A stretch of DNA of 64,000 nt from Kocuria sp. TGY1127_2 (GTDB lineage Bacteria; Actinomycetota; Actinomycetes; Actinomycetales; Micrococcaceae), in assembly GCF_013394385.1 (NCBI RefSeq), contig NZ_AP022834.1, forward strand, positions 930,001-994,000, read 5' to 3'. The notes under the pieces are model-generated. The model was given only the letters and a program-made list of their open reading frames with translations. It did no database searches and had not been told where the DNA came from. Made by a program: the position numbers and the translations under genes. This document shows, piece after piece, positions 1-64,000 of this stretch. Every line of letters begins with the position of its first letter. The stretch's first letter is position 1.

Positions 1-1011
1 TGCTCCGGGAATATTGAGCCCCTGCTCGGACGTGAAATAAGCGATCCGCGGGTCCAAAAAATGACCCTCGACGGTGGAGGCCAGCTGATCGATGAGTCCC
101 GCGCGGATCACGGCTCCGTCAGGCTCATAGAGGTACGCCGCAGGAGGGCCTGTACGAGGTTCGGACAATGACCCGTCGACGTCGTGGCCGAATTCCGACC
201 CGGAGGAGAAATGCGCGATCACGTGCGGCTCCAAAGGGTCGGAGTCCAGAACCGTGGCCGACCGCCTGACACCAGGGCGAGCCAACCCGTTGAACCAAAG
301 GATCAGCTCGACAACGTCTCCGCCGCAACTGACCCACTCCGCCTCGGCATGGCCCGGTATGTCGGCGTGCTCCATTCCCGGACCCATCTTGACCCCCATC
401 GCGATGCCGGTCGACGCCCAGCGTTCGATCTGGGAGAACGGCGGGGCAAAGGCCTCAGGGTCGAAGAGTCGGCTGACGCGACCTTGTTCCGTCTCGCGTC
501 GGGCAGGATCGAGCCATAGCGCACGGATCGGTTCCCCATCGACCGTGTGCAAGGCCGTGGCGTCGATACTCGTGACGTCTTCGGTGCGCACCTCGGACTT
601 GGCATGTATCGACAGGTTGTGGCGGGCCACAGACGCGGTGTCAGGATCGATTTCATAGGATAGAACGGACAGACCGGCGCGCAGGAATGCCGCGGAGTCG
701 GACCCGATTCCGCATCCCAGATCGGCGACCGAATCGATGCCCGCTCGTTGGAACCGGCGTGCGTGCCACTGGGCGACGCTGGTGCGAGTAGCTTGTTCGA
801 GTCCGGGCCTGGTGAACAGCATTCGTTCGGCTTCCTGGCCGAATTTCAGTCGCGCCTGCGCTCGGAGTTTGGCTTGGGTCAGGAGTGCGGAGGCCCTATC
901 GGGGGGAAAACCTTGTTTGCGCAGAGCCGTGGAGAGCGCCAATGCGTTCTCTTCCCTGTACTCCAGCGCATCGAGGGCCTTGAGCTCCTCGGAAGTGAAT
1001 AAATGCGTCAC
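1..1011 (-). CDS. THUMP-like class I SAM-dependent methyltransferase (3' end outside window)
   Basis: Translating the minus strand from a GTG at 1011 gives 337 open codons running off the window. Residues about 92-115 carry a Rossmann methyltransferase motif I (VADLGCGIGSDSAAF) followed by an acidic loop (YEIDPD), and a later segment reads LWLDPARRE, as in the actinobacterial THUMP-like methyltransferases thought to act on RNA. The start is supported by a TAGGGT box 6 bases upstream (1018-1023 on the minus strand), which suits a leaderless message. It is divergent from groES. The substrate cannot be read from sequence; the family call is fairly firm. Confidence 0.8.
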   Translation of the reverse strand, partial: MTHLFTSEELKALDALEYREENALALSTALRKQGFPPDRASALLTQAKLRAQARLKFGQEAERMLFTRPGLEQATRTSVAQWHARRFQRAGIDSVADLGCGIGSDSAAFLRAGLSVLSYEIDPDTASVARHNLSIHAKSEVRTEDVTSIDATALHTVDGEPIRALWLDPARRETEQGRVSRLFDPEAFAPPFSQIERWASTGIAMGVKMGPGMEHADIPGHAEAEWVSCGGDVVELILWFNGLARPGVRRSATVLDSDPLEPHVIAHFSSGSEFGHDVDGSLSEPRTGPPAAYLYEPDGAVIRAGLIDQLASTVEGHFLDPRIAYFTSEQGLNIPGA

Positions 1012-1017
1012 GGGACC

Positions 1018-1023
1018 ACCCTA
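1018..1023 (-). promoter_or_regulatory. -10 box of a probable leaderless promoter (methyltransferase)
   Basis: Read on the minus strand the bases are TAGGGT, followed by 6 bases and the GTG start at 1011. This is the TANNNT-N6-start pattern repeated across the window. Confidence 0.45.
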
Positions 1024-1088
1024 CCGGGGGCTTGTGGGCGGCCGACGTGACACTTTCTTCCCGCTGTGGGCGAAACCTGGCACTCGCC

Positions 1089-1118
1089 TTGACCCTCTGC
1101 TAACCCTCCGAATAGAGT
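1089..1118 (+). promoter_or_regulatory. groES-groEL promoter
   Basis: TTGACC (1089-1094) and TAGAGT (1113-1118) are separated by 18 bases and lie just before the CIRCE operator, so a bound repressor would sit on the transcription start. Confidence 0.6.
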
Positions 1119-1123
1119 CGTCT

Positions 1124-1150
1124 TTAGCACTCTGGGACTCAGGGTGCTAA
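1124..1150 (+). promoter_or_regulatory. CIRCE operator (HrcA site)
   Basis: TTAGCACTC, 9 bases, GGGTGCTAA. It matches the CIRCE consensus TTAGCACTC-N9-GAGTGCTAA at all but one position (G for A in the right arm). HrcA repression of groES-groEL from this site is well established in Gram-positive bacteria. hrcA itself is not in the window. Confidence 0.95.
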
Positions 1151-1244
1151 ATGGGCCTGGCGCTCAATCGGCACCGCGACGACGGTTGGCACGCCCCTCA
1201 CGGCTCACGCCAAGAATTGATCCATCCAAGGAAGAAGGTCACTC

Positions 1245-1541
1245 ATGTCCGTCTCCATCAAGCCTCTCGAGGACCGTATTGTCGTTCAGCCCGTCGAGGC
1301 TGAGCAGACCACCGCATCCGGCCTGGTCATCCCGGATACCGCCAAGGAAAAGCCCCAGGAGGGCAAGGTCGTGGCCGTTGGCCCCGGCCGCGTTGACGAC
1401 AAGGGCAACCGTGTTCCCGTCGACGTTCAGGAAGGCGACGTCGTCATCTACTCCAAGTACGGCGGAACCGAGGTCAAGTACTCGGGCGAGGAATTCCTCG
1501 TGCTTTCGGCACGTGACGTGCTGGCCGTTGTCGAGAAGTAA
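1245..1541 (+). CDS. groES: Co-chaperonin GroES (Cpn10)
   Basis: 98 residues, the usual GroES length. It begins with the family's [10 protein letters not shown] stretch and contains the mobile-loop region ([21 protein letters not shown]) and the [15 protein letters not shown] strand. GroES caps the GroEL cavity during ATP-driven folding in the cytoplasm. A GGAAGAAGG ribosome site lies before the ATG. groEL follows after 53 bases, and the pair is controlled by the CIRCE element at 1124-1150. Confidence 0.98.
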
Positions 1542-1591
1542 CAACTCGACAATCCCGCACTTTTTCTAGACCTGTGTAAGGAGTCATGTAG

Positions 1592-3181
<1,590 letters not shown>

Positions 3182-3202
3182 CACTCGTTCGTGCGATTCA
3201 TT

Positions 3203-3238
3203 CGTCCCCGCCACGTTTTAGTGGCGGGGACGTTTTTT
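3203..3238 (+). terminator. Rho-independent terminator after groEL
   Basis: A 12-bp perfect stem (CGTCCCCGCCAC with its complement), a 6-base loop and a run of six T. Confidence 0.93.
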
Positions 3239-3343
3239 GATGTATCGATGCGTCGACCTAGGGGAGTATGAGATGCGACGGGACCGCCGCGGTCTCATCC
3301 GCAGGACCGAAGCCGGAAAGCCCCAGGGCTTGGGATGATGGCC

Positions 3344-3474
3344 GTGAACGATCTCGTCCCCCCGGCATTTGCTCGCTCGCGGTCGGCAACGATTACACTT
3401 GCGTCGACGACAATCAGCTGACGGCAACGTCCGTCAGCGCCGTCCAGAACTATGCCGACAAGAGTCCGAATCAA
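3344..3474 (+). pseudogene. Remnant of the 3' end of an acyltransferase-3/SGNH gene
   Basis: From about 3370 the reading AVGNDYTCVDDNQLTATSV aligns with AVGNVYTYIDDNHLTATYV at the C terminus of the intact acyltransferase at 3830-5947. The preceding bases (NDLV, from 3347) match DDLV of that gene in another frame, so the copy is frameshifted. Only the last 40 or so codons survive, and the catalytic Asp-x-x-His has become Asp-x-x-Gln. This looks like a decayed tandem duplicate or a scar of recombination with the intact gene. The rest of 3241-3829 holds no gene that I can recognise. Confidence 0.75.
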
Positions 3475-3829
3475 GAAAAGGAACATGCGGTGAACAGTCG
3501 TTCGTCAGACGCGTGTTAAACGTCATATGTCGATGTAGCATTCGTCAACATTGTGGCGGCACGCGAATATTCAAAAATAAACTACACCGGGAATCCAGGA
3601 GTTCCGTCTTGGGCCGATGCGCTCGCTGAGCATTGCCCACCAACACGCTGAAAGGTTTGCTGGTGAGTTGGCCATCGCTGATTCGCTAAGTTTCCTCCAC
3701 AGGCGCCTATTATGAACACCGAATGTCCGACCGAGGGTAATGGACTCCCTGGGAGCGATCTCCGGAGCGCTTCGCATCACACGAATTGAACGAGATATCG
3801 CCTCATCCGAGGCTGACACAGGATCTTGA

Positions 3830-5947
3830 ATGACTGATACGCACGGGACAGGTGGGCCTGACTCACCGGTGAAGGAAGCGCAAGCGCCGGAGGCTGGCCC
3901 GCGCAAGAAACGAGCTTTTAGACCTGAAATCCAGGGTCTCCGAGCTTTTGCGGTGCTGCTGGTGGCGATCTACCACATTTGGTTCGGTCGGGTCTCTGGC
4001 GGCGTCGATGTCTTCCTCATGATCTCCGCGTTCCTAATGACCCTTTCCTTTACCGGAAAGATCGAGCGCGGCGTCAAGGTCGGCTGGTCGGAGCTGACCA
4101 AGTACTGGGTTCACGTCTTCAAACGCATCATGCCCTTGGTCGCCATCATCGTGGCCGGCTCCCTGATCGCAACCCGTCTTTTCATCTCGCCGGATCGATG
4201 GCTCTCGATCATGCACGAGGCGTTCTCGGTCATTTTCTATTACGAGAACTGGTTCTCGATCGCGAATGCGGTTGACTACTATGCTGCGGATTCCGGCGCG
4301 GCCTCGCCGTTCCGGCACTTCTGGTCGTTGTCGATCCAAGGCCAGATCTTTGTGATGTGGCCTTTGCTCTTTGCGCTCGGCAGTTTGGTGGTCCGGAAAT
4401 TCCAAGCTCGGGCACGGGTGATACTGGCGATCATCTTCGCGGTTGTCTTCATCATCTCCTTCGGGTTCTCGGTGTACTACACCTACTCGAACCAGACGGC
4501 GGCGTACTTCAACACGTTCGCGCGGCTCTGGGAGTTCGCTATGGGGTCCCTGGTTGCCATCGTGCTGCCGTGGATCCGCGTCAGAACCGGTGTGGGTGCG
4601 GTGCTGAACTGGGTCGGGTTGCTCGCGATTCTTCTGTGCGGGGCATTGCTGGACGTCCAGGGCCAGTTCCCTGGATTCATCGCCCTGTGGCCGACACTGG
4701 CGGCAAGCTTCATCATCATTTGCGGGCAATCGACCACTCGATGGGGAGCCGACCGCCTGTTGAAGTGGAAACCGTTGGTATGGCTGGGCTCCAATTCCTA
4801 CGGTCTGTATCTGGTCCACTGGCCGTTGCTGGTGTTCTACCTGACTTTGACAGGTCGTGAGAAAGCCGGTTTCTTCTCCGGTGTGGGGCTGCTCGTGCTG
4901 TCGATTATTCTCGCGTACTTGCTGACGAAGCTGATCGATACCCCGATTCGTCGGTGGAAGTGGTCCGAGACCAAGAGATGGCGGGCCGGCGTCGTGATCC
5001 TCGCTTGCGTCGTCGTCGGAGCGGGTTCCGTGCTCGCCTGGCAGGCACGCATCGCATACGTGACCCACAAGATCGAAGCCTCTGCAGACAAGAACAATCC
5101 GGGTGCGGAGATTCTCGACCCGGATTACACCTACAAGGGCGATGCGAAGGCAGGTTTGCTCCCCACCGCGTTGACGCGAAGCGATGATTTCGCGGAGGTC
5201 AACGGGCTCGGAGAGGAATGCTCGAAGGACAAAGGCTTCGACAAGGATCTGCATGGCTTGACGGGTGAGCAGTGCTACCGAGTGGTCAAGAACGATCGTC
5301 CGAGCAAGCATGTGGTGGCCGTGGGCAATAGCCACACCGAACAGTGGATGACGGCTCTGAAGCAGAAAGCTCAGGACGACAACTGGGATCTCACCTTCGT
5401 TCGTCATCCCGGTTGCTTCTTTACCAGCGAGGACGACAACTGGTTCTCCGGGGAGTGCCAGGAATGGCTTCCGAAGGCCGAGACCGCCATCGGTGATTGG
5501 CACCCCGACAATCTGGTCATTCAGTCCACCTTCTCGTCCTACGACGGTGCGGCCGAAGGAATCCGGGCGGGGACCGAAGATCAAGTACGCAAGTGGACGA
5601 GCGAAGGCGTCGGCGTGATCGGTATCAGGGACAACGCCCGCTTCGGCGAATCCCATACCGAGTGTGAGCAGGGCAAGAGCTTCGAAGACTGCACCTTCCC
5701 GCACGTGACCGCCCACACCCCGGATCCGACAGCGCCATGGCGGCAGGATATTCCCGGATACGGGTCGGTTGACATGGACGATTTGGTTTGCCCTGATGGC
5801 GGTTGCCCGCCAGCGGTGGGCAACGTCTATACCTACATCGACGACAACCACCTGACGGCTACATACGTGAGGAGTATGCAGAAGTTCTTCGACCAGCGTT
5901 TCGACGACGCCGCGAACATTTCCGGTGATGCCTTGGCGTCGCGATAG
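3830..5947 (+). CDS. Membrane acyltransferase, OafA/YrhL type (acyltransferase-3 plus SGNH domain)
   Basis: 705 residues. The N-terminal half (about 28-400) is an acyltransferase-3 domain with about ten membrane segments and the family signature around RAFAVLLVAIYH. After a linker comes an extracytoplasmic SGNH domain: VVAVGNSHTEQW carries the Ser, and YIDDNHLT near the C terminus carries the Asp and His. Such enzymes move acyl groups from the cytoplasm onto cell-surface glycans, peptidoglycan or lipids; the acceptor cannot be told here. The ATG has only a weak ribosome site. A decayed copy of its 3' end lies upstream at 3344-3474. No glycan-synthesis genes adjoin it. Confidence 0.9.
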   Translation: MTDTHGTGGPDSPVKEAQAPEAGPRKKRAFRPEIQGLRAFAVLLVAIYHIWFGRVSGGVDVFLMISAFLMTLSFTGKIERGVKVGWSELTKYWVHVFKRIMPLVAIIVAGSLIATRLFISPDRWLSIMHEAFSVIFYYENWFSIANAVDYYAADSGAASPFRHFWSLSIQGQIFVMWPLLFALGSLVVRKFQARARVILAIIFAVVFIISFGFSVYYTYSNQTAAYFNTFARLWEFAMGSLVAIVLPWIRVRTGVGAVLNWVGLLAILLCGALLDVQGQFPGFIALWPTLAASFIIICGQSTTRWGADRLLKWKPLVWLGSNSYGLYLVHWPLLVFYLTLTGREKAGFFSGVGLLVLSIILAYLLTKLIDTPIRRWKWSETKRWRAGVVILACVVVGAGSVLAWQARIAYVTHKIEASADKNNPGAEILDPDYTYKGDAKAGLLPTALTRSDDFAEVNGLGEECSKDKGFDKDLHGLTGEQCYRVVKNDRPSKHVVAVGNSHTEQWMTALKQKAQDDNWDLTFVRHPGCFFTSEDDNWFSGECQEWLPKAETAIGDWHPDNLVIQSTFSSYDGAAEGIRAGTEDQVRKWTSEGVGVIGIRDNARFGESHTECEQGKSFEDCTFPHVTAHTPDPTAPWRQDIPGYGSVDMDDLVCPDGGCPPAVGNVYTYIDDNHLTATYVRSMQKFFDQRFDDAANISGDALASR

Positions 5948-6047
5948 CCAAATGGAATCTCGGATCTCGCCTCGGAACGAAGCCTCCAGCGCGAGGTCGA
6001 GAATCGGACAGGCACGCCAACCGGAGGAGTCATCTTCCGGCTCATAA

Positions 6048-7703
<1,656 letters not shown>

Positions 7704-7741
7704 CTCGGTCACGCCGGGTGACGGCGTGCGGAAGGAAGATC

Positions 7742-8875
7742 TTGACCAACGACATTGAAATCGGCCGCTCCAAACGTGCGCGTCGAACCTACTCGCTCGA
7801 CGAAGTGGCATTGGTTCCGGCCCGCCGTACTAGGGATCCGCGCGATGTCAGCACCGGGTGGCAGATTGATGCCTTCAAATTCGATACACCCATCCTGGGT
7901 GCGCCTATGGATTCGGTAATGTCCCCGGAAACGGCCATTGCGTTGGGAAAACTCGGCGGTCTTGGGGTGCTGAATCTCGAAGGGCTATGGACTCGGTACG
8001 ACGACCCGCAGCCCTACCTCGACGAAATATCGCTGCTGGCCCGTGACGACATGTCGCATGTGACCAGCCGCATGCAGGAGATCTACGCGGAGCCCGTCAA
8101 AGAGGGGCTGATCACCGAACGGCTGGCGCAGATTCGCGAGGCCGGCGTCGTCGTGGCCGGCTCGCTGACTCCCCAAAGAACCCAAGAGTTCTACAAAACC
8201 GTTGTCAATGCGGGGACCGATCTGTTCATCATCCGTGGCACGACAGTCTCGGCCGAACACGTTTCGCAGAACCAAGAGCCCTTGGACCTCAAGAAGTTCA
8301 TTTACGAACTCGATGTTCCCGTGATCGTGGGTGGAGCCGCCGGCTACACTCCTGCATTGCATTTGATGCGCACCGGTGCGGCCGGGGTTCTGGTCGGATT
8401 CGGAGGAGGCGCAACGACCACGACTCGTCGCGCACTGGGGATCCATGCGGCCATGGCCTCGGCGATTTCCGACGTCGCGGCGGCACGCAGTGACTACCTT
8501 GATGAGTCCGGCGGCCGCTATGTTCACGTGATCGCGGACGGTGGCCTGGGGCAGTCGGGCGATATGATCATGGCCATGGCCATGGGCGCGGACGCCGTGA
8601 TGATCGGGGCGCCGTTGGCCCGTGCAACAGAAGCACCTGGTCAGGGATACCACTGGGGTCCGGAAGCTCACCATCACGAATTCCCCCGCGGAACACGTAC
8701 TCCCATGAACCAGGTCGGGTCTCTCCAAGAAGTCTTGTACGGGCCGTCGCATCATGTCGACGGGACGTCGAACCTCATGGGAGCGGTCCGACGGGCGATG
8801 GCCACGACGGGCTATTCGACTCTGAAGGAATTCCAACGCTCAGAAGTTGTGCTGACGGGCCGACCACAGTACTGA
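7742..8875 (+). CDS. GuaB3 family IMP dehydrogenase-related protein
   Basis: 377 residues. The protein opens with EIGRSKRARRTYSLDEVALVPARRTRDP, typical of the actinobacterial GuaB3 family, and lacks CBS domains. The TIM barrel retains GAPMDSVMS, GGAAGYTPALHLMRTGAAGVLVG and the DGGLGQSGD phosphate site, but not the GSICTT catalytic-cysteine loop of true IMPDH, so IMPDH activity is doubtful; some GuaB3 relatives act as GMP reductases. The start is the TTG at 7742, directly behind GGAAGGA and matching family N termini, rather than GTG 7718. It sits between guaB and guaA, consistent with guanine-nucleotide metabolism. Confidence 0.88.
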   Translation: MTNDIEIGRSKRARRTYSLDEVALVPARRTRDPRDVSTGWQIDAFKFDTPILGAPMDSVMSPETAIALGKLGGLGVLNLEGLWTRYDDPQPYLDEISLLARDDMSHVTSRMQEIYAEPVKEGLITERLAQIREAGVVVAGSLTPQRTQEFYKTVVNAGTDLFIIRGTTVSAEHVSQNQEPLDLKKFIYELDVPVIVGGAAGYTPALHLMRTGAAGVLVGFGGGATTTTRRALGIHAAMASAISDVAAARSDYLDESGGRYVHVIADGGLGQSGDMIMAMAMGADAVMIGAPLARATEAPGQGYHWGPEAHHHEFPRGTRTPMNQVGSLQEVLYGPSHHVDGTSNLMGAVRRAMATTGYSTLKEFQRSEVVLTGRPQY

Positions 8876-8952
8876 CCGACGAATGAATTGGCCCCTTTGC
8901 TCCGTGACGGGTCGATTCCCTGCTGACTTGGGGAAGTCCCAGGTCCGACCGA

Positions 8953-8958
8953 TAGGCT
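8953..8958 (+). promoter_or_regulatory. -10 box of a probable leaderless promoter (SURF1 gene)
   Basis: TAGGCT, 7 bases, then the GTG start at 8966. No ribosome site is needed or well placed. Confidence 0.45.
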
Positions 8959-8965
8959 GGAAGCC

Positions 8966-9976
8966 GTGCTCAAATTAGCTTTTACCCCGAGATGGCTGGG
9001 TGCGCTGTTGCTCGCTCTGGCCTTGGCCACCGGGTTCATGCTCTTGAGCAAGTGGCAGCTTGGTACGGCCGACTCCGGCCAGATCCATGCGAATCCGGCT
9101 AAAGAAGCCGTGCAACCGCTTCAAGACGTGGCGAACCCCTCAGAACCTGTCCTGGAGAGCCAAGCCGACTCGATGGTTCAGGCCAAGGGGCACTACGTCG
9201 AGAACACGAGCCGATTGGTCGAAGGTCGGGTCAACGATGGCACGAAAGGTTATTGGGTGGTCAGCCAATTCGCCATCGACGCCGAGCCGCAGGAAACGGG
9301 CGAGAAATACTCCGTGCCCGTGGCCCGTGGATTCACGACCGACAGCGATCCCGGAAAGATTGGGACAGAGCCCACCGGGGAAATGAGCGTGGTCGGACGG
9401 CTTGTAGCCAACGAGGCCCCGGTGACCTCGCAGGACACGAAGACTGCAGGCGCTCTGGGCTCGGCGGCGACGGCCCAATTGGCCAATCTGTGGGACACGC
9501 CTCTTTATGCGGGAACAATTACCGCCGTGGCAGAAACTCCCGTCGGGCAGCCGGCTCAAGTTGACTCGGACGGGCACGTCAAGCCCGACGCTCAGTTGGC
9601 AGATCCACACGGGAATCTCGCCACGATTCATAGTGAGCAGGTCGTCGATCACTCCGTCAACTGGCTCAATATCTTCTACGCGATCGAATGGGTCGTCTTC
9701 GCAGTCTTTGCCATATACCTGTGGTGGCGCATGCTTGCTGACTCGCACGAACGCATGATCCATCCCGAGAAGTACTACGAAATCCTCCCAGCAGGGGAGG
9801 GCAATATGTTCTACGAGGAATCCACGGGTCGTTATTTCTACTACGATTCCGAAGCCCGTGAGTACTACTACTTCGATGAACCTGAAACCGGGGAGAAAGA
9901 CGGCACGGATGTCGTTGCCGAGAACTCCTCCGGGTCCACGTACGACAACCAACGAGGTGACCAAGGTGGCCGATAA
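8966..9976 (+). CDS. SURF1-family cytochrome oxidase assembly protein
   Basis: 336 residues with membrane segments at about 8-27 and 227-247 bracketing an extracytoplasmic domain, the SURF1 layout. The KWQL motif directly after the first segment is the family signature (usually WQxxR). SURF1 assists haem a insertion into cytochrome c oxidase. The C-terminal tail beyond the second segment is about 70 residues, rich in Tyr and Glu, and appears specific to this lineage. The GTG start follows a TAGGCT box by 7 bases. The next gene starts inside its last codons, so the two are probably cotranscribed. Confidence 0.87.
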   Translation: MLKLAFTPRWLGALLLALALATGFMLLSKWQLGTADSGQIHANPAKEAVQPLQDVANPSEPVLESQADSMVQAKGHYVENTSRLVEGRVNDGTKGYWVVSQFAIDAEPQETGEKYSVPVARGFTTDSDPGKIGTEPTGEMSVVGRLVANEAPVTSQDTKTAGALGSAATAQLANLWDTPLYAGTITAVAETPVGQPAQVDSDGHVKPDAQLADPHGNLATIHSEQVVDHSVNWLNIFYAIEWVVFAVFAIYLWWRMLADSHERMIHPEKYYEILPAGEGNMFYEESTGRYFYYDSEAREYYYFDEPETGEKDGTDVVAENSSGSTYDNQRGDQGGR

Positions 9977-10529
9977 GCCAACCCCCAACAATCAGCCCCG
10001 TCCCGTGGAGCGTACGGATGGCAAGTCAGTTCCTTTGCCTCCTGACGCGACGCCTCAGAAAGCGGGAAACGTTCGCGCGACTCGTCGCAAATTCGGCGGA
10101 ACCCAGGCTCAGATCAGGGGCGCGCTCGGGATATACAAGTACTGTGCGTGGATCTCGGGTACCTTCCTTCTTCTCCTGGTTGTCGAGATGATCACTCGAT
10201 ATGTGTTCGGCTACGACCTGATGGCCGGGGCAACCAACGCCTCGACCGGGGACAGTGTGGCCTTGGGATGGCTCAACCGCAACACCGGGAATCTCACGGG
10301 CGGCCTCAACATATCGACCGGAATCCTCATCATCCACGGATGGTTCTACGTGATCTATCTGTTGGCCTGTTTCCGTCTCTGGCTCCTCATGAGGTGGCCG
10401 TTGCCGCAACTGATCGTGATGGCATTGGGCGGTGTCGTTCCCTTCTTGTCATTCATCGTCGAGCGTCGCATCCACCGCGAGACGGTCTCGCAGGTCGCCG
10501 CGAACCCCAAATCCACCAAACGGTATTAG
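9966..10529 (+). CDS. DUF3817-family integral membrane protein
   Basis: 187 residues from a GTG at 9966 that overlaps the end of the SURF1 gene by 11 bases and has GAGG just upstream. A 60-residue hydrophilic N-terminal part rich in Pro and Lys is followed by three membrane helices (about 70-90, 125-145 and 150-170). LGIYKYCAWISG and HGWFYVIYLLACFRLW are the conserved DUF3817 stretches. The function is unknown. In actinobacteria this family often lies next to guaA, as here. The frame is open further upstream, but that would place most of the extension inside the SURF1 gene. Confidence 0.82.
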   Translation: MADKPTPNNQPRPVERTDGKSVPLPPDATPQKAGNVRATRRKFGGTQAQIRGALGIYKYCAWISGTFLLLLVVEMITRYVFGYDLMAGATNASTGDSVALGWLNRNTGNLTGGLNISTGILIIHGWFYVIYLLACFRLWLLMRWPLPQLIVMALGGVVPFLSFIVERRIHRETVSQVAANPKSTKRY

Positions 10530-10687
10530 CTCCATCACGCCGGAGGCCGCGTCCGGGCGGCGAAGTTCTCCTGGAATGCCCCGTAGTTTCCGGGAGGCCC
10601 GGCCGGTTGCCCTAAACTGGCAATAACGAGACCCCACACATCTTGGGGAAACTCCGCATCGCACCCAACAAAACCGAAGGTATGGCA

Positions 10688-12286
10688 GTGACCCAATCCG
10701 AAACCTCGGCGACGACCGAGTTGGAAGATCGTCCCGTTCTGGTCGTCGACTACGGGGCGCAATACGCCCAACTCATCGCACGCCGCGTCCGTGACGCCAA
10801 TATTTACTCGGAGATCGTGCCGCACACGATGTCGGCCGAGCAGATGCTGGCCAAAAAGCCCGCGGCCATCGTGCTGTCCGGCGGGCCCTCCAGCGTCTAT
10901 GCAGACGGTGCACCAGCGGGGGACCGCGAACTGTACGAATCCGGCGTCCCGATTTTCGGCATCTGCTACGGATTCCAGGTGATGGCGCAGACCCTTGGCG
11001 GGACCGTGGCAAAAACCGGCCTCCGCGAGTATGGGGCGACCGACGCAACCCTCACAGGAGGGGGAGTCTCGTTCCTCGCGGGCACTCCGGTCGCACAGAA
11101 CGTGTGGATGAGCCACGGCGACTCCGTGACGGAGGCACCCGCGGGTTTTGAGGTGCTCGCGAGCACCGAAGGGGCTCCGGTCGCGGCCTTCGTCCACGAA
11201 GGGCGAAAACTGGGTGGCGTGCAATGGCATCCTGAAGTCAAGCATTCCGATTTCGGCCAGGAGGTTCTGGAGAACTTCTTGTTCAACGTGGCGGGTCTGA
11301 AGCCGACGTGGACCACAGGCAACGTGATCGAGGAGCAAGTTGAGAAGATTCGCGCCCAGGTCGGAGACGCGCAGGTTATCTGTGCGCTGTCCGGCGGCGT
11401 CGACAGCTCGGTCGCGGCGGCGTTGGTGCACAAGGCCGTCGGAGACCAGCTGACCTGCTTCTTCATTGACCACGGTCTGCTGCGGGCCGGTGAACGCGAG
11501 CAGGTCGAACAAGACTACGCCGAAACGATGGGCATCAAGGTCGTCACCATCGACGAATCGGACCGGTTCCTGTCGGCTCTCGAGGGGGTCGCGGACCCCG
11601 AGGCCAAGCGCAAAGCCATCGGCCGAGAGTTCATTCGATCTTTCGAAGACGCCCAACGGAAACTGGTTGCCGAAGTCGGAGGCACTGGAGAGGACATCAA
11701 ATTCCTCGTGCAGGGCACGCTGTACCCCGACGTGGTCGAGTCCGGCGGCGGTGAAGGCGCCGCGAACATCAAATCCCACCACAACGTCGGCGGCTTGCCC
11801 GAGGACCTCGCTTTTGACCTCGTCGAGCCCCTTCGTACCCTGTTTAAGGACGAAGTTCGTGCGATCGGTCGTCAGCTCGGAGTCCCCGAAAAGATCGTCG
11901 CTCGGCATCCTTTCCCCGGACCAGGCTTAGGCATTCGAGTGATTGGCGAAGTGACCCGCGAAAACCTGGACGTGCTCCGGGCCGCGGATGCCATTGCTCG
12001 CGCCGAGCTGACCAAGGCAGGTTTGGACAGCGAAGTCTGGCAGATGCCGGTCGTCCTGTTGTCCCAGGTTCGCTCGGTGGGCGTGCAAGGGGATGGGAGA
12101 ACATATGGGCATCCCATTGTTCTTCGCCCGGTCTCCTCCGAGGACGCCATGACGGCAGATTGGTCGCGGCTCCCGTACGACTTGCTGGCGCGCATCTCGA
12201 ATCGGATCACCAACGAGGTCGAGGAAGTCAATCGAGTCGTGCTCGACGTGACCTCCAAGCCTCCGGGAACCATCGAATGGGAGTAA
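10688..12286 (+). CDS. guaA: GMP synthase (glutamine-hydrolysing)
   Basis: Converts XMP to GMP using ATP and glutamine. The class I glutaminase domain has the nucleophile Cys93 in GICYGFQ and the His181/Glu183 pair in GVQWHPE. The ATP-pyrophosphatase domain has the P-loop ALSGGVDSS, and the C-terminal dimerisation domain ends PPGTIEWE. The start is chosen at GTG 10688 because GAAGG lies 7 bases before it; ATG 10682 would be only 1 base from that site. With guaB and the guaB3-type gene it makes a local GMP-synthesis block. A long hairpin follows. Confidence 0.96.
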
Positions 12287-12313
12287 ACCCGTAGATTCAG
12301 GGTCCGCCCGAAA

Positions 12314-12354
12314 GACAATGGTCCGTCTCGAACTGATCGAGACGGACCATTGTC
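12314..12354 (+). terminator. Long hairpin after guaA
   Basis: An 18-bp perfect stem with a 5-base loop, followed by only two T. It is probably the guaA transcript end. The first ATG of the next gene's frame (12318) lies inside this stem, so that codon is unlikely to be a start. Confidence 0.75.
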
Positions 12355-12491
12355 TTCCCCGCGGCGAAGGAATTTGGACGTCTATACGGAATCCCGTTCG
12401 GTGTGCTTCTACTATAGAGATGGTGCGCGGTGAAGCCGCGACCCCTAAGATGTGCGAAGAATACGCCGACCACACCGGAAGCAGAGGCAAC

Positions 12492-15400
12492 GTGACGAAG
12501 CCACACTCCGCCGATCAGAACGAACAGGACACGTCCGAGGGAGCGACCTCGAATCCCTCGTCCGTTCCTTGGGCGAGCCCTCAGAACGCCGCAGAGGCCT
12601 CTGAAGGTCACCAGTCTTCTACGCAGGATAATGCCTCAACGCCCGGAACCCACGACCTCCGGATCGCTCGTGTCCGAACCGACGGGTCCGACGCCACTCG
12701 TCCGGAGTCCGTAACGTCGCTGGCTGATTGGTCCGAGGCACGTGCGGTTGACGGTTCCGGCGATGATGCGGGGCACAGCACTGAGCCGGGTCATTCGTCA
12801 TCGGAACCCGCTGCATCTCAGGTGAGCCGGAGCAGGGGCCCTGAAGCAATGCCCGATGACGATCAAGAGAACTACCCGTCAGAGGCGCCGTCAACCGACG
12901 ACCAGGGGCCTGACGAAGCGGATTCGGCGGACAATAACGAGCTGCTTCTCGACCGATGGCTGCGGCAAGTGGACGTGTACACGGGACCGGACGCCCTGCT
13001 GGACTTCAACCCGGTCGACAACGTGCACATCGATCTTTCGGGGTCCAACCCATCCGGATATGCTCAGTTGCTCGCCGGACGCAAGACCCGCCTGTCGACT
13101 ATTCTGCGTGATCGTGCGACGTTCACCAACGGGGTCCGCTCTGCGCGAGCAATACGAGGCAAGATCTTTGAGCTTGATGCCGACCACGGTCTCGAAGCTG
13201 GGTTCCTCGCCGCCGGCACGGCATCGTGGTTCGCCAAGCTGAACCCCTCCGGAATCCCCGACGGGGCCCGCGGGGAACGGCGTCACATCGCACCCGTGCT
13301 CCTGGCCCCGATCGTGATCAATCCTCATCCCGACGGAGACGACTTCGAGCTGCGGATCAACGGTCCTGCGCGGCTGAACCCGGCGATGGCCCGCCAACTG
13401 CGGCGTGACTTCGGAATCGACCTCTTCGCCAACGGGGTGCATCGAAAGGCCACATCCGGGTCCCGGCTTACGCCGGAGGCGGTTCTGGAAGCTATGCGCG
13501 CGGTGTGCATGAACGTTCCGGGAATGCATATCGAAGCGCGTACCGTGATCTCGACCTTCGCGGATCTTGCGGACACCGTGGGCGAACTGCCCGAAACAGC
13601 GACGTCGGGACTATTGCGAGACATCTCCGACCTCAACCGCGCCCAGATCAACGCGCCACGGGAACCCCGTGAATTCACCTCGAATCCTCTACCAGCGAAT
13701 GAGGTGGACCCGGCTGACGAGACCCTGGTTTACGATGCCGACGATACGGTTTCCGAGATTGTTCAGCGTGCTCGTGCCGGCGAGTCGATGACGGTCACGG
13801 CGCCGTCCGGAACCCATCATCTGCGTGCGGCGCTCAACGTCGCGGCCGGTCTCCTCTCCGAGGGCAAATCGGTCATGATTCTGGCCGAGCGTCGAGAAAC
13901 GTTGCACAATGTGCGGCGTCGTGTGGCTGACCTCGAGCTGTCCGACCTGACCCTTGAACTCGGCGAAGAGACCGATCCTGAGGGGCTGGCCCGGGACCTG
14001 ATCGAAACCATCGTCCGATACGAACAGGCGGTTGAGCCGCGGCTTGCGGGATTGCACGATGAACTCAGGAACATGAGGCGCCAGCTTGCCGAGCACGTGA
14101 CTTCGCTCCATTGGAGGGACGAACGCTGGGGAGTGACACCCCTCCAAGCGATGCAGACGCTCGCGGAACTGACGTCTCGGGATCCAGGGCCGTCGACGCG
14201 GGTGCGTTTCAAGCGTGCCGTCATGGACGCTACCGTTGATCGCTCCGAGACCGTGTCCCAGTTGGAGCGGGCTGCGGAACTCCGCGCGTTCAACCCTTCG
14301 ACGCGCACCGCGCCCTGGTACGGTGCTCGGCTGGTCAACACGGAAGAGACCAAACAAGCCCGGGCCCTGGTCCAGAGCCTTTTGCAGACCGCGCGTGAGC
14401 TGCGTCGCGAAATCAACGAAGGTTTCGACGGGATAGGTCTTAAGCCCGAAAGAACACTGGCGGGTTGGAAAAAGCAACTCGATTTGCTCGAAGGGATTCG
14501 GAACTCTCTATCCCGTTTCAATGGAGATATATTCGACCGTCCTGTTACGGACTTGATCGCGGCGACGGGCACCTCGACCTGGCGTCGGGAACGCGGAATC
14601 GACATGTCCGCGATTCAGCGCTCGCGTCTGCGCCGGGCCGCCAAGGAGTACATCATTCCTCAGGTGCACATCTCGGATTTGCACCAGGCCCTCATCGAGG
14701 TTCAGGCGCAGCGGGAGCAATGGCAGAGCTGGGCGGTCGAAGGCCGAACCGTCGGAATGCCGGGGAACCTCGAGAGAATCGGGAAGCTGTATGCCGAAGT
14801 AGCAGACAACCTGAGCGATCTTTCGATCGTGATGGAGGAGAGCCCTGTCCGGAAGGACTACTTCAATCTGCCGATTCCTGACCTGCTCGAGACGTTCGAA
14901 GCTATGGCCAACGACCGCATCCTGTTGGATACGCTTCCCGAACGTGAACAACTGACCCATATTCTTCGCGGAAAGGGCCTCGAGGACTTGCTCAAAGACC
15001 TCGAAGAGCGGCACGTTGCCACCGACCAGGTCGCGGCCGAGCTGGACCTCGCATGGTGGCAGTCTGCGTTCGAAATAATGCTCGAGCGGCCCGAAGTGAA
15101 CTTGGTCAGTGGAAAAACGCTTTCCGAGTGGGAGTCGGCTTTCCGTCGGGCCGACGTGGCCCACGTCGCCTCGGGACCCGCTCGCGTTCGGTATGCTGCG
15201 GCGCGCGGTTGGAACCAGCGGGTCCACCTGAAGCCTGTGCAGGCCAAGGAATTGCGTCAGATACTCAAAGGGGCTCCTATTCCCCTTTCAGGATATCTGC
15301 GCAGGGCTCCGGATATCTTGGCCGGGCTGCGACCATTGTGGCTATCCAGCCCGTTTGGCGTAGGCCGTACCCTGCCTCCGTCGGCAACCGTGGACGCGGT

Positions 15401-16748
15401 CATCGTCTTGGATGCCGAATCCACACCCTTGGGAGCGTGCTTGGCGGCCCTGGCGAGGACGCGGCAGGTCATTGCGTTCGGGGACGAGAATTCGGGATAT
15501 CCGCAACCGTTCATCGTTTCCCCGACCACCGGTGACGATCAGACACCGTCGAATGAGCGCGTCGATTCCGCGATGCATGTGCTGAGTCAGGTCCTGCCGG
15601 GCAAAACATTGGGACGTATCCATGAATGCCGTGACCAGGCTCTGGTTTCTTATCTGAACGAACACTTCTACGACGGCGCTTTGTCTGCCATGCCCTTCGG
15701 GGAAGAAGCAGTCAGCGGCGCACGTTCGATGAGGGTCGACTATTTGCGCAAACAGAAACCCGACGACCGCGTAGGGGCTCCCGTCATCGAGTCCCCGAAA
15801 GCCGAGGTGCGCGCCGTCGTGGACATGGTTTTTGAGCATGCTTCACGTGATCCGCGGCAGTCTCTTGCCGTCCTGACCGCCAGCCCCCGGCACGCTGCGC
15901 GCATTGCCGAAGGGATTCGCAGGGACTTGGACTCTCATCCGGAGCTCCGAGATTTCTTCGAGCCCGGATTGGAGCCATTCCGCGTCCTCGATCTGGCACG
16001 TGCTCAGGGATTGACTCGCGATCGGGTGATTTTCAGTTTGGGTGTTGCTCCGGAGGCAGGGTCCCGAGCATCGCACTTCGGGCAGCTCTCCGACGAACAC
16101 GGGCGCCAGCGCTTCGTGAAGGCGATGTCTACAGCGAGGTTCCACACTCGAGTGGTGAGCTCGTTGAGTCTTGATCAGCTCCGCGAGAGCGAACTCCGGA
16201 ACGGGATGACGGATTTGGTGGGCTTCCTGGAATCCTATGAGGCCGCGCACTCCGTTTCCGAGCCGGAGCAGGCTTCCATCTTGGCGCCCGAACACGCGAT
16301 CAGCGAGTTTCTGTCAGTCCACGATTCCAATGAAGAGGAATACAAGGCGGATTGGCTCTTGGCCGACCTTGCTCGTCGCTTGAGGGTGGCCGGGGCAGAG
16401 GTTTCAGTGACGCCTGGACAGGAAATCGATGGTTTGGCCACTGCACGAGCCGAGTCGATGTCCGCGGGGGCGGTTCTGAGCCCCCGGGCACGAACAGCCG
16501 GAACAGCAGACGGAAACGGCGGGGCGGCCATGCAACTTCCTGTTGCCTTGTCGACTGACGGGACGACTCAGTACGCGTCCCTGTCAGTTCGTGAGAGATC
16601 GCGGTTGAGACCCGAAAGGCTCGAGCGCACCGGTTGGAACCACGTGTCCTTGTGGACGGTCGATGTATTCGCCGACCCCCAGTCGGTTGCCGATCGCATA
16701 CTGGGTTACTTGGGGCTTGAGACCCCCGAGGTACCGGAGCAGCGATGA
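12492..16748 (+). CDS. Large SF1 helicase-like protein with degenerate P-loop and C-terminal nuclease-like domain
   Basis: 1418 residues from GTG 12492 (AGAGG just upstream; the frame is open from 12318 but that ATG is inside the guaA terminator). An acidic, low-complexity N-terminal 130 residues precede a DUF4011-like domain (WLRQVDVYTG...LLDFNPVDN). The Walker A position reads APSGTHH (437-443), with His-His where Gly-Lys is expected. The Walker B position reads VIVLDAES instead of a DEAx box. Later helicase motifs are recognisable but worn: FGDENSGYPQP, ARAQGLTRDRVIFSLG and STARFHTRVV. The last 60 residues (RERSRLRPERLERTGW...LWTVDVFADP) match the Vsr/DUF559-like fold at the end of DUF4011 helicases. 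The protein is probably not an ATP-driven helicase. The stop overlaps the next start. Confidence 0.78.
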   Translation: MTKPHSADQNEQDTSEGATSNPSSVPWASPQNAAEASEGHQSSTQDNASTPGTHDLRIARVRTDGSDATRPESVTSLADWSEARAVDGSGDDAGHSTEPGHSSSEPAASQVSRSRGPEAMPDDDQENYPSEAPSTDDQGPDEADSADNNELLLDRWLRQVDVYTGPDALLDFNPVDNVHIDLSGSNPSGYAQLLAGRKTRLSTILRDRATFTNGVRSARAIRGKIFELDADHGLEAGFLAAGTASWFAKLNPSGIPDGARGERRHIAPVLLAPIVINPHPDGDDFELRINGPARLNPAMARQLRRDFGIDLFANGVHRKATSGSRLTPEAVLEAMRAVCMNVPGMHIEARTVISTFADLADTVGELPETATSGLLRDISDLNRAQINAPREPREFTSNPLPANEVDPADETLVYDADDTVSEIVQRARAGESMTVTAPSGTHHLRAALNVAAGLLSEGKSVMILAERRETLHNVRRRVADLELSDLTLELGEETDPEGLARDLIETIVRYEQAVEPRLAGLHDELRNMRRQLAEHVTSLHWRDERWGVTPLQAMQTLAELTSRDPGPSTRVRFKRAVMDATVDRSETVSQLERAAELRAFNPSTRTAPWYGARLVNTEETKQARALVQSLLQTARELRREINEGFDGIGLKPERTLAGWKKQLDLLEGIRNSLSRFNGDIFDRPVTDLIAATGTSTWRRERGIDMSAIQRSRLRRAAKEYIIPQVHISDLHQALIEVQAQREQWQSWAVEGRTVGMPGNLERIGKLYAEVADNLSDLSIVMEESPVRKDYFNLPIPDLLETFEAMANDRILLDTLPEREQLTHILRGKGLEDLLKDLEERHVATDQVAAELDLAWWQSAFEIMLERPEVNLVSGKTLSEWESAFRRADVAHVASGPARVRYAAARGWNQRVHLKPVQAKELRQILKGAPIPLSGYLRRAPDILAGLRPLWLSSPFGVGRTLPPSATVDAVIVLDAESTPLGACLAALARTRQVIAFGDENSGYPQPFIVSPTTGDDQTPSNERVDSAMHVLSQVLPGKTLGRIHECRDQALVSYLNEHFYDGALSAMPFGEEAVSGARSMRVDYLRKQKPDDRVGAPVIESPKAEVRAVVDMVFEHASRDPRQSLAVLTASPRHAARIAEGIRRDLDSHPELRDFFEPGLEPFRVLDLARAQGLTRDRVIFSLGVAPEAGSRASHFGQLSDEHGRQRFVKAMSTARFHTRVVSSLSLDQLRESELRNGMTDLVGFLESYEAAHSVSEPEQASILAPEHAISEFLSVHDSNEEEYKADWLLADLARRLRVAGAEVSVTPGQEIDGLATARAESMSAGAVLSPRARTAGTADGNGGAAMQLPVALSTDGTTQYASLSVRERSRLRPERLERTGWNHVSLWTVDVFADPQSVADRILGYLGLETPEVPEQR

Positions 16749-17056
16749 CCTCCGGTCCTTCTGACAGCGGTACGCCTGCGCCCGACAACGAATCTTCGGG
16801 CGCAGGTCCCCGCGAGACCGACAAAGATACTGGGGGCGCGAGAAAATTCCGCCACCGTGGACCGCGACGCGCGACCGGCGGCACCTCCGCGAGCCAAGGG
16901 GAACCGGAACGGTTGGCAGGTATTGCCGGATCTGCACCGACGCTTCATGGCCAGAGTACAAGCGGTTCCGGCTCGTCCAAAGCATCGGGGACGGCCCAGC
17001 CCGAAGACGCTCGAAGCCGGTGGCTGCGCGAACAGCGGCCCCCTCATTGGGATTGA
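16745..17056 (+). CDS. Small actinobacterial protein coupled to the helicase-like gene
   Basis: 103 residues. Its ATG overlaps the stop of the preceding gene (ATGA), implying translational coupling. The first 85 residues are Gly/Ser/Pro-rich and probably disordered. The C terminus SRWLREQRPPHWD is a compact Trp/Arg/Pro motif that I recall from small proteins in related actinobacteria. I know no function; coupling suggests it works with, or is regulated with, the helicase-like protein. The 103 bases between its stop and the convergent gene at 17160 hold nothing I can identify. Confidence 0.65.
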   Translation: MTSGPSDSGTPAPDNESSGAGPRETDKDTGGARKFRHRGPRRATGGTSASQGEPERLAGIAGSAPTLHGQSTSGSGSSKASGTAQPEDARSRWLREQRPPHWD

Positions 17057-17159
17057 ACTCTTCGCCTCGTTCTCTTCCGATGAGAATTCCGCAACCCAGC
17101 TGCGGCATCGAAGACTCGGGTGGCACCGGAAATATCGGTATTACGGCGACTATCCCGGA

Positions 17160-17843
17160 TCATCCTTCGGGGCTTCTGGCTACGACGACAGCCTCACTAT
17201 TCAATCCGGCCAACTGCTCCGCGGTGGACGGATCAACGGCAAAGAATGCCAAGTTTCCTCCTGAATTCGAGCCCGAATTCTGGAGGAGAGGTGAATTCTG
17301 TGGATTTTCCGGAGCCAATATCAGCAGCCCCTCTGCCTTGACCTGTTCGCCATGGTTTCCGGCCACGAACAGGTGAACCGGCGCCGACTGTCCTATGAAC
17401 TTCAAAGAATCCGGGTCTCGGACTCGCAGACCCATGGCAACCATTCCGTCAGGCAATCTTTGAATGAGGTGGGCGGAGACCGTCATCGAGGCCGTAACCT
17501 GTTGGCCGAGATCAACCGGCACAGCGAGCCTGGAACCGGTCAGAGAATCGATTCGCGCACTGGCCTCTGGCACGGAATCGGCCCACGCCCCCAAGACCTC
17601 GATGGATTCGAGGTCGGCCTCCGAAATCCTGTGTCCCGCGGGCAGAGCTCGCTTCGCTACCACAATTTCAGCACTCGAGCCCTGTATCGAAGGTTTCAGG
17701 AACACGCTGGCCACGGCGGACCCGACCAGCAGGACGACCCCCAGAAAGCGTGCTCGGCGGCTGACCCGGGAGCGGAGGCGGACACTGATCGGAACGGTCT
17801 TGTGGAACCCGCGGCGCGTGGCCTGATGCCGGAAAATACGCAT
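17160..17843 (-). CDS. SAF-domain protein (CpaB/FlgA-like), membrane-anchored
   Basis: 227 residues: a basic N terminus, one membrane anchor (about 33-50), then an extracytoplasmic SAF domain beginning VVAKRALPAGHRISEADLE, the signature of CpaB/RcpC Flp-pilus proteins and FlgA. The rest is divergent, and no pilus genes adjoin it, so a pilus role is not shown. The start ATG at 17843 has no good ribosome site; a GGAGGAGG sequence lies about 27 bases further upstream, so the start is uncertain. It is the last gene of a minus-strand group with the fmdB-like and cyclo-ligase genes. Confidence 0.72.
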   Translation of the reverse strand: MRIFRHQATRRGFHKTVPISVRLRSRVSRRARFLGVVLLVGSAVASVFLKPSIQGSSAEIVVAKRALPAGHRISEADLESIEVLGAWADSVPEASARIDSLTGSRLAVPVDLGQQVTASMTVSAHLIQRLPDGMVAMGLRVRDPDSLKFIGQSAPVHLFVAGNHGEQVKAEGLLILAPENPQNSPLLQNSGSNSGGNLAFFAVDPSTAEQLAGLNSEAVVVARSPEG

Positions 17844-17953
17844 AGGCCTACGGTCGCAAAGTCCCCGGCCTCCTCCATTCGGCTCTGGCCCAGAAACAGT
17901 CTTTTGGGTACAACCTGTCCGGCGTCTGAGTCAGAAAATCACATGTGGGAAAC

Positions 17954-18244
17954 CTAGGAATCGCTACCGGAGGATGTCGTCGTCGTGGACGCTGAAGTCG
18001 ACGTCGAGGAAGAGCCGGAGGACGAGTCTCCGGCCGAGTCTCCGGAGCCAGAAGAATTGGACGAAGACTTGGAATCGGTGCTGTAGAAGCCGCTTCCCTT
18101 AAAGCTCACCCCAACAGTGTTGAACTTCTTTCGCAGTGCGCTCACATGGCACTCGGGGCACTCTTTCAACGCGTTGTCCGTGAAAGCCTGACGGATATCG
18201 AATGCATGCTGACAGTTCTTGCACACATACGCGTAAACGGGCAT
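17954..18244 (-). CDS. FmdB-family zinc-ribbon protein
   Basis: 96 residues. The N-terminal 42 residues form an FmdB-type zinc ribbon with two Cys pairs, CKNC and CPEC, in the usual context MPVYAYVCKNC...F.I.Q. The remaining half is almost entirely Ser, Gly, Thr and Asp, a low-complexity tail common in actinobacterial members. AGAGGAG precedes the ATG. The role is unknown, probably regulatory or nucleic-acid binding. It is 41 bases downstream of the cyclo-ligase gene on the same strand. Confidence 0.87.
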   Translation of the reverse strand: MPVYAYVCKNCQHAFDIRQAFTDNALKECPECHVSALRKKFNTVGVSFKGSGFYSTDSKSSSNSSGSGDSAGDSSSGSSSTSTSASTTTTSSGSDS

Positions 18245-18285
18245 GAAGAGTCTCCTCTGAATCGGTGGGATGCGGCGAACCTATT

Positions 18286-18918
18286 TTACGGCGACTGACG
18301 AATTCTCGTGAATCCTTCATCGGTGCAGACCTGGGGCAACCGCGCATCGTGCGATTCCGAAGGCACGCGCCCGGCCTCCAGAAATTCGTCGGCAAAACAA
18401 ATGCCGATGTCGGCGGCGATGTGAGGTCCGTGTGCCGCGGCCTCGAGAGCAGTATCGTAAAACCCGCCGCCGTAGCCGAGCCGCACACCTCGAGCATCGA
18501 TCGCCAGAGCCGGTACGAGCCGAAGTTCGGCTTGAACAAAGGCTTCTGCGCCGAGGCGAGGGCCAACCGGTTCCTGGATTCCGAATCGGCTGATCTCGAC
18601 CCGGGTATCCGGGGTCCAGCGTGTCCAGTCAAGGACCCTGCCCGGTCGCGAGATGGGCGCCAGAATCGTCCTCCCGGATTCGTATATTGATCTGAGGGCG
18701 GGTCGGATCGGGGGCTCGGTCGCGGTCGGCAGGAAGGCACATACCGTGCCGTTGATCGGGACAGTCTCGATCACGAAATCCAAAAGTGCATTTCGCCAGG
18801 AATCCGCCAGGAGCCGGCGCTGCACACCCTCGCTGTCCTGTTCACACCGGTAGACGCGTGCCGCGAGCAGTTTCGTCCGAAGGTCTGACTTTGCCCGGAC
18901 GAGCTTGCTGGTGTTCAT
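18286..18918 (-). CDS. 5-formyltetrahydrofolate cyclo-ligase
   Basis: 210 residues. It carries the family motif RLGYGGGFYD (binding of ATP phosphates and folate) and an N-terminal basic segment beginning KSDLRTKLLAAR. The enzyme converts 5-formyl-THF to 5,10-methenyl-THF with ATP, returning stored folate to one-carbon metabolism. The ATG at 18918 has GGAGGA upstream. It is divergent from galU and heads a minus-strand group of three. Confidence 0.9.
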   Translation of the reverse strand: MNTSKLVRAKSDLRTKLLAARVYRCEQDSEGVQRRLLADSWRNALLDFVIETVPINGTVCAFLPTATEPPIRPALRSIYESGRTILAPISRPGRVLDWTRWTPDTRVEISRFGIQEPVGPRLGAEAFVQAELRLVPALAIDARGVRLGYGGGFYDTALEAAAHGPHIAADIGICFADEFLEAGRVPSESHDARLPQVCTDEGFTRIRQSP

Positions 18919-19106
18919 CGGCGATCCTCCGGCTTCGGGTGCAACGGCCTAGGGCTTCCTACCGTAGTCCATCTCCCAATATTCGGTTTACGGGGAAAGC
19001 GAATCCGAACGAGGAGATCCGTCGCGGTATTACACGGCGCATGACAAACAAAGGCAAGGCTACGAAGCAACCTTGATAAACCCAAGGTTTTTCCCAGATC
19101 CTCAGC

Positions 19107-19112
19107 TATTCT
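19107..19112 (+). promoter_or_regulatory. -10 box of a probable leaderless promoter (galU)
   Basis: TATTCT, then 6 bases to the ATG at 19119. GAAGG lies directly before the ATG, too close to act as a ribosome site. Confidence 0.5.
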
Positions 19113-19118
19113 GAAGGT

Positions 19119-20033
19119 ATGTCCGCAAATCATTCACAGAAACCAGTCACCAAGGCTGTGATTCCGGCCGCAGGACTAGGTACTCGGTTCCTGCCGGCCA
19201 CCAAAGCCAGCCCCAAGGAGATGCTGCCGGTCGTCGACCGTCCAGCCATCCAATACGTGGTTCAAGAGGCCGTGTCCGCGGGTCTCGATGACATCCTCAT
19301 GATCACCGGCCGTTCCAAACGAGCCTTGGAAGATCACTTTGACCGCATCCCCGATTTGGAGGCGTCACTCGCGGCCTCCGGCAAAGACGATCTCCTCAAA
19401 TCGGTTCAACAAGCCACCGCACTGGGGGAGTTGCACTACCTTCGTCAGGGTGACCCGAAGGGACTTGGCCACGCGGTCCTCCGCGCGAAGACGCACGTTG
19501 GGAACTCGCCTTTTGCCGTGTTGCTGGGCGACGATTTGATCGACGAGCAAGAAGATCTGCTCGTGCGCATGATCCAGGCCCAAGAGGAAACCGGCGGCAG
19601 CGTTGTGGCCCTCATGGAGGTCCCGCAGGATCAGATCAGCGCGTATGGCTGTGCAGCGGTGGAGCCCGTCGAGGGGCAGGATTACGTTAAGGTCACCGGT
19701 ATGGTCGAGAAGCCCAAACCGGAAGATGCGCCTTCCAACCTGGCGATCATCGGTCGTTATGTTCTGCACCCGCATGTCTTCGACGTTCTTGAGGAAACCC
19801 CTCCCGGACGTGGTGACGAAATCCAACTGACCGATGCGCTCGAGACGCTCGGCCAAGGCACCGGAGAAGGGGAAGGCGTGTACGGGGTTGTCTTTAACGG
19901 CCGTCGCTTCGACACCGGAGACAAGCTCTCTTATCTGAAGGCAAATGTGATTTTGGCGGCCGAGCGCGAAGATCTGGGCCCCGGTCTTCGGTCGTGGCTC
20001 AAGGAATTCGTACAAACGCTGCCTTCCGAATGA
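19119..20033 (+). CDS. galU: UTP-glucose-1-phosphate uridylyltransferase
   Basis: Makes UDP-glucose for cell-wall and capsule glycans and glycolipids. 304 residues. The nucleotide-binding signature KAVIPAAGLGTRFLPATKASPKEML is at residues 9-33, the LLGDD metal site is in the middle, and VEKP is followed by the product-site region. Length and motif order are those of bacterial GalU. The start follows a TATTCT box by 6 bases. A G+C-rich hairpin ends the unit. Confidence 0.96.
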   Translation: MSANHSQKPVTKAVIPAAGLGTRFLPATKASPKEMLPVVDRPAIQYVVQEAVSAGLDDILMITGRSKRALEDHFDRIPDLEASLAASGKDDLLKSVQQATALGELHYLRQGDPKGLGHAVLRAKTHVGNSPFAVLLGDDLIDEQEDLLVRMIQAQEETGGSVVALMEVPQDQISAYGCAAVEPVEGQDYVKVTGMVEKPKPEDAPSNLAIIGRYVLHPHVFDVLEETPPGRGDEIQLTDALETLGQGTGEGEGVYGVVFNGRRFDTGDKLSYLKANVILAAEREDLGPGLRSWLKEFVQTLPSE

Positions 20034-20062
20034 TGCACTAATCGCAAAGCCAACGTGTCCGT

Positions 20063-20095
20063 GAATGCGGGGTCCTCGTGAGGGGCCCCGCATTC
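20063..20095 (+). terminator. Hairpin after galU
   Basis: A 13-bp stem with one G-T pair around a 7-base loop, with no T run. It is probably a terminator of the U-poor actinobacterial type. Confidence 0.6.
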
Positions 20096-20172
20096 GTCGT
20101 ATTCCGAAGGTGTTTCGGATTGCGTCTGTGAAACGCAGGGATTTATCAGGTGACACGCCAGGAGACAGAGAG

Positions 20173-20200
20173 TTGGTGTACGCCACAAGAACGATAAACT
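20173..20200 (+). promoter_or_regulatory. Leaderless-type promoter of the membrane-protein gene at 20207
   Basis: TTGGTG (20173-20178), 16 bases, TAAACT (20195-20200), then 6 bases to the GTG start. Confidence 0.5.
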
Positions 20201-20206
20201 ACAGGC

Positions 20207-21298
20207 GTGTCTTTCTCATGGGTTTCGGCTTCCAGCATTCTGCTGATCGTCGCTTTCATCCTCGTCGCGTGGTCGGTGCGCAGCATCGATCGACGTCGTC
20301 GGCCTTCGGTGGTCGCCCAAGTCATGGCTACCGATATCATGGAAAACACAGAACCCGCCTTCCCCCGGGACCACGTGCTACTGCGTCAAAGGAATGACAT
20401 GAACAGTAACCAGTCCCCACACGTCTCCTCCGGGGCATCCACGGAAACCTCCGTGGTCTACGAGGAAGAGAAACGGCACGAGGGAGTACGCGTTCCCCGT
20501 CCACCGAGGTCCACCTCGCACGGATCAGCTACGGAGGCTGTAAAGCCCCGCATCCGTACAGGACGAACTGTCGCGGCTGTTATCGGCCTGATTGCCCTCG
20601 TATTCGGGCTGATCACCGGAATTCTCGCCCCGTTCACTGCTATCGCCTGGCCTTTGCCGGTCTTCCTTCTGATCGTGGGGCTTGGTGCCTTCGGCAGCCT
20701 GCGATACTTGGCGCTTTCAGACCGAGGTCTCATGGGGCCCGGTCGGGCGATCTCTCAGAACGCGTCTCGGGACCTGGCACCGTCTGAGGAAGATGACCGC
20801 TCCGACGAATGGGTCGTCGAAGGTGACTACCTGACCACGGCCGACGACCCTGCCGAGGGAGAGGGCCTCGTCGTCAAGCAGTCTCAGGGTGTGTACGACA
20901 ACGAAAGTTCTTCGGCAAAACCGCAGGACCCCGTTGCAGACGTGGGATCGGTCGAAACCGTGACCTATGATGCGCCGTCCGCCGGATCAGGCATGCCCGG
21001 TGCCCAGGAGGTTCCGAATGTTGAAGAGCCCGGATTGGACATTGAGTCTCTGCGTGAACAAGCCCGCCGTGTAGCCGCCGGCAAGCCGGTGGCTTTCACC
21101 CCGGCGACCAGTCAGTGGTCGCCGGTCGAATTGCCCAAGCCGACGTACGTCGATGCTCCTGCGGCGCGCCGCGAAGCTCCCAGCCCTGTGGAAGTCCCGA
21201 CGGAGCCGAAATCAACGTCTTCCACCTTGGCGGAAGCGGCCAAGAAGGGTGACTCCGTTCTCAACTTGGACGACGTACTTTCTCGTAGGCGAGCCTGA
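20207..21298 (+). CDS. Putative membrane protein of unknown function
   Basis: 363 residues. One membrane segment at about 4-22 is followed by a basic stop-transfer (RSIDRRRR), a hydrophilic stretch, two more segments at about 125-145 and 148-165, and then a long acidic, Pro/Ser-rich C-terminal region that is probably cytoplasmic and disordered. I recognise no domain. The GTG start follows a TAAACT box by 6 bases. It lies between galU and a CYTH-CHAD gene; transcription end hairpins on both sides suggest it is monocistronic. Confidence 0.75.
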   Translation: MSFSWVSASSILLIVAFILVAWSVRSIDRRRRPSVVAQVMATDIMENTEPAFPRDHVLLRQRNDMNSNQSPHVSSGASTETSVVYEEEKRHEGVRVPRPPRSTSHGSATEAVKPRIRTGRTVAAVIGLIALVFGLITGILAPFTAIAWPLPVFLLIVGLGAFGSLRYLALSDRGLMGPGRAISQNASRDLAPSEEDDRSDEWVVEGDYLTTADDPAEGEGLVVKQSQGVYDNESSSAKPQDPVADVGSVETVTYDAPSAGSGMPGAQEVPNVEEPGLDIESLREQARRVAAGKPVAFTPATSQWSPVELPKPTYVDAPAARREAPSPVEVPTEPKSTSSTLAEAAKKGDSVLNLDDVLSRRRA

Positions 21299-21311
21299 CC
21301 GCGGACCACCT

Positions 21312-21355
21312 GATATCACGCAGCCCGTCGGGAACCCGGCGGGCTGTGTGATATC
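21312..21355 (+). terminator. Hairpin terminator after the membrane-protein gene
   Basis: An 18-bp stem beginning GATATCACGCAGCCC, with G-T pairs, and a short loop; there is no T run. The inverted arms work on either strand. Confidence 0.75.
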
Positions 21356-21431
21356 CCTGAAATGCTTCCGGTATTCGCGAGCCACTCCTGCGTCCGAGAC
21401 GGGCGCTAACGAACCAAGAGCATTGAGGATC

Positions 21432-22991
21432 ATGAGTACAACGCACCAAGAAATTGAACGCAAATACGAAGCTCCGGCCGATGGTGACCTCACGCCTGAC
21501 CTGAGTGGCCTCCAACGGCTCATTGCCGAGGTGGAGCCTCAGATCCAAGAGCTCGACGCAACATACTTCGATACGGATTCGCGCGATCTGGCCCGTGAAA
21601 AGGTCATCCTGCGCCGGCGTCGTGGTGGCCATGATGAAGGCTGGCACATCAAGTTCGTACTGGGGGAAGGGCGCCAAGAAGTTCATTTCGGGCTTCTCAA
21701 AGACGAAAACACGATGCCGGCTGCGGTCAAGGACGTTTTATCAGGCATCACCGTCGGTGAGAACCTGAGCCCGATCGCACGGTTGACAACCCGTCGCGAA
21801 CGCACGATTCTTCGGGACCGGGATGGCCAGGAGATCGCGGAGCTGTGCGATGATTCCGTGCGCTCGACCGACTACGCCACAGGAATCGAGAGGGCCTGGC
21901 GGGAATGGGAAGTCGAGCTTCTGGCAGAGGATCTCTCCCTGAAGGCGCAAGCCGAAGTCTTCAAAGAGGTCGAGGAGGTTCTGGAACAGGTCGGCGCAAC
22001 GTCGTCGAGTGCAGTGGCCAAGATTTCCCGCGCGCTCGGGCAGGATCCGAAGTTCGACGCCGATGCCGGCATCGAGGTCCCTCGGAACCGCGGGGACGAA
22101 GCTGGCGGACCCCATCTCACTGGCTCGCAATCCCTGATTTCTGCCGTCATCCATGAGTTCCTCGACGATGTCCCTGCGCTTGACCTCGGTGTTCGAGTCG
22201 GTGTCAGTGATTCGGTACATCAACTTCGAATCAGATTTCGTGGCATCCGGGGCGTACTGAGAGGGCTACGCGGGATCATCGACAGAGATGCCGAAAAGTG
22301 TCTGAATGGCAGGATCAAGACGACCGGCGTGGCGCTGAGCGATGCGCGTGACCTCGAAGTCGTGCGTGAAATCCTGGGTGCACAAGATGGGTGGAACCGT
22401 CTGACCAAAGTGGCTCAAGAGCAGCTGAGCGCATTGCTCGATGAGGACGAAGAGGCGGCTGTTCGCGTAGCCAGGAGCCGGCTGTCATCTGCGGAACACC
22501 TCGCTCTGATGAAAGATCTGAGGGAGTTCGCTCGGCAGCCCCGGCTCGACGACGTCGCCTCCGGCTGGGGATCGAAAAAAATCGCCAAAACGATGCTGGA
22601 TACCCTGAGCGACCGATTGTACAAACGAAGTGGACGGGTCCAAGACCTGGACGACCCGACGATCGGCGAGGTCCTGGAGAATCTCCACGATGTACGAAAG
22701 GCTGCGAAATCGTTGCGGTACGCGATCGAGTCCCTGTGGGCCGAGTCAGAGGTACCGAAAAAACGGGTCAAAGATGTCACCTCGGAGAGAAAGCGGTCGA
22801 AGAAAATCCAATCCCAACTCGGCGAGATTCTGGATCTGAACGTCACGAGAGAGTGGCTGGAACGGGCGGCACGGGTTTTCCAGCGCAGGGGTTTGGATCG
22901 ATACGCCGTGGGGCTCCTCGCGGGAGAGGTCGACACCCGATTGAAGGAATCCCTGGAGAAGGGGGTCGTGAAGGTGCGGCACATCCATTAA
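21432..22991 (+). CDS. CYTH-CHAD domain protein
   Basis: 519 residues. The N-terminal CYTH domain (about 5-200) starts with the ExExK signature EIERK (7-11) and has the basic RRRRGG and Glu-rich strands of triphosphate-tunnel enzymes. The C-terminal CHAD domain (about 230-510) has the conserved helices VHQLRIRFRGIRG and VRKAAKSLRYAIE, whose His/Arg/Lys residues bind polyphosphate. Such fusions are tied to polyphosphate or triphosphate chemistry. The frame is open upstream through the preceding terminator; ATG 21432 is preferred because GAGG precedes it and it matches family N termini. Confidence 0.92.
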   Translation: MSTTHQEIERKYEAPADGDLTPDLSGLQRLIAEVEPQIQELDATYFDTDSRDLAREKVILRRRRGGHDEGWHIKFVLGEGRQEVHFGLLKDENTMPAAVKDVLSGITVGENLSPIARLTTRRERTILRDRDGQEIAELCDDSVRSTDYATGIERAWREWEVELLAEDLSLKAQAEVFKEVEEVLEQVGATSSSAVAKISRALGQDPKFDADAGIEVPRNRGDEAGGPHLTGSQSLISAVIHEFLDDVPALDLGVRVGVSDSVHQLRIRFRGIRGVLRGLRGIIDRDAEKCLNGRIKTTGVALSDARDLEVVREILGAQDGWNRLTKVAQEQLSALLDEDEEAAVRVARSRLSSAEHLALMKDLREFARQPRLDDVASGWGSKKIAKTMLDTLSDRLYKRSGRVQDLDDPTIGEVLENLHDVRKAAKSLRYAIESLWAESEVPKKRVKDVTSERKRSKKIQSQLGEILDLNVTREWLERAARVFQRRGLDRYAVGLLAGEVDTRLKESLEKGVVKVRHIH

Positions 22992-23077
22992 GTCATCGGT
23001 CCGGAGTGTAAACGGTTGGTGCGCAGCATGCTGCCGCCGCATATAGCTTCAGGCCTCTGGGAGCCAGAATTAATGAC

Positions 23078-23113
23078 GAGTGGGCCCCGGGGATTCCCCG
23101 AGGCCCACTCTTT
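23078..23113 (+). terminator. Terminator after the CYTH-CHAD gene
   Basis: A 15-bp stem with one mismatch (GAGTGGGCC arm), a 3-base loop, then TTT. Confidence 0.8.
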
Positions 23114-23210
23114 GCATCACACACAGGAAGAAGGTCTTCACTCACTGGAGGCGCCGACCGCTGTAAGTTCGCTCGAAAGCGACCGTCCCAGGTTTGCCTC
23201 CCGGCTATTT

Positions 23211-23228
23211 GGTAATAAAAACATTACC
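23211..23228. promoter_or_regulatory. Dyad in an A+T-rich intergenic patch
   Basis: GGTAAT-N6-ATTACC, in the middle of the 496-base gap 22992-23487. Near it, TTAGGATTGCCT (from about 23259) resembles the left half of a DtxR/IdeR iron box. No gene in this gap is supported apart from these signals. Confidence 0.35.
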
Positions 23229-23474
23229 TAATGTCCTGAGGGTCCGCTACCCCTAATTTAGGATTGCCTGCATTTTCTTGACGACGTGCTGTCCCTAAGT
23301 GCCATATGGCCTTGTTCAGCAGTGGATTCTCTCTTGGCGGACGCTGCAAAAATGACAAAGGTCACAGCCGATGGCCTTGAGGTTCAGGCATGCGATCCCG
23401 CCGCGAGCCTTGCAACTCTTGAGGCTTGGGCCCGAGTGTGGTCCATCGAACCTGATGAGCCGGGGAATCTTCGG

Positions 23475-23480
23475 TAAGCT
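23475..23480 (+). promoter_or_regulatory. -10 box of a probable leaderless promoter (DedA-like gene)
   Basis: TAAGCT, 7 bases, then ATG 23488. Confidence 0.4.
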
Positions 23481-23487
23481 AGACGAT

Positions 23488-23964
23488 ATGCATGGATGGA
23501 TCGAAAGCCTGGACCTCGGGATTGCGATCCTTTTCTTCTGGGGTGTCGGCGTCGTCCGCACGTCACTCGTATACGGGATCGGCAGGGCTGCTGCGGCCGG
23601 GGGCCGAAGGGCAGGCAAGCTGAGGGCAGCCTTCGAAACGCCTCTGTACAGGCACGCCGAAGCATTTGTTAATCGCTGGGGAGTCCTCGCCGTGCCTGCC
23701 TGTTTCCTGACGGTCGGGTTCCAGACCGCCGTCATTGGCGTCACGGGTTTCACACGCATGCCTCTGCCTCGGTGGGTACCCGCGATGCTCGTCGGAACCC
23801 TCATTTGGGGAACTATCTACGGCACGGTGGGCATGGCTGTGGTGTGGGCCTGGCTTCAGCGGCCGTGGCTCGCGGCCGTCGCGATCCTCATCGTGATCGT
23901 GGCGATCGTCGCGATCAAGTACTGGCCGCGACGCGTCCGGTCGAGCCAGACGACGAAGCTATAA
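23488..23964 (+). CDS. DedA/VTT-like membrane protein
   Basis: 158 residues, short for the DedA family (about 200). There are membrane segments at about 8-28, 70-90, 97-117 and 130-147. NRWGVLAVPACFLTVGFQTAVIGVTGFTRMPLPRW resembles the DedA core in which a loop with Arg and Pro precedes a helix ending in small residues. Such proteins are linked to lipid flipping and envelope homeostasis. The frame is open further upstream, but ATG 23488 follows a TAAGCT box by 7 bases and begins the hydrophobic part directly. Confidence 0.62.
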   Translation: MHGWIESLDLGIAILFFWGVGVVRTSLVYGIGRAAAAGGRRAGKLRAAFETPLYRHAEAFVNRWGVLAVPACFLTVGFQTAVIGVTGFTRMPLPRWVPAMLVGTLIWGTIYGTVGMAVVWAWLQRPWLAAVAILIVIVAIVAIKYWPRRVRSSQTTKL

Positions 23965-24086
23965 GCCCCAGCCTTTTCCAGGATGCGAGCCACCTCCGGA
24001 CCGCACGGGCACAGTGAGGCAGTCTTCCGTCCGCCGAACGGCCCGATGCGCGGCATCCTGCGAGGACCAAGCTTCCGGAAACGGCA

Positions 24087-24120
24087 AAACCCCGTTCCCT
24101 GAATTCACGGAACGGGGTTT
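24087..24120 (-). terminator. Terminator of the tRNA-Ala gene (possibly bidirectional)
   Basis: A 12-bp perfect stem (AAACCCCGTTCC and its complement), 10-base loop, and a T run in the minus-strand direction. It also lies downstream of the DedA-like gene and could end that transcript. Confidence 0.85.
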
Positions 24121-24137
24121 CTGCTGGAACGTCGACG

Positions 24138-24210
24138 TGGAGCTAAGGGGAATCGAACCCCTGACCTTTTCATTGCGAACGAAACGCTCTACCAACTGAG
24201 CTATAGCCCC
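24138..24210 (-). tRNA. tRNA-Ala (anticodon CGC)
   Basis: The minus strand folds as a full cloverleaf of 73 bases. The acceptor arms are GGGGCTA and TAGCTCC with discriminator A; the D arm is GCTC-AGTTGGTA-GAGC; the T arm is AGGGG-TTCGATT-CCCCT. The anticodon loop is TTCGCAA, giving anticodon CGC, which reads GCG. The acceptor has a G3-U70 pair, the alanine identity element. CCA is not encoded. A terminator hairpin follows at 24087-24120. Confidence 0.95.
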
Positions 24211-24288
24211 GAGCAACCCCTCTACCGTACTCCCGAGCGCGCTCGTGCACAACTCGGAAACGGTATCCGGAGGGAGGAGCACCGCTGA

Positions 24289-24294
24289 TAAGTT
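24289..24294 (+). promoter_or_regulatory. -10 box of a probable leaderless promoter (LysR-type binding protein)
   Basis: TAAGTT, 6 bases, then ATG 24301. A GGAGGGAGGAG sequence also occurs 20 or so bases upstream, too far to serve as a ribosome site. Confidence 0.4.
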
Positions 24295-24300
24295 AGCACC

Positions 24301-25203
24301 ATGAGCGACTCGCCCTCCGAGAATTCCCCCCATCACGACGACGCCCCTCGCACGCCTGCGCCAACGGGCCGTCAGGAGCCTATCGGTCCGCCCAGCGAGG
24401 GGTTGACGGTGGGGTTTGTACCCGGGGTCATGCCGGGTAAATGGTTCGCCCGGTGGGATGAGAGATTCGGCCGGTCGACGCCCCTCGAAAGACTCGCCCT
24501 GGAGGAGGGAACCGGCCTGCGTTCGCTCACTTCGGCAGACGCCCACATGGTTCTGGTGCGTACCGAGGCAGAACCGGAATGCCTGGATAAAACCCGTTTT
24601 CACGCGGTTCATCTCTACGAAGAGAAGCCCGTTGTGCTACTGCCGGCCGACCACGTCCTGACCATTTTCGACGAAGTTCCACTCGAGGAGCTCGCCGAGG
24701 AATTCATGCTTCAAGAACCCGAGAACATTCCGGAGTGGGCGGCGGTTAGCAACGAAAACCGGAATGCTAATCCACGGAAATTGCCGAGTATGCGCGACAC
24801 GGGGGATGCGGTCGAACTGGTTGCTGCGGGCTTGGGCCTATTGATCGTGCCGATGTCCGTCGCGCGGCACCACCACCGCAAGGACCTGACGTACCGGATA
24901 GTCGAAGACATGCCGAGACGATCGGTTGCGCTCGTGTGGACCAAGGACGTCGATGGATCGCGCAGCGACGAAGACGAAAGTGTCCTTCAGGAATTCGTGG
25001 GGATCACGAGAGGCCGTAAAGCGTCGAGCTCTCGTGGTGCTTCGGGTGCGAAGGCTGATCAACAAGTAACCGGCCGAACCACAAAACGCCCGGCACCGGT
25101 TCGAAGGAAACCGGGCCGGGCGTCATCGTCCGGAGGAGCTAATTCTTCGAAGGCTCGCTCGGCGAAGAATCCTCGCTCGAAGTCGAGGGGGAAGAAGAAG
25201 TAG
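24301..25203 (+). CDS. LysR-type substrate-binding domain protein without DNA-binding domain
   Basis: 300 residues. After a 30-residue Pro/His-rich leader, residues about 34-240 resemble the periplasmic-binding fold of LysR regulators: TVGFVPG, a central VVLLPADHVL stretch and GDAVELVAAGLGLLIVPMSVAR, the typical late helix. No helix-turn-helix precedes it. The last 60 residues are Ser/Lys/Arg-rich (ending RGKKK), suggesting nucleic-acid or membrane-surface contact. The ligand is unknown. Its 3' end overlaps the convergent mscS-type gene by 65 bases, so both genes encode their low-complexity tails in the same DNA. Confidence 0.78.
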   Translation: MSDSPSENSPHHDDAPRTPAPTGRQEPIGPPSEGLTVGFVPGVMPGKWFARWDERFGRSTPLERLALEEGTGLRSLTSADAHMVLVRTEAEPECLDKTRFHAVHLYEEKPVVLLPADHVLTIFDEVPLEELAEEFMLQEPENIPEWAAVSNENRNANPRKLPSMRDTGDAVELVAAGLGLLIVPMSVARHHHRKDLTYRIVEDMPRRSVALVWTKDVDGSRSDEDESVLQEFVGITRGRKASSSRGASGAKADQQVTGRTTKRPAPVRRKPGRASSSGGANSSKARSAKNPRSKSRGKKK

Positions 25204-26164
25204 TGCCGTTTGACCGCGCGGAGACGATTGGCATGGTTTGCGTTCCGTGAATCACTGACTGGTTCAGCAGAGGAATGTGCAGACCATTGTGGTCCAAAGC
25301 CTGTTTGACATAGACGCGGAGGACGCGGGCGACGTCCCACTGCTGAAGAGGAGCCGTGCGAATCGCGATTCGCATGGTCAGGTACTCGCCGGTCATCTCC
25401 TCAACACCCCAAACCTCGGGTTTGCCGCGAATCGAGTGGCCGACTTCGGTCTCGGTCTTGACTCGCTCTGCGGCATCGAGCAGGAAGCTGGTGACACGAT
25501 CGATATCGCAGTTGTAGGGGACGGGGACATCCACGATGGTTCGAGCCCAACCTTGGGACTGGTTGCCCACGCGGAGGATCTCGCCGTTGCGGACGTGCCA
25601 CAGGGTTCCCTCGACGTCGCGCACCTGCGTCACGCGCAGCCCTACTGACTCGACGGTTCCGCTGGCCTCGCCCAGATCGACGACATCCCCGATACCGAGC
25701 TGGTCTTCGGCCACGATCGAGACGCCGGCCAAGTAGTCCTTGACGAGCGATTGGGCGCCGAAGGACAAGGCAACACCGGCGATTCCGGCGCTGGCGATCA
25801 CCGGAGCGATGTTGAACCCGAGTTCCGAAATGATCATCAGCACCGCGATCGTCCAAATGCCGATGGTCGCGACGGAACGCAAAACGGATCCCACGGTTTT
25901 GGCCCGTTGGGATTGCCTCTGACGGGCCGTGACGGCGTCTTCGACCCATTCCTGAGGTCCATTGCTGTTCTTCTTGGCCACGACCCTGGCTTTCGTGCCC
26001 CGCGCAATACTGTCCGTGACCTTGTGGATCACGGTCCTCGCGACCAAGTTGATCAACAGGGCGATCAAAAAGATCAGGACGATTCGCAGCGGATGATCGA
26101 GCCAGAAGTCCAGACTTGAGACGTCCGTGAGGAGGTTGCCGGAATTCTCGGCTGTGAGTTTCAT
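25139..26164 (-). CDS. Small-conductance mechanosensitive channel (MscS family)
   Basis: 341 residues. Three membrane segments (about 25-48, 92-113 and 118-138); the last contains the pore-lining, Gly/Ala-rich helix IASAGIAGVALSFGAQSLVKDYLAG. Then come the beta domain (QLGIGDVVDLGEASGTVESVGLRVTQVRD) and the C-terminal vestibule. It releases osmolytes on hypo-osmotic shock. The tail is Ser/Glu/Pro-rich. ATG 26164 follows TAAAAT by 7 bases on the minus strand; the frame is open upstream, but that extension is unlike the family. It converges with, and overlaps, the LysR-type gene. Confidence 0.93.
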   Translation of the reverse strand: MKLTAENSGNLLTDVSSLDFWLDHPLRIVLIFLIALLINLVARTVIHKVTDSIARGTKARVVAKKNSNGPQEWVEDAVTARQRQSQRAKTVGSVLRSVATIGIWTIAVLMIISELGFNIAPVIASAGIAGVALSFGAQSLVKDYLAGVSIVAEDQLGIGDVVDLGEASGTVESVGLRVTQVRDVEGTLWHVRNGEILRVGNQSQGWARTIVDVPVPYNCDIDRVTSFLLDAAERVKTETEVGHSIRGKPEVWGVEEMTGEYLTMRIAIRTAPLQQWDVARVLRVYVKQALDHNGLHIPLLNQSVIHGTQTMPIVSARSNGTTSSSPSTSSEDSSPSEPSKN

Positions 26165-26171
26165 AAGTTCA

Positions 26172-26177
26172 ATTTTA
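26172..26177 (-). promoter_or_regulatory. -10 box of a probable leaderless promoter (mscS-type gene)
   Basis: On the minus strand TAAAAT, 7 bases, then ATG 26164. Confidence 0.5.
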
Positions 26178-26247
26178 GGAGAGCACGTTGAGACAGTGCC
26201 AAATATCAACTCAGTACACGCTGGACGTGCATAAACGCATGTGCAAC

Positions 26248-26253
26248 TAAGAT
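26248..26253 (+). promoter_or_regulatory. -10 box of a probable leaderless promoter (NUDIX gene)
   Basis: TAAGAT, 7 bases, then ATG 26261. Confidence 0.5.
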
Positions 26254-26260
26254 TGAACCC

Positions 26261-26692
26261 ATGGCTCTTGAGATGGACACCCGACCTGCCGCTTATGCGG
26301 TCATCATTGAACAAGGCAAAATGCTTCTGACCCACTGGACGGGGGAGCGGCACCCTGAAAGAGCCGGATGGACACTTCCCGGCGGCGGTCTGGAAATCGG
26401 CGAGACGGCCGAAGAAGCTGTTATCCGTGAGGCATACGAGGAAAGCGGGTACGACATCCAGCTCGATGGGATCCTCGGAGTAGACAGCAAGTATTACGAC
26501 GACGGTCGTGAGCGGCCCTTCCACAGTTTGCGTATCCTGTACCGTGCGATCATCACGGGCGGGAAAGCGGAGGTGACCGACATCGGTGGATCGACGGACG
26601 ATGTCGCATGGGTTCCGCTCGAGGATCTTCCCAAGATCCGAAAAGTATCCTTGGTCGAAGTTGCGGCCAAACAGTACGGACTGGCCTATTGA
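26261..26692 (+). CDS. NUDIX hydrolase
   Basis: 143 residues with a complete Nudix box (G-x5-E-x7-REUxEE-x-GU): GGLEIGETAEEAVIREAYEE followed by SGY. The metal-binding Glu residues are intact, so the protein should hydrolyse a nucleoside diphosphate linked to another moiety. The substrate cannot be inferred. It is divergent from mscS, with 96 bases between the starts; both have leaderless-type promoters in that gap. The ProX-like lipoprotein gene follows 46 bases downstream. Confidence 0.92.
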   Translation: MALEMDTRPAAYAVIIEQGKMLLTHWTGERHPERAGWTLPGGGLEIGETAEEAVIREAYEESGYDIQLDGILGVDSKYYDDGRERPFHSLRILYRAIITGGKAEVTDIGGSTDDVAWVPLEDLPKIRKVSLVEVAAKQYGLAY

Positions 26693-26738
26693 GGGCAGCG
26701 AGAGCCTGCCCCACCCCTAATGCCACGAGGAGATTACT

Positions 26739-27770
26739 GTGAAGCGTTGGATGCTGCCGGTCATTGCGTTGTTGACGTCCGTCGCCGTCGTGCTGAGTGG
26801 TTGCTCAGGTGCAGGTGAGGCCGACCCCGACCCGTCGGCATCAGACTTCCGGACCATTCGCATCGGGAAAGGGATATCACACGAATCCGAAGTGGTTGCC
26901 TACCTCTATGCGGGGGTTCTGTCTCACGCCGGGTACAAGACCGACGTAGTCGACTCTCCGGACAGCCGCACCGACTACGTGAACCAGATGGCCAGGGGAG
27001 ACGAGAATTCCGTCGACATCACCCCTGATTACTCGGGAAATCTGCTGCTCGATCTGACCGACGGGGGCGCCGAGAACCCGCAGGCTACCGCCACTCCGAC
27101 GGCCAGCGAGAGCGACGCGAGCGACCCTCGCGCAAGCATGACACCGTCGACGACGCCCACCCCGAGACCGGCCTTCAATATTCACGGAATGTCCAGTAGC
27201 GATATTTCCTCGACGCTGCCCAAGGTTCTGCCCGAAGGGGTGACAACGCTCAACACCGCCACTGCTGAGAACAAGGATGCTCTGGTGGTCAATCAGATCA
27301 CTGCGGCCAAATACAAACTTTCCACGATCGATGATCTCGCGGCCCACTGCAAGGAACTGAAGTTCGGGGTGCCCAGCGGTTTCAAGGACAAGGCTTACGG
27401 CAGCAAGGGGCTCCAAAGCCTCTACGGGTGCGAGCCCGGAAGTTACCAAGAGGAAGACGACCAGGAGAAGCTTTCGGATCAGCTGGCCGACGGAAGCGTC
27501 GGTGTAGCCGATCTGTTCACTGCCTCCGCAGCCGTCAAGGACAACGGCTATGTGGTTCTGGAAGATCCGAAGGCCAATTTTATCGCCCAACAAGTCGTTC
27601 CTGTGGTTCGATCGAAGGAGTTGCCGTCCCCGGCGAAGAACGCCATCAACGACCTTTCCGGCAAGTTAGGGACCGGGGACTTGGAATTCCTCAACAGACT
27701 CACAACGGGTGACCGTCCGATTTCAGCTCAGGATGCGGCACGATTCTGGCTCAAGGAAAATGACTCCTGA
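26739..27770 (+). CDS. Glycine betaine/quaternary ammonium-binding lipoprotein (ProX/OpuAC-like)
   Basis: 343 residues with a type II signal peptide: charged start, hydrophobic core and lipobox LSGC with Cys22. The mature part has the OpuAC-type start TIRIGKGISHESEVVAYLYAGVL and a central hinge with NKDALVVNQITAAKYKLSTIDDLA. A 40-residue Ala/Thr/Pro/Ser insertion (about 108-150) interrupts the first lobe. The GTG start has GGAG 7 bases upstream. No permease or ATPase for an osmolyte ABC transporter is in the window, so it is either an orphan or serves a distant transporter; the nearby mscS suggests osmotic physiology, but that is only proximity. Confidence 0.82.
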   Translation: MKRWMLPVIALLTSVAVVLSGCSGAGEADPDPSASDFRTIRIGKGISHESEVVAYLYAGVLSHAGYKTDVVDSPDSRTDYVNQMARGDENSVDITPDYSGNLLLDLTDGGAENPQATATPTASESDASDPRASMTPSTTPTPRPAFNIHGMSSSDISSTLPKVLPEGVTTLNTATAENKDALVVNQITAAKYKLSTIDDLAAHCKELKFGVPSGFKDKAYGSKGLQSLYGCEPGSYQEEDDQEKLSDQLADGSVGVADLFTASAAVKDNGYVVLEDPKANFIAQQVVPVVRSKELPSPAKNAINDLSGKLGTGDLEFLNRLTTGDRPISAQDAARFWLKENDS

Positions 27771-27889
27771 GGACCTGTAATGCGGTGAAAACACGTTGTG
27801 GTTATGGCGGCGGATGGCGGCCAGTGAGCTAATCTGAAACCTTCGCGAAGGCGATCGTGACATAAATCTGTTCACGCTCAGATGGAGGG

Positions 27890-27895
27890 TACTCT
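27890..27895 (+). promoter_or_regulatory. -10 box of a probable leaderless promoter (aminotransferase)
   Basis: TACTCT, 7 bases, then ATG 27903. It argues against the earlier in-frame ATG at 27882. Confidence 0.45.
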
Positions 27896-27902
27896 AAATC
27901 AC

Positions 27903-29123
27903 ATGGCACAATTCCGGCAGTCAACGAAGCTGAATAACGTCCTTTACGACATCCGAGGCCCGGTACTCGAGGAAGCCCAGAAAATGGAGGCGCAAGGACA
28001 TCGCATCCTTCGCCTGAACATTGGCAACCCCGCACCATTCGGTTTCGAAGCGCCGGACGCGGTCATGATGGATATGATCCGTCACTTGCCCGAGGCTCAG
28101 GGGTATTCGGACTCACGGGGGATCTACTCGGCGAGAACTGCTGTCGTCCAGTACTACCAGACGCGCGGGATCCGTAACCTCGACACTGACGACGTGTACA
28201 TCGGCAATGGCGTCTCGGAAATGATCACGTTGTCTCTCCAAGCCTTGTGCAACCGGGGTGACGAAATCCTCGTCCCCACGCCGGATTATCCTTTGTGGAC
28301 GGCTTCTGTGGCCCTCTCCGGTGGTACACCCGTCCATTACCAGTGCTCAGAAGAAGACGGCTGGAATCCGGATATCGAAGATATCGCGTCGAAGATCACT
28401 CCTCACACCAAGGGCATCGTGATCATCAACCCCAATAACCCGACCGGGGCGGTGTATTCCAAGGAGACCCTTCAGCAGATCGTGGACCTCGCCAAGGAAC
28501 ACGACCTCATCCTGTTCTCCGACGAGATATACGAAAAGATCACCTACGACGATGCGGAAATGATCAACACCGCTACTCTGGCCGGCGAGGACGCCCTGTG
28601 CTTGACGTTCTCCGGTCTGTCCAAGGCTTATCGCGTGGCAGGATACCGTGCCGGATGGTTGGCGATCACGGGACCGATGTGGAAAGCCAGCGACTACGTT
28701 GAGGGCATTAAACTCCTCGCCAACATGCGTATGTGCGCGAACGTCCCTGCCCAACATGCGATTCAGACAGCCCTGGGTGGTTATCAATCGATCAACGATT
28801 TGATCCTGCCCGGGGGCAGGCTGCGTGAACAGCGGGACATCGCTCATAGGAAGCTCAACAGCATCGACGGCGTAACATGCCAGCAGGCGAAGGGCGCACT
28901 CTATTTGTTCCCGAAGCTTGACGCAGAGAAATTTGGGATCGTGGACGACGAGCGCTTCGCCCTAGACCTTTTGAAGGAACAGAAAATTCTGGTCAGCCAC
29001 GGCACCGCGTTCAACTGGAAAGCACCGGATCACTTCCGTCTGGTCACCCTGCCGGACGTCCAGACACTGGACACGGCCTTGGACCGTATCGGTGAATTCC
29101 TGAGCGGGTATCACCAGAACTGA
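27903..29123 (+). CDS. alaA: PLP-dependent aminotransferase, AlaA-like
   Basis: 406 residues of the fold-type I class I/II family. Landmarks: LNIGNPAPFGF, the NPNNPTGAVY segment, DEIYEKITYDD, the PLP lysine in SGLSKAYRVAGYR, and the C-terminal FRLVTLPD. The sequence resembles AlaA/YfbQ glutamate-pyruvate aminotransferases, which make alanine from pyruvate. ATG 27903 gives the family N terminus and follows a TACTCT box by 7 bases. It converges with xseB. Confidence 0.88.
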   Translation: MAQFRQSTKLNNVLYDIRGPVLEEAQKMEAQGHRILRLNIGNPAPFGFEAPDAVMMDMIRHLPEAQGYSDSRGIYSARTAVVQYYQTRGIRNLDTDDVYIGNGVSEMITLSLQALCNRGDEILVPTPDYPLWTASVALSGGTPVHYQCSEEDGWNPDIEDIASKITPHTKGIVIINPNNPTGAVYSKETLQQIVDLAKEHDLILFSDEIYEKITYDDAEMINTATLAGEDALCLTFSGLSKAYRVAGYRAGWLAITGPMWKASDYVEGIKLLANMRMCANVPAQHAIQTALGGYQSINDLILPGGRLREQRDIAHRKLNSIDGVTCQQAKGALYLFPKLDAEKFGIVDDERFALDLLKEQKILVSHGTAFNWKAPDHFRLVTLPDVQTLDTALDRIGEFLSGYHQN

Positions 29124-29184
29124 CGTGAGTCTTGGCCCTGGAAGACATCGAACATTCGCACTGTGGCTTCCATGCCAGGAAGCG

Positions 29185-29424
29185 CTATTGGGAAGGTTCC
29201 TGATCCGATTGGGCGCGGCGCTCTTTCGCCGCGTCCAACCTCTTCTTCGCACCGTCCAACCATTCTTCGCACCGTTGTGCGAGTGCTTCCCCGCGCTCCC
29301 ACAGGGAGAGGGATTCTTCGAGGCTTGAGGCGCCGGACTCGAGTTTGGATACGATTCCCATCAATTCTTCCCGAGCCTGTTCGTAGCTGAGCTCTTCAAC
29401 GGGGGTGAAGTCTTCTTGTGGCAT
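29185..29424 (-). CDS. xseB: Exodeoxyribonuclease VII small subunit
   Basis: 79 residues forming the short helical hairpin of Xse[44 protein letters not shown]. It binds XseA, and together they degrade single-stranded DNA. ATG 29424 has AAAGGAG 5 bases upstream and is chosen over the in-frame ATG at 29466. It lies 65 bases after xseA on the same strand. Confidence 0.94.
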
Positions 29425-29489
29425 GGGGCTCCTTTGCGAGGGTTTCGGTCTGTTCTCATTCTTCAATGGTCGGGTTGTTATGTCGTGTT

Positions 29490-30815
29490 TCAGCCGGGTT
29501 GGTCCCTGGGATCGTCGTCGCGGATCTTGTCCACGGTGGCTTCAAAGCCTCCTGCAGCCACACGAACCTCGACAGGGATTCCGGGCTCCAAGGTTCGGGC
29601 ATCTTGTACGACGGACCCGTCCCGACTCTGAACCACCGCGTATCCCCGGTCCAGCGTTTTCTGAGGGGAAAGGGACCTGACCCGAGACCGCAGATGAGCG
29701 ACGGATTCTTGGTGGCGATCCAACGATACGGTGACGGCGCGCAATACACGCGCTCTTGCCGCATCGGTCTCTTCTTCTCGAGCCATGAGCATGGTTTCGG
29801 GGTGTGCCAGGACCGGCCGGGATCTGTACTGGGCTAAACCGTTGGACTCACGATCGATGAAAAGCCTGACCACGCGTTCGGTCGTGGCTCGCGCCTGGCC
29901 GATGCGCAATCGTTCTTCCTCGACATCCGGTACGACGGTTTTGCCTGCATCCGTGGGGGTCGAGGCTCGCCAGTCAGCAACGTAATCGAGAAGTGGCTGA
30001 TCGGCCTCGTGGCCAATCGCCGAGACCACCGGTGTGCTCGCCTGGGCTACGGCGCGGATCATCGCTTCTTCGCTGAAAGGCAGCAGATCTTCCAGCGCGC
30101 CTCCGCCTCGGGCGATGACGATCACGTCCACGGATGCGTCTTCGTCAAGTTCGCCGAGTGCCGCCGTGACCTGGGAAAGCGAGTTGACCCCCTGAACAGC
30201 GACCTCTCTGACTTCGAATTGGGCTCCGGGCCATCGCAACCGAGCGTTGCGGATGACGTCTTTCTCGGCATCCGAATCACGGCCTGTGATCAGCCCAATC
30301 TTCTGTGGCAGCACCGGCAAGGGTTTCTTCAGCGCCGCATTGAACAGGCCCTCTGCTTGGAGTTTCCGGCGGAGGCGTTCGATGCGCTCGAGCATGTCTC
30401 CGAGGCCGACCTGCCGTATCCCGCTGCCCAGCATGGAAAGCCGACCGGTTTTCTTCCAAAAATCCGGTTTGAGGCGGACAATGACTCGCATTCCGTGTTC
30501 CAAGTCGCCCTCAATCCGGGCGGTCTCCTTGGGGAACAAGCTCACGGGTACGGAGATTTCTTCTTCGAGGTCCCGCAGTGTCAAGTAGGTGACACGGGCG
30601 CGCTTCTTGAGCTCGATGATCTGCCCCTCGACCCAAATGGGGTCGCACCGGGAGATATATTGGTTCATCTTGGCAGAGAGCAAGTGCAATGGCCACGGGT
30701 TCTCCGGGGTTGTGTCTCGCGCGAGGTTCGGCAGGGGCGGCCTCTGTGTCTGGTCGGCTGCGCCCAACCCTGCTTCGGTGCGATCTGGCTGATCTGAGGA
30801 TGGCGAGTTGCTCAT
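29490..30815 (-). CDS. xseA: Exodeoxyribonuclease VII large subunit
   Basis: 441 residues. An N-terminal OB fold (about 40-140, with [21 protein letters not shown]) is followed by the catalytic domain with [34 protein letters not shown] and [16 protein letters not shown], then a coiled-coil region and the C-terminal [12 protein letters not shown] segment. It is the catalytic partner of XseB. A 35-residue acidic N-terminal leader precedes the domain. It is divergent from the membrane-protein gene at 30914. Confidence 0.96.
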
Positions 30816-30901
30816 GGTTAATGACTACCAGGCCTGACCGACAGAATAAGGATCCCGGCCGCATTGTGGACGAAGATACAGCGTGAATTGTGCCGAGCGA
30901 T

Positions 30902-30907
30902 TACGGT
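30902..30907 (+). promoter_or_regulatory. -10 box of a probable leaderless promoter (gene at 30914)
   Basis: TACGGT, 6 bases, then ATG 30914. Confidence 0.4.
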
Positions 30908-30913
30908 TGCCTT

Positions 30914-31846
30914 ATGTCCAGCTCCCCGTCACAAACGCTCCGTTGGGTGTCCGCGTCCATAGCGGCCGTACTTTCCGTGTGCCTGGCTGCCCTGACCCTG
31001 GTTCTGATTTGGTTCCAATTTACGGTGAGCGATGAAGCCCACTTCGTGTCGAGCGCCAACAGCGTGGTTCAGGATGAGCAGTTCCGTTCGCAGCTTGCTG
31101 ACGACGTTGCACAAGACATCATGAGTTCCGAGAAAGTGAACCAATATTTGGGGGACGGGTCCGACACCGGGACTTTTGCAGGAATCCAGAGTTGGGCCAA
31201 GGACCGCGCATCGAATCTGGTGCGGTCCACCGTTGCTGGCGTCGTCGACTCGAAGGACTTTCGGGAAACGTGGAAGGAGATGGCCTCCTCTACCCATTCC
31301 GCCAACTTCGACGATCCCTCGTCATCGACGCTGATGGTGGACGCAGGGCCGCTGTACCAGGCCTTCAACGATCGGGTGCAGAGCACTGTCCACCTGGACT
31401 TGGGTCTTGACGAAGGTTCACACCGCGTCGAATTGGAAAACGCTCCCCAGGATGGGGGCGATGCGCCCATGGCAAAGTTCCTGCACCGTGCGCAGTCTCT
31501 GTCCGCCGTTTCCCCTGCCCTGGGTGCGGCGGCCCTGGTCGTAGCACTTCTCGCGGCTCTTCTGGCGCCCCGTTCCAAAGCGCTTTTTCTGGCCCTGGCC
31601 TCGGCCGGCACCGGCCTGGCCACGTGGTTGGCGATGACGGTTCTGTCGGCCCGGTTCAACACCCAGATGGGCGCTGTTCAGGGCACCGAGGGGCTCATCG
31701 CTCAGCATTTCGGGGAGGCGATCACGGCCAACGTGCAGACCTGGGCGCTGACCAGCATGGGTGTGGGGCTGGGCATTGCTCTCGTACTTGTCATCGGTCA
31801 CGTCCTGACCTCCGCGCGACAAGGCAATACGTCGCATACGTTCTAG
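30914..31846 (+). CDS. Integral membrane protein of unknown function
   Basis: 310 residues: a membrane segment at about 14-37, a hydrophilic extracytoplasmic domain of about 150 residues (VSDEAHFVSSANSVVQDEQFRSQLADDVAQ onward), then segments at about 200-222, 225-245 and 275-297. The order resembles actinobacterial membrane proteins annotated only as hypothetical. ATG 30914 follows TACGGT by 6 bases; an earlier GTG at 30890 has no such support. Its stop overlaps that of the convergent rmuC by 4 bases. Confidence 0.75.
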   Translation: MSSSPSQTLRWVSASIAAVLSVCLAALTLVLIWFQFTVSDEAHFVSSANSVVQDEQFRSQLADDVAQDIMSSEKVNQYLGDGSDTGTFAGIQSWAKDRASNLVRSTVAGVVDSKDFRETWKEMASSTHSANFDDPSSSTLMVDAGPLYQAFNDRVQSTVHLDLGLDEGSHRVELENAPQDGGDAPMAKFLHRAQSLSAVSPALGAAALVVALLAALLAPRSKALFLALASAGTGLATWLAMTVLSARFNTQMGAVQGTEGLIAQHFGEAITANVQTWALTSMGVGLGIALVLVIGHVLTSARQGNTSHTF

Positions 31847-33048
31847 TCGCCGGATGGGTCGTTGGCCCCGGGACGAAGATCTTGGAACTCGGGTGCGGTC
31901 AGGGGCTTCGGCGAGACGTCCACGGGACTGGCCTCGAGCCGCTCATCCGACGGAGCCGTGGGATCCATTTCGTTGATTTTCCTGGCCGTCACGAAGACCC
32001 GTGATTCCATCGAGCCAAGCATCGCATTATAGGACTCGACGCTACGGCTCAGGGCGCGCCCCATGCTCTGCAGATGCCCTCCAACGCTGGAGAGCCTCTC
32101 GTACAGTTGGCGTGACAAGGCCAGCAGATCACGGGCATTCTGCGAGACGGCTTCTTGCCGCCACGAGAGCGCTACCGCTTTGAGGGAAGCCAACAAGGAG
32201 ACCGGGGATACCAGCGCTACACCGCGGGACGAGGAATAGTCCAACAAGCCTGAGTCGGCACGTAAGGCGGCCGACAAAGCAGATTCCATGGGCAGAAAAC
32301 ACAGCACGATTTCCGGCGACGTCTCACGAGCATCCCAATACCGTTTGGACGCCAAAGCGTCCACGTGCGAACGCACTGCTTTTGCATGTTTGCCTTCCCA
32401 CGCCGCCTTTTCCGCTTCCTCGATGGCTTCCTGGGACTCGAGATATGCATCTAACGGAGCCTTGGAATCCAGGACCAACTCTTTGCCTCCCGGAAGGGTC
32501 ACCACCATGTCCGGGCGGAGGCGTCGAATCTTCCCCGTCTCGTCCTGGACCTCGGAAACGACCTGCTCGGAATAGGACACGTGGCGTTCCATTCCTGCCG
32601 CCTCGACGACACGACGAAGCTGCGTCTCTCCCCACGTCCCTCTGGCCGTAGTGGAACGCAGCGCACTCGACAAATGATGTGTGGATTCCCGCAGTTCATC
32701 CTGGCCTCGACGTGAGACCTCCAATGCTTCCCTGACGGAGCCGAATTGGTCGGCGCGCTCGCGTTCCATCTGACGCACCTGCTGCTCGACCGTCGCCAAC
32801 TGGTTCTTGACCGGGGCGAGGGCACGCAATACGTCCTGGTCCGTACGTGCGCGTTCCTCGAGACTCTCCACACGTTGAGCCAACAGTTCCTTGCCCTCCA
32901 CTGCGGCGGACAGATCATTTCTCAACCGGGAGTTCTCTTCGGCAAGATCTACTCCCGAAGTCCGTGAACGGGCGCCCAGGACGAACCCGAGCACCCCTCC
33001 GATCATGAGAGCCAATAGCGCTGAGAGTACAAGGGGAAGTGCGGTCAT
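31843..33048 (-). CDS. rmuC: DNA recombination protein RmuC
   Basis: 401 residues. An N-terminal membrane anchor (about 5-25), a long coiled coil (about 35-130) and the RmuC nuclease-like domain with RGTWGETQLRRVVEAAGM, RPDMVVTLPGGKELVLDSKAPLDAYL and PEIVLCFLPMESAL. The DSK motif is part of a PD-(D/E)XK-like core. RmuC limits inversions at short inverted repeats. The tail is Pro/Asp-rich. It converges with the preceding gene and overlaps its stop. Confidence 0.95.
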   Translation of the reverse strand: MTALPLVLSALLALMIGGVLGFVLGARSRTSGVDLAEENSRLRNDLSAAVEGKELLAQRVESLEERARTDQDVLRALAPVKNQLATVEQQVRQMERERADQFGSVREALEVSRRGQDELRESTHHLSSALRSTTARGTWGETQLRRVVEAAGMERHVSYSEQVVSEVQDETGKIRRLRPDMVVTLPGGKELVLDSKAPLDAYLESQEAIEEAEKAAWEGKHAKAVRSHVDALASKRYWDARETSPEIVLCFLPMESALSAALRADSGLLDYSSSRGVALVSPVSLLASLKAVALSWRQEAVSQNARDLLALSRQLYERLSSVGGHLQSMGRALSRSVESYNAMLGSMESRVFVTARKINEMDPTAPSDERLEASPVDVSPKPLTAPEFQDLRPGANDPSGD

Positions 33049-33155
33049 ATTTCTACTCTGCCAGTGGCGACTGACAACTTAAGGAAATGACAGGTGTGCG
33101 AACCTGCACGGACTGGCCACCTCAGCCCCTTGGTATCCTGCCGGCACGCGTGGCT

Positions 33156-33308
33156 TCAGACCCAACTGTTGGCCAGTGCCTCGAACCGGTTGCTCGCACT
33201 CGTCTTCCGGATTACGGAGAAGAAGGCGACGCCGGAACGATCCGCGAGGGTTCGTCGAAGGTCGATCAGGGTGAAAGTTGCGATATCCGTCGGGTAGCCG
33301 CTGGTCAA
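33156..33308 (-). pseudogene. Truncated ABC-2-type permease (N-terminal remnant)
   Basis: A TTG start overlaps the stop of the ABC ATPase pseudogene. The frame gives about 50 codons, with IATFTLIDLRRTLADRSGVAFFSVI, like the N terminus of ABC-2 export permeases, and then stops. The usual membrane helices are absent. It is read as the remains of the permease that once followed the ATPase. The call rests on a short match and on context. Confidence 0.45.
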
Positions 33309-33860
33309 TTGGCGAGCCCGGAACGGGGCGGAATCTCGACCGTCCGATCCGAAGTCAGCGCGGGAACTGCATATTTTAGGGAGCCTGAGGAGACCGAGAG
33401 GTCCCGATCTACGGTGCTTGTCAGCAGATAGCGGGCGAGTTCATCCGAGAGGCTCGTGGTCATGGTGGTTCGGTCCCCGTCGGTCGAGACCGACCGGACT
33501 TCGGGCAGGGACGAGGCATCGAGGTCGTCGGGCAGTATCGCCGTGACTTGTCGCGGTGCAGCGTGGCCGCATACTCGTCGATCTACCCGTCGACGAGTAT
33601 GCGGCCCGCGCCGATCCGACCCCGGGAGATCGCGGCGTGCGGAGTCTCCCCGAAGATTTCGACGGATCCCGAGGACGGTCTGGTCAGACCCAGGATCATA
33701 TCGATCAGAGTGGACTTTCCGGCCGCGTTGGGCCCAACATGCCGATGATCTCACCAGCTCCGATTTCGACGTCGATCCCGTCGACGGCATTGAACCCTCG
33801 CCCCGACCCGTCCCTGAAACTCTTAATGAGGCCCTGGGCCTCGATGACCTTGTCTTCCAT
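33305..33860 (-). pseudogene. Broken ABC-transporter ATPase
   Basis: From ATG 33860 the sequence reads MEDKVIEAQGLIKSFRDG and then [20 protein letters not shown], the normal approach to a Walker A motif. One base is then missing in the Asn codon (CCAACG where CCAAACG is expected), and the P-loop [17 protein letters not shown] continues in the next frame. After about 30 more codons the Q-loop, signature and Walker B regions are absent. The frame resumes near the end with a C-terminal ABC tail (AILPDDLDASSLPEV...). A perfect 17-bp inverted repeat lies at the deletion point (33565-33606). Confidence 0.85.
33565..33606. repeat. 17-bp perfect inverted repeat at the deletion scar
   Basis: The left arm GGCCGCATACTCGTCGA (33565-33581), 8 bases, and its exact complement (33590-33606). 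It lies where the ABC ATPase pseudogene loses its middle. It is not followed by a T run. Confidence 0.9.
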
Positions 33861-33959
33861 GTTTCAAGGCTCCCCGTTCCCGGGAGCCGGTACGCATACG
33901 TCATGTCACGATTTGACCATAACGTTTGTGAGGGCTTTCGGATGGGGCAGGATGAGGTC

Positions 33960-34418
33960 ATGAGCGAGAATACGAAAGCACAAACTCCCCGTGAGGACGA
34001 CCCCGGTTACCGTTCCGTCGAGGTGCAGAGGCTCGGCAAGACCCGTTATCGTGCGACCAACTCCTCCGGCGACTCGGTCGAATTCGGACAAGGCGAGGGG
34101 CTCATGAGCCCGGTCGAGCTTCTTCTGGCCGCGATCGCCGGGTGCTCAGCGGTGGACGTCGACGTGGTCACCTCCCGCAGGGCGGAGCCCGAGGAATTCC
34201 GCGTTGTCTCGAGCGGAATCAAGTACAAGGACGATGAAGGCGGAAGCCGGTTGCGCGACGTCGAGCTGGCTTTCACCGTGAAGTTCCCGGAAAGCGAGGT
34301 CGGTGAGAAAGCGGCCTCCATGGTGCCGCGTTTGGTGGAGCTGGCACGCACCAAGGACTGCACCGTTTCCCGAACGGTTGAGCATGAGACGGATGTCAGT
34401 ATGCGGGTTGAGGACTAG
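33960..34418 (+). CDS. OsmC-family protein
   Basis: 152 residues with the OsmC fold: an N-terminal beta region, then GLMSPVELLLAAIAGCSAVDVDVV, which holds one of the family's peroxidatic cysteines, and a C-terminal beta-alpha half (VELAFTVKFPE). The usual second cysteine is probably that in RTKDCTVSRTVEH. Members reduce organic peroxides, though some act otherwise. ATG 33960 has GAGG 2-3 bases away, and TTGACC at 33913 may be a -35 box. The frame is open upstream across the ABC pseudogene, which is not part of this gene. ychF follows after 19 bases. Confidence 0.9.
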   Translation: MSENTKAQTPREDDPGYRSVEVQRLGKTRYRATNSSGDSVEFGQGEGLMSPVELLLAAIAGCSAVDVDVVTSRRAEPEEFRVVSSGIKYKDDEGGSRLRDVELAFTVKFPESEVGEKAASMVPRLVELARTKDCTVSRTVEHETDVSMRVED

Positions 34419-34423
34419 GCCGG

Positions 34424-34429
34424 TAAGGT
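34424..34429 (+). promoter_or_regulatory. -10 box upstream of ychF
   Basis: TAAGGT, 8 bases, then GTG 34438; there is no clear ribosome site. Confidence 0.35.
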
Positions 34430-34437
34430 AAGTCAAT

Positions 34438-35523
34438 GTGGCTTTAACTATCGGAATCGTGGGGCTGCCCAATGTGGGCAAGTCGACCCTCTTCAATGCA
34501 CTGACCCGCAGCACCGTCGTCGCCGCGAACTACCCGTTCGCGACGATCGAGCCGAATGTTGGCGTGGTGAATCTTCCGGATCCCCGGCTGGATCGTCTCG
34601 CCGAGATCTTCGGGTCCGAACGGATTCTGCCCGCGACGGTGTCCTTCGTGGATATCGCTGGAATCGTGAAGGGTGCTTCGGAGGGCGAGGGCCTGGGCAA
34701 TCAGTTCCTCGCGAATATCCGCGAGGCCCACGCGATCGCGCAGGTTGTACGTGCTTTCGACGACCCGGATGTCGTGCACGTGGATGGCAAGATCGACCCC
34801 GCCTCCGATATGGAGACGATCAATACTGAGCTCATCCTGGCCGATCTGCAGACTCTCGAAAACGCGATTCCGCGCCTTGAGAAGCAGGTCAAGATCAAGA
34901 AGGGCGACGCCGCCCAGCTCGAGGCGTACAAGGAGGCCCAGAAGATTCTGGAAGCGGGGGAGACGATTTTCCGCGGGGCTCCCGGCGCCAAGCTGGAGAC
35001 GGCTTACTTGCGTGAGCTGAATCTGTTGACCGCAAAGCCGTTCATCTACGTCTTCAACTGCGACGATGGTGTCCTCCAGTCCGAGGAACGCCAGCAGGAG
35101 CTGCGCGATATGGTTGCGCCCGCCGAAGCCGTGTTCCTGGACGCTAAGCTCGAGGCCGATATCGTCGAACTGGACGAGGACGAGGCCCGCGAGATGTTGG
35201 AGATGTCCGGGCAGGACGAGTCCGGCCTGGACAAGCTCGCCCGGACCGGTTTCCACACGCTCGGCCTACAAACGTACCTAACCGCCGGTCCAAAGGAATC
35301 CCGTGCCTGGACGATCAGCAAGGGCGACACCGCCCCCCAGGCCGCCGGCGTGATCCACACGGACTTCGAGCGCGGCTTCATCAAAGCGGAAATCGTTTCC
35401 TTCGAGGACCTGGATTCTTTGGGCTCGATGGCCGAAGCCAAATCCGCCGGCAAGGTCCGGATGGAGGGCAAGGACTACGTGATGCAGGATGGCGACGTGG
35501 TGGAGTTCCGTTTCAACGTCTAA
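34438..35523 (+). CDS. ychF: Redox-regulated ATPase YchF (Obg-related)
   Basis: 361 residues. G1 is [10 protein letters not shown]3 is DIAG with [15 protein letters not shown], and a coiled-coil insert occupies about 130-190. The G4 position lacks the NKxD of GTPases, in keeping with ATP preference. A TGS domain forms the last 85 residues ([19 protein letters not shown]). YchF binds ribosomes and is linked to stress responses. Length and motif order are standard. Confidence 0.96.
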
Positions 35524-35575
35524 CGTCCGAACGCATCCCTGCGGATCGTCGGAGCGCAAGCTGCACCATGGGTTC

Positions 35576-35728
35576 ATGACTTCCGTGACCCTGTCCCAGT
35601 TCCGCAACCAGCAGAGTAACGACATCGTTGCCGAGCAGTGCGGCCCCGCCGAGATCACCTCGCGCGGTGTTGCTGAGACGCGGCGAATAGGAGCGAATCT
35701 CCCCACGGCGATGTCATGCATGAACTAG
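35576..35728 (+). pseudogene. Remnant of a Phd/YefM-type antitoxin gene
   Basis: An ATG at 35576 opens 50 codons: SVTLSQFRNQQSNDIV, then GPAEITSRGVAE. This resembles the DNA-binding N terminus of Phd/YefM antitoxins (SxxFRxxxSxxL...xxITxRG). It is short and has no toxin gene after it, so it is read as a relic of a type II toxin-antitoxin pair. The rest of 35524-35885 has nothing I can identify. Confidence 0.5.
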
Positions 35729-35885
35729 GCGTCTGGACCTGCTCGATTTAACGCGCAGGGGCGCGCTGTCAGAGACCATCTCTCGTGGACTTCGCCTTGT
35801 GGCTACCCACTGGTTATCGTGCGTCAAGCTCGTCCGGCGTCGTCAGGTCATCGTTGGGAGAATCGGCACGCGTGGTTCACCATGC

Positions 35886-36467
35886 CTACCGCATGTCTGT
35901 CAACGTGGTGTCGGTAGAGAACCACCTGATGGTGCCGAGCGCTCTTGTGAGGTGATCCGTGAAGCTCGCGTGCGTGTGGTCTGTCAGAGCACGGTTGAAA
36001 GCGGAGCGGAAAGCTTCGGCGCACAGGGCGCCGATCAGTGCGGCGTCGGCTTCATCGTCCCCATGTCGTATGAGTGATCGCGCGATGGCCGCGCCGATGC
36101 TTGCCGTCTTGGTGCGGTCGCGTTCCTGAAGTTCTGCACTGGAGGCGATGATCGCCTGTCTCCGCCGCTGGGCGTCGATGTCGCCGAGAAGGTGTGTGCC
36201 TACCTCGTTGAGCACGTGCAAGGCCTCGGCTTTCGCGGAGTTCGGAGACACGAGCTCCAGTCGACGCTCGAGCGCGTTGACGATTTGGTCGGAGCCAGCG
36301 AAGAGCACTTCACGTTTGTCCGGGAAGTAGCGGAAGAACGATCTGCGCGTGAGGTCTGCACGTTCGGCGATGTCGCTGATGGTGACGGCTTCATAGCCGC
36401 GCTCGGAGAACAGATCCAGCGCCGCGCGGCGCAACCTATCACCGGCATCGGGTTTCCAACGAGGCAT
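35886..36467 (-). CDS. TetR-family regulator
   Basis: 193 residues. The N-terminal helix-turn-helix reads LFSERGYEAVTISDIAERADLTRRSFFRYFPDKREVL (about 18-54), typical of TetR. The ligand domain is divergent. ATG 36467 follows TAGCCT by 6 bases on the minus strand. It is divergent from the oxidoreductase-like gene at 36544, with a dyad between them (36489-36525) that is the likely operator. Confidence 0.92.
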   Translation of the reverse strand: MPRWKPDAGDRLRRAALDLFSERGYEAVTISDIAERADLTRRSFFRYFPDKREVLFAGSDQIVNALERRLELVSPNSAKAEALHVLNEVGTHLLGDIDAQRRRQAIIASSAELQERDRTKTASIGAAIARSLIRHGDDEADAALIGALCAEAFRSAFNRALTDHTHASFTDHLTRALGTIRWFSTDTTLTDMR

Positions 36468-36488
36468 ATCTCTAGGCTAGCCGACGAC

Positions 36489-36525
36489 TGCACTCTGTGC
36501 CATCATTGTGATAACACACAGTGCA
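36489..36525. promoter_or_regulatory. Candidate operator of the TetR-type regulator
   Basis: TGCACTCTGTG and CACACAGTGCA form an 11-bp inverted repeat with one mismatch, separated by 15 bases, inside the divergent intergenic region. Confidence 0.65.
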
Positions 36526-36543
36526 ATCGCAAAAGGAGTCCCC

Positions 36544-37623
36544 ATGAGTGGGAAGATCAGCGAAGAGATCTGGATCCTCGGCGCGACAGGGCGAGTTGGT
36601 CGCGCTCTGGCGGCGCGTTTGGTGCAAGACGGTGGGCGCAGCGTAGTCCTTGTGGGGCGGAGTGAGGCCCGATTGCAACGGGTGCGGGCCGGGGTAGGGG
36701 GCAATGCGAGGATGCGGGTCCTTGAGGGCACCGACGCGATCGTTGAGGCTGTGCGGCACGACCGCCCGCAAATGGTAGTTAATCTGCTCGGTTCGTATAC
36801 GGAGACCGCGACCGTCATCGCGCGTGCGTGCATGCCAGGCGGCGCTTATATCGACCTGGCCAACGATCTGACCGCCTTGCGTGCCCTCCTCGAGATGGGC
36901 GACGAGGCGAACGATGCCGCAAGTACGCTGATCACGGGTGCCGGGTTCGGTGTCGTCGGAACAGAGGCTGTCGTTGCCCGCCTCTGTCAGGGGCGGCCCA
37001 CTCCGGAAGCCGTGCGGGTTGACGCGCTGGCTTCGTTTGCCTCCGAGCGCGGCGTGCTCGGTGAGGCGTTCGCGCACACCTCCGTGGAAGTACTCAGTAC
37101 CGGTGGACTGAGCTACCGCGAAGGCAGGCTCGCCCCTGTCCGGCTCGGGTCAAACCTGCAGCGGCACGCGCTGCCGGATGGGACCACCGTGGCCTCTGCT
37201 GCGGTGCCCTCGGGGGAATTGCTCGCCGCCCGCAACGTCAGTGCAGCGCCGAACGTTGATTTCACCTCCGCTCTCGCCCCGACCTCACCTGTGCTGCGGT
37301 CATTCCTGCCGTTGGTTGGCCGCCTGGTCAAGCTCCCGGCGGTACGGAGGCTCATGATCCGGTTGATGGCCGCATCCAAGACAAAGGATGCTCCGGCCCC
37401 GCGACCGCACACTTGGGGGCACGCTGTCATCACCTGGCCGGAGGGCGCGCGACGGCAAGGTTGGCTACGCGCCGACGATGCCATGGACTACACCGTCGCC
37501 ATCCTGGCGGCGATCGTTGCCAGGATGGCTTCTGGAGATAAGCCTCATGGAGCGTTCACACCTGCAGCAGCCTTCGGTCCCGCGATAGCAGCGGAGGCTG
37601 GCGGAGTGTTTATTGATGAGTAA
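36544..37623 (+). CDS. Saccharopine dehydrogenase-like NAD(P)-binding protein
   Basis: 359 residues from ATG 36544, which has AAAGGAG 5 bases upstream. An N-terminal Rossmann motif (ILGATGRVGRALAARL) is followed by VVNLLGSYTETATVIARACMPGGAYIDLAND, characteristic of the saccharopine dehydrogenase/trans-acting enoyl reductase group. The C-terminal half is specific to uncharacterised actinobacterial members. It is transcribed divergently from its probable TetR regulator. The substrate is unknown. Confidence 0.83.
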   Translation: MSGKISEEIWILGATGRVGRALAARLVQDGGRSVVLVGRSEARLQRVRAGVGGNARMRVLEGTDAIVEAVRHDRPQMVVNLLGSYTETATVIARACMPGGAYIDLANDLTALRALLEMGDEANDAASTLITGAGFGVVGTEAVVARLCQGRPTPEAVRVDALASFASERGVLGEAFAHTSVEVLSTGGLSYREGRLAPVRLGSNLQRHALPDGTTVASAAVPSGELLAARNVSAAPNVDFTSALAPTSPVLRSFLPLVGRLVKLPAVRRLMIRLMAASKTKDAPAPRPHTWGHAVITWPEGARRQGWLRADDAMDYTVAILAAIVARMASGDKPHGAFTPAAAFGPAIAAEAGGVFIDE

Positions 37624-37700
37624 TCGTCGAGGACGTGGTGTTCGGTGACTGGGAAGCACGCTGAGCGGGCGCCTGCGTGCCCTCACTACATTTCAAGGTT

Positions 37701-38111
37701 CTACTCCTGAGCGTCGGTCGCGAATCGGGAGCGGGATGCCTTGCCGATCGGTGTGAAGAAGTTGATCAGGTTCCCGTCGGGATCCCTGACGAGCAGGGAA
37801 CGATTTCCCCAGGGCATGTCCGTGGGTTGATTGACGAATACTTCGACAAGATCCTGAAGTCTCGCGTAGGTCGCATCGACATCGTCGACAAGGAAGTCCA
37901 AGGTGATGCTGCGGTTCGCGCGAGCCTCGGCGGCATTGTCCCCGAGTAGCGGAACCGTGGCAGTGCTGGCGATGGCCAGCGTGCCGGTCGGAGTGCGGAG
38001 CTCAGCAAACATCGGGTGAAGCCGGTTGGCGGTGATTCCAGTGGTTGTTTCGTAGAACGCTACGAGCGCGTCGACGTTGTCGGTGATGATGCGGGTGGCT
38101 GCCAATTGCAT
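37701..38111 (-). CDS. VOC-family (glyoxalase/bleomycin-resistance fold) protein
   Basis: 136 residues with two beta-alpha-beta-beta-beta modules: ATRIITDNVDALVAFYETTTG at the start and the closing LLVRDPDGNLINFFTPI. The DPDGN motif is the usual end of VOC domains. The substrate is unknown. AGGAGG precedes the ATG. It is divergent from a WYL regulator with a dyad in the 101-base gap, so it is the likely target of that regulator. Confidence 0.88.
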   Translation of the reverse strand: MQLAATRIITDNVDALVAFYETTTGITANRLHPMFAELRTPTGTLAIASTATVPLLGDNAAEARANRSITLDFLVDDVDATYARLQDLVEVFVNQPTDMPWGNRSLLVRDPDGNLINFFTPIGKASRSRFATDAQE

Positions 38112-38180
38112 TGCTGTTTCCTCCTGAGGTGAATCGGAAAGTGACCTACGAACCCGGCCACGGACTTGACGCTAATACCT

Positions 38181-38205
38181 ATACCGGGCGATACCTGTCC
38201 GGTAT
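38181..38205. promoter_or_regulatory. Candidate operator between VOC and WYL-regulator genes
   Basis: ATACCGG-N11-CCGGTAT, a perfect 7-bp dyad. It lies 8 bases before the WYL-gene ATG and overlaps its ribosome-binding region. Confidence 0.6.
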
Positions 38206-38212
38206 TTGAGGA

Positions 38213-39214
38213 ATGATGGGTGTCATGGTCGGTCCCACCGCGCGAGCCTTGCACATGCTCGAACTACTGCAATCCGCGCAACTGCGCACTGTTTCCGAGC
38301 TGGCAGAACGCCTCGACGTCGACGAACGGACGATTCGCAGAGATGCGGCGCGTCTGTACGATCTGGGAGTGCCGGTCGAAACTCTACGAGGGCGGTACGG
38401 CGGATATCGGCTCGCACCCGGCCAACGCGTCCTCCCGCTTATGTTCAGCAGAGAAGAAGTGGTCGCGGTCTTCCTCGGACTTGCCAATGCGCAGGCAGCA
38501 TCACGTGAACCCGGGATTGCCGCGCAGACTGCCCTATCCAAGATCAAACGAGCGATGCCGACCGCTGATGCGAAGCGGATCGACATGCTGCTCGGAGTGA
38601 TGACGGGTTCGTCCCAGTATGGGGGAGCGGCACCCGACCCAGCCGTGATGCTGACTCTGGCGGAGGCCGTGAACCATCGAGACGTCCTCGACCTGCGCTA
38701 TCTCAGCGCCAAAGGGGGCCTGTCGTGGCGCACGATTCACCCTTATGCCCTGGTCGCGCACTCAGATCGCTGGTATCTCCTCGCATTCGACACGGACAGG
38801 CAGGATGAACGTACATTCCGGGTAGACCGTATCCGGTCGGTCCGCTCAATTGGTGGAACCTTCGCATTGCCGCGGCCGCACGAGACAGAAGGTCACCTCC
38901 TCGAGTCCTTTGCCAATGCGGACTACCGGTGGCACGTCGTGCTGCGCATTCGCCAGACAGCGGATCGCATCCGGGCACATCTGCCGCTCAGCGTCGCCCG
39001 ACTCGAGGGGCTGGACCGTACGGCGGACCAAGGATGCGAAGACGCACCGTCTTGGTATCGAGCCGAGATCCATGCCGAGAACCTCGACTGGCTACCGTCC
39101 GTCATCGCGGCACTCGACTGTGAGGTGGTGATCGATCGTCCCAATGAACTCCGAGACCGGGTGAGGGCCACGGCGACGAGGATGCTGCACACGGCCGATG
39201 ACATCTTAGATTGA
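38213..39214 (+). CDS. WYL-domain transcriptional regulator
   Basis: 333 residues. An N-terminal winged helix-turn-helix (RALHMLELLQSAQLRTVSELAERLDVDERTIRRD, about 10-43) is followed by RYGGYRLAPG, the usual bridge, a WYL domain (about 145-220, with LDLRYLSAKGG, TIHPYALVAHSDRWYLLAFD and RTFRVDRI) and a WCX-type C-terminal domain. Such regulators sense unknown ligands, sometimes nucleic acid. The start may be 38213, 38216 or 38225. It is paired with the divergent VOC gene. Confidence 0.92.
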   Translation: MMGVMVGPTARALHMLELLQSAQLRTVSELAERLDVDERTIRRDAARLYDLGVPVETLRGRYGGYRLAPGQRVLPLMFSREEVVAVFLGLANAQAASREPGIAAQTALSKIKRAMPTADAKRIDMLLGVMTGSSQYGGAAPDPAVMLTLAEAVNHRDVLDLRYLSAKGGLSWRTIHPYALVAHSDRWYLLAFDTDRQDERTFRVDRIRSVRSIGGTFALPRPHETEGHLLESFANADYRWHVVLRIRQTADRIRAHLPLSVARLEGLDRTADQGCEDAPSWYRAEIHAENLDWLPSVIAALDCEVVIDRPNELRDRVRATATRMLHTADDILD

Positions 39215-39225
39215 TCTTGATTCGG

Positions 39226-39750
39226 TCAAGACGGAATGGCTTGACCGGCGTTCTCGGCAACGCGCTGCAGCTGATTCTCGTACGCTCCGTCACGTGTGTA
39301 GACGACCAACCCGGCAAGTAGGACCTGTGTGAAAGCGGCCAGGGCCGCCAACGAGCCTTCGTCCTGTTCATTGTCGGAAGTCTCTTGCATTATTTGTGTC
39401 GTTGGCGCGCGGTTATGAGCACGTTCGCCTACGAGCAGGGGCTCACTGTTCACGAAGCATCCGTGGGGGTGCCCATTATTTGAATACTCGACTACCGCGC
39501 GGTCGAGCATCGCTTGCAGAAGATCGCGGGGACTGTTCTTTCCGGTCCCGGCGTGGGTCACCGGCCTCGGGTCCGCCTGGTACCGGGCGACAACCTCGTC
39601 GAAGAGTGCACGCTTGTCGCCGAAAGAGGTCTACAGGCTCGGAGCCGAGATGCCTGGCTCTCGGGTGAGGCCACCGATCGAGGTCTTCTCATACCCAAAC
39701 TCTCAGAACAGCCACATGGCTCGATCCAATGCAAGTCCCCCGCAGCCATT
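39226..39750 (-). pseudogene. TetR-family regulator with two in-frame stops
   Basis: Reading the minus strand gives ALDRAMWLF-stop-EFGYEKTSIGGLTREPGISAPSL-stop-TSFGDKRALFDEVVARY, a TetR helix-turn-helix interrupted by TGA (39703-39705, where Trp is expected) and TAG (39631-39633, where the conserved Tyr is expected). Past these the frame stays open to 39226 as the ligand domain (RDLLQAMLDRAVVEYSNNGHPHGCFVNSE). The 5' end before Ala-Leu-Asp is not recognisable. Both lesions look like single-base substitutions. Confidence 0.88.
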
Positions 39751-39815
39751 GGTTGGTAGGTCGGGTCTCGAACCTTCACTCCTCATCTGTTCCGATTTCC
39801 TGCTTGATAACGGTG

Positions 39816-40607
39816 TCAAACAGTGAGATGACGGACTATCTCGTGGGCGACAGCAAGCATCCCATCCTCATTCGGGTGGTACGACCCGGAAGTAGATTCT
39901 ACTTCGGACTTGAACCCGAATATCCAAGGCTCTTTGGTGCCAAGACCATGATCCCGACTCAATTCCGACGCCGCCAGCAGCTCTGCGCCTGACCTCTCAG
40001 CCGCCAAACGGAAAGCAGCAGCCAGGGCTGCCTGTATATCCGCGAAAGACTCCGTCTGTTTAGGAGTGAAAGGCAGCGAGGCTCGTGCTCTGGCATCCGC
40101 GGGGATGATGGTCAGATAGTCGACCAGCAGAATCCGGGGGCTTCGCGCTCGGTCCCGGACTGCCGAAACGATACGTGTCAGTCCGCTCACCACTGCTTCG
40201 ATGGAATGTTCGGTCGGTGAGGGAATCCCGGTTGCCAACTCCTGGCCCATCATCTGCGTGAGGGGGCTGTTGGGGGCTTTCATGGACCAGGCAGTGTAGA
40301 GCATGGATCCGAGGAAGTGGAGGTCGTTGCCTCCCGCGGTAACGGTCACGATGTCCGCATTCGCTGGGACTCCCTGGATTTGAGGGGCAAACGTGGCGCC
40401 AGTGCCTGTACGGTGTGATTCCTCAAGGATGGTAGAGGTGGTTGCTCCAGATACCGTGAGATCGATCAAATTGACACCCATAACTTCAGCGGCGATATGC
40501 GCGTAATTGCGTTTCGACCGCATCGCATCAGGGTCGGCGACTGGCTCGATGGTTGGACCCGCTGCAAATGAGCTTCCCAGTGATACAAAGGTGCGTTTTT
40601 CGGACAT
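39816..40607 (-). CDS. SGNH/GDSL-type hydrolase
   Basis: 263 residues. Block I is FVSLGSSFAAGP with the nucleophile Ser (GSS instead of GDS), block III is TAGGNDLH, and block V is YHPNEDG with the catalytic His. It resembles actinobacterial SGNH lipases/esterases of the Streptomyces scabies esterase type. There is no signal peptide, so it is probably cytoplasmic. ATG 40607 is preferred over GTG 40649. It is third in a minus-strand row after an SDR and an alpha/beta hydrolase, with gaps of 91 and 106 bases. Confidence 0.85.
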   Translation of the reverse strand: MSEKRTFVSLGSSFAAGPTIEPVADPDAMRSKRNYAHIAAEVMGVNLIDLTVSGATTSTILEESHRTGTGATFAPQIQGVPANADIVTVTAGGNDLHFLGSMLYTAWSMKAPNSPLTQMMGQELATGIPSPTEHSIEAVVSGLTRIVSAVRDRARSPRILLVDYLTIIPADARARASLPFTPKQTESFADIQAALAAAFRLAAERSGAELLAASELSRDHGLGTKEPWIFGFKSEVESTSGSYHPNEDGMLAVAHEIVRHLTV

Positions 40608-40713
40608 CGCAAGCTGCTTTCTGTCGAACGGCGGACAAGTTAGTGACACGCTAGAAGTCGTTGTGTCACTGGAACGACGGATGCTCTCAACACTTCAATA
40701 AATGCCGGCATAC

Positions 40714-41646
40714 TCAGCGTGTGTGTTTGGCGATGAAGGCTCGTTGCGCGGCTGCGTGGTCCTCATCCTCGGGGCTTTGGCCCCCGAACCCTCCGTGCGG
40801 CATCGCTTCGAATACATGGAGCTCGGCTTCAACCCCTACCGCGAGAAGTTTGCGATGCATGCGTACCGTGTTCGAGAGGAAGAGATCTCGCGTACCGCTT
40901 TGGAGAAACGTCGGAGGAAACCCTGTGAGGTCGCCGAAGATCGGCGACAGATACGGATCAGTGAGGTCCGCGCCATCGGCATAGAGATCGTTCACCGTTG
41001 CAAGGCTGCTGAGGACATTGTCGACTCCATCGAGAACGGTGAAAGTATCACCAGACTCGGTCAAGTCGATTTCCGGGGTATTGAGAATGAGTGCAGCAGG
41101 CAGCGGTAGACTTTCGTTCTTGGCCCGTAGCGCAAGGGCAGCGGCGAGATTTCCCCCGGCAGAACCTCCGCCGACGATGATTCTTCTCGGATCATGCGAT
41201 TCCAAGAGACGCTGATAAACGGTTGTCGCGTCGTCGAGGGCCGCCGGGTAGGGGTCTATGGGTGGCATTCGATAATCAACGCCCCATGTGACCTGGTTGG
41301 AGGAGAGCGCGGCCACCGCAGTCATCGCGCGGCATGCGTCTCCGCCACCCATGAACAGACCGCCTCCGTGGAAGTTGAGATAGATTAACTCGTCCGGCTT
41401 CTCACCAACGCCGCCTGGCCTGGCAACATAAACGGTTACCTCGTCAACTGTCAGAGTGTCGATTGAGACGGGGAGTTCGTGACCGAGGAACTGCCGGGCG
41501 ATATATTCGTTGCTCTGTTCTACAAGATTTATCCACCCTTCGGTGTCGCCGCGTTCGGGAAACTGCGTGGCCGGATTGCGAAATCCGAGCCACCGCTGAG
41601 CCTGTGGGCTGATGGTAGAGGGCACCGGATATGAGGGATCGGTCAT
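40714..41646 (-). CDS. Alpha/beta hydrolase, hormone-sensitive-lipase-like esterase
   Basis: 310 residues. The oxyanion HGGG motif (YLNFHGGGLFMGGG) comes before the nucleophile elbow GGGSAGGN; a late Asp (SGTRDLFL) and His (MPHGGFGG) complete the triad. It should hydrolyse short-chain esters. GGAAAGG lies 9 bases before the ATG. It stands between an SDR and an SGNH hydrolase on the same strand, suggesting a small catabolic unit for an esterified alcohol or ketone (inference). Confidence 0.9.
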   Translation of the reverse strand: MTDPSYPVPSTISPQAQRWLGFRNPATQFPERGDTEGWINLVEQSNEYIARQFLGHELPVSIDTLTVDEVTVYVARPGGVGEKPDELIYLNFHGGGLFMGGGDACRAMTAVAALSSNQVTWGVDYRMPPIDPYPAALDDATTVYQRLLESHDPRRIIVGGGSAGGNLAAALALRAKNESLPLPAALILNTPEIDLTESGDTFTVLDGVDNVLSSLATVNDLYADGADLTDPYLSPIFGDLTGFPPTFLQSGTRDLFLSNTVRMHRKLLAVGVEAELHVFEAMPHGGFGGQSPEDEDHAAAQRAFIAKHTR

Positions 41647-41737
41647 GGGTGGTTGCCTTTCCTGGACCGTAGAAATTCATGACTGCTGGCCCACGGGGTG
41701 GGAATATACGACGTGAAACTCGCCGCTGATACAGGTA

Positions 41738-42580
41738 TCAGGTAAGTGAGCTGGTGAAATTTGGATCTGTGCGTACGGCCCCGACCACTCCACCATCGAC
41801 AAGCAGGTCAGTGCCGGTGACGAAGGATGCATTTCGGCTGAGAAGAAATGCAGCGGCATCGGCAATATCTGAAGGCGTGCCGATTCGGCCGGTCCCGGAA
41901 ACGCCGATCATGGCCAGCATTGCCTGTCCATTTTCTCCTGAGAGCTCTAACTGCCCCATGGCAGTGGAGATAATTCCCGGACTGATGGAGTTGATCCGTG
42001 CGCCCTGGGCACCCCACGAGCGGCTGGCTGCCTGAACGCGGAGTTGATTCGCCCTCTTGGCCAAACCATAAGCGGCGCCCGTGTCCCCGACTGAGTCGGC
42101 AGAAAGGAACGGAAGTGCCAAAAGTTCATCTGCCGGGGCAGTCGCCAACGCAAATTCAACTTCGGGCGACATCGGCGACTTCATATGACCGGCCATGCTG
42201 GAAATAATGACTCCGGCGCCTCCAGCACTGATAACAGTGGAGAACTCTTCGAGAACGATTGCGACCCCCAATAGATCAACACGCAGGATCGCATCAACCG
42301 GCGCCTGAACTGGTGACAGGCCCGCAGTATGAACCACCTGGGTAATTGGCCCCAGTGCTCGAGCCTTGTCCGCCAAGGCCCGCACAGACTCGCGGGCCGA
42401 TACATCGACCGCGGCTCCTATCGCATCGAACCCGTCAGCGCGCAGAGCTTCGGTTTTGCCGGTGGCAAGATCCTCGTCGAAATCAGCCAGTACGATCTGA
42501 CTACCTGCGCCTTGTCGACGGGCGATGGCTTCACCCATCGCGCCCACACCAATGATGACCACAACTTGTTTCTCAGGCAT
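41738..42580 (-). CDS. Short-chain dehydrogenase/reductase
   Basis: 280 residues. The N-terminal nucleotide motif GVGAMGEAIARR replaces the usual TGxxxGIG, followed by VLADFDED and HTAGLS at the NNAG position. The catalytic Ser is in IISSMAGH, and YGLAKRAN carries Tyr-x3-Lys. The C terminus has the family's GTPSDIADAAAFLLS and TGTDLLVDGG. ATG 42580 has AAAGGA 8 bases upstream; the frame is open further but lacks support. It is divergent from the TetR gene at 43070. Confidence 0.92.
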   Translation of the reverse strand: MPEKQVVVIIGVGAMGEAIARRQGAGSQIVLADFDEDLATGKTEALRADGFDAIGAAVDVSARESVRALADKARALGPITQVVHTAGLSPVQAPVDAILRVDLLGVAIVLEEFSTVISAGGAGVIISSMAGHMKSPMSPEVEFALATAPADELLALPFLSADSVGDTGAAYGLAKRANQLRVQAASRSWGAQGARINSISPGIISTAMGQLELSGENGQAMLAMIGVSGTGRIGTPSDIADAAAFLLSRNASFVTGTDLLVDGGVVGAVRTDPNFTSSLT

Positions 42581-42599
42581 CCGAGTCCTTTTGAAATCG

Positions 42600-42612
42600 A
42601 GACAATTTGTCT
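42600..42612. promoter_or_regulatory. Candidate operator for the SDR-hydrolase unit
   Basis: AGACAA-T-TTGTCT, a perfect 6-bp dyad, about 20 bases upstream of the SDR start and facing the divergent TetR gene. Confidence 0.5.
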
Positions 42613-42995
42613 TCGTTATGGTGCAAGACTCTACGCTTGAGCTGGCCAGAAGGTATAGCCCTCGCGCGGTGGTGGAACCTTCAGCCCTTTCTCTCAGCGA
42701 AGCGCGATGCTGTGCTTGGTAAAGAACGTGTGAGTGCTCACCGAGTGTGGCCACCAGGAGAAGCACGCGGCGGACGAGATTCCCGACCCAATGTGGGGAA
42801 GGCAAACGAGAGCGGCTCCGGATCGCGAGTTACCTGGCGAGCGACTGATGCTGCTGGCCATACCATCGTAGAGATCTTTGCCATGGGAAGAGGAGGCGTC
42901 TATCCATGAACGTCGTACGACGGGACGAAGGTCTACCATGACGGTCCTCAGGATCATCGCGAGTAAAGGCTTGAAGGGCCGGACCAGCCGATGCC

Positions 42996-43019
42996 AGCCC
43001 AGCTTTCCTGCTGGGCTTT
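42996..43019 (+). terminator. Hairpin in the SDR-TetR intergenic region
   Basis: AGCCCAGC, 6-base loop, GCTGGGCT, then TT. It could end a short transcript or be a worn remnant. Otherwise 42613-43069 has no gene I can support. Confidence 0.45.
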
Positions 43020-43069
43020 CGCGCAAGTTGTAGTTCTGAATCTTTTGCAAATACGTGGAAGATGGTGTC

Positions 43070-43663
43070 ATGGCAAATGGACGACCGGGCCGTGCTCGTA
43101 GCGAGAAGTCTAGACTGGCCATCCTTGAAGCAACGCGTGACGAGCTTGTTGCGCGCGGATACGACAAATTTTCTATCGACCGGGTTTCAGCGATGGCGGG
43201 GGTCGGTAAACAGACAATCTATCGTTGGTACCCCACAAAGAGTGCGCTCGTCGCAGAAGGCATCCTCCACGGCAATCTCTCACCGACCATACCGGTTGCT
43301 CATTCAGACGACATCCGGAGGGATATCACCGCCTGGATGAGCGATTTCGCTCACGCAACAGCCAACCCGGACAACGCTGCACTGCTTCGGGCCACCACTT
43401 CCGCGACTGCCGAGAACGCCGCGGTCGCTGCACAATACGAGGACCAGGTCACGCGAAAAACGCGTGCAGCCCTTGTCTCTCGCTTCCAAGACGCGATCAA
43501 AGTCGGGCAGGTGCGGGAAGAGGCGCCAGTTCACGCTGCCGTGGAGGCGCTACTTGGTGCTGTGCTGATTCGAGTACTTACGCGCCAGGAAGTTGACCAG
43601 GCGGTCGTCAATGAACTTATCGATGTCGTGTTCATTGGTTTGGGTGTCGTTCGGGAGCGGTAA
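43070..43663 (+). CDS. TetR-family regulator
   Basis: 197 residues. The helix-turn-helix is RDELVARGYDKFSIDRVSAMAGVGKQTIYRWYPTKSALV (about 22-60). The C-terminal domain resembles the TetR_C_11 type (DEx alanine-rich helices, then VEALLGAVLIRVLTRQEVD). ATG 43070 has GGAAG 8 bases upstream. It is the probable regulator of the divergent SDR - hydrolase - SGNH group, though nearly 490 bases separate them. Confidence 0.92.
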   Translation: MANGRPGRARSEKSRLAILEATRDELVARGYDKFSIDRVSAMAGVGKQTIYRWYPTKSALVAEGILHGNLSPTIPVAHSDDIRRDITAWMSDFAHATANPDNAALLRATTSATAENAAVAAQYEDQVTRKTRAALVSRFQDAIKVGQVREEAPVHAAVEALLGAVLIRVLTRQEVDQAVVNELIDVVFIGLGVVRER

Positions 43664-44128
43664 GAGCCAGCGATAACGCCTAGGCTGGCGGGGCTGCGCT
43701 CGCGGGCTGGCGGTTCAGGACGGTTCCAGACGTCCTCGAAGTTAGTGCGACACGCAACGAAGAGGGCTTTGCCCACGTGGGGATCGAACTAGCCAATTCT
43801 TGGGCAGGTGGGCACCCTGAGTTTGACTTCGAGCCCGGTCCGCCGAGATGAGCGCCGAGGGCGTCATCTCATCTCGGATCTCGCCTCTGGTCGACTCGTT
43901 GGTTTCAGCAAGGGGCTTCTGCACGCCCCAACCCGAAGAAGTCGTTCCCAAACTGAACGAACCGGCCCCGTGCCCGTCTTAAGCTGCGGGAGGGGGAATG
44001 CGGCTTCCGGGCGGCCCGGTTTGAACAGTTAGACTATCCTGCGGTCCGGGCGCACTCCGAACCGATGGCATTGGCCCGAGACCTTCCCCCGATAACTCCC
44101 CTTGACTAGTTTCCACCTTTGCAGGGGA
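43664..44128. other. Intergenic region with no supported gene; one dyad
   Basis: No reading frame here matches a family I know. A 10-bp perfect dyad CCGAGATGAG...CTCATCTCGG spans 43843-43877, with 15 bases between its arms. The region looks like worn sequence between two cassettes. Confidence 0.5.
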
Positions 44129-44710
44129 TCAATCGTCCGCTCGACGGGTCTTCAATCGCATCAGGAGTCGGTTCACCCTCTTGGCACGCAATGCCTCATT
44201 CGGAGCGGTCAAAATGGGGTGGAGAGCGCTGTAGCGCTCGGAGCGGCTGAGTGCGGCGAAAGCAATTTGGGCCGCAGGCTCCGCGGCGAGCGCCTCGGTC
44301 AGCTCCACCGGGACCTCGACCGCGGCCGAACCAGGATAGGCGCGTTCCCAACGCCCATCGGCTTTGGCACGTTCTATCTCGTCGATTCCGCGTGGCCGCA
44401 AGCGACCTTCTGAGACGAGACGGGCCACGACGGCGACGTTCCGCTGTGACCACACTGATCCGGTCCGTCGTGGCGTGAAGCGTTGCAGAAAGACATATTC
44501 GTCGAATGCTTTGCGCTGCCCGTCGATCCATCCGCTGCACAGAGCTTCTTCGAGCGCTTCCTGGTACGTCAGGGAGGTCGGTGAAGTCGTGCCTTTCTTC
44601 GCGAGCATGAGCCAGACGCCGTCGGAATGGTCGTCGTTGACTTCCAGCCATTCCCGCCAGGCGTTGGTTCCGGCGACGACAAGGGGCGAGTCGGTGGAGG
44701 ATGAGGTCAT
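44129..44710 (-). CDS. YdeI/OmpD-associated family protein
   Basis: 193 residues. Family stretches: WREWLEVNDDHSDGVWLMLAKKG, SLTYQEALEEALCSGWIDGQ and RFTPRRTGSVWSQRN near the N terminus, then a C-terminal helical part ending in Arg-rich sequence. Members have been linked to antimicrobial-peptide or bacteriocin tolerance, but the mechanism is unknown. It lies 99 bases downstream of a TetR gene on the same strand. Confidence 0.88.
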   Translation of the reverse strand: MTSSSTDSPLVVAGTNAWREWLEVNDDHSDGVWLMLAKKGTTSPTSLTYQEALEEALCSGWIDGQRKAFDEYVFLQRFTPRRTGSVWSQRNVAVVARLVSEGRLRPRGIDEIERAKADGRWERAYPGSAAVEVPVELTEALAAEPAAQIAFAALSRSERYSALHPILTAPNEALRAKRVNRLLMRLKTRRADD

Positions 44711-44809
44711 GGGCTCGGCTTATCTTCCTCTTTCAGATCGGCATGGGCTCCGCGGTCGGACTCAGCGGTCGAGTCCGACCTGGTCCGGCTCTATCCGGGC
44801 GGACCGTAG

Positions 44810-45496
44810 TCAGCGGGGGCGGCCTCGACCGAGGGCGGTCAGCCACTCGATCAACAACTGGGTTTCCGCCTTCCCCAGGGTTTCTGGGCTGGCCGCCGCG
44901 ATCTCGATGGCCGCGGCGAGCGGGTCGTCTTTCCGGGGATCAGCTCCGGTGATTGCGGCGATAACTCCTTCGCGTACTGCCTCGGAGAGCTCCGGATCGG
45001 CTTTCGCGAGGACTATTTGTCGGAGAGTCACGCCGGTGTTGGCCACGAGAACGTGTGCGGCGGCTTGCTCGGGGGAGACGACGAGGCGATTCTGTTCGGC
45101 CGCTCGGGTGGTGAGCCCACGCAGGATATCGCTCGCCCGTGACTGAGGTGCCGGCGAATGCCCTGGGCTCACGGTTCCGTACATCAAAGTGTAGAAACCA
45201 GGGTTGGCGAGTCCGAAATCGACGTGAGCATCCCACCCCGACCGAATGTCCTGAATCGGGTCACCGGAGGGTTCCATAGATGCCTTCCCGCCCAGGTAGA
45301 GATCGAAGCCGTGCTCTATGACCGCGTCAATGAGCCCCTGTTTGGATCCGAAAAAGTGATAAAGGGTCGGCATTTTGACCCCGGCAGCATCGCATACGGC
45401 GCGCAGGGAGACTTCTTCGCCGGGGGATGCAGTAATGAGGTCTGCAGCCGCCGAGATGAGCCTTTCTCTGGTGCCGGTTCCGGAACGCTCTGTCAT
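44810..45496 (-). CDS. TetR-family regulator
   Basis: 228 residues. The helix-turn-helix is EEVSLRAVCDAAGVKMPTLYHFFGSKQGLIDAV (about 27-59); the ligand domain is of the TetR_C_33-like kind (LANPGFYTLMYG). ATG 45496 follows TACGAT by 6 bases on the minus strand. Divergent from an SDR; two 21-bp-spaced copies of a palindromic sequence lie between them and are its probable operator. Confidence 0.93.
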   Translation of the reverse strand: MTERSGTGTRERLISAAADLITASPGEEVSLRAVCDAAGVKMPTLYHFFGSKQGLIDAVIEHGFDLYLGGKASMEPSGDPIQDIRSGWDAHVDFGLANPGFYTLMYGTVSPGHSPAPQSRASDILRGLTTRAAEQNRLVVSPEQAAAHVLVANTGVTLRQIVLAKADPELSEAVREGVIAAITGADPRKDDPLAAAIEIAAASPETLGKAETQLLIEWLTALGRGRPR

Positions 45497-45502
45497 GCTG
45501 TT

Positions 45503-45508
45503 ATCGTA
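45503..45508 (-). promoter_or_regulatory. -10 box of a probable leaderless promoter (TetR gene)
   Basis: On the minus strand TACGAT, 6 bases, then ATG 45496. Confidence 0.45.
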
Positions 45509-45515
45509 CAGAACG

Positions 45516-45548
45516 TATCGCTGATATTGAGTTGCATATCGCTGATAT
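45516..45548. promoter_or_regulatory. Tandem operator, two copies of TATCGCTGATAT
   Basis: Copies at 45516-45527 and 45537-45548 are 21 bp apart, two turns of the helix, so two dimers would bind the same DNA face. The second copy extends to the perfect palindrome CATATC-GCT-GATATG. Confidence 0.85.
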
Positions 45549-45560
45549 GGGGGTATTGAA

Positions 45561-46316
45561 ATGACTGATCACACCCTGATGTGCAAGAACGTCCTCATCG
45601 CCGGAGGCGCCAAGAATCTCGGCGGACTAGTCGCACGGCAGGCTGCTGACGCCGGCGCAAACGTTGCGATCCACTACAACTCCGATTCCAGTCGCACCAA
45701 GGCCGAACAGACCCTGGCGGCGGTCCGATCCGCAGGGGTCAAAGCCGAAATCATTCAGGGCGACCTGACTGTTCCGGCGAACATCACGCGTCTCGTCTCG
45801 GAAGCAGAGGCCGCGATCGGCACGATCGACGTAGCGGTGAACACGGTGGGAAAGGTCCTCCGCAAGCCCATCGCTGAGACGACCGAGGTCGAATACGATT
45901 CGATGTTCGACACCAACGCCAAAGCGGCATATTTCTTCATCCAGGAGGCCGGCAAGAGACTCGCTGATGGCGGAAAGATCATCACGATTGTGACCGCACT
46001 CCTCGCTGCATTGACGGATGGTTACTCCACGTATGCCGGCGGCAAATCGCCCGTCGAGCACTCCACCCGGGCGGCCGCCAAGGAGTTTGCCGACCGCGGA
46101 ATTTCGGTGACGGCGGTCGCGCCCGGCCCCATGAATACGCCGTTCTTTTACGGGCAGGAGACCCCGGAGCGCGTCGAGTTCCACAAATCCCAAGCCATGG
46201 GAAACCACCTGACCCAGATCGAAGACATTGCACCCATCGTCCGTTTCTTGGCGTCGGAGGGTTGGTGGATTACGGTCCAGACCATCTTCGCCAACGGAGG
46301 TTATACAACTCGCTGA
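45561..46316 (+). CDS. Short-chain dehydrogenase/reductase
   Basis: 251 residues. GGAKNLGGLVARQ is the nucleotide motif, NTVGKV stands at the NNAG position, and YSTYAGGKSPVEHSTRAAAKEF carries the catalytic Tyr-x3-Lys (YAGGK). The Ser appears as TIVTALLAA, so the classical catalytic Ser is replaced by Thr. VAPGPMNTPFF and FANGGYTTR close the fold. GGGGG lies 7 bases before the ATG. It is probably repressed by the divergent TetR protein. Confidence 0.92.
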   Translation: MTDHTLMCKNVLIAGGAKNLGGLVARQAADAGANVAIHYNSDSSRTKAEQTLAAVRSAGVKAEIIQGDLTVPANITRLVSEAEAAIGTIDVAVNTVGKVLRKPIAETTEVEYDSMFDTNAKAAYFFIQEAGKRLADGGKIITIVTALLAALTDGYSTYAGGKSPVEHSTRAAAKEFADRGISVTAVAPGPMNTPFFYGQETPERVEFHKSQAMGNHLTQIEDIAPIVRFLASEGWWITVQTIFANGGYTTR

Positions 46317-46453
46317 CCTGTGCTGGATGACCCAGGACGACGCATGGGGTGGAGACTGCGTACCACGGTGTTCGCACTCGACCGCATGGTATTCCTAGGC
46401 GAGGCGAGGAGCAGCAGTGAGGCCAACCCTGCGAAAGGTTAGTGGCCGAGCGG

Positions 46454-47149
46454 TTAGACGGTGTCGGTCGCCGGCGGCACAGCCGGTGGAACCGTGGCTT
46501 CCCACACCTCGCGCCATTTCTGGGCAAGGGATTCGATGTTCTCGTGCGCGTTCAGCCCGGAAGGATTGGGTAGCACCCACAACTGGACGTCGTCCGGCCA
46601 GTCGGCCAAGGCGCCTGTACGCTGAAGCCCCATAATCGTTCGCGGAGCTGCGAACGCATCGCGGAATGCCGTAATTCCTACCACGGCCACAGCCTGTGGC
46701 CTGATGACGCGTATGCGCTCGACCAGCTGGGATCCGCCGTCACGCAATTCGGAGCGTGAAAGCTCGTCTGCGCGTGCGGAAGGGCGGGAGACGAGGTTGG
46801 TGATTCCGAGGCCTCGTTCGGCGAGTATCCTCTCATCCGCGGGGGAAAGACCTCGGGAGGCGTCGATGCGACGATCCAGTATTCCGGCGGCTTCGAGTGA
46901 GGCCCAGAATCGGTTTCCCGGTCGCGCGAACGGGGCATTGACGGCGGCCGTCCACGGACTCGGGTTGATCCCAATGATGAGTATCCGAACGAGCCCCGTG
47001 TTCTGCTCGTCCCGAGGATAAGGGAGCACGTCTTCGCGTCCATTCCCCGAGCTGACGGCGTGTGCGGTCTCCTTGCGGGTGGGGCGCCGGTCGCCCAGAT
47101 GCGACCGGCTACGCCACGGTTCCCAATTCTCCGGCAAGGCTGAGGTCAT
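46454..47149 (-). CDS. mug: G/U mismatch-specific DNA glycosylase
   Basis: 231 residues. The active-site motif reads GINPSPWTAAVNAPFARPGNRFW, and the closing motif is LPNPSGLNAH; both are diagnostic of the MUG branch of uracil-DNA glycosylases. It removes uracil or ethenocytosine opposite G. An N-terminal, Arg-rich extension of about 45 residues is not usual. TAGAGT lies 8 bases upstream of the ATG. It is divergent from the oxidoreductase at 47286. Confidence 0.9.
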   Translation of the reverse strand: MTSALPENWEPWRSRSHLGDRRPTRKETAHAVSSGNGREDVLPYPRDEQNTGLVRILIIGINPSPWTAAVNAPFARPGNRFWASLEAAGILDRRIDASRGLSPADERILAERGLGITNLVSRPSARADELSRSELRDGGSQLVERIRVIRPQAVAVVGITAFRDAFAAPRTIMGLQRTGALADWPDDVQLWVLPNPSGLNAHENIESLAQKWREVWEATVPPAVPPATDTV

Positions 47150-47250
47150 GGGCCCTCACTCTACGCGGAAACCACATAACGGACGATGTGGCTTCGAGGC
47201 CCGGCCTGGTCATGCCGTGAAGGGCCACGTTAATCGTTATTGCATAACCG

Positions 47251-47279
47251 TTGTGGGTGCTCGAGCACAGTGCTAGACA
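47251..47279 (+). promoter_or_regulatory. Promoter with a palindrome in its spacer (oxidoreductase gene)
   Basis: TTGTGG (47251-47256), 17 bases, TAGACA (47274-47279), then 6 bases to ATG 47286. The spacer contains the perfect 12-bp palindrome GTGCTCGAGCAC (47258-47269), well placed for a repressor. Confidence 0.55.
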
Positions 47280-47285
47280 GGTTGT

Positions 47286-48230
47286 ATGCGTGCTTACGGA
47301 GTAACCCAGTACGGAGGACCCGAGGCCCTCCATGAAATCGACGTTCCCGCAGAGGAGCTCGGACCCGAACAGGTGAGGGTCGCGGTGACGGCGGTGGCCG
47401 TGAGCCCGACCGACACCGGCGTTCGCGCCGGGCAGCGCTCGGAGAAGGACAGGGCCGAAGATCCGGGGGATGTTCCGGGAATGGACGTCGCCGGTGTCGT
47501 TGCCGAGCTCGGGCCCGGAGCGGATACTGACTTGGAGATCGGGGACCGCGTGGTCGCAGTGGTGCAGCCTTCCGGATCTCACGGCGCTTACCGCGAGGAT
47601 ATTGTGTTGCCGCTTGGTTCCGTCGTCCGAGCACCCTCGAATGCTTCCGACGCCGCAGCATCCACATTGCCCATGAACGCCCTGACAGCTCGACGGGCTC
47701 TTAACCTGCTTGACCTCCGACCCGGTCAGACTCTGGCTGTGACGGGTGGCGCAGGTACTCTCGGGGGGTACATTATTCAGCTTGCCAAGGCCGATGGTCT
47801 TACCGTAGTTGCCGACACCGCCGAGAAGGACGAGGAACTCGTGCGTTCCTTCGGTGCGGATCATCTTGTGCCACGTGGCGACGACGTCGCGGACAGGATC
47901 CGCGAAATCGTTCCGGAGGGTGTGGACGGGTTGGCGGATGCCTCGATTCAGTCCGAACAAGTCCTTCCGGCGGTCAAGGATGGTGGCTCGGTCGCCACAT
48001 TCCGCGGATACAAGGGTGACGGCACCCGAGGTCTCCAGGTCCATCCGGTGATGGTCTGGGACGTGGCAGAAGACCGACAGATGCTCTCCGAACTTCGCGA
48101 CCAAGCTGAGAACGGGACGCTCACGTTGAGGGTTGCCGAGACGCTGCCGGCGGGACAGGCCGCAGAAGCGCACAGGAAACTCGAATCCGGGGGAGTGCGC
48201 GGCCGGATCGTCCTGGATCTGACTGCCTGA
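47286..48230 (+). CDS. NADP-dependent medium-chain oxidoreductase (quinone-reductase-like)
   Basis: 314 residues of the zinc-independent MDR family: an N-terminal GroES-like domain (YGGPEALHEIDVPAEE, VSPTDTGVRAG, PGMDVAGVV), then a Rossmann domain with LAVTGGAGTLGGYIIQLAKADG. No zinc-binding cysteines. It probably reduces quinones or enones with NADPH. ATG 47286 lies 6 bases after the -10 box. Confidence 0.92.
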   Translation: MRAYGVTQYGGPEALHEIDVPAEELGPEQVRVAVTAVAVSPTDTGVRAGQRSEKDRAEDPGDVPGMDVAGVVAELGPGADTDLEIGDRVVAVVQPSGSHGAYREDIVLPLGSVVRAPSNASDAAASTLPMNALTARRALNLLDLRPGQTLAVTGGAGTLGGYIIQLAKADGLTVVADTAEKDEELVRSFGADHLVPRGDDVADRIREIVPEGVDGLADASIQSEQVLPAVKDGGSVATFRGYKGDGTRGLQVHPVMVWDVAEDRQMLSELRDQAENGTLTLRVAETLPAGQAAEAHRKLESGGVRGRIVLDLTA

Positions 48231-48375
48231 TATTTTTTCGTGGTGGGAGGCTTCGGACGCGGCAGCCTCTCGCTCGCCCTCGACGAATTATTGAGGCATT
48301 CGCGCTCACCTCCGAGGCGGAGGGAATCGGCGTCATGGTAGTGCAATGTCTGGACGGCGCACCATCGCACGGAGA

Positions 48376-48381
48376 TAAAGT
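48376..48381 (+). promoter_or_regulatory. -10 box of a probable leaderless promoter (MFS gene)
   Basis: TAAAGT, 6 bases, then ATG 48388. Confidence 0.45.
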
Positions 48382-48387
48382 CAGGTC

Positions 48388-49743
48388 ATGATGACCCGGA
48401 GACTGCACATCAAGTGGCTTATTTGGGCTGTTGGACTGGCCGCGTACATGTTCGCTCTGGTGAACCGCAGCTCCTTCTCGGCCCTGGGCCCAACCGCTCA
48501 GGAGCATTTCGGCGCTGAGGCGACGGTCCTTTCTTCTTTTCTCGTCCTTCAGCTCGTTGTCTATGCCCTATGCCAGATCCCGGTAGGCGTCTGCCTCGAC
48601 CGATTCGGAACCTCATGGGTCATTGGCGTCGGACTACTGTGCATGTCTGTGGCTCAGCTCATTCTGGCTTCGACCGACGTGATCCCGGTGGCGGTCTTCG
48701 CCCGAATTCTTCTCGGTGCCGGCGATGCTGGAATATTCACATCGGTGGTTCGGCTTGCGGCAGAATGGTTTACGCGTGACCAGGCACCCCTGGTCAACCA
48801 GCTGACGGGACTCGCCGGCCAAATCGGCCAGCTCGTCGCGGTTGCGCCATTGGCCGCCGTGGTCGGGGTCTTCGGATGGATGACCGGGTTCGCGAGCCTC
48901 ACTGCGATCGGCGCCGTGATCCTGGTTTTCGTAATCTTCGTGATGCGAGACGGCCCCGGTTCGGGAACCATCATCGAGCGGGTGACGGGCAAGAAAAAGG
49001 GCATACAAACCATGTCCTCCCCGGTTCTTGCTGATACCGGCCCCATCATCCTGACCGAGGTGCTGCCCGTGGTCGGGCCCGGCTCCACCGGCGTCTTCCC
49101 AGCTATCACATCGCTCCTGAAAAGACCCGGTGTCAGGTTGGCCTTCTGGGTGCACTTCTCCACGATGTTTGCCCCCGATAGCTTCCTACTTCTGTGGGGG
49201 ACCCCGTTCCTGACGGGTGGACTGGGCTACTCGAACGCCGCCGCACACCTTGTTCTTAACGTTGCCATTGTGGCCTCCATGATCGGTGCCCTGGTCTTCG
49301 GCCCGATCCTCGCGAAATACTCTCAACACCGCGTCATGCTGTCTCTGTCCGGCGTCGTCATCATGTTCGCCGCATGGATGGTGCTCTTACTGTGGCCAGG
49401 AGCCGCACCTTATTCCGTCACCCTGATTTACGGCGCGATCATGGGCGGCGGAATACCGTTGTCCATGACCGCATTCGACATCGTTCGCACGCACGCGCCC
49501 AAGCGTCAACGCGGCGTCGCAACAGGACTGGTCAACATGGGTGGCTTCAGTGCGGCCCTGATAACGGTCTTGTTGATCGGATTCGTCTTGGATCTGCAAG
49601 GCGCAGGCACTCCCAGCACGTATTCACTGCATGGTTTCAAAGTCGCTATGTCCGTGCAGATCCCCCTCTGGGTCCTCGGCGCGGCGATGATCCTCATCGA
49701 AATGCCCAAGGCCAAGCGTTACCTCAAGGAGCGAGCGCGCTGA
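48388..49743 (+). CDS. MFS transporter
   Basis: 451 residues with twelve predicted membrane segments in two groups of six. The loop 2-3 motif is CLDRFGTSWVIGVG (the GX3DRxGR-like motif), and a long central loop (about 200-255) separates the halves. It belongs to the anion:cation symporter/nitrate-porter-like range, but the substrate cannot be inferred. It converges with kup after 154 bases that hold nothing recognisable. Confidence 0.9.
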   Translation: MMTRRLHIKWLIWAVGLAAYMFALVNRSSFSALGPTAQEHFGAEATVLSSFLVLQLVVYALCQIPVGVCLDRFGTSWVIGVGLLCMSVAQLILASTDVIPVAVFARILLGAGDAGIFTSVVRLAAEWFTRDQAPLVNQLTGLAGQIGQLVAVAPLAAVVGVFGWMTGFASLTAIGAVILVFVIFVMRDGPGSGTIIERVTGKKKGIQTMSSPVLADTGPIILTEVLPVVGPGSTGVFPAITSLLKRPGVRLAFWVHFSTMFAPDSFLLLWGTPFLTGGLGYSNAAAHLVLNVAIVASMIGALVFGPILAKYSQHRVMLSLSGVVIMFAAWMVLLLWPGAAPYSVTLIYGAIMGGGIPLSMTAFDIVRTHAPKRQRGVATGLVNMGGFSAALITVLLIGFVLDLQGAGTPSTYSLHGFKVAMSVQIPLWVLGAAMILIEMPKAKRYLKERAR

Positions 49744-49897
49744 TCGGCCGGACCAGGAGGGATGTCCGGTCGGGACCCGCACGGTCGGAATTCGGAAACA
49801 TGATCGCCTGTCCGGTGGAACCTCCTTCGTCGACTTTGGTGCAAAGGCGCCGGCGACGACGTCGGCACCCTCGGGTGCCTCCCTGTTGCGAAGTGCT

Positions 49898-51808
49898 TCA
49901 GAGCTCGGCCTGAGCGCCCATGACCGTGGTGCGGTGCAGCGGCAAATGCAGCGCCTGAGTGCGGTTTGCCGAGAATTTCTCCAAGAAGCGGAACAGGACC
50001 TTCTGCCATCGGGGCATGCACATTTCCTCGCCCGGTTCTATTCGGAAAACCGAGAGTATGTATACGGCTTCCGAGGGATCGAATTCGAGCTCAGGGTATT
50101 CGACCTTCGTGAGCCTCAGCGCTTGCGGTACGTCCTGAGAGTCGTTGAAACCGACGCGGCAGAGCACGTGGATGATTCCGTCCTGCGGATCGCCCAGCTG
50201 GGTAACGTGAATGCGCTTGTCGCTCCGGACGTGCGGGACCCCCACATTCTTCATGGTGATGATCACGGAATTCCTGTGCAACACATGGTTGAACTCGAGG
50301 TTTGAGCCCAGTGCCAGGGGAGTCGTGGAGGGGTTGCCGTGCGGGTATACGGCGACCCCGGGCACCCGTTGGACATCCGATCCGTGGATGCAATTCACGA
50401 AATCTTCGATCGGACCCTCCATCTCGGCCCGTCGGCCCCACATGATGCGCGAACCTCGGCGCCACGACAGCATGACGATGATGAAGCACGCGGCGATGAG
50501 TAGCGGCAACCAGCCCCCGGAGAGAACCTTGACCACATTCGCCCCGAACAGGAGAAGCTCCAGTCCGCCGACGAAGAATGCCAACGTCGCGACTCGGATG
50601 AAGGACCATTTCCACACCGCATGAGCCAACAGCAGGAAGAGCGACAGCTCCAGCAGGAGCGTGCCCGTCACGGACAAGCCGTAGGCCGCGGCCAAATTGC
50701 TGGAGGAACGGAACACGAGGACCAAAGTCAATACGCCCAGGAACAACAGGAGATTGACTGTGGGCATGTAGATCTGCCCGCCTTGGTCCTTCGAGGTCTG
50801 CACGACTCGGAGCCGGGGCAGCAAGGACAACCGTGTGGCTTGACGCGATACCGAAAAGGCACCGGAAATGACTGCCTGGGAGGCGATCACCGTCGCGCAG
50901 GCCGCGAGAACCACGAGTGGGATCCTCGCCCAATGAGGTGCCAGATGGAAGAAAGGATTCTCTATGGTCTCGGGATGGTCCAGGATCATCGCGCCCTGGC
51001 CGAGGTAGTTGATAGCCAGAGCGGGAAGCACGAGAGACAGCCAGGCGAGCATGATGGGCTTGCGGCCGAAATGCCCCATGTCCGCGTACAACGCTTCGAC
51101 GCCTGTGACCGCCAGGACCACAGCGCCCATGGCGATGAACGCAACAAAGGGCCGGTCGAGGGCGAATGCGATCGCATAAGTGGGCGAGAGAGCACGGAAG
51201 ATCGACGGGTTCTGAAAAATATGCGGGACCCCCAGGACCAGCAGCACCAGGAACCACGTGACCATGATCGGTCCGAAGGCTTTGCCGATTGAGCCGGTTC
51301 CCCAACGTTGGATCGCGAACAGGGTGGAAAGAATCACCACCGAAATCGGAACGATGTATTCGGCGAATCCCGGGTCTGCGACCTCGACGCCTTCGATCGC
51401 GCTCATCACCGAAATCGCAGGGGTGATCAGCGAATCTCCGTAGAACAGGGAGGCGCCGATGACGGCGAGGACGATGGCGACCCCGGCCCGGTGGGACGAT
51501 TTTCCGAGCTTGTGCCAGATGAGCGAAGCGAGGGACAGGATCCCGCCTTCGCCTTGGTTGTGGGCCTTCATGATGAATCCGATGTAGGCCACCGTCACGA
51601 TCAGCAGCAGACACCAGATGACCATGGAAATCACGCCCAGTACGTCCTGCTGGGTCGGGCCGATGGCCCGGTGGTGAATGCTGAACACCGTTTGCATTGA
51701 GTACAGGGGGCTGGTTCCGATATCCCCGAAGACGACGCCGACTGCGGCGACGATCAACGCGACCGGTGCCTTGGACTTGGGACGGGGTGCTCCGAGGGCC
51801 AATGCCAT
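49898..51808 (-). CDS. kup: Kup-type potassium uptake protein
   Basis: About 636 residues. The signature GVVFGDIGTSPLYSMQTVF is at the first membrane helix, GEGGILSLASL follows, and twelve helices precede a cytoplasmic C-terminal domain of about 170 residues. It imports K+ with H+. The frame is open up to TTG 51955. I use ATG 51808 because GAAGGG lies 7 bases upstream and the protein then starts close to the first helix; an extended Ser/Asn-rich N terminus cannot be excluded. Confidence 0.94.
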   Translation of the reverse strand: MALALGAPRPKSKAPVALIVAAVGVVFGDIGTSPLYSMQTVFSIHHRAIGPTQQDVLGVISMVIWCLLLIVTVAYIGFIMKAHNQGEGGILSLASLIWHKLGKSSHRAGVAIVLAVIGASLFYGDSLITPAISVMSAIEGVEVADPGFAEYIVPISVVILSTLFAIQRWGTGSIGKAFGPIMVTWFLVLLVLGVPHIFQNPSIFRALSPTYAIAFALDRPFVAFIAMGAVVLAVTGVEALYADMGHFGRKPIMLAWLSLVLPALAINYLGQGAMILDHPETIENPFFHLAPHWARIPLVVLAACATVIASQAVISGAFSVSRQATRLSLLPRLRVVQTSKDQGGQIYMPTVNLLLFLGVLTLVLVFRSSSNLAAAYGLSVTGTLLLELSLFLLLAHAVWKWSFIRVATLAFFVGGLELLLFGANVVKVLSGGWLPLLIAACFIIVMLSWRRGSRIMWGRRAEMEGPIEDFVNCIHGSDVQRVPGVAVYPHGNPSTTPLALGSNLEFNHVLHRNSVIITMKNVGVPHVRSDKRIHVTQLGDPQDGIIHVLCRVGFNDSQDVPQALRLTKVEYPELEFDPSEAVYILSVFRIEPGEEMCMPRWQKVLFRFLEKFSANRTQALHLPLHRTTVMGAQAEL

Positions 51809-52096
51809 GGTTTCGCCCTTCGGATCCTCTTCCTGCCCCGGTGAGTTCTCCGCTGCGGAATTACCGTTTGACGAGGATAAATAATCCGAATTAGAACCAG
51901 CTGTCTTGTTCACGAAGGATGATTGTGCCACCACGGATGGGGGCCGGCAATACAATTCGCGGAGCAGATAGTGTGAAGTGAAGCATGGTCATGTATGAGC
52001 CCCGGACCATTATTAGGACAGCGAACTAAAACCGTTGATTGTAGGCTACGAGAGTTCCGCAGTCCCCGCTGCACCCCGGCGCAGACAGGCCGTCTC

Positions 52097-53281
52097 ATGC
52101 ATACAGCACCTTCGCCAGCCCGGTTTCGGCTCGTCCCGATGGGCCCACGGAATCCAACAGAGAAATTCCGGGCCGCCAGCACGCTCGAGCTTTTCTTCGA
52201 TTTGGTCTTCGTGGTCGCTGTCAGCACAGCGGCGCAGAATCTTCACCAGTTGATGTCGGAGGGGACATCGGCGGAGCCCTGGCACACTATCTGATGGCGT
52301 TCTTCGGTATCTGGTGGGCATGGATGAATTTCACATGGTTTGCAACATCATTCGACACCGACGACTGGCTCTACCGACTCGTCACCATCGTGCAGATGGC
52401 CGGGGTCCTGGTTCTCGCAGCTGGACTCGATCCCGCCTTCACCGAAAGCAACTACACGGTTGTGGTCATTGGATATGTGCTCATGCGAGTCGCAATGGTC
52501 TTTCAATGGTTGCGCGCTGCCAGGTCAGGCGGCCAGGCAGGCCGAGCAGCATTGATTTCGCCTTCGGGGTCCTCTTCGCCCAGGTTCTCTGGGTCGCCTG
52601 GCTGATGGTTCCCGCGTCGACGACCCAAGTCGTCGGCTTCGTGCTTCTGATGCTCGTCGAGGTTTCGGTTCCGGTCGTGGCCGAACGAATCGGAAGCACG
52701 CCGTGGCATCCGCACCACGTCACCGAACGGTACGGCCTCTTCACCTTGATCGTGCTCGGAGAATCCCTGGCCGCTTCCGCGAATGCGATTATCGAAGCCT
52801 TGCATGAGTCCGAGAAATTGGGTGAGCTGGTGGCCATAGCCATTCTCGCGCTCGTGGTCACGGCCGGCCTGTGGTGGATCTATTTCTGGCCTCCGCACCA
52901 CCGCTCGATCTCCAGCCTCGGAGCATCACTTCGTTATGGGTATGTCCACTATTTCGTTTTCGCGGCCGCTGGGGCCTTTTCCGCGGGAATCGAAATCGAA
53001 ATCGACAACTTGTCCCATCGCTCCCACCTACCGTCTCTCACTGCATCTATTCGGTTGCTCTGCCGGTCGCCGTATTCCTCATGGCGATCTGGTGGATCGC
53101 TTTCCGAAAGCACACGGACGGCGTCGTGAATGCCGCGGATCCATTGGGCGCGCTCCTGGTGCTCCTCGACCCGGTGCTTCCCTTACCCGTTGCTGTGACT
53201 GCCTTGGTCATCGCGGCGGTCGTCGACGTGCTGGTTATTCGCGCGCCACTGGCCGATCCGACGGAGGCACCGACCGTCTAA
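52097..53281 (+). pseudogene. Frameshifted ltrA (low temperature requirement A family) gene
   Basis: The reading AASTLELFFDLVFVVAVSTAAQNLHQLM opens in one frame, DIGGALAHYLMAFFGIWWAWMNFTWFA continues in a second, FAFGVLFAQVLWVAWLMVPA in a third, and VALPVAVFLMAIWW returns to the first. Together they cover a whole LtrA membrane protein. Each shift is equivalent to losing one base. The first is in a run of four G near 52261-52264 where five would restore the frame; the others lie near 52550 and 53030. Three losses in 1.2 kb suggest a true pseudogene, but sequencing error in runs should be excluded. It overlaps the convergent FAD-protein gene by 4 bases. Confidence 0.85.
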
Positions 53282-55233
53282 AGGATTCGGGCCGTCGAGG
53301 GCGTCGGGATGAATTCCCGCAGACGCTGGGCGAGCCTCTCATTGTCCCGAAAAACGTGGGCATCGGTTCCTGGCCTTGAGAACGCTTCTTCGACCGAGCC
53401 CGCAACCGACGGACCGACCATCAAGAGGTCGTCCTGGGGAACCCCGCGAGAATCAAGGGCGCGATTGTTCTCATCGATCAGGAACTTGGCGGCCATCCCA
53501 CCCTGACTCTCAACCTTCAGATCACCCTGTCGAATCAAGTCGCGCAGCAAAGTGTCCTTGGCCCGCTTCGCGCTGACTCTCGCGAGTCGAGCGTCAAACA
53601 TCGAGCGGGTGCGCACCACTTCCCGGTACGCGGGGGAGGCCGCTTCGAACGCGCCGTCGTGTACGCAAACCCGTACCTCCGGACCCAAGAACCGAACCAA
53701 TCCCTCACGATGCAATGCGAGCAGATTCTCCAGACGTTCGGGCGGAGGGCCCGAGGCGATAAAGGAGAAGAGGCCGTGGAGTCCGGCGTCGAAATTCTGA
53801 ATACGATCTTCGGCCGAGAATTCTCCGTGGGCGACGAGCTCTCGGACCACATAGTAGGCCCCGACCAAGGCGTGAAAACGAGCCGAGTCCTGCGAGTAGG
53901 AAGGATCGGCGGCGCGGTCGAGGTCGCCCCGCACATAGTCGGACACGGCTTGTTCGACGTCCTCCCTACCATCGAAATCACGCGCGGCGAAGGGTCGGTC
54001 TATACGCGCGAGATCGTAATGGTCTCTGGGATCCGGCACCAGGCTCTGCGCCCATCGATCCAGCTCGTTCCTGAGGTCGGAGGCATGAGAGCGGTTTCCC
54101 GCGAGGAAAATGCTGCTCCACTCATCCCCCCTGTCTCGGATGTCGTCGGGTGCGAATTCGGCACGCTGCGGGTGCCGATACGCAAGTTCGGAATAATGCG
54201 CGACGAACAACTCCATGTCCAGCAACGGCATCACGTCGTCCAGGACGGTGAGCCTTCCCGGTCCCTCGACCTTCGCATCATCGGCAAGACGTGCGAAGTT
54301 TTCCTTGGTCACATACCGAGTCGGGCCCACGCGCATACCCTTGGGGAGATAACCCAGCTTGGAATGGTAGGGAACCCCTCGCCGAGAACCGACCCACAGG
54401 ACCGGTTCCCGGCCCGAAGGCCGATACCGAGTCCTGGCACCACTTGACTGGAATACTCCTCCACGGTCTTCGGTCACCATCATCATGGCGTCGATGAATG
54501 CCAGGCCGAAGCCCCGAACCAACACGTCCTGCCCCGGCTCCAGACCGGAGAGATCTACATCGGCCGTGTATCCGGGCGCTATGTACGACAACCCGAGTTC
54601 TTCGGCCTGAGTCTTCAGCATGCGGGTTTCCGCATCGTCCTCGATTTCCACGAAACCTTGTGCCAGCACCACCACATCGGCGTCTATTCGGGCAGATCCA
54701 TTGCTGCTCGACTCCAGAAAGACGCTGCGGCGATCGCCGGAAGAGAGAACCTTGACCGCCAATGACCGGTGCACATGCACGTGAACGGCGTCCGGCATAG
54801 ACTCGACGGCCCTGTCGAAGGCCCAGGCTAAGTATGCGGCCTGAACCTGACGCGGTGCGAAGCTCTCCGGTGTGAAGCCCTCGACGTAGTCACCCAGCCC
54901 ACGCTCTTCGAGGACGTTCCGACCCGCACCCTCGACCCACGTTGCAAGGTCGGGACCAGTGAGCGGCGGGGCCGTCAACGAGGCGTCCTGGTCAGCGAAG
55001 ATGGTCACGTCCCGGGCCACGGAGTTCATCCACAACGTCGGAGACTGCTCATGCCGCCAGATGCGCCCGCCACCGGCTTCGAATGGTTCGATCACATGGA
55101 CATCCACCGGATCGTCCAGGGCCGGGGCTTCCGGTCGCATCGAAGCCGCGAGAGCGAGGAGAACCCCGGTCGTTTTAGGGCCGCCACCCACAAAGACTAT
55201 GGAAGTCGGCACGTCAAGAATCCCGTTCGCCAC
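53278..55233 (-). CDS. FAD/NAD(P)-binding protein (PF13454-like)
   Basis: 651 residues. An N-terminal dinucleotide motif IVFVGGGPKTTGVLLAL is followed by VHVIEPFEAGGGRIWRHEQSPTLWMNS, the hallmark of this family, then DVVVLAQGF and YIAPGYTADVDL. The C-terminal 200 residues have no domain I know. The family often accompanies LLM flavin monooxygenases, as here: its GTG start overlaps the upstream LLM gene by 20 bases. It may supply reduced flavin or act on the LLM product; both are inference. Confidence 0.88.
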   Translation of the reverse strand: MANGILDVPTSIVFVGGGPKTTGVLLALAASMRPEAPALDDPVDVHVIEPFEAGGGRIWRHEQSPTLWMNSVARDVTIFADQDASLTAPPLTGPDLATWVEGAGRNVLEERGLGDYVEGFTPESFAPRQVQAAYLAWAFDRAVESMPDAVHVHVHRSLAVKVLSSGDRRSVFLESSSNGSARIDADVVVLAQGFVEIEDDAETRMLKTQAEELGLSYIAPGYTADVDLSGLEPGQDVLVRGFGLAFIDAMMMVTEDRGGVFQSSGARTRYRPSGREPVLWVGSRRGVPYHSKLGYLPKGMRVGPTRYVTKENFARLADDAKVEGPGRLTVLDDVMPLLDMELFVAHYSELAYRHPQRAEFAPDDIRDRGDEWSSIFLAGNRSHASDLRNELDRWAQSLVPDPRDHYDLARIDRPFAARDFDGREDVEQAVSDYVRGDLDRAADPSYSQDSARFHALVGAYYVVRELVAHGEFSAEDRIQNFDAGLHGLFSFIASGPPPERLENLLALHREGLVRFLGPEVRVCVHDGAFEAASPAYREVVRTRSMFDARLARVSAKRAKDTLLRDLIRQGDLKVESQGGMAAKFLIDENNRALDSRGVPQDDLLMVGPSVAGSVEEAFSRPGTDAHVFRDNERLAQRLREFIPTPSTARIL

Positions 55234-56176
55234 CGGCGAGCGCAGCTATGGCGGCATCGGCGGTCGGGGAATCGAGAAGTACTCCTTCGATACCCGTGAG
55301 CTCGCGCGGTGACCCAGCGGATTCCTCCACGCCGCCGGCGTGCCCCAGGAATTCGTTGGCTTCGTCCACTAGAGCCGACAGCTCCGCTTCAGAGGTCCCG
55401 CCGCGAGCAGTCCGCCCCTGCTCGGTCACAGCGACGCTCATCAGAATAGTGGGGTCGGCCGAGCCTTCAATCAACAGATCCAACAACCGACGCCCAGCCT
55501 CGGCCGTGGGGCACGCATCGGCGTCGAGTACAGCGATATCCGCGATGTCGGCCGCGGTTCGTGCGGATGGTTCGTCCGAGACCCTCACGAGTGCAGGCAA
55601 TTCGCCGCGCGGCGGACGCGGAGTGATCGAGGGCCCCTTGACGGTGAACTGCTGACCGACCGAATCAGTACCGGTGAAGTCAACATAGTGGACCTTTTCG
55701 CGATCGATGAACCGACCCGTTGATTCGTCCCGAATCACGGCGTCGGGCTCCCACGAGGTCCAAAGCCGGGTCACGACGTCGTCCACATCCCGCACCTCCC
55801 GCCAGGTCTGTTCGGAATCAGCGGCGGCGCGCCTTCCGGCTGCGGCGGCGGGAGCGTTCTCCGTCTGCACAGTAGGGGAATATCCGGCACGGCCCTCTGC
55901 CGCGAAGTCGAGAGTGGCCGTCGCGGTGCTGATATGGAACGGCTCGTTATGGGTCACCGGCACTTCAGGCATGAGCTGCAGGCGCGTGGACTGAGGGGCC
56001 AACCACGCGGAAAGCGTCAGCGCGTCCAGACCCGAAACAAAATCGTCGCGGACCACGAGCCAGCGGACAGGCGGTACCGTACCGGCCGTCGAATCCGCCC
56101 GGGCGACCAGACGGGCCAAAGCGTGAAGATCGGCGGTGGCCTGCGGAGAAACCGCCACGGCAAGAGGTAAGTTCAT
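55214..56176 (-). CDS. Short LLM-class flavin-dependent oxidoreductase
   Basis: 320 residues, short for the luciferase-like fold (350-450). The central part WREVRDVDDVVTRLWTSWEPDAVIRDESTGRFIDREKVHYVDF and FTVKGPSITPRPPRG is that of NtaA/SnaA/DszA monooxygenases. N- and C-terminal parts are compressed and Ala-rich, so it may be a non-catalytic or specialised partner. AGGAGG lies 6 bases before the ATG. It is 9 bases after the full-length LLM gene, and its 3' end overlaps the FAD-protein gene. Confidence 0.82.
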   Translation of the reverse strand: MNLPLAVAVSPQATADLHALARLVARADSTAGTVPPVRWLVVRDDFVSGLDALTLSAWLAPQSTRLQLMPEVPVTHNEPFHISTATATLDFAAEGRAGYSPTVQTENAPAAAAGRRAAADSEQTWREVRDVDDVVTRLWTSWEPDAVIRDESTGRFIDREKVHYVDFTGTDSVGQQFTVKGPSITPRPPRGELPALVRVSDEPSARTAADIADIAVLDADACPTAEAGRRLLDLLIEGSADPTILMSVAVTEQGRTARGGTSEAELSALVDEANEFLGHAGGVEESAGSPRELTGIEGVLLDSPTADAAIAALAGGERDS

Positions 56177-56185
56177 GCTGTCCTC

Positions 56186-57520
56186 CTAGTTTTCTTCCCG
56201 GGATTCGTCCGCGCGCTCGCGGGATGCTGCCCATTCTTTTTCTGGCCGGTAGTCTGGCAGGCCCATGTTCTTCCGGAGGGTTCGGCCCGGGTAACCATCC
56301 CGGTAGACGCCTCGCGAGCGGAGCTCAGGAACCACCCGGTCGACGAATTCGTCGAGTCCGCCAGGGGTGAGGTGGGGAATCAGGATGAAACCGTCCGCGG
56401 CACGCTCCTGGACGTAGAGGTCCATTTGACCGGCGATTTCTGCAGGCGTTCCTACGAAGGAGTGCTGCCCGGAAACTTCTACGACCAGCTCGCGAATCGA
56501 CAAATTCTTGTCCCTCGCCAAACGACGCCATTCCTCGACGACGGGACGCGGATCCTTGACCCGTCGCACGCGTCCCTGGGTCAACGATTCCGATTCGAAA
56601 TCCGGTTCGATGTCCGGAAGCGGTCCGTCGGGGTCGTAGGCGCTCAGGTCCTTTCCCCACTGCCTTTCGAGGAAAGCGATGGCTCCAGGACCGGAGACCT
56701 GCTGGAAAGCGACCTGGCGGGAACGTTCGACGGCGTCCTCATGTGTATCACCGATGATGTAGGTGACCCCAGGGTAGATCGACAGGTCATCCTTGGAACG
56801 TCCGAATCGTGCAAGACGGTCGGAAATGTCGGCGTAGAATTCCTGTCCGCCTTCGAGGCCGGAATGCCGCGTGAAAATCGCGTCCGCATTGGCGCACGCG
56901 AAATCACGGCCTGTAGGCGAATCACCGGCCTGGAAGAGTACCGGGTGGGTTTGCGGAGTCTTGTGCACGGGGAAACGCCCCGCAATGTCAAAGAATTCCG
57001 AGGAGAATTCGAACGGCCCGGCGTCGGACTCCCACATCTGCCGTGCGGCCGAAATGAAATCGACAGCCCTGCGGTAACGATCCGCGTAGTCGAGATAGCC
57101 GCCTCGCCGGAAATTCTCGCCGGTGAAGGCGTCATTGGTGGTGACCACATTCCACGCGGCCCGTCCGCCGGAAACGTGATCGAGAGTCGCCAATTTTCGG
57201 GCCAAATCATAAGGCTCGTTGAAAGTCGCACTCAACGTGCCTGCAAAACCGATGTGTTCCGTGACAGCGGCCAACGCGGACAATACGGTGACCGTTTCAG
57301 GACGACCGACAGTGTCCAGATCGAAAACTTTCCCTTTGTGCTCACGAAGTCGCAGGCCCTCGGCCAAGAACACGAAATCGAAAAGCCCGCGTTCTGCCGT
57401 TCGGCTGAAATGTTTGAAGCTGGAGAAATCGATATTGGAACCGGATTTAGGGTCCGACCAAACCGTGGTGTTATTGACCCCGGGGAAATGCGCCGCAAGG
57501 TGTACCTGACGTTGGCTCAT
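56186..57520 (-). CDS. NtaA/SnaA/DszA-type flavin-dependent monooxygenase
   Basis: 444 residues of the LLM class. Landmarks: LAAHFPGVNNTTVW, FDFVFLAEGLRLREH, GRPETVTVLSALAAVTEHIGFAGTLSATFNEPYDLARKLATLDHVSGGRAAWNVVTT split over the first 140 residues, and FQAGDSPTGRDFAC. It uses reduced FMN and O2, typically to attack C-S or C-N bonds. ATG 57520 has GGAG 5 bases upstream; GTG 57532 is less likely. First gene of a three-gene unit divergent from sulfurtransferase-sufE-tpx, which suggests organosulfur use. Confidence 0.93.
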   Translation of the reverse strand: MSQRQVHLAAHFPGVNNTTVWSDPKSGSNIDFSSFKHFSRTAERGLFDFVFLAEGLRLREHKGKVFDLDTVGRPETVTVLSALAAVTEHIGFAGTLSATFNEPYDLARKLATLDHVSGGRAAWNVVTTNDAFTGENFRRGGYLDYADRYRRAVDFISAARQMWESDAGPFEFSSEFFDIAGRFPVHKTPQTHPVLFQAGDSPTGRDFACANADAIFTRHSGLEGGQEFYADISDRLARFGRSKDDLSIYPGVTYIIGDTHEDAVERSRQVAFQQVSGPGAIAFLERQWGKDLSAYDPDGPLPDIEPDFESESLTQGRVRRVKDPRPVVEEWRRLARDKNLSIRELVVEVSGQHSFVGTPAEIAGQMDLYVQERAADGFILIPHLTPGGLDEFVDRVVPELRSRGVYRDGYPGRTLRKNMGLPDYRPEKEWAASRERADESREEN

Positions 57521-57604
57521 CCTGCTCCTCACTCGAAAAATGACTCGTGCTGATCGTTTGGACTGGGGAGCCTCTTGGGGCCTGCCATCTGGTCAGAGCA
57601 CTTG

Positions 57605-57618
57605 GCTGAAATTTCAGC
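57605..57618. promoter_or_regulatory. 14-bp palindrome between the LLM unit and the sulfurtransferase unit
   Basis: GCTGAAATTTCAGC is perfectly self-complementary. Forty bases on, GTCCGAAA occurs twice 11 bp apart (57658-57665 and 57669-57676). The divergent gap 57521-57769 has no gene. Confidence 0.65.
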
Positions 57619-57769
57619 GTAGGAGTCTTCCTGCGCAAGTGGAACGCCACTGTCACAGTCCGAAATATGTCCGAAAGCATTGCATGTGCCAAAGCTGTAA
57701 ATTCGGGAATAACAGAGATGCCCCAGGGCGTTCTCCCAAGAAGAGTTCCCGCTATCCAACGGAGGAAAA

Positions 57770-58675
57770 GTGTCAGCACCGAATGACAACAGCGCGAAGT
57801 TCGCCGAATATGCGCATCCGGAACGACTCGTCAGCACGCAGTGGGTCGCAGACCACGCCAAGGATCCGGGCGTCGTGATCGTGGAAAGCGACGAAGACGT
57901 CCTCCTCTACGAGACCGGCCACATTCCTGGTGCGGTCAAGGTCGACTGGCACACGGAACTCAACGATCCCGTGACCCGAGACTATGTGGACGGAAAAGCA
58001 TTCGCTGAGCTCATGTCCAAGAAGGGCATCAGCCGGGATACGACCATCGTTGTCTATGGCGACAAATCCAATTGGTGGGCCGCGTACGCGCTGTGGGTCT
58101 TCACACTGTTCGGACATCAGGACGTTCGACTCATGAACGGTGGCCGTGCCAAGTGGATCGAGGAAGACCGCGATGTGACAACTGACGTGCCCTCGCCGGC
58201 GCAGGGGGAGTACCCCGTCGTCGAACGCGAGGATGAGCGCATCCGTGCATACCTTCCGCAGGTCCGCGAGAGCATCGGCAGCCTTCCACTGATCGACGTG
58301 CGAAGCGCCGACGAGTACACAGGGCGCCGGACGCACATGCCCAATTACCCTGAGGAAGGGGCTCTTCGCGGAGGCCATATCCCAACGGCACATTCCGTCC
58401 CGTGGGCCCGTGCGGCCAATGAGGACGGTACATTCAAGTCCGCAGACGAGTTGCGTGGCATTTACCAGGACGAGCTTGGCCTCGAGCCGGAACAGGACAT
58501 CATCGCGTACTGCCGCATCGGCGAACGTTCTAGCCACACGTGGTTCGTTCTGGAACACCTGCTCGGATTCAACAATGTGCGCAATTACGACGGCTCATGG
58601 ACCGAGTGGGGCAACGCCGTCCGTGTACCCATCGTTCAGGGCGAAGAGCCCGGAGAGGCACCTTCAGCATCATGA
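57770..58675 (+). CDS. Thiosulfate/3-mercaptopyruvate sulfurtransferase (two rhodanese domains)
   Basis: 301 residues. The inactive N-terminal rhodanese domain has [26 protein letters not shown]; the catalytic one has [14 protein letters not shown] and the active-site loop [12 protein letters not shown] with Cys248. It carries sulfane sulfur as a persulfide. The Cys-Arg-Ile-Gly-Glu-Arg loop is that of actinobacterial CysA-type enzymes. GGAGG precedes the GTG start. Its stop overlaps the start of sufE (ATGA). Confidence 0.95.
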
Positions 58676-59115
58676 CCCAGACCGCAACCGAACTTCCCGA
58701 ATCACTGCAGGAGATCGTGGAAGAGTTTGCCGAACTTCCGCCTCAGGACCGTCTGCAGCTCCTCCTCGAATTCAGCAACGGCCTGCCTGAGCTTCCCGCT
58801 CGGTTCAAGGACCACCCCGAGTTGCTCGAGCCCGTGCCGGAGTGCCAGTCGCCGATCTTCCTCGTGACCGAGGTCGAGGAGGACAGCACCGTTCGTCTGT
58901 ACTTCTCCGCGCCACCGGAAGCTCCCACGACTCGAGGTTTCGCGGGGATTCTCCACGAAGGACTCGACGGAAAATCTGCCGACATCGTCGCTGGCGTCCC
59001 CTCGGACTTGCCGTTGCGGCTCTCCCTCACCCAGGCAGTCAGTCCTTTGAGGTTGAATGGGATGAGCGGCATGCTGGCGCGCATTCAGCGTCAGGTCGCC
59101 GAGAAAACCGAGTAG
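58672..59115 (+). CDS. sufE: SufE-family sulfur acceptor
   Basis: 147 residues. The acceptor cysteine is Cys58 in [15 protein letters not shown], the position of the SufE active Cys. The C-terminal region [20 protein letters not shown] is the family's closing helix. SufE takes a persulfide from a desulfurase; here its start overlaps the sulfurtransferase stop, so the rhodanese protein may be the donor (inference). The usual SufS/SufBCD genes are not nearby. Confidence 0.92.
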
Positions 59116-59162
59116 GCAGTTCATCGTCCAGCTGAGCGAATACACGAGACAGAGGAATACAC

Positions 59163-59663
59163 ATGGCTGAAATCACCTTCAAGGGAAATCCGACCCAGAC
59201 CTCGGGCGACTTGCCCGACAAAGGATCGACCCCTCCCGCGTTCACCCTGGCAGGAACCGACTTGGGGGAAGTCACCGAGAACGACTTCCAGGGAAAAACC
59301 ATCGTCTTGAATATCTTTCCTTCGGTGGATACCGGAGTTTGCGCGGCGAGTGTCCGAAAGTTCAACGAAGAAGCAGCCGGCCTCAACGATGTTGCGGTCG
59401 TGTGCGTCTCGAACGATCTTCCCTTTGCACTGGGTCGCTTTTGCGGTGCCGAGGGTATCGACAATGTCGTGACCGCCTCGGGGTTCCGCTCTACCTTCGG
59501 CGATGACTACGGGGTCCGGATCACCGACGGTCCGATGGAAGGGCTCCTGGCGCGGTCCGTCGTCGTGATCAGCCCTCAAGGCGAAGTGGTTTACACCCAG
59601 CTCGTCCCGGAAATCGGTCAGGAACCCGACTACGATTCGGCGATTACGGCCGCCCGGGGCTAA
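59163..59663 (+). CDS. tpx: Thiol peroxidase
   Basis: 166 residues of the atypical 2-Cys peroxiredoxin Tpx family. The peroxidatic Cys60 is in [15 protein letters not shown] (usually TxVC), and the resolving Cys94 in FALGRFC; the spacing of 34 matches E. coli Tpx. It reduces lipid and other hydroperoxides with thioredoxin. GAGG precedes the ATG. It lies 47 bases after sufE, and a terminator follows, so it may share the sulfurtransferase transcript. Confidence 0.96.
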
Positions 59664-59689
59664 ACCGAGAAATCGGCAGGAACAGACTT

Positions 59690-59729
59690 CACCCCGTCAC
59701 GGAGCCCGGGCCCCGTGACGGGGTGTTTT
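59690..59729 (+). terminator. Terminator after tpx
   Basis: A 13-bp perfect stem (CACCCCGTCACGG and its complement), a 10-base loop and TTTT. Confidence 0.92.
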
Positions 59730-59866
59730 CGCGTCCGAACCACTTCATGTGAAAGAACCGAACCTGAATTATGGCATGTTGGTAGGTTCCCTTTTGTGAG
59801 CGCCATTCCTCGGGGATCCGGGTGGTAGCCTGAACTAAATTTGGCGTTCAACCCCTGGGGAGAATT

Positions 59867-61348
59867 GTGTCCAGCAGTAGCACCGAGTCGGAGAATTTCA
59901 CGCCCGAAGGCCTCAAGCGTGGGCTTCGGAACCGGCATATGCAGATGATCGCCATTGGCGGCGCCATCGGCACTGGACTTTTTCTCGCCTCCGGCGGAAC
60001 CATCGCGGACGCTGGCCCAGGAGGCGCACTCGCGGCCTACGCCGTCATCGGTCTGATGGTCCTCTTGCTCATGCAATCTCTGGGGGAAATGGCCGCCCAT
60101 CTGCCGGTGGCCGGATCGTTCCAGACGTACGCTACGCGATTTGTGAGCCCGTCCTTCGGCTTCGCGATGGGATGGAACTATTGGTTCAACTGGGCCATCA
60201 CGGTTGCCGCCGAACTGGTGGCGGCCGGGCTCATCATGTCGTTCTGGCTGCCCGACGTGCCGGGCTGGATTTGGGCTGCAGTGTTTCTGGTCTTGCTGAC
60301 GGCGCTCAACGCGCTGTCGGCACGCGCTTATGGCGAAGGCGAGTTCTGGCTGGCAGCCGTCAAGGTTGCGGCCGTCATCGTTTTCCTGATTGCCGGGATC
60401 CTGATGATCGTGGGCATCATCGGCGGGAACTCCCCGGGCTTCTCGAATTGGACCGAAGGGGACGCACCCTTCAGCGGTGGGTTCATCTCGATCATTTCGG
60501 TCTTCATGATCGCCGGCTTCTCGTTCCAGGGAACCGAAATGATCGGTGTGGCCGCGGGCGAAGCCGAGAATCCGCGCCGGGACGTCCCCAAAGCGTTGCG
60601 TTCCGTGTTCTGGCGCATCATGCTCTTCTACATTGGAGCTATTGCGGTGATCGGTTTTCTGATTCCGTACACCGACCCGAACCTGCTGAGAAGCGACGAA
60701 TCGGATATCGCTTTCTCCCCCTTCACCCTGGTTTTCGAAAGAGCCGGGGTCGCATTTGCCGCTTCCCTCATGAACGCCGTGATCCTCACGGCCATCCTTT
60801 CAGCGGGCAATTCAGGTCTCTACGCTTCGACCCGTATGCTTCTTTCCCTCGCGCTCGAAGGCAAGGCACCGAAAATTTTTGCCAGAGTGAATAAGCGCGG
60901 GATACCCATGCCCGCCTTGATCGCGACGGCGTGTGTCGGCCTGGCCGGATTCATCACGGCCGTGGTGGGGCAAGGTGCCGCCTACACGTGGTTGGTCAAT
61001 ATCTCCGGTCTTTCAGGATTCATCGTGTGGGTCGGGATAGCGGTATGCCATTTCAGATTCCGCAGGGCCTACGTGGCGCAGGGGTTTGATCTCAAGGACC
61101 TCCCGTACAAGGCGCCCCTTTTTCCTTTGGGGCCGATTATCGCTTTCGTGCTGTGCATTGTGGTCATCCTTGGCCAGAACTACGAGGCCGTTTTCAAGGG
61201 CCAGCTTTTCCATGTGTTGAGTTCCTACATCGGGTTGCCGGTCTTCTTGCTGGTGTGGCTTGGGCACAAACTCATCACTCGCTCGAAATCGGTGACCTTG
61301 GAGGAAGCTGACGTTCAGTCGTTGGCTCCGCGAAACCACAATGTCTGA
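59867..61348 (+). CDS. Amino acid permease, LysP-like
   Basis: 493 residues with twelve membrane segments. The AAT-family start RNRHMQMIAIGGAIGTGLFLASG, the conserved loop GVAAGEAENPRRDVPKA and FTLVFERAGVAFAASLMNAVILTAILSAGNSGLYASTRML split across helices 7-8 resemble lysine-specific LysP most closely. It should import lysine or a related amino acid with H+. GGGGAG lies 5 bases before the GTG start. Confidence 0.9.
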   Translation: MSSSSTESENFTPEGLKRGLRNRHMQMIAIGGAIGTGLFLASGGTIADAGPGGALAAYAVIGLMVLLLMQSLGEMAAHLPVAGSFQTYATRFVSPSFGFAMGWNYWFNWAITVAAELVAAGLIMSFWLPDVPGWIWAAVFLVLLTALNALSARAYGEGEFWLAAVKVAAVIVFLIAGILMIVGIIGGNSPGFSNWTEGDAPFSGGFISIISVFMIAGFSFQGTEMIGVAAGEAENPRRDVPKALRSVFWRIMLFYIGAIAVIGFLIPYTDPNLLRSDESDIAFSPFTLVFERAGVAFAASLMNAVILTAILSAGNSGLYASTRMLLSLALEGKAPKIFARVNKRGIPMPALIATACVGLAGFITAVVGQGAAYTWLVNISGLSGFIVWVGIAVCHFRFRRAYVAQGFDLKDLPYKAPLFPLGPIIAFVLCIVVILGQNYEAVFKGQLFHVLSSYIGLPVFLLVWLGHKLITRSKSVTLEEADVQSLAPRNHNV

Positions 61349-61470
61349 GGCATGTGACGACTTCGCGTCGCTTCCCCGGCGAAGTCCTCCATGCACCGGC
61401 TGAGCAGATCCGGATGAGGTAGATAACCTTGCCCGTGGGAAAGCCCTGTTGATAACCTGCACGGAGACAC

Positions 61471-61518
61471 AAAGCGGTGGGCCTGCGGATATTTTTATCC
61501 ACGGTGCACCGCTTTTTT
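61471..61518 (+). terminator. Terminator after the permease gene
   Basis: AAAGCGGTG and CACCGCTTT form the outer stem, a smaller inner hairpin (GGATA/TATCC) lies between, and six T follow. It ends 108 bases before the next start. Confidence 0.82.
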
Positions 61519-61626
61519 GCACCGCTCCTGGACCGACCGGTGGCATCCGTCCCGGTCGAAGTTTTTGACGGATGGCCTCGGCGGCCTGGAAGTGAATCAT
61601 ATTTCTCTGACCGTCAGGAGTGCTTG

Positions 61627-63126
61627 ATGACCACCGAAAGTTCTTCTTCGAATATGCCGGAAGGTTCGGGGCCGCACAGCCCGGACACGGGTTCGCTTCG
61701 AGCAGCCGCGTTGAGCGAGGAGCCCCGCCGCACGGCGCGACTCCGCGTCCTCTCTGCTTCCCTTTTGGTAGCGCTCGGGGGTTTGCTCTACGGCTACGAC
61801 ACCGGCGTCATCTCCGGAACCCTCGCGCAGATCGCTCAGGACTACGGGGTGAGCGAACACGGGATAACGGCCGAGTTCATCACCTCGTTCATTCTCGCCG
61901 GTGCCGTCCTGGGCGCCCTGGGGGCCAGCTTCTTCGCTCGTCGCTTCGGGCGGCGCATCACAATCATTACGGTCGCATCGGTCTTCGTCCTCGGGGTCGT
62001 GTTCTGCGCCCTTTCGCCGAATCCTTACATCATGATGGCGAGCCGTTTCTTCCTCGGCCTGGCGGTGGGCGGTTCAACCCAGACCATTCCGACCTATATC
62101 TCGGAGCTTGCCCCGAAGAACAAGCGCGGCAGCTACGTGACTTTCTTCAATATCGCGATCGGTGTAGGGATTCTGACGGCGGCACTCGTCAACTACTTCC
62201 TGCGCGATGTGGAATGGCACTGGAAAATCGTTGTCGCCGCTATTCCGGCCATCGTGCTGGTGATCGGCATGATTCCGCTGCCTGAAAGCCCGCGGTGGTT
62301 GGTCAGTCAGGGAGAGGTCGATACGGCGACCCAAGTGCTCGAGTGGGTTCGACCCAGTGAAAAAACCGCGAAATCGGAGATCCGTGACATCGAACGCACT
62401 CGTCGTAAAGCGCAGCGGCAGGCCGCGAAGAGCGAATGGTCCGCAATGTTCACCGAGAAATGGATGCGACCAGCGATTATTGCGGGTGTCGCCGTCGCGA
62501 TTTTCACGCAGATTACTGGCCTGGAGATGATGATCTATTACACGCCGACTTTGTTGACGCACGTTGGTCTGCCGTCGGATATCGGTCTCAGCATCAACGT
62601 CATGGTCGGCGTGGTCTACGTCGTGATGACCGCGGTGGGTCGGTTCATCGTGGATCGCATGGGCAGGCGGACCCTCATGTTGTGGACACTGCCGTTTGCG
62701 GCGCTGTGGATCTTGCTTTTCGGTATCACTCTCTCCGTTGGCGGCAACGACCCCAACCTGCCGCTCATGCTGACCTTCCTCGTGCTGTTCATGCTTTTCC
62801 AAGCAGGTGGTATCCAGGTCGTGGGTTGGCTCATGGGCTCCGAACTCTATCCACTCAAGGTGCGCACTTCGGCCACGAGCCTGCACGCGATGGCACTGTG
62901 GGGCTCGAACCTCTTGGTCACCTCCACGGCCTTGACACTGGTCAATTTCTTGTCGCCGGGCGGCGCGATGATGGTCTATGCGGCCCTCAACGTGATTGCG
63001 TGGATCGTGATCTACTTCCGGGTCCCCGAGACCAAGGACCGAAGTCTTGAAGACATCGAGTCCAGCCTGCGTGACGAGGAATTCCTCCCCTTGAAACGCA
63101 AGCGGCTGGCCCAGGAACGAGCCTGA
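61627..63126 (+). CDS. Sugar-porter family MFS transporter
   Basis: 499 residues with twelve membrane segments. Sugar-porter signatures are all present: ALGGLLYGYDTGVISGTL in helix 1, RFGRR after helix 2, PESPRWL after helix 6, QITGLEMMIYYTPTLL in helix 7, RMGRRTLM after helix 8 and VPETKDRSLEDIE after helix 12. It probably brings in a monosaccharide or polyol with H+. ATG 61627 has AGGAG 6 bases upstream and is preferred to the longer open frame, which begins near the terminator. Confidence 0.93.
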   Translation: MTTESSSSNMPEGSGPHSPDTGSLRAAALSEEPRRTARLRVLSASLLVALGGLLYGYDTGVISGTLAQIAQDYGVSEHGITAEFITSFILAGAVLGALGASFFARRFGRRITIITVASVFVLGVVFCALSPNPYIMMASRFFLGLAVGGSTQTIPTYISELAPKNKRGSYVTFFNIAIGVGILTAALVNYFLRDVEWHWKIVVAAIPAIVLVIGMIPLPESPRWLVSQGEVDTATQVLEWVRPSEKTAKSEIRDIERTRRKAQRQAAKSEWSAMFTEKWMRPAIIAGVAVAIFTQITGLEMMIYYTPTLLTHVGLPSDIGLSINVMVGVVYVVMTAVGRFIVDRMGRRTLMLWTLPFAALWILLFGITLSVGGNDPNLPLMLTFLVLFMLFQAGGIQVVGWLMGSELYPLKVRTSATSLHAMALWGSNLLVTSTALTLVNFLSPGGAMMVYAALNVIAWIVIYFRVPETKDRSLEDIESSLRDEEFLPLKRKRLAQERA

Positions 63127-63564
63127 GCGCACGAACGACTAAAAAGGCGCGCGTCCGCCGCAATGAGTACCCACGCCCGAGGGCGCACCCGCGAGGTCAT
63201 AGCTTGTGGGAGTGGCCTCGGGCGTTGCGCATCTCGTCCGGATTCTTGAAGGGTCCCCCTGAATGTTTGCCGACGAGCGGGATCGCAGACCATTGCAATG
63301 ACATCGATTGGAGCGACTGAATAAGGCACCTTCTGCGCATTCGTCCCATTTTGGCACTCTCCGGGGCATGTTCAGGGGCTGGCCAAAGGCTTGGAGTATC
63401 CCTAAAATCCTCGACAACCATGTGGGAAAATATGGACAACAGTGGGTTTGTGTGGCACGCCATTTCCCTCCATTTCGGGCATATTGCCGGGGAATGAACG
63501 ATTGTTGCCATTGAAAGAAACTTATCCTTATATGAAATTTCGCCCGTGGTGGAAGGAAAAAACG
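63127..63564. other. Intergenic region with no supported gene
   Basis: A minus-strand frame of about 100 codons (63197-63511) matches nothing I know, and its composition is unlike neighbouring genes. The last 150 bases are A+T-rich and lead into the promoter of the next gene. Confidence 0.5.
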
Positions 63565-63593
63565 TTGACCGTGAGTTGCTATGTGGTTAGGTT
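63565..63593 (+). promoter_or_regulatory. Promoter of the PRC-barrel gene
   Basis: TTGACC (63565-63570), 17 bases, TAGGTT (63588-63593). The A+T-rich stretch TTTATATAG follows. The leader to ATG 63670 would be about 70 bases. Confidence 0.6.
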
Positions 63594-63669
63594 GTTTATA
63601 TAGCTCGGAATCACTTGGTTTCGAATTGGATTGGTAATTCAACCGACCAGCGATCAGAAGGTAGTGACC

Positions 63670-64000
63670 ATGACTAATAACCAGAACATTGAGTCCCTGC
63701 GCAACAGCACAGTTTACGGAAACAACGGCGACAAGATCGGCAAGGTCGGGGAGATTTATCTCGACGACCAGACCAACGAGCCGACGTTCGCTACGGTCAA
63801 TACCGGCCTCTTCGGTTCCAAGGAAACCTTTGTGCCCTTGAACCAAGCCCGCGCTTCCGATGACGGCCTGACGGTTCCTTATGACAAGGATTTCGTCAAA
63901 GATGCCCCGAACATCGATGACGACGGTTCGTTGACCCCCGAGGAAGAGCAGCGTATCTACGAGTACTACTCGCTGGACGGCAGCAACTCGGGACGAGACA
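63670..64000 (+). CDS. PRC-barrel domain protein (3' end outside window)
   Basis: ATG 63670 with AGAAGG 8 bases upstream opens 110 codons that run off the window. ESLRNSTVYGNNGDKIGKVGEIYLDDQTNEPTFATVNTGLF is a PRC-barrel, followed by ETFVPLNQARASDDGLTVPYDKDFVKDAP. The downstream half in such proteins is usually a DUF2382 domain, likely beyond the edge. These acidic proteins are commonly stress-induced in actinobacteria. Confidence 0.88.
   Translation, partial: MTNNQNIESLRNSTVYGNNGDKIGKVGEIYLDDQTNEPTFATVNTGLFGSKETFVPLNQARASDDGLTVPYDKDFVKDAPNIDDDGSLTPEEEQRIYEYYSLDGSNSGRD

Follow-up and report, generated by a model that had tools for sequence, protein, structure and literature searches.

The window, by which we mean the whole stretch of 64,000 nucleotides of Kocuria sp. 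TGY1127_2 DNA analyzed here, carries a gene that poses a twofold question: what is the role of a very long protein that is laid out as a helicase-nuclease and has lost the motifs of its ATP site, and how is it related to the small ORF that overlaps its stop codon? The host genome measures 3.0 Mb, and the nearest named protein relatives are from Rothia and Kocuria.

Locus and architecture of the large protein

The large gene and its surroundings comprise the following features:

10643..12286, forward strand: guaA (GMP synthase), a conserved upstream neighbor (neighbor comparison)
12312..12356, forward strand: perfect 20-bp hairpin containing ATG 12318, between guaA and the large ORF
12492..16748, forward strand: large ORF, 1,418 aa from GTG 12492 (translation, profile matches, alignment)
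17160..17843, reverse strand: SAF-domain protein, a convergent neighbor (neighbor comparison)
18286..18918, reverse strand: 5-formyltetrahydrofolate cyclo-ligase, a recurrent neighbor (neighbor comparison)

When read as the longest ORF, the large gene has ATG 12318 as its first codon and encodes 1,476 residues. This codon sits just after guaA, inside the perfect 20-bp hairpin (-45 kcal/mol, z -9.1; equally stable shuffles 0/200), which is why we set it aside and consider GTG 12492, with AGAGG upstream, the more plausible start. The frame that opens there counts 1,418 codons, and an earlier note on this DNA, which had read a frame of more than 1400 codons with APSGTHH at the Walker A site and LDAES at the Walker B site, is exact by translation. 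The residues encoded before about position 12939 are of low complexity and look disordered.

Directly upstream of the large gene, guaA is found in all but one of 20 wide family loci (19; the remaining one stops at a contig edge), and homologues of SURF1, DUF3817, SAF, folate cyclo-ligase, and galU recur around the large gene in those 20. Where Pfam matches the window's ORFs that flank the large gene, they are mostly housekeeping genes, and a defense island at this locus, judged by Pfam, was rejected on that ground. Rfam at gathering thresholds returned a single tRNA and nothing else.

The large protein starts with a putative DUF4011-like domain, continues with two degenerate SF1 RecA domains that are separated by an insertion, and closes with a degenerate MTES_1575/Vsr-like nuclease domain. 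Homology to the SF1 helicase core runs over much of its length in a continuous alignment with intact relatives. The best named matches over the helicase part are PADLOC PDC-S37 (1.1e-79; a profile without a stated cut-off) and NCBIfam ProA (NF058533; 6.4e-76, 256 bits, curated cut-off 1500); NCBIfam Hhe (NF042953; 5.9e-38, 130 bits, curated cut-off 2000) covers the same part and shares the DUF4011 and SF1 helicase lineage. The C-terminal domain is covered by Pfam MTES_1575 (PF18741; 6.8e-06, 26.5 bits, below the cut-off of 38.2; residues 1409-1462 of the 1,476-aa reading), a Vsr-like REase domain outlined in PMC3710099. As neither curated NCBIfam cut-off is reached, the protein is not assigned equivalog status with ProA or Hhe, and it differs from the named families in other respects as well: unlike ProA and PDC-S37, the window gene is without ATP-site motifs, is a core gene, and carries or adjoins a tail (see below); the loss of the ATP-site motifs also separates it from Hhe, far under whose cut-off it scores, and the lost Glu of E-x-D separates it from MTES_1575. 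An intact orthologue (L073) scores 801 bits with ProA.

The earlier note had proposed a DUF4011-type SF1 helicase architecture. Its SF1 part is borne out by the profiles, whereas the Pfam DUF4011 profile found no match in the window's large protein and is matched above its cut-off in relatives, namely family member L026 (35 bits versus 22.2) and four intact ones (L073, L071, L240, and L093). A sequence search of solved structures at E <= 10 gave no match. Judging from these profiles and alignments, it most probably descends from the DUF4011/SF1/MTES_1575-nuclease kind, a ProA/Hhe/PDC-S37-like lineage.

The motif sites of the large protein are as follows (all on the forward strand):

13800..13820: Walker A site APSGTHH (intact relatives PPGTGKS); translation and column alignment
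14619..14651: RSRLRRAAKEY, a basic stretch of the inter-RecA insertion and a candidate nucleic-acid contact; translation and alignment consensus
15408..15422: Walker B / motif II LDAES (intact relatives FDEAS); translation and column alignment
15468..15497: motif III region VIAFGDENSG (intact GDERQLPP), GD retained and Gln gone; column alignment
16008..16034: motif V region (A Q) GLTRDRVIF (intact QGDERDAII), QG retained, Asp and Glu gone; column alignment
16122..16148: motif VI region AMSTARFHT (intact AITRSRRR), first Arg gone and second retained; column alignment
16422..16442: EIDGLAT, site of the first nuclease Asp (intact IDLAV), retained; column alignment
16545..16562: ALSTDG, site of the nuclease E-x-D (intact AVExDG), Glu replaced by Ser; column alignment

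Column by column, PPGTGKSQ of the intact relatives becomes PSGTHHLR in the window, and FDEAS becomes VLDAE, where Leu takes the place of Asp, and Asp that of Glu. Of the residues that mark an active SF1 helicase, the window protein has neither Walker A GKS/T nor DExx in motif II, and likewise neither the motif III Gln, nor QGDE in motif V, nor TRxR in motif VI. Because the Lys, the motif II Glu, and the motif III Gln are gone, such an SF1 core should not hydrolyze ATP. At the nuclease end, where catalytic roles were assigned from the family pattern, the protein has neither a score at the Pfam cut-off nor the full set of acidic active-site residues of a MTES_1575/Vsr-like nuclease. The basic stretch is close to the consensus (RSRLRRxAKEY) of an alignment of mostly dead relatives, and it is basic in intact relatives too.

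Loss of the ATP site and conservation of the gene

The Walker A Lys is absent from 119 of 119 aligned homologues, drawn from the best 120 listed of 473 and aligned with the query (the window's own protein accounts for two of the 121 rows). None of them has GKS/T, and motif II reads LD(A/S/G)(E/D)(S/T/A) in each. In a wider set of 98 rows, covering 19 of the order's 20 families met and three families outside the order, the Lys is absent from 92, with replacements as varied as GTGQT, GTGGT, GTGAT, and GADxx, among others. It is kept in both rows of family f5, in three of the six rows of f17, and in the single row of f45, a family outside the order in which the intact relative is patchy (one of five genomes). 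Intact copies that share the locus are thus limited, in this sample of rows, to f5 and f17, families other than the window's. They have a tail downstream (fused in L073), the SAF gene follows in the f5 locus L158, and it is on account of this position that we take them as orthologues. Named intact copies with a tail come from Pedococcus cremeus (fused), a Nostocoides, a Luteipulveratus, Flexivirga caeni, and an Intrasporangiaceae MAG; these are five of the first seven rows of a scan that favors intact copies by design.

The gene itself is strongly conserved. Within the family, it is matched in 119 of 120 genomes (own genome counted; G073 has no match) and in 32/32 genera. In the order, a homologue is present in 97 of 99 genomes, part of these matches being weak or partial, and in the class a match occurs in 17 of 98 genomes, six of which belong to the order. 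Purifying selection acts on the sampled relatives: dN/dS over the central part of the protein lies between 0.037 and 0.208 in 11/11 pairs, which consist of relatives without the Walker A Lys and leave the window protein itself aside. A vertically inherited core gene of one actinobacterial order is the best explanation of this distribution. The earlier note had suggested an inactivated ATP site with selection for another role, and the missing Lys in both alignments, the core status, and the low dN/dS bear this out. Intact orthologues, which it had named as a sign of decay in this strain only, do exist in the two other families, yet strain-specific decay is ruled out by the same three lines of evidence.

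How often the ATP site was lost can be estimated from a tree of 98 loci, computed with two motif stretches excluded. It excludes duplicates, 22 of the 50 family loci, and those of L101-L117 that are fragments or distant paralogues, and it has no member of the order's family f12. Four losses are needed if no regain is allowed, and the minimum is again four when nodes under 0.8 are collapsed. Because two of the loss nodes are poorly supported (0.238 for the clade of the rest of the order and 0.003 for the dead f17 group), the figure is approximate, and the ATP site would have been lost about four separate times.

Residue retention was compared between 92 dead rows and 19 intact sequences (L211 falls in neither class). 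In the dead rows, retention is 0.00 for the Walker A Lys (by definition of the class), 0.30 and 0.04 for the motif II Asp and Glu, 0.04 for the motif III Gln, and 0.13, 0.08, and 0.13 for the motif V Gln, Asp, and Glu. Retention is 0.99 for the first Gly of motif I (Thr 0.61, second Gly 0.64), 0.93 and 0.97 for the GD of motif III, 0.64 for both the first motif VI Arg and the motif IV Arg, and 0.79 for the Q-motif Gln. On average, ATP-site columns are retained at 0.41 versus 0.58 for other intact-invariant columns (permutation p 0.009; 0.020 without the Lys and 0.038 without the Lys and Ser), so that, with the defining Lys set aside, the ATP site shows a modest excess of loss. The fold would appear to be retained in the dead relatives, judging by the alignment. 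The persistence of helicase residues (the motif VI and motif IV Arg and the Q-motif Gln, and in the window the QG of motif V and one motif VI Arg) counts against a pseudohelicase reading.

The small ORF and the tail in the family and class

The second half of the question concerns the following features:

16745..17056, forward strand: small ORF, 103 aa, with ATGA overlap with the large ORF; counterpart of the fused tail (translation, homologues)
16850..16882, forward strand: basic element RHRGPRRATGG of the small protein, which recurs in its close homologues
17018..17053, forward strand: C-terminal tail motif RWLREQRPPHWD (translation, tail model)

The ATG of the small ORF (16745-16747) precedes the large ORF's TGA (16746-16748) by a single base, and its product ends in WLREQRPPHWD, with the C-terminal L-x-x-E-(Q/E)-R-P-P-H-W present at the ORF end; the overlap and the WLREQRPPHW end had been described correctly. 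In general, the tail has a basic element and ends in WLxEQRPPHW; many relatives also have an acidic stretch with a Trp. In the window's small protein, the match to the tail model is limited to the model's final 17 residues, with no sign of its GWGE half.

A tail match was obtained in 50 of 50 family loci (sets of 30 and 20, drawn from 119 positive genomes) with a model that was built from 18 tails, four of them from the same 50 loci, and with hits accepted down to 8 bits. In 18 loci the match is the large protein's own C-terminus. In the other 32 it is an adjacent separate ORF, whose stop-to-stop frame overlaps the large ORF or lies within 4 nt of it; two matches score under 9 bits. With the motif fused in 18/50 loci and adjacent in 32/50, the small protein is the counterpart of the large protein's tail, which can thus be supplied in cis or in trans. 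The earlier note had suspected that the two ORFs are coupled, and the single polypeptide in those 18 relatives supports this.

Of the 98 tree loci, 83 (18 of them fused) show an ORF that terminates in PPH[WYHF] at most 750 nt past the end of the large ORF. Control ORF ends with this pattern are rare: 0/538 on the opposite strand in the same zone, 0/3100 and 3/2431 inside the gene, and 1/3036 and 1/2984 elsewhere. The tail was not found in 15 of the 98 loci, 11 of which have less than 900 nt of downstream sequence. Several of those 11 show the tail in longer sequence. There is no tail in L217 and L218 (f20, more than 2.3 kb downstream), L203 (f10, 1.7 kb), and L092 (f25, 1.1 kb), nor in L093 (f45), where the full 750 nt are covered by 831 downstream bases. 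Families f20 and f10 seem truly devoid of it. The tree needs about 11 changes between the fused and the split state, compared with a mean of 16.5 and a minimum of 13 after shuffling, and fusion is therefore partly lineage-bound.

In the genomes of the class, the tail motif is more widespread than the large protein. A DNA pattern for the tail end has a single hit in each of 27 class genomes out of 296, always at most three residues from an ORF end; the reversed-pattern control gave 11 hits in 10 genomes. With the motif model (18 tails), 62 of 96 class genomes have exactly one match at E <= 0.01, though, with so short a model, weak hits in distant genomes may be fortuitous. Six of these 62 genomes are in the order, 10 others have some large-protein match, and 46 have none. 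The condition that the earlier note had set against its two-protein system, a small protein occurring widely without the large one, thus largely holds for the C-terminal motif, and a closed, strictly paired system is too narrow a reading.

The class-level tails displayed read LPxxTxDDTDxGWGE ... RLLxERPPHW, PPHH or similar, and one free tail protein has nine homologues of 42-52 aa. Beside the tail, an MscL-cluster gene is found in 16 of 32 loci compared and a SAF-cluster gene in 15; Pfam confirmed MscL in two members tested and SAF in one. Seven of the 16 MscL-adjacent loci come from genomes that also have the large protein. In family f35, the tail protein is placed elsewhere, e.g., after an Rv2466c-like nitroreductase gene. 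Pfam and NCBIfam gave no match up to E 10 for six proteins (three free tails, the window's small protein, and two relatives), and in the open-access literature no title or abstract start dealt with the large protein or the RPPHW tail.

Possible roles of the large protein and its tail

As a whole, these observations are best explained, with about even confidence on our part, by a conserved pseudohelicase, a scaffold that binds nucleic acid independently of ATP and is served by a docking tail. Its ancestor would have been a DUF4011/MTES_1575-type SF1 helicase-nuclease, established in one actinobacterial order as a core gene with vertical inheritance. The ATP site would then have been lost several times, as would the nuclease residues in many lineages, with purifying selection throughout. 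The resulting protein most likely binds nucleic acids without ATP, and the tail, in cis or as an adjacent ORF, most likely docks an actinobacteria-wide partner protein onto it.

We infer the nucleic-acid binding from the conserved basic stretch and from a precedent: according to the abstract of PMC4504706, Deinococcus radiodurans PriA is without ATPase or unwinding activity, yet binds DNA and interacts with DnaB. In having lost ATPase and kept DNA binding and a protein partner, it can serve as a model for the window protein; it belongs to another helicase family, though, and that abstract mentions no fused or split tail. Docking to a conserved partner is suggested by the class-wide free peptide and its repeated fusion to one scaffold, while the existence of the tail without the large protein implies that it has some role besides docking to this scaffold. 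A possible parallel is outlined in PMC10250203 for Pseudomonas aeruginosa, where a large core DUF4011 gene is present in every isolate examined, flanks a defense hotspot, and adjoins a conserved small hypothetical gene.

Since ProA, Hhe, and PDC-S37 are the closest named families, the large protein might also be a domesticated anti-phage protein whose dead helicase works as a sensor or decoy. The intact f45 relative is patchy like accessory defense genes, but the window's gene is a core gene at a fixed housekeeping locus with mostly housekeeping genes among its Pfam-matched flanking ORFs, which makes this origin unlikely. The ATP-independent nuclease that the earlier note allowed for would use the RecA part as a DNA-binding platform for a MTES_1575 domain that still cuts. 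The first Asp and the E-x-D Glu are indeed present together in many other family rows (L016, L026, and L045 read ID or LD ... AIESDG or ALESDG), and the window retains the first Asp; however, the E is lost in the window (ALSTDG) and, spelled otherwise, in its nearest relatives, several families of the order have IP instead of ID, and retention in the dead rows is 0.44 for D and 0.33 for E. This option is thus weakened for the window protein, and we regard it as quite unlikely.

A housekeeping regulator linked not to nucleic acid but to its neighbors (guaA, folate cyclo-ligase, galU, mscL) would agree with the very conserved synteny and with the MscL-cluster and SAF-cluster genes beside the tail. 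These neighbors are functionally mixed, though, a strong hairpin separates guaA from the large gene in the window, and the tail has other neighbors in f35 genomes, so that we find such a role rather unlikely. It is very improbable that ATP binding persists via an unusual P-loop: the Gly and Thr residues of motif I and the GD of motif III are largely kept, but the Lys, the motif II Glu, the motif III Gln, and the motif V Gln, Asp, and Glu are mostly gone, and differently so in different families. Least credible of all is a relic in decay, for which lost motifs and a low-complexity N-terminus could be cited; core presence, long open frames in the relatives, and dN/dS values of 0.04-0.21 speak against it, and the selection test on relatives contradicts it.

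Returning to the pseudohelicase scaffold, a more specific history can be put forward tentatively, at somewhat below even confidence. The tail (LPxxTxDDxxxGWGE...DxRLLxERPPHW) may be an ancient docking or regulatory factor that adopted the helicase-nuclease of one order as its carrier; the carrier would have lost its ATPase about four times and become a core, non-enzymatic scaffold, with the partner conserved class-wide.

For the biology of these actinobacteria, the finding means that a helicase-nuclease of about 1,300 residues is kept as a core gene even though its ATP site has apparently been lost several times at a single locus. With intact orthologues beside the same tail in other families, the question of what a helicase does without ATP becomes testable by orthologue comparison. 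The tail provides an experimental handle, as it is a short peptide, free or fused, whose partner is presumably common across actinobacteria.

The hairpin behind guaA

The stretch directly 3' of guaA, the gene upstream of the helicase-like large protein, holds the following element:
window 12312-12356, perfect hairpin with a 20-bp stem and a 5-nt loop
Its computed folding energy is -45 kcal/mol (z -9.1), and a T-run 3' of it is absent; the hairpin may act as a guaA terminator or as a regulatory element.

Free tiny proteins with the RPPHW tail

Across many actinobacterial families, tiny, acidic, single-copy proteins end in (E/Q)RPPHW/H or similar (loci L145-L149 and L165-L194), with genes of the MscL and SAF clusters as frequent neighbors. 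None of those tested has a Pfam or NCBIfam match. One example comes from a family f35 genome:
L147 8156-8353, tiny RPPHW-type protein
Herein, it sits between genes for an Rv2466c-like mycothiol-dependent nitroreductase and, downstream, an aldehyde dehydrogenase, an arrangement that looks similar in L148. Two f35 genomes have genes of the terpene synthase and TPR/STAND-like ATPase kinds in the neighborhood of the tiny protein (L145 4928-8125 and L149 4336-7660).

Large proteins with and without the tail

Downstream of the large protein in L217, L218 (both f20), and L203 (f10), no tail was found within 1.7-2.5 kb. The tail is still present in the L236, L240, and L073 orthologues, which have intact Walker A and DEAS motifs; assays of ATPase activity could use these three as a natural set for comparison.
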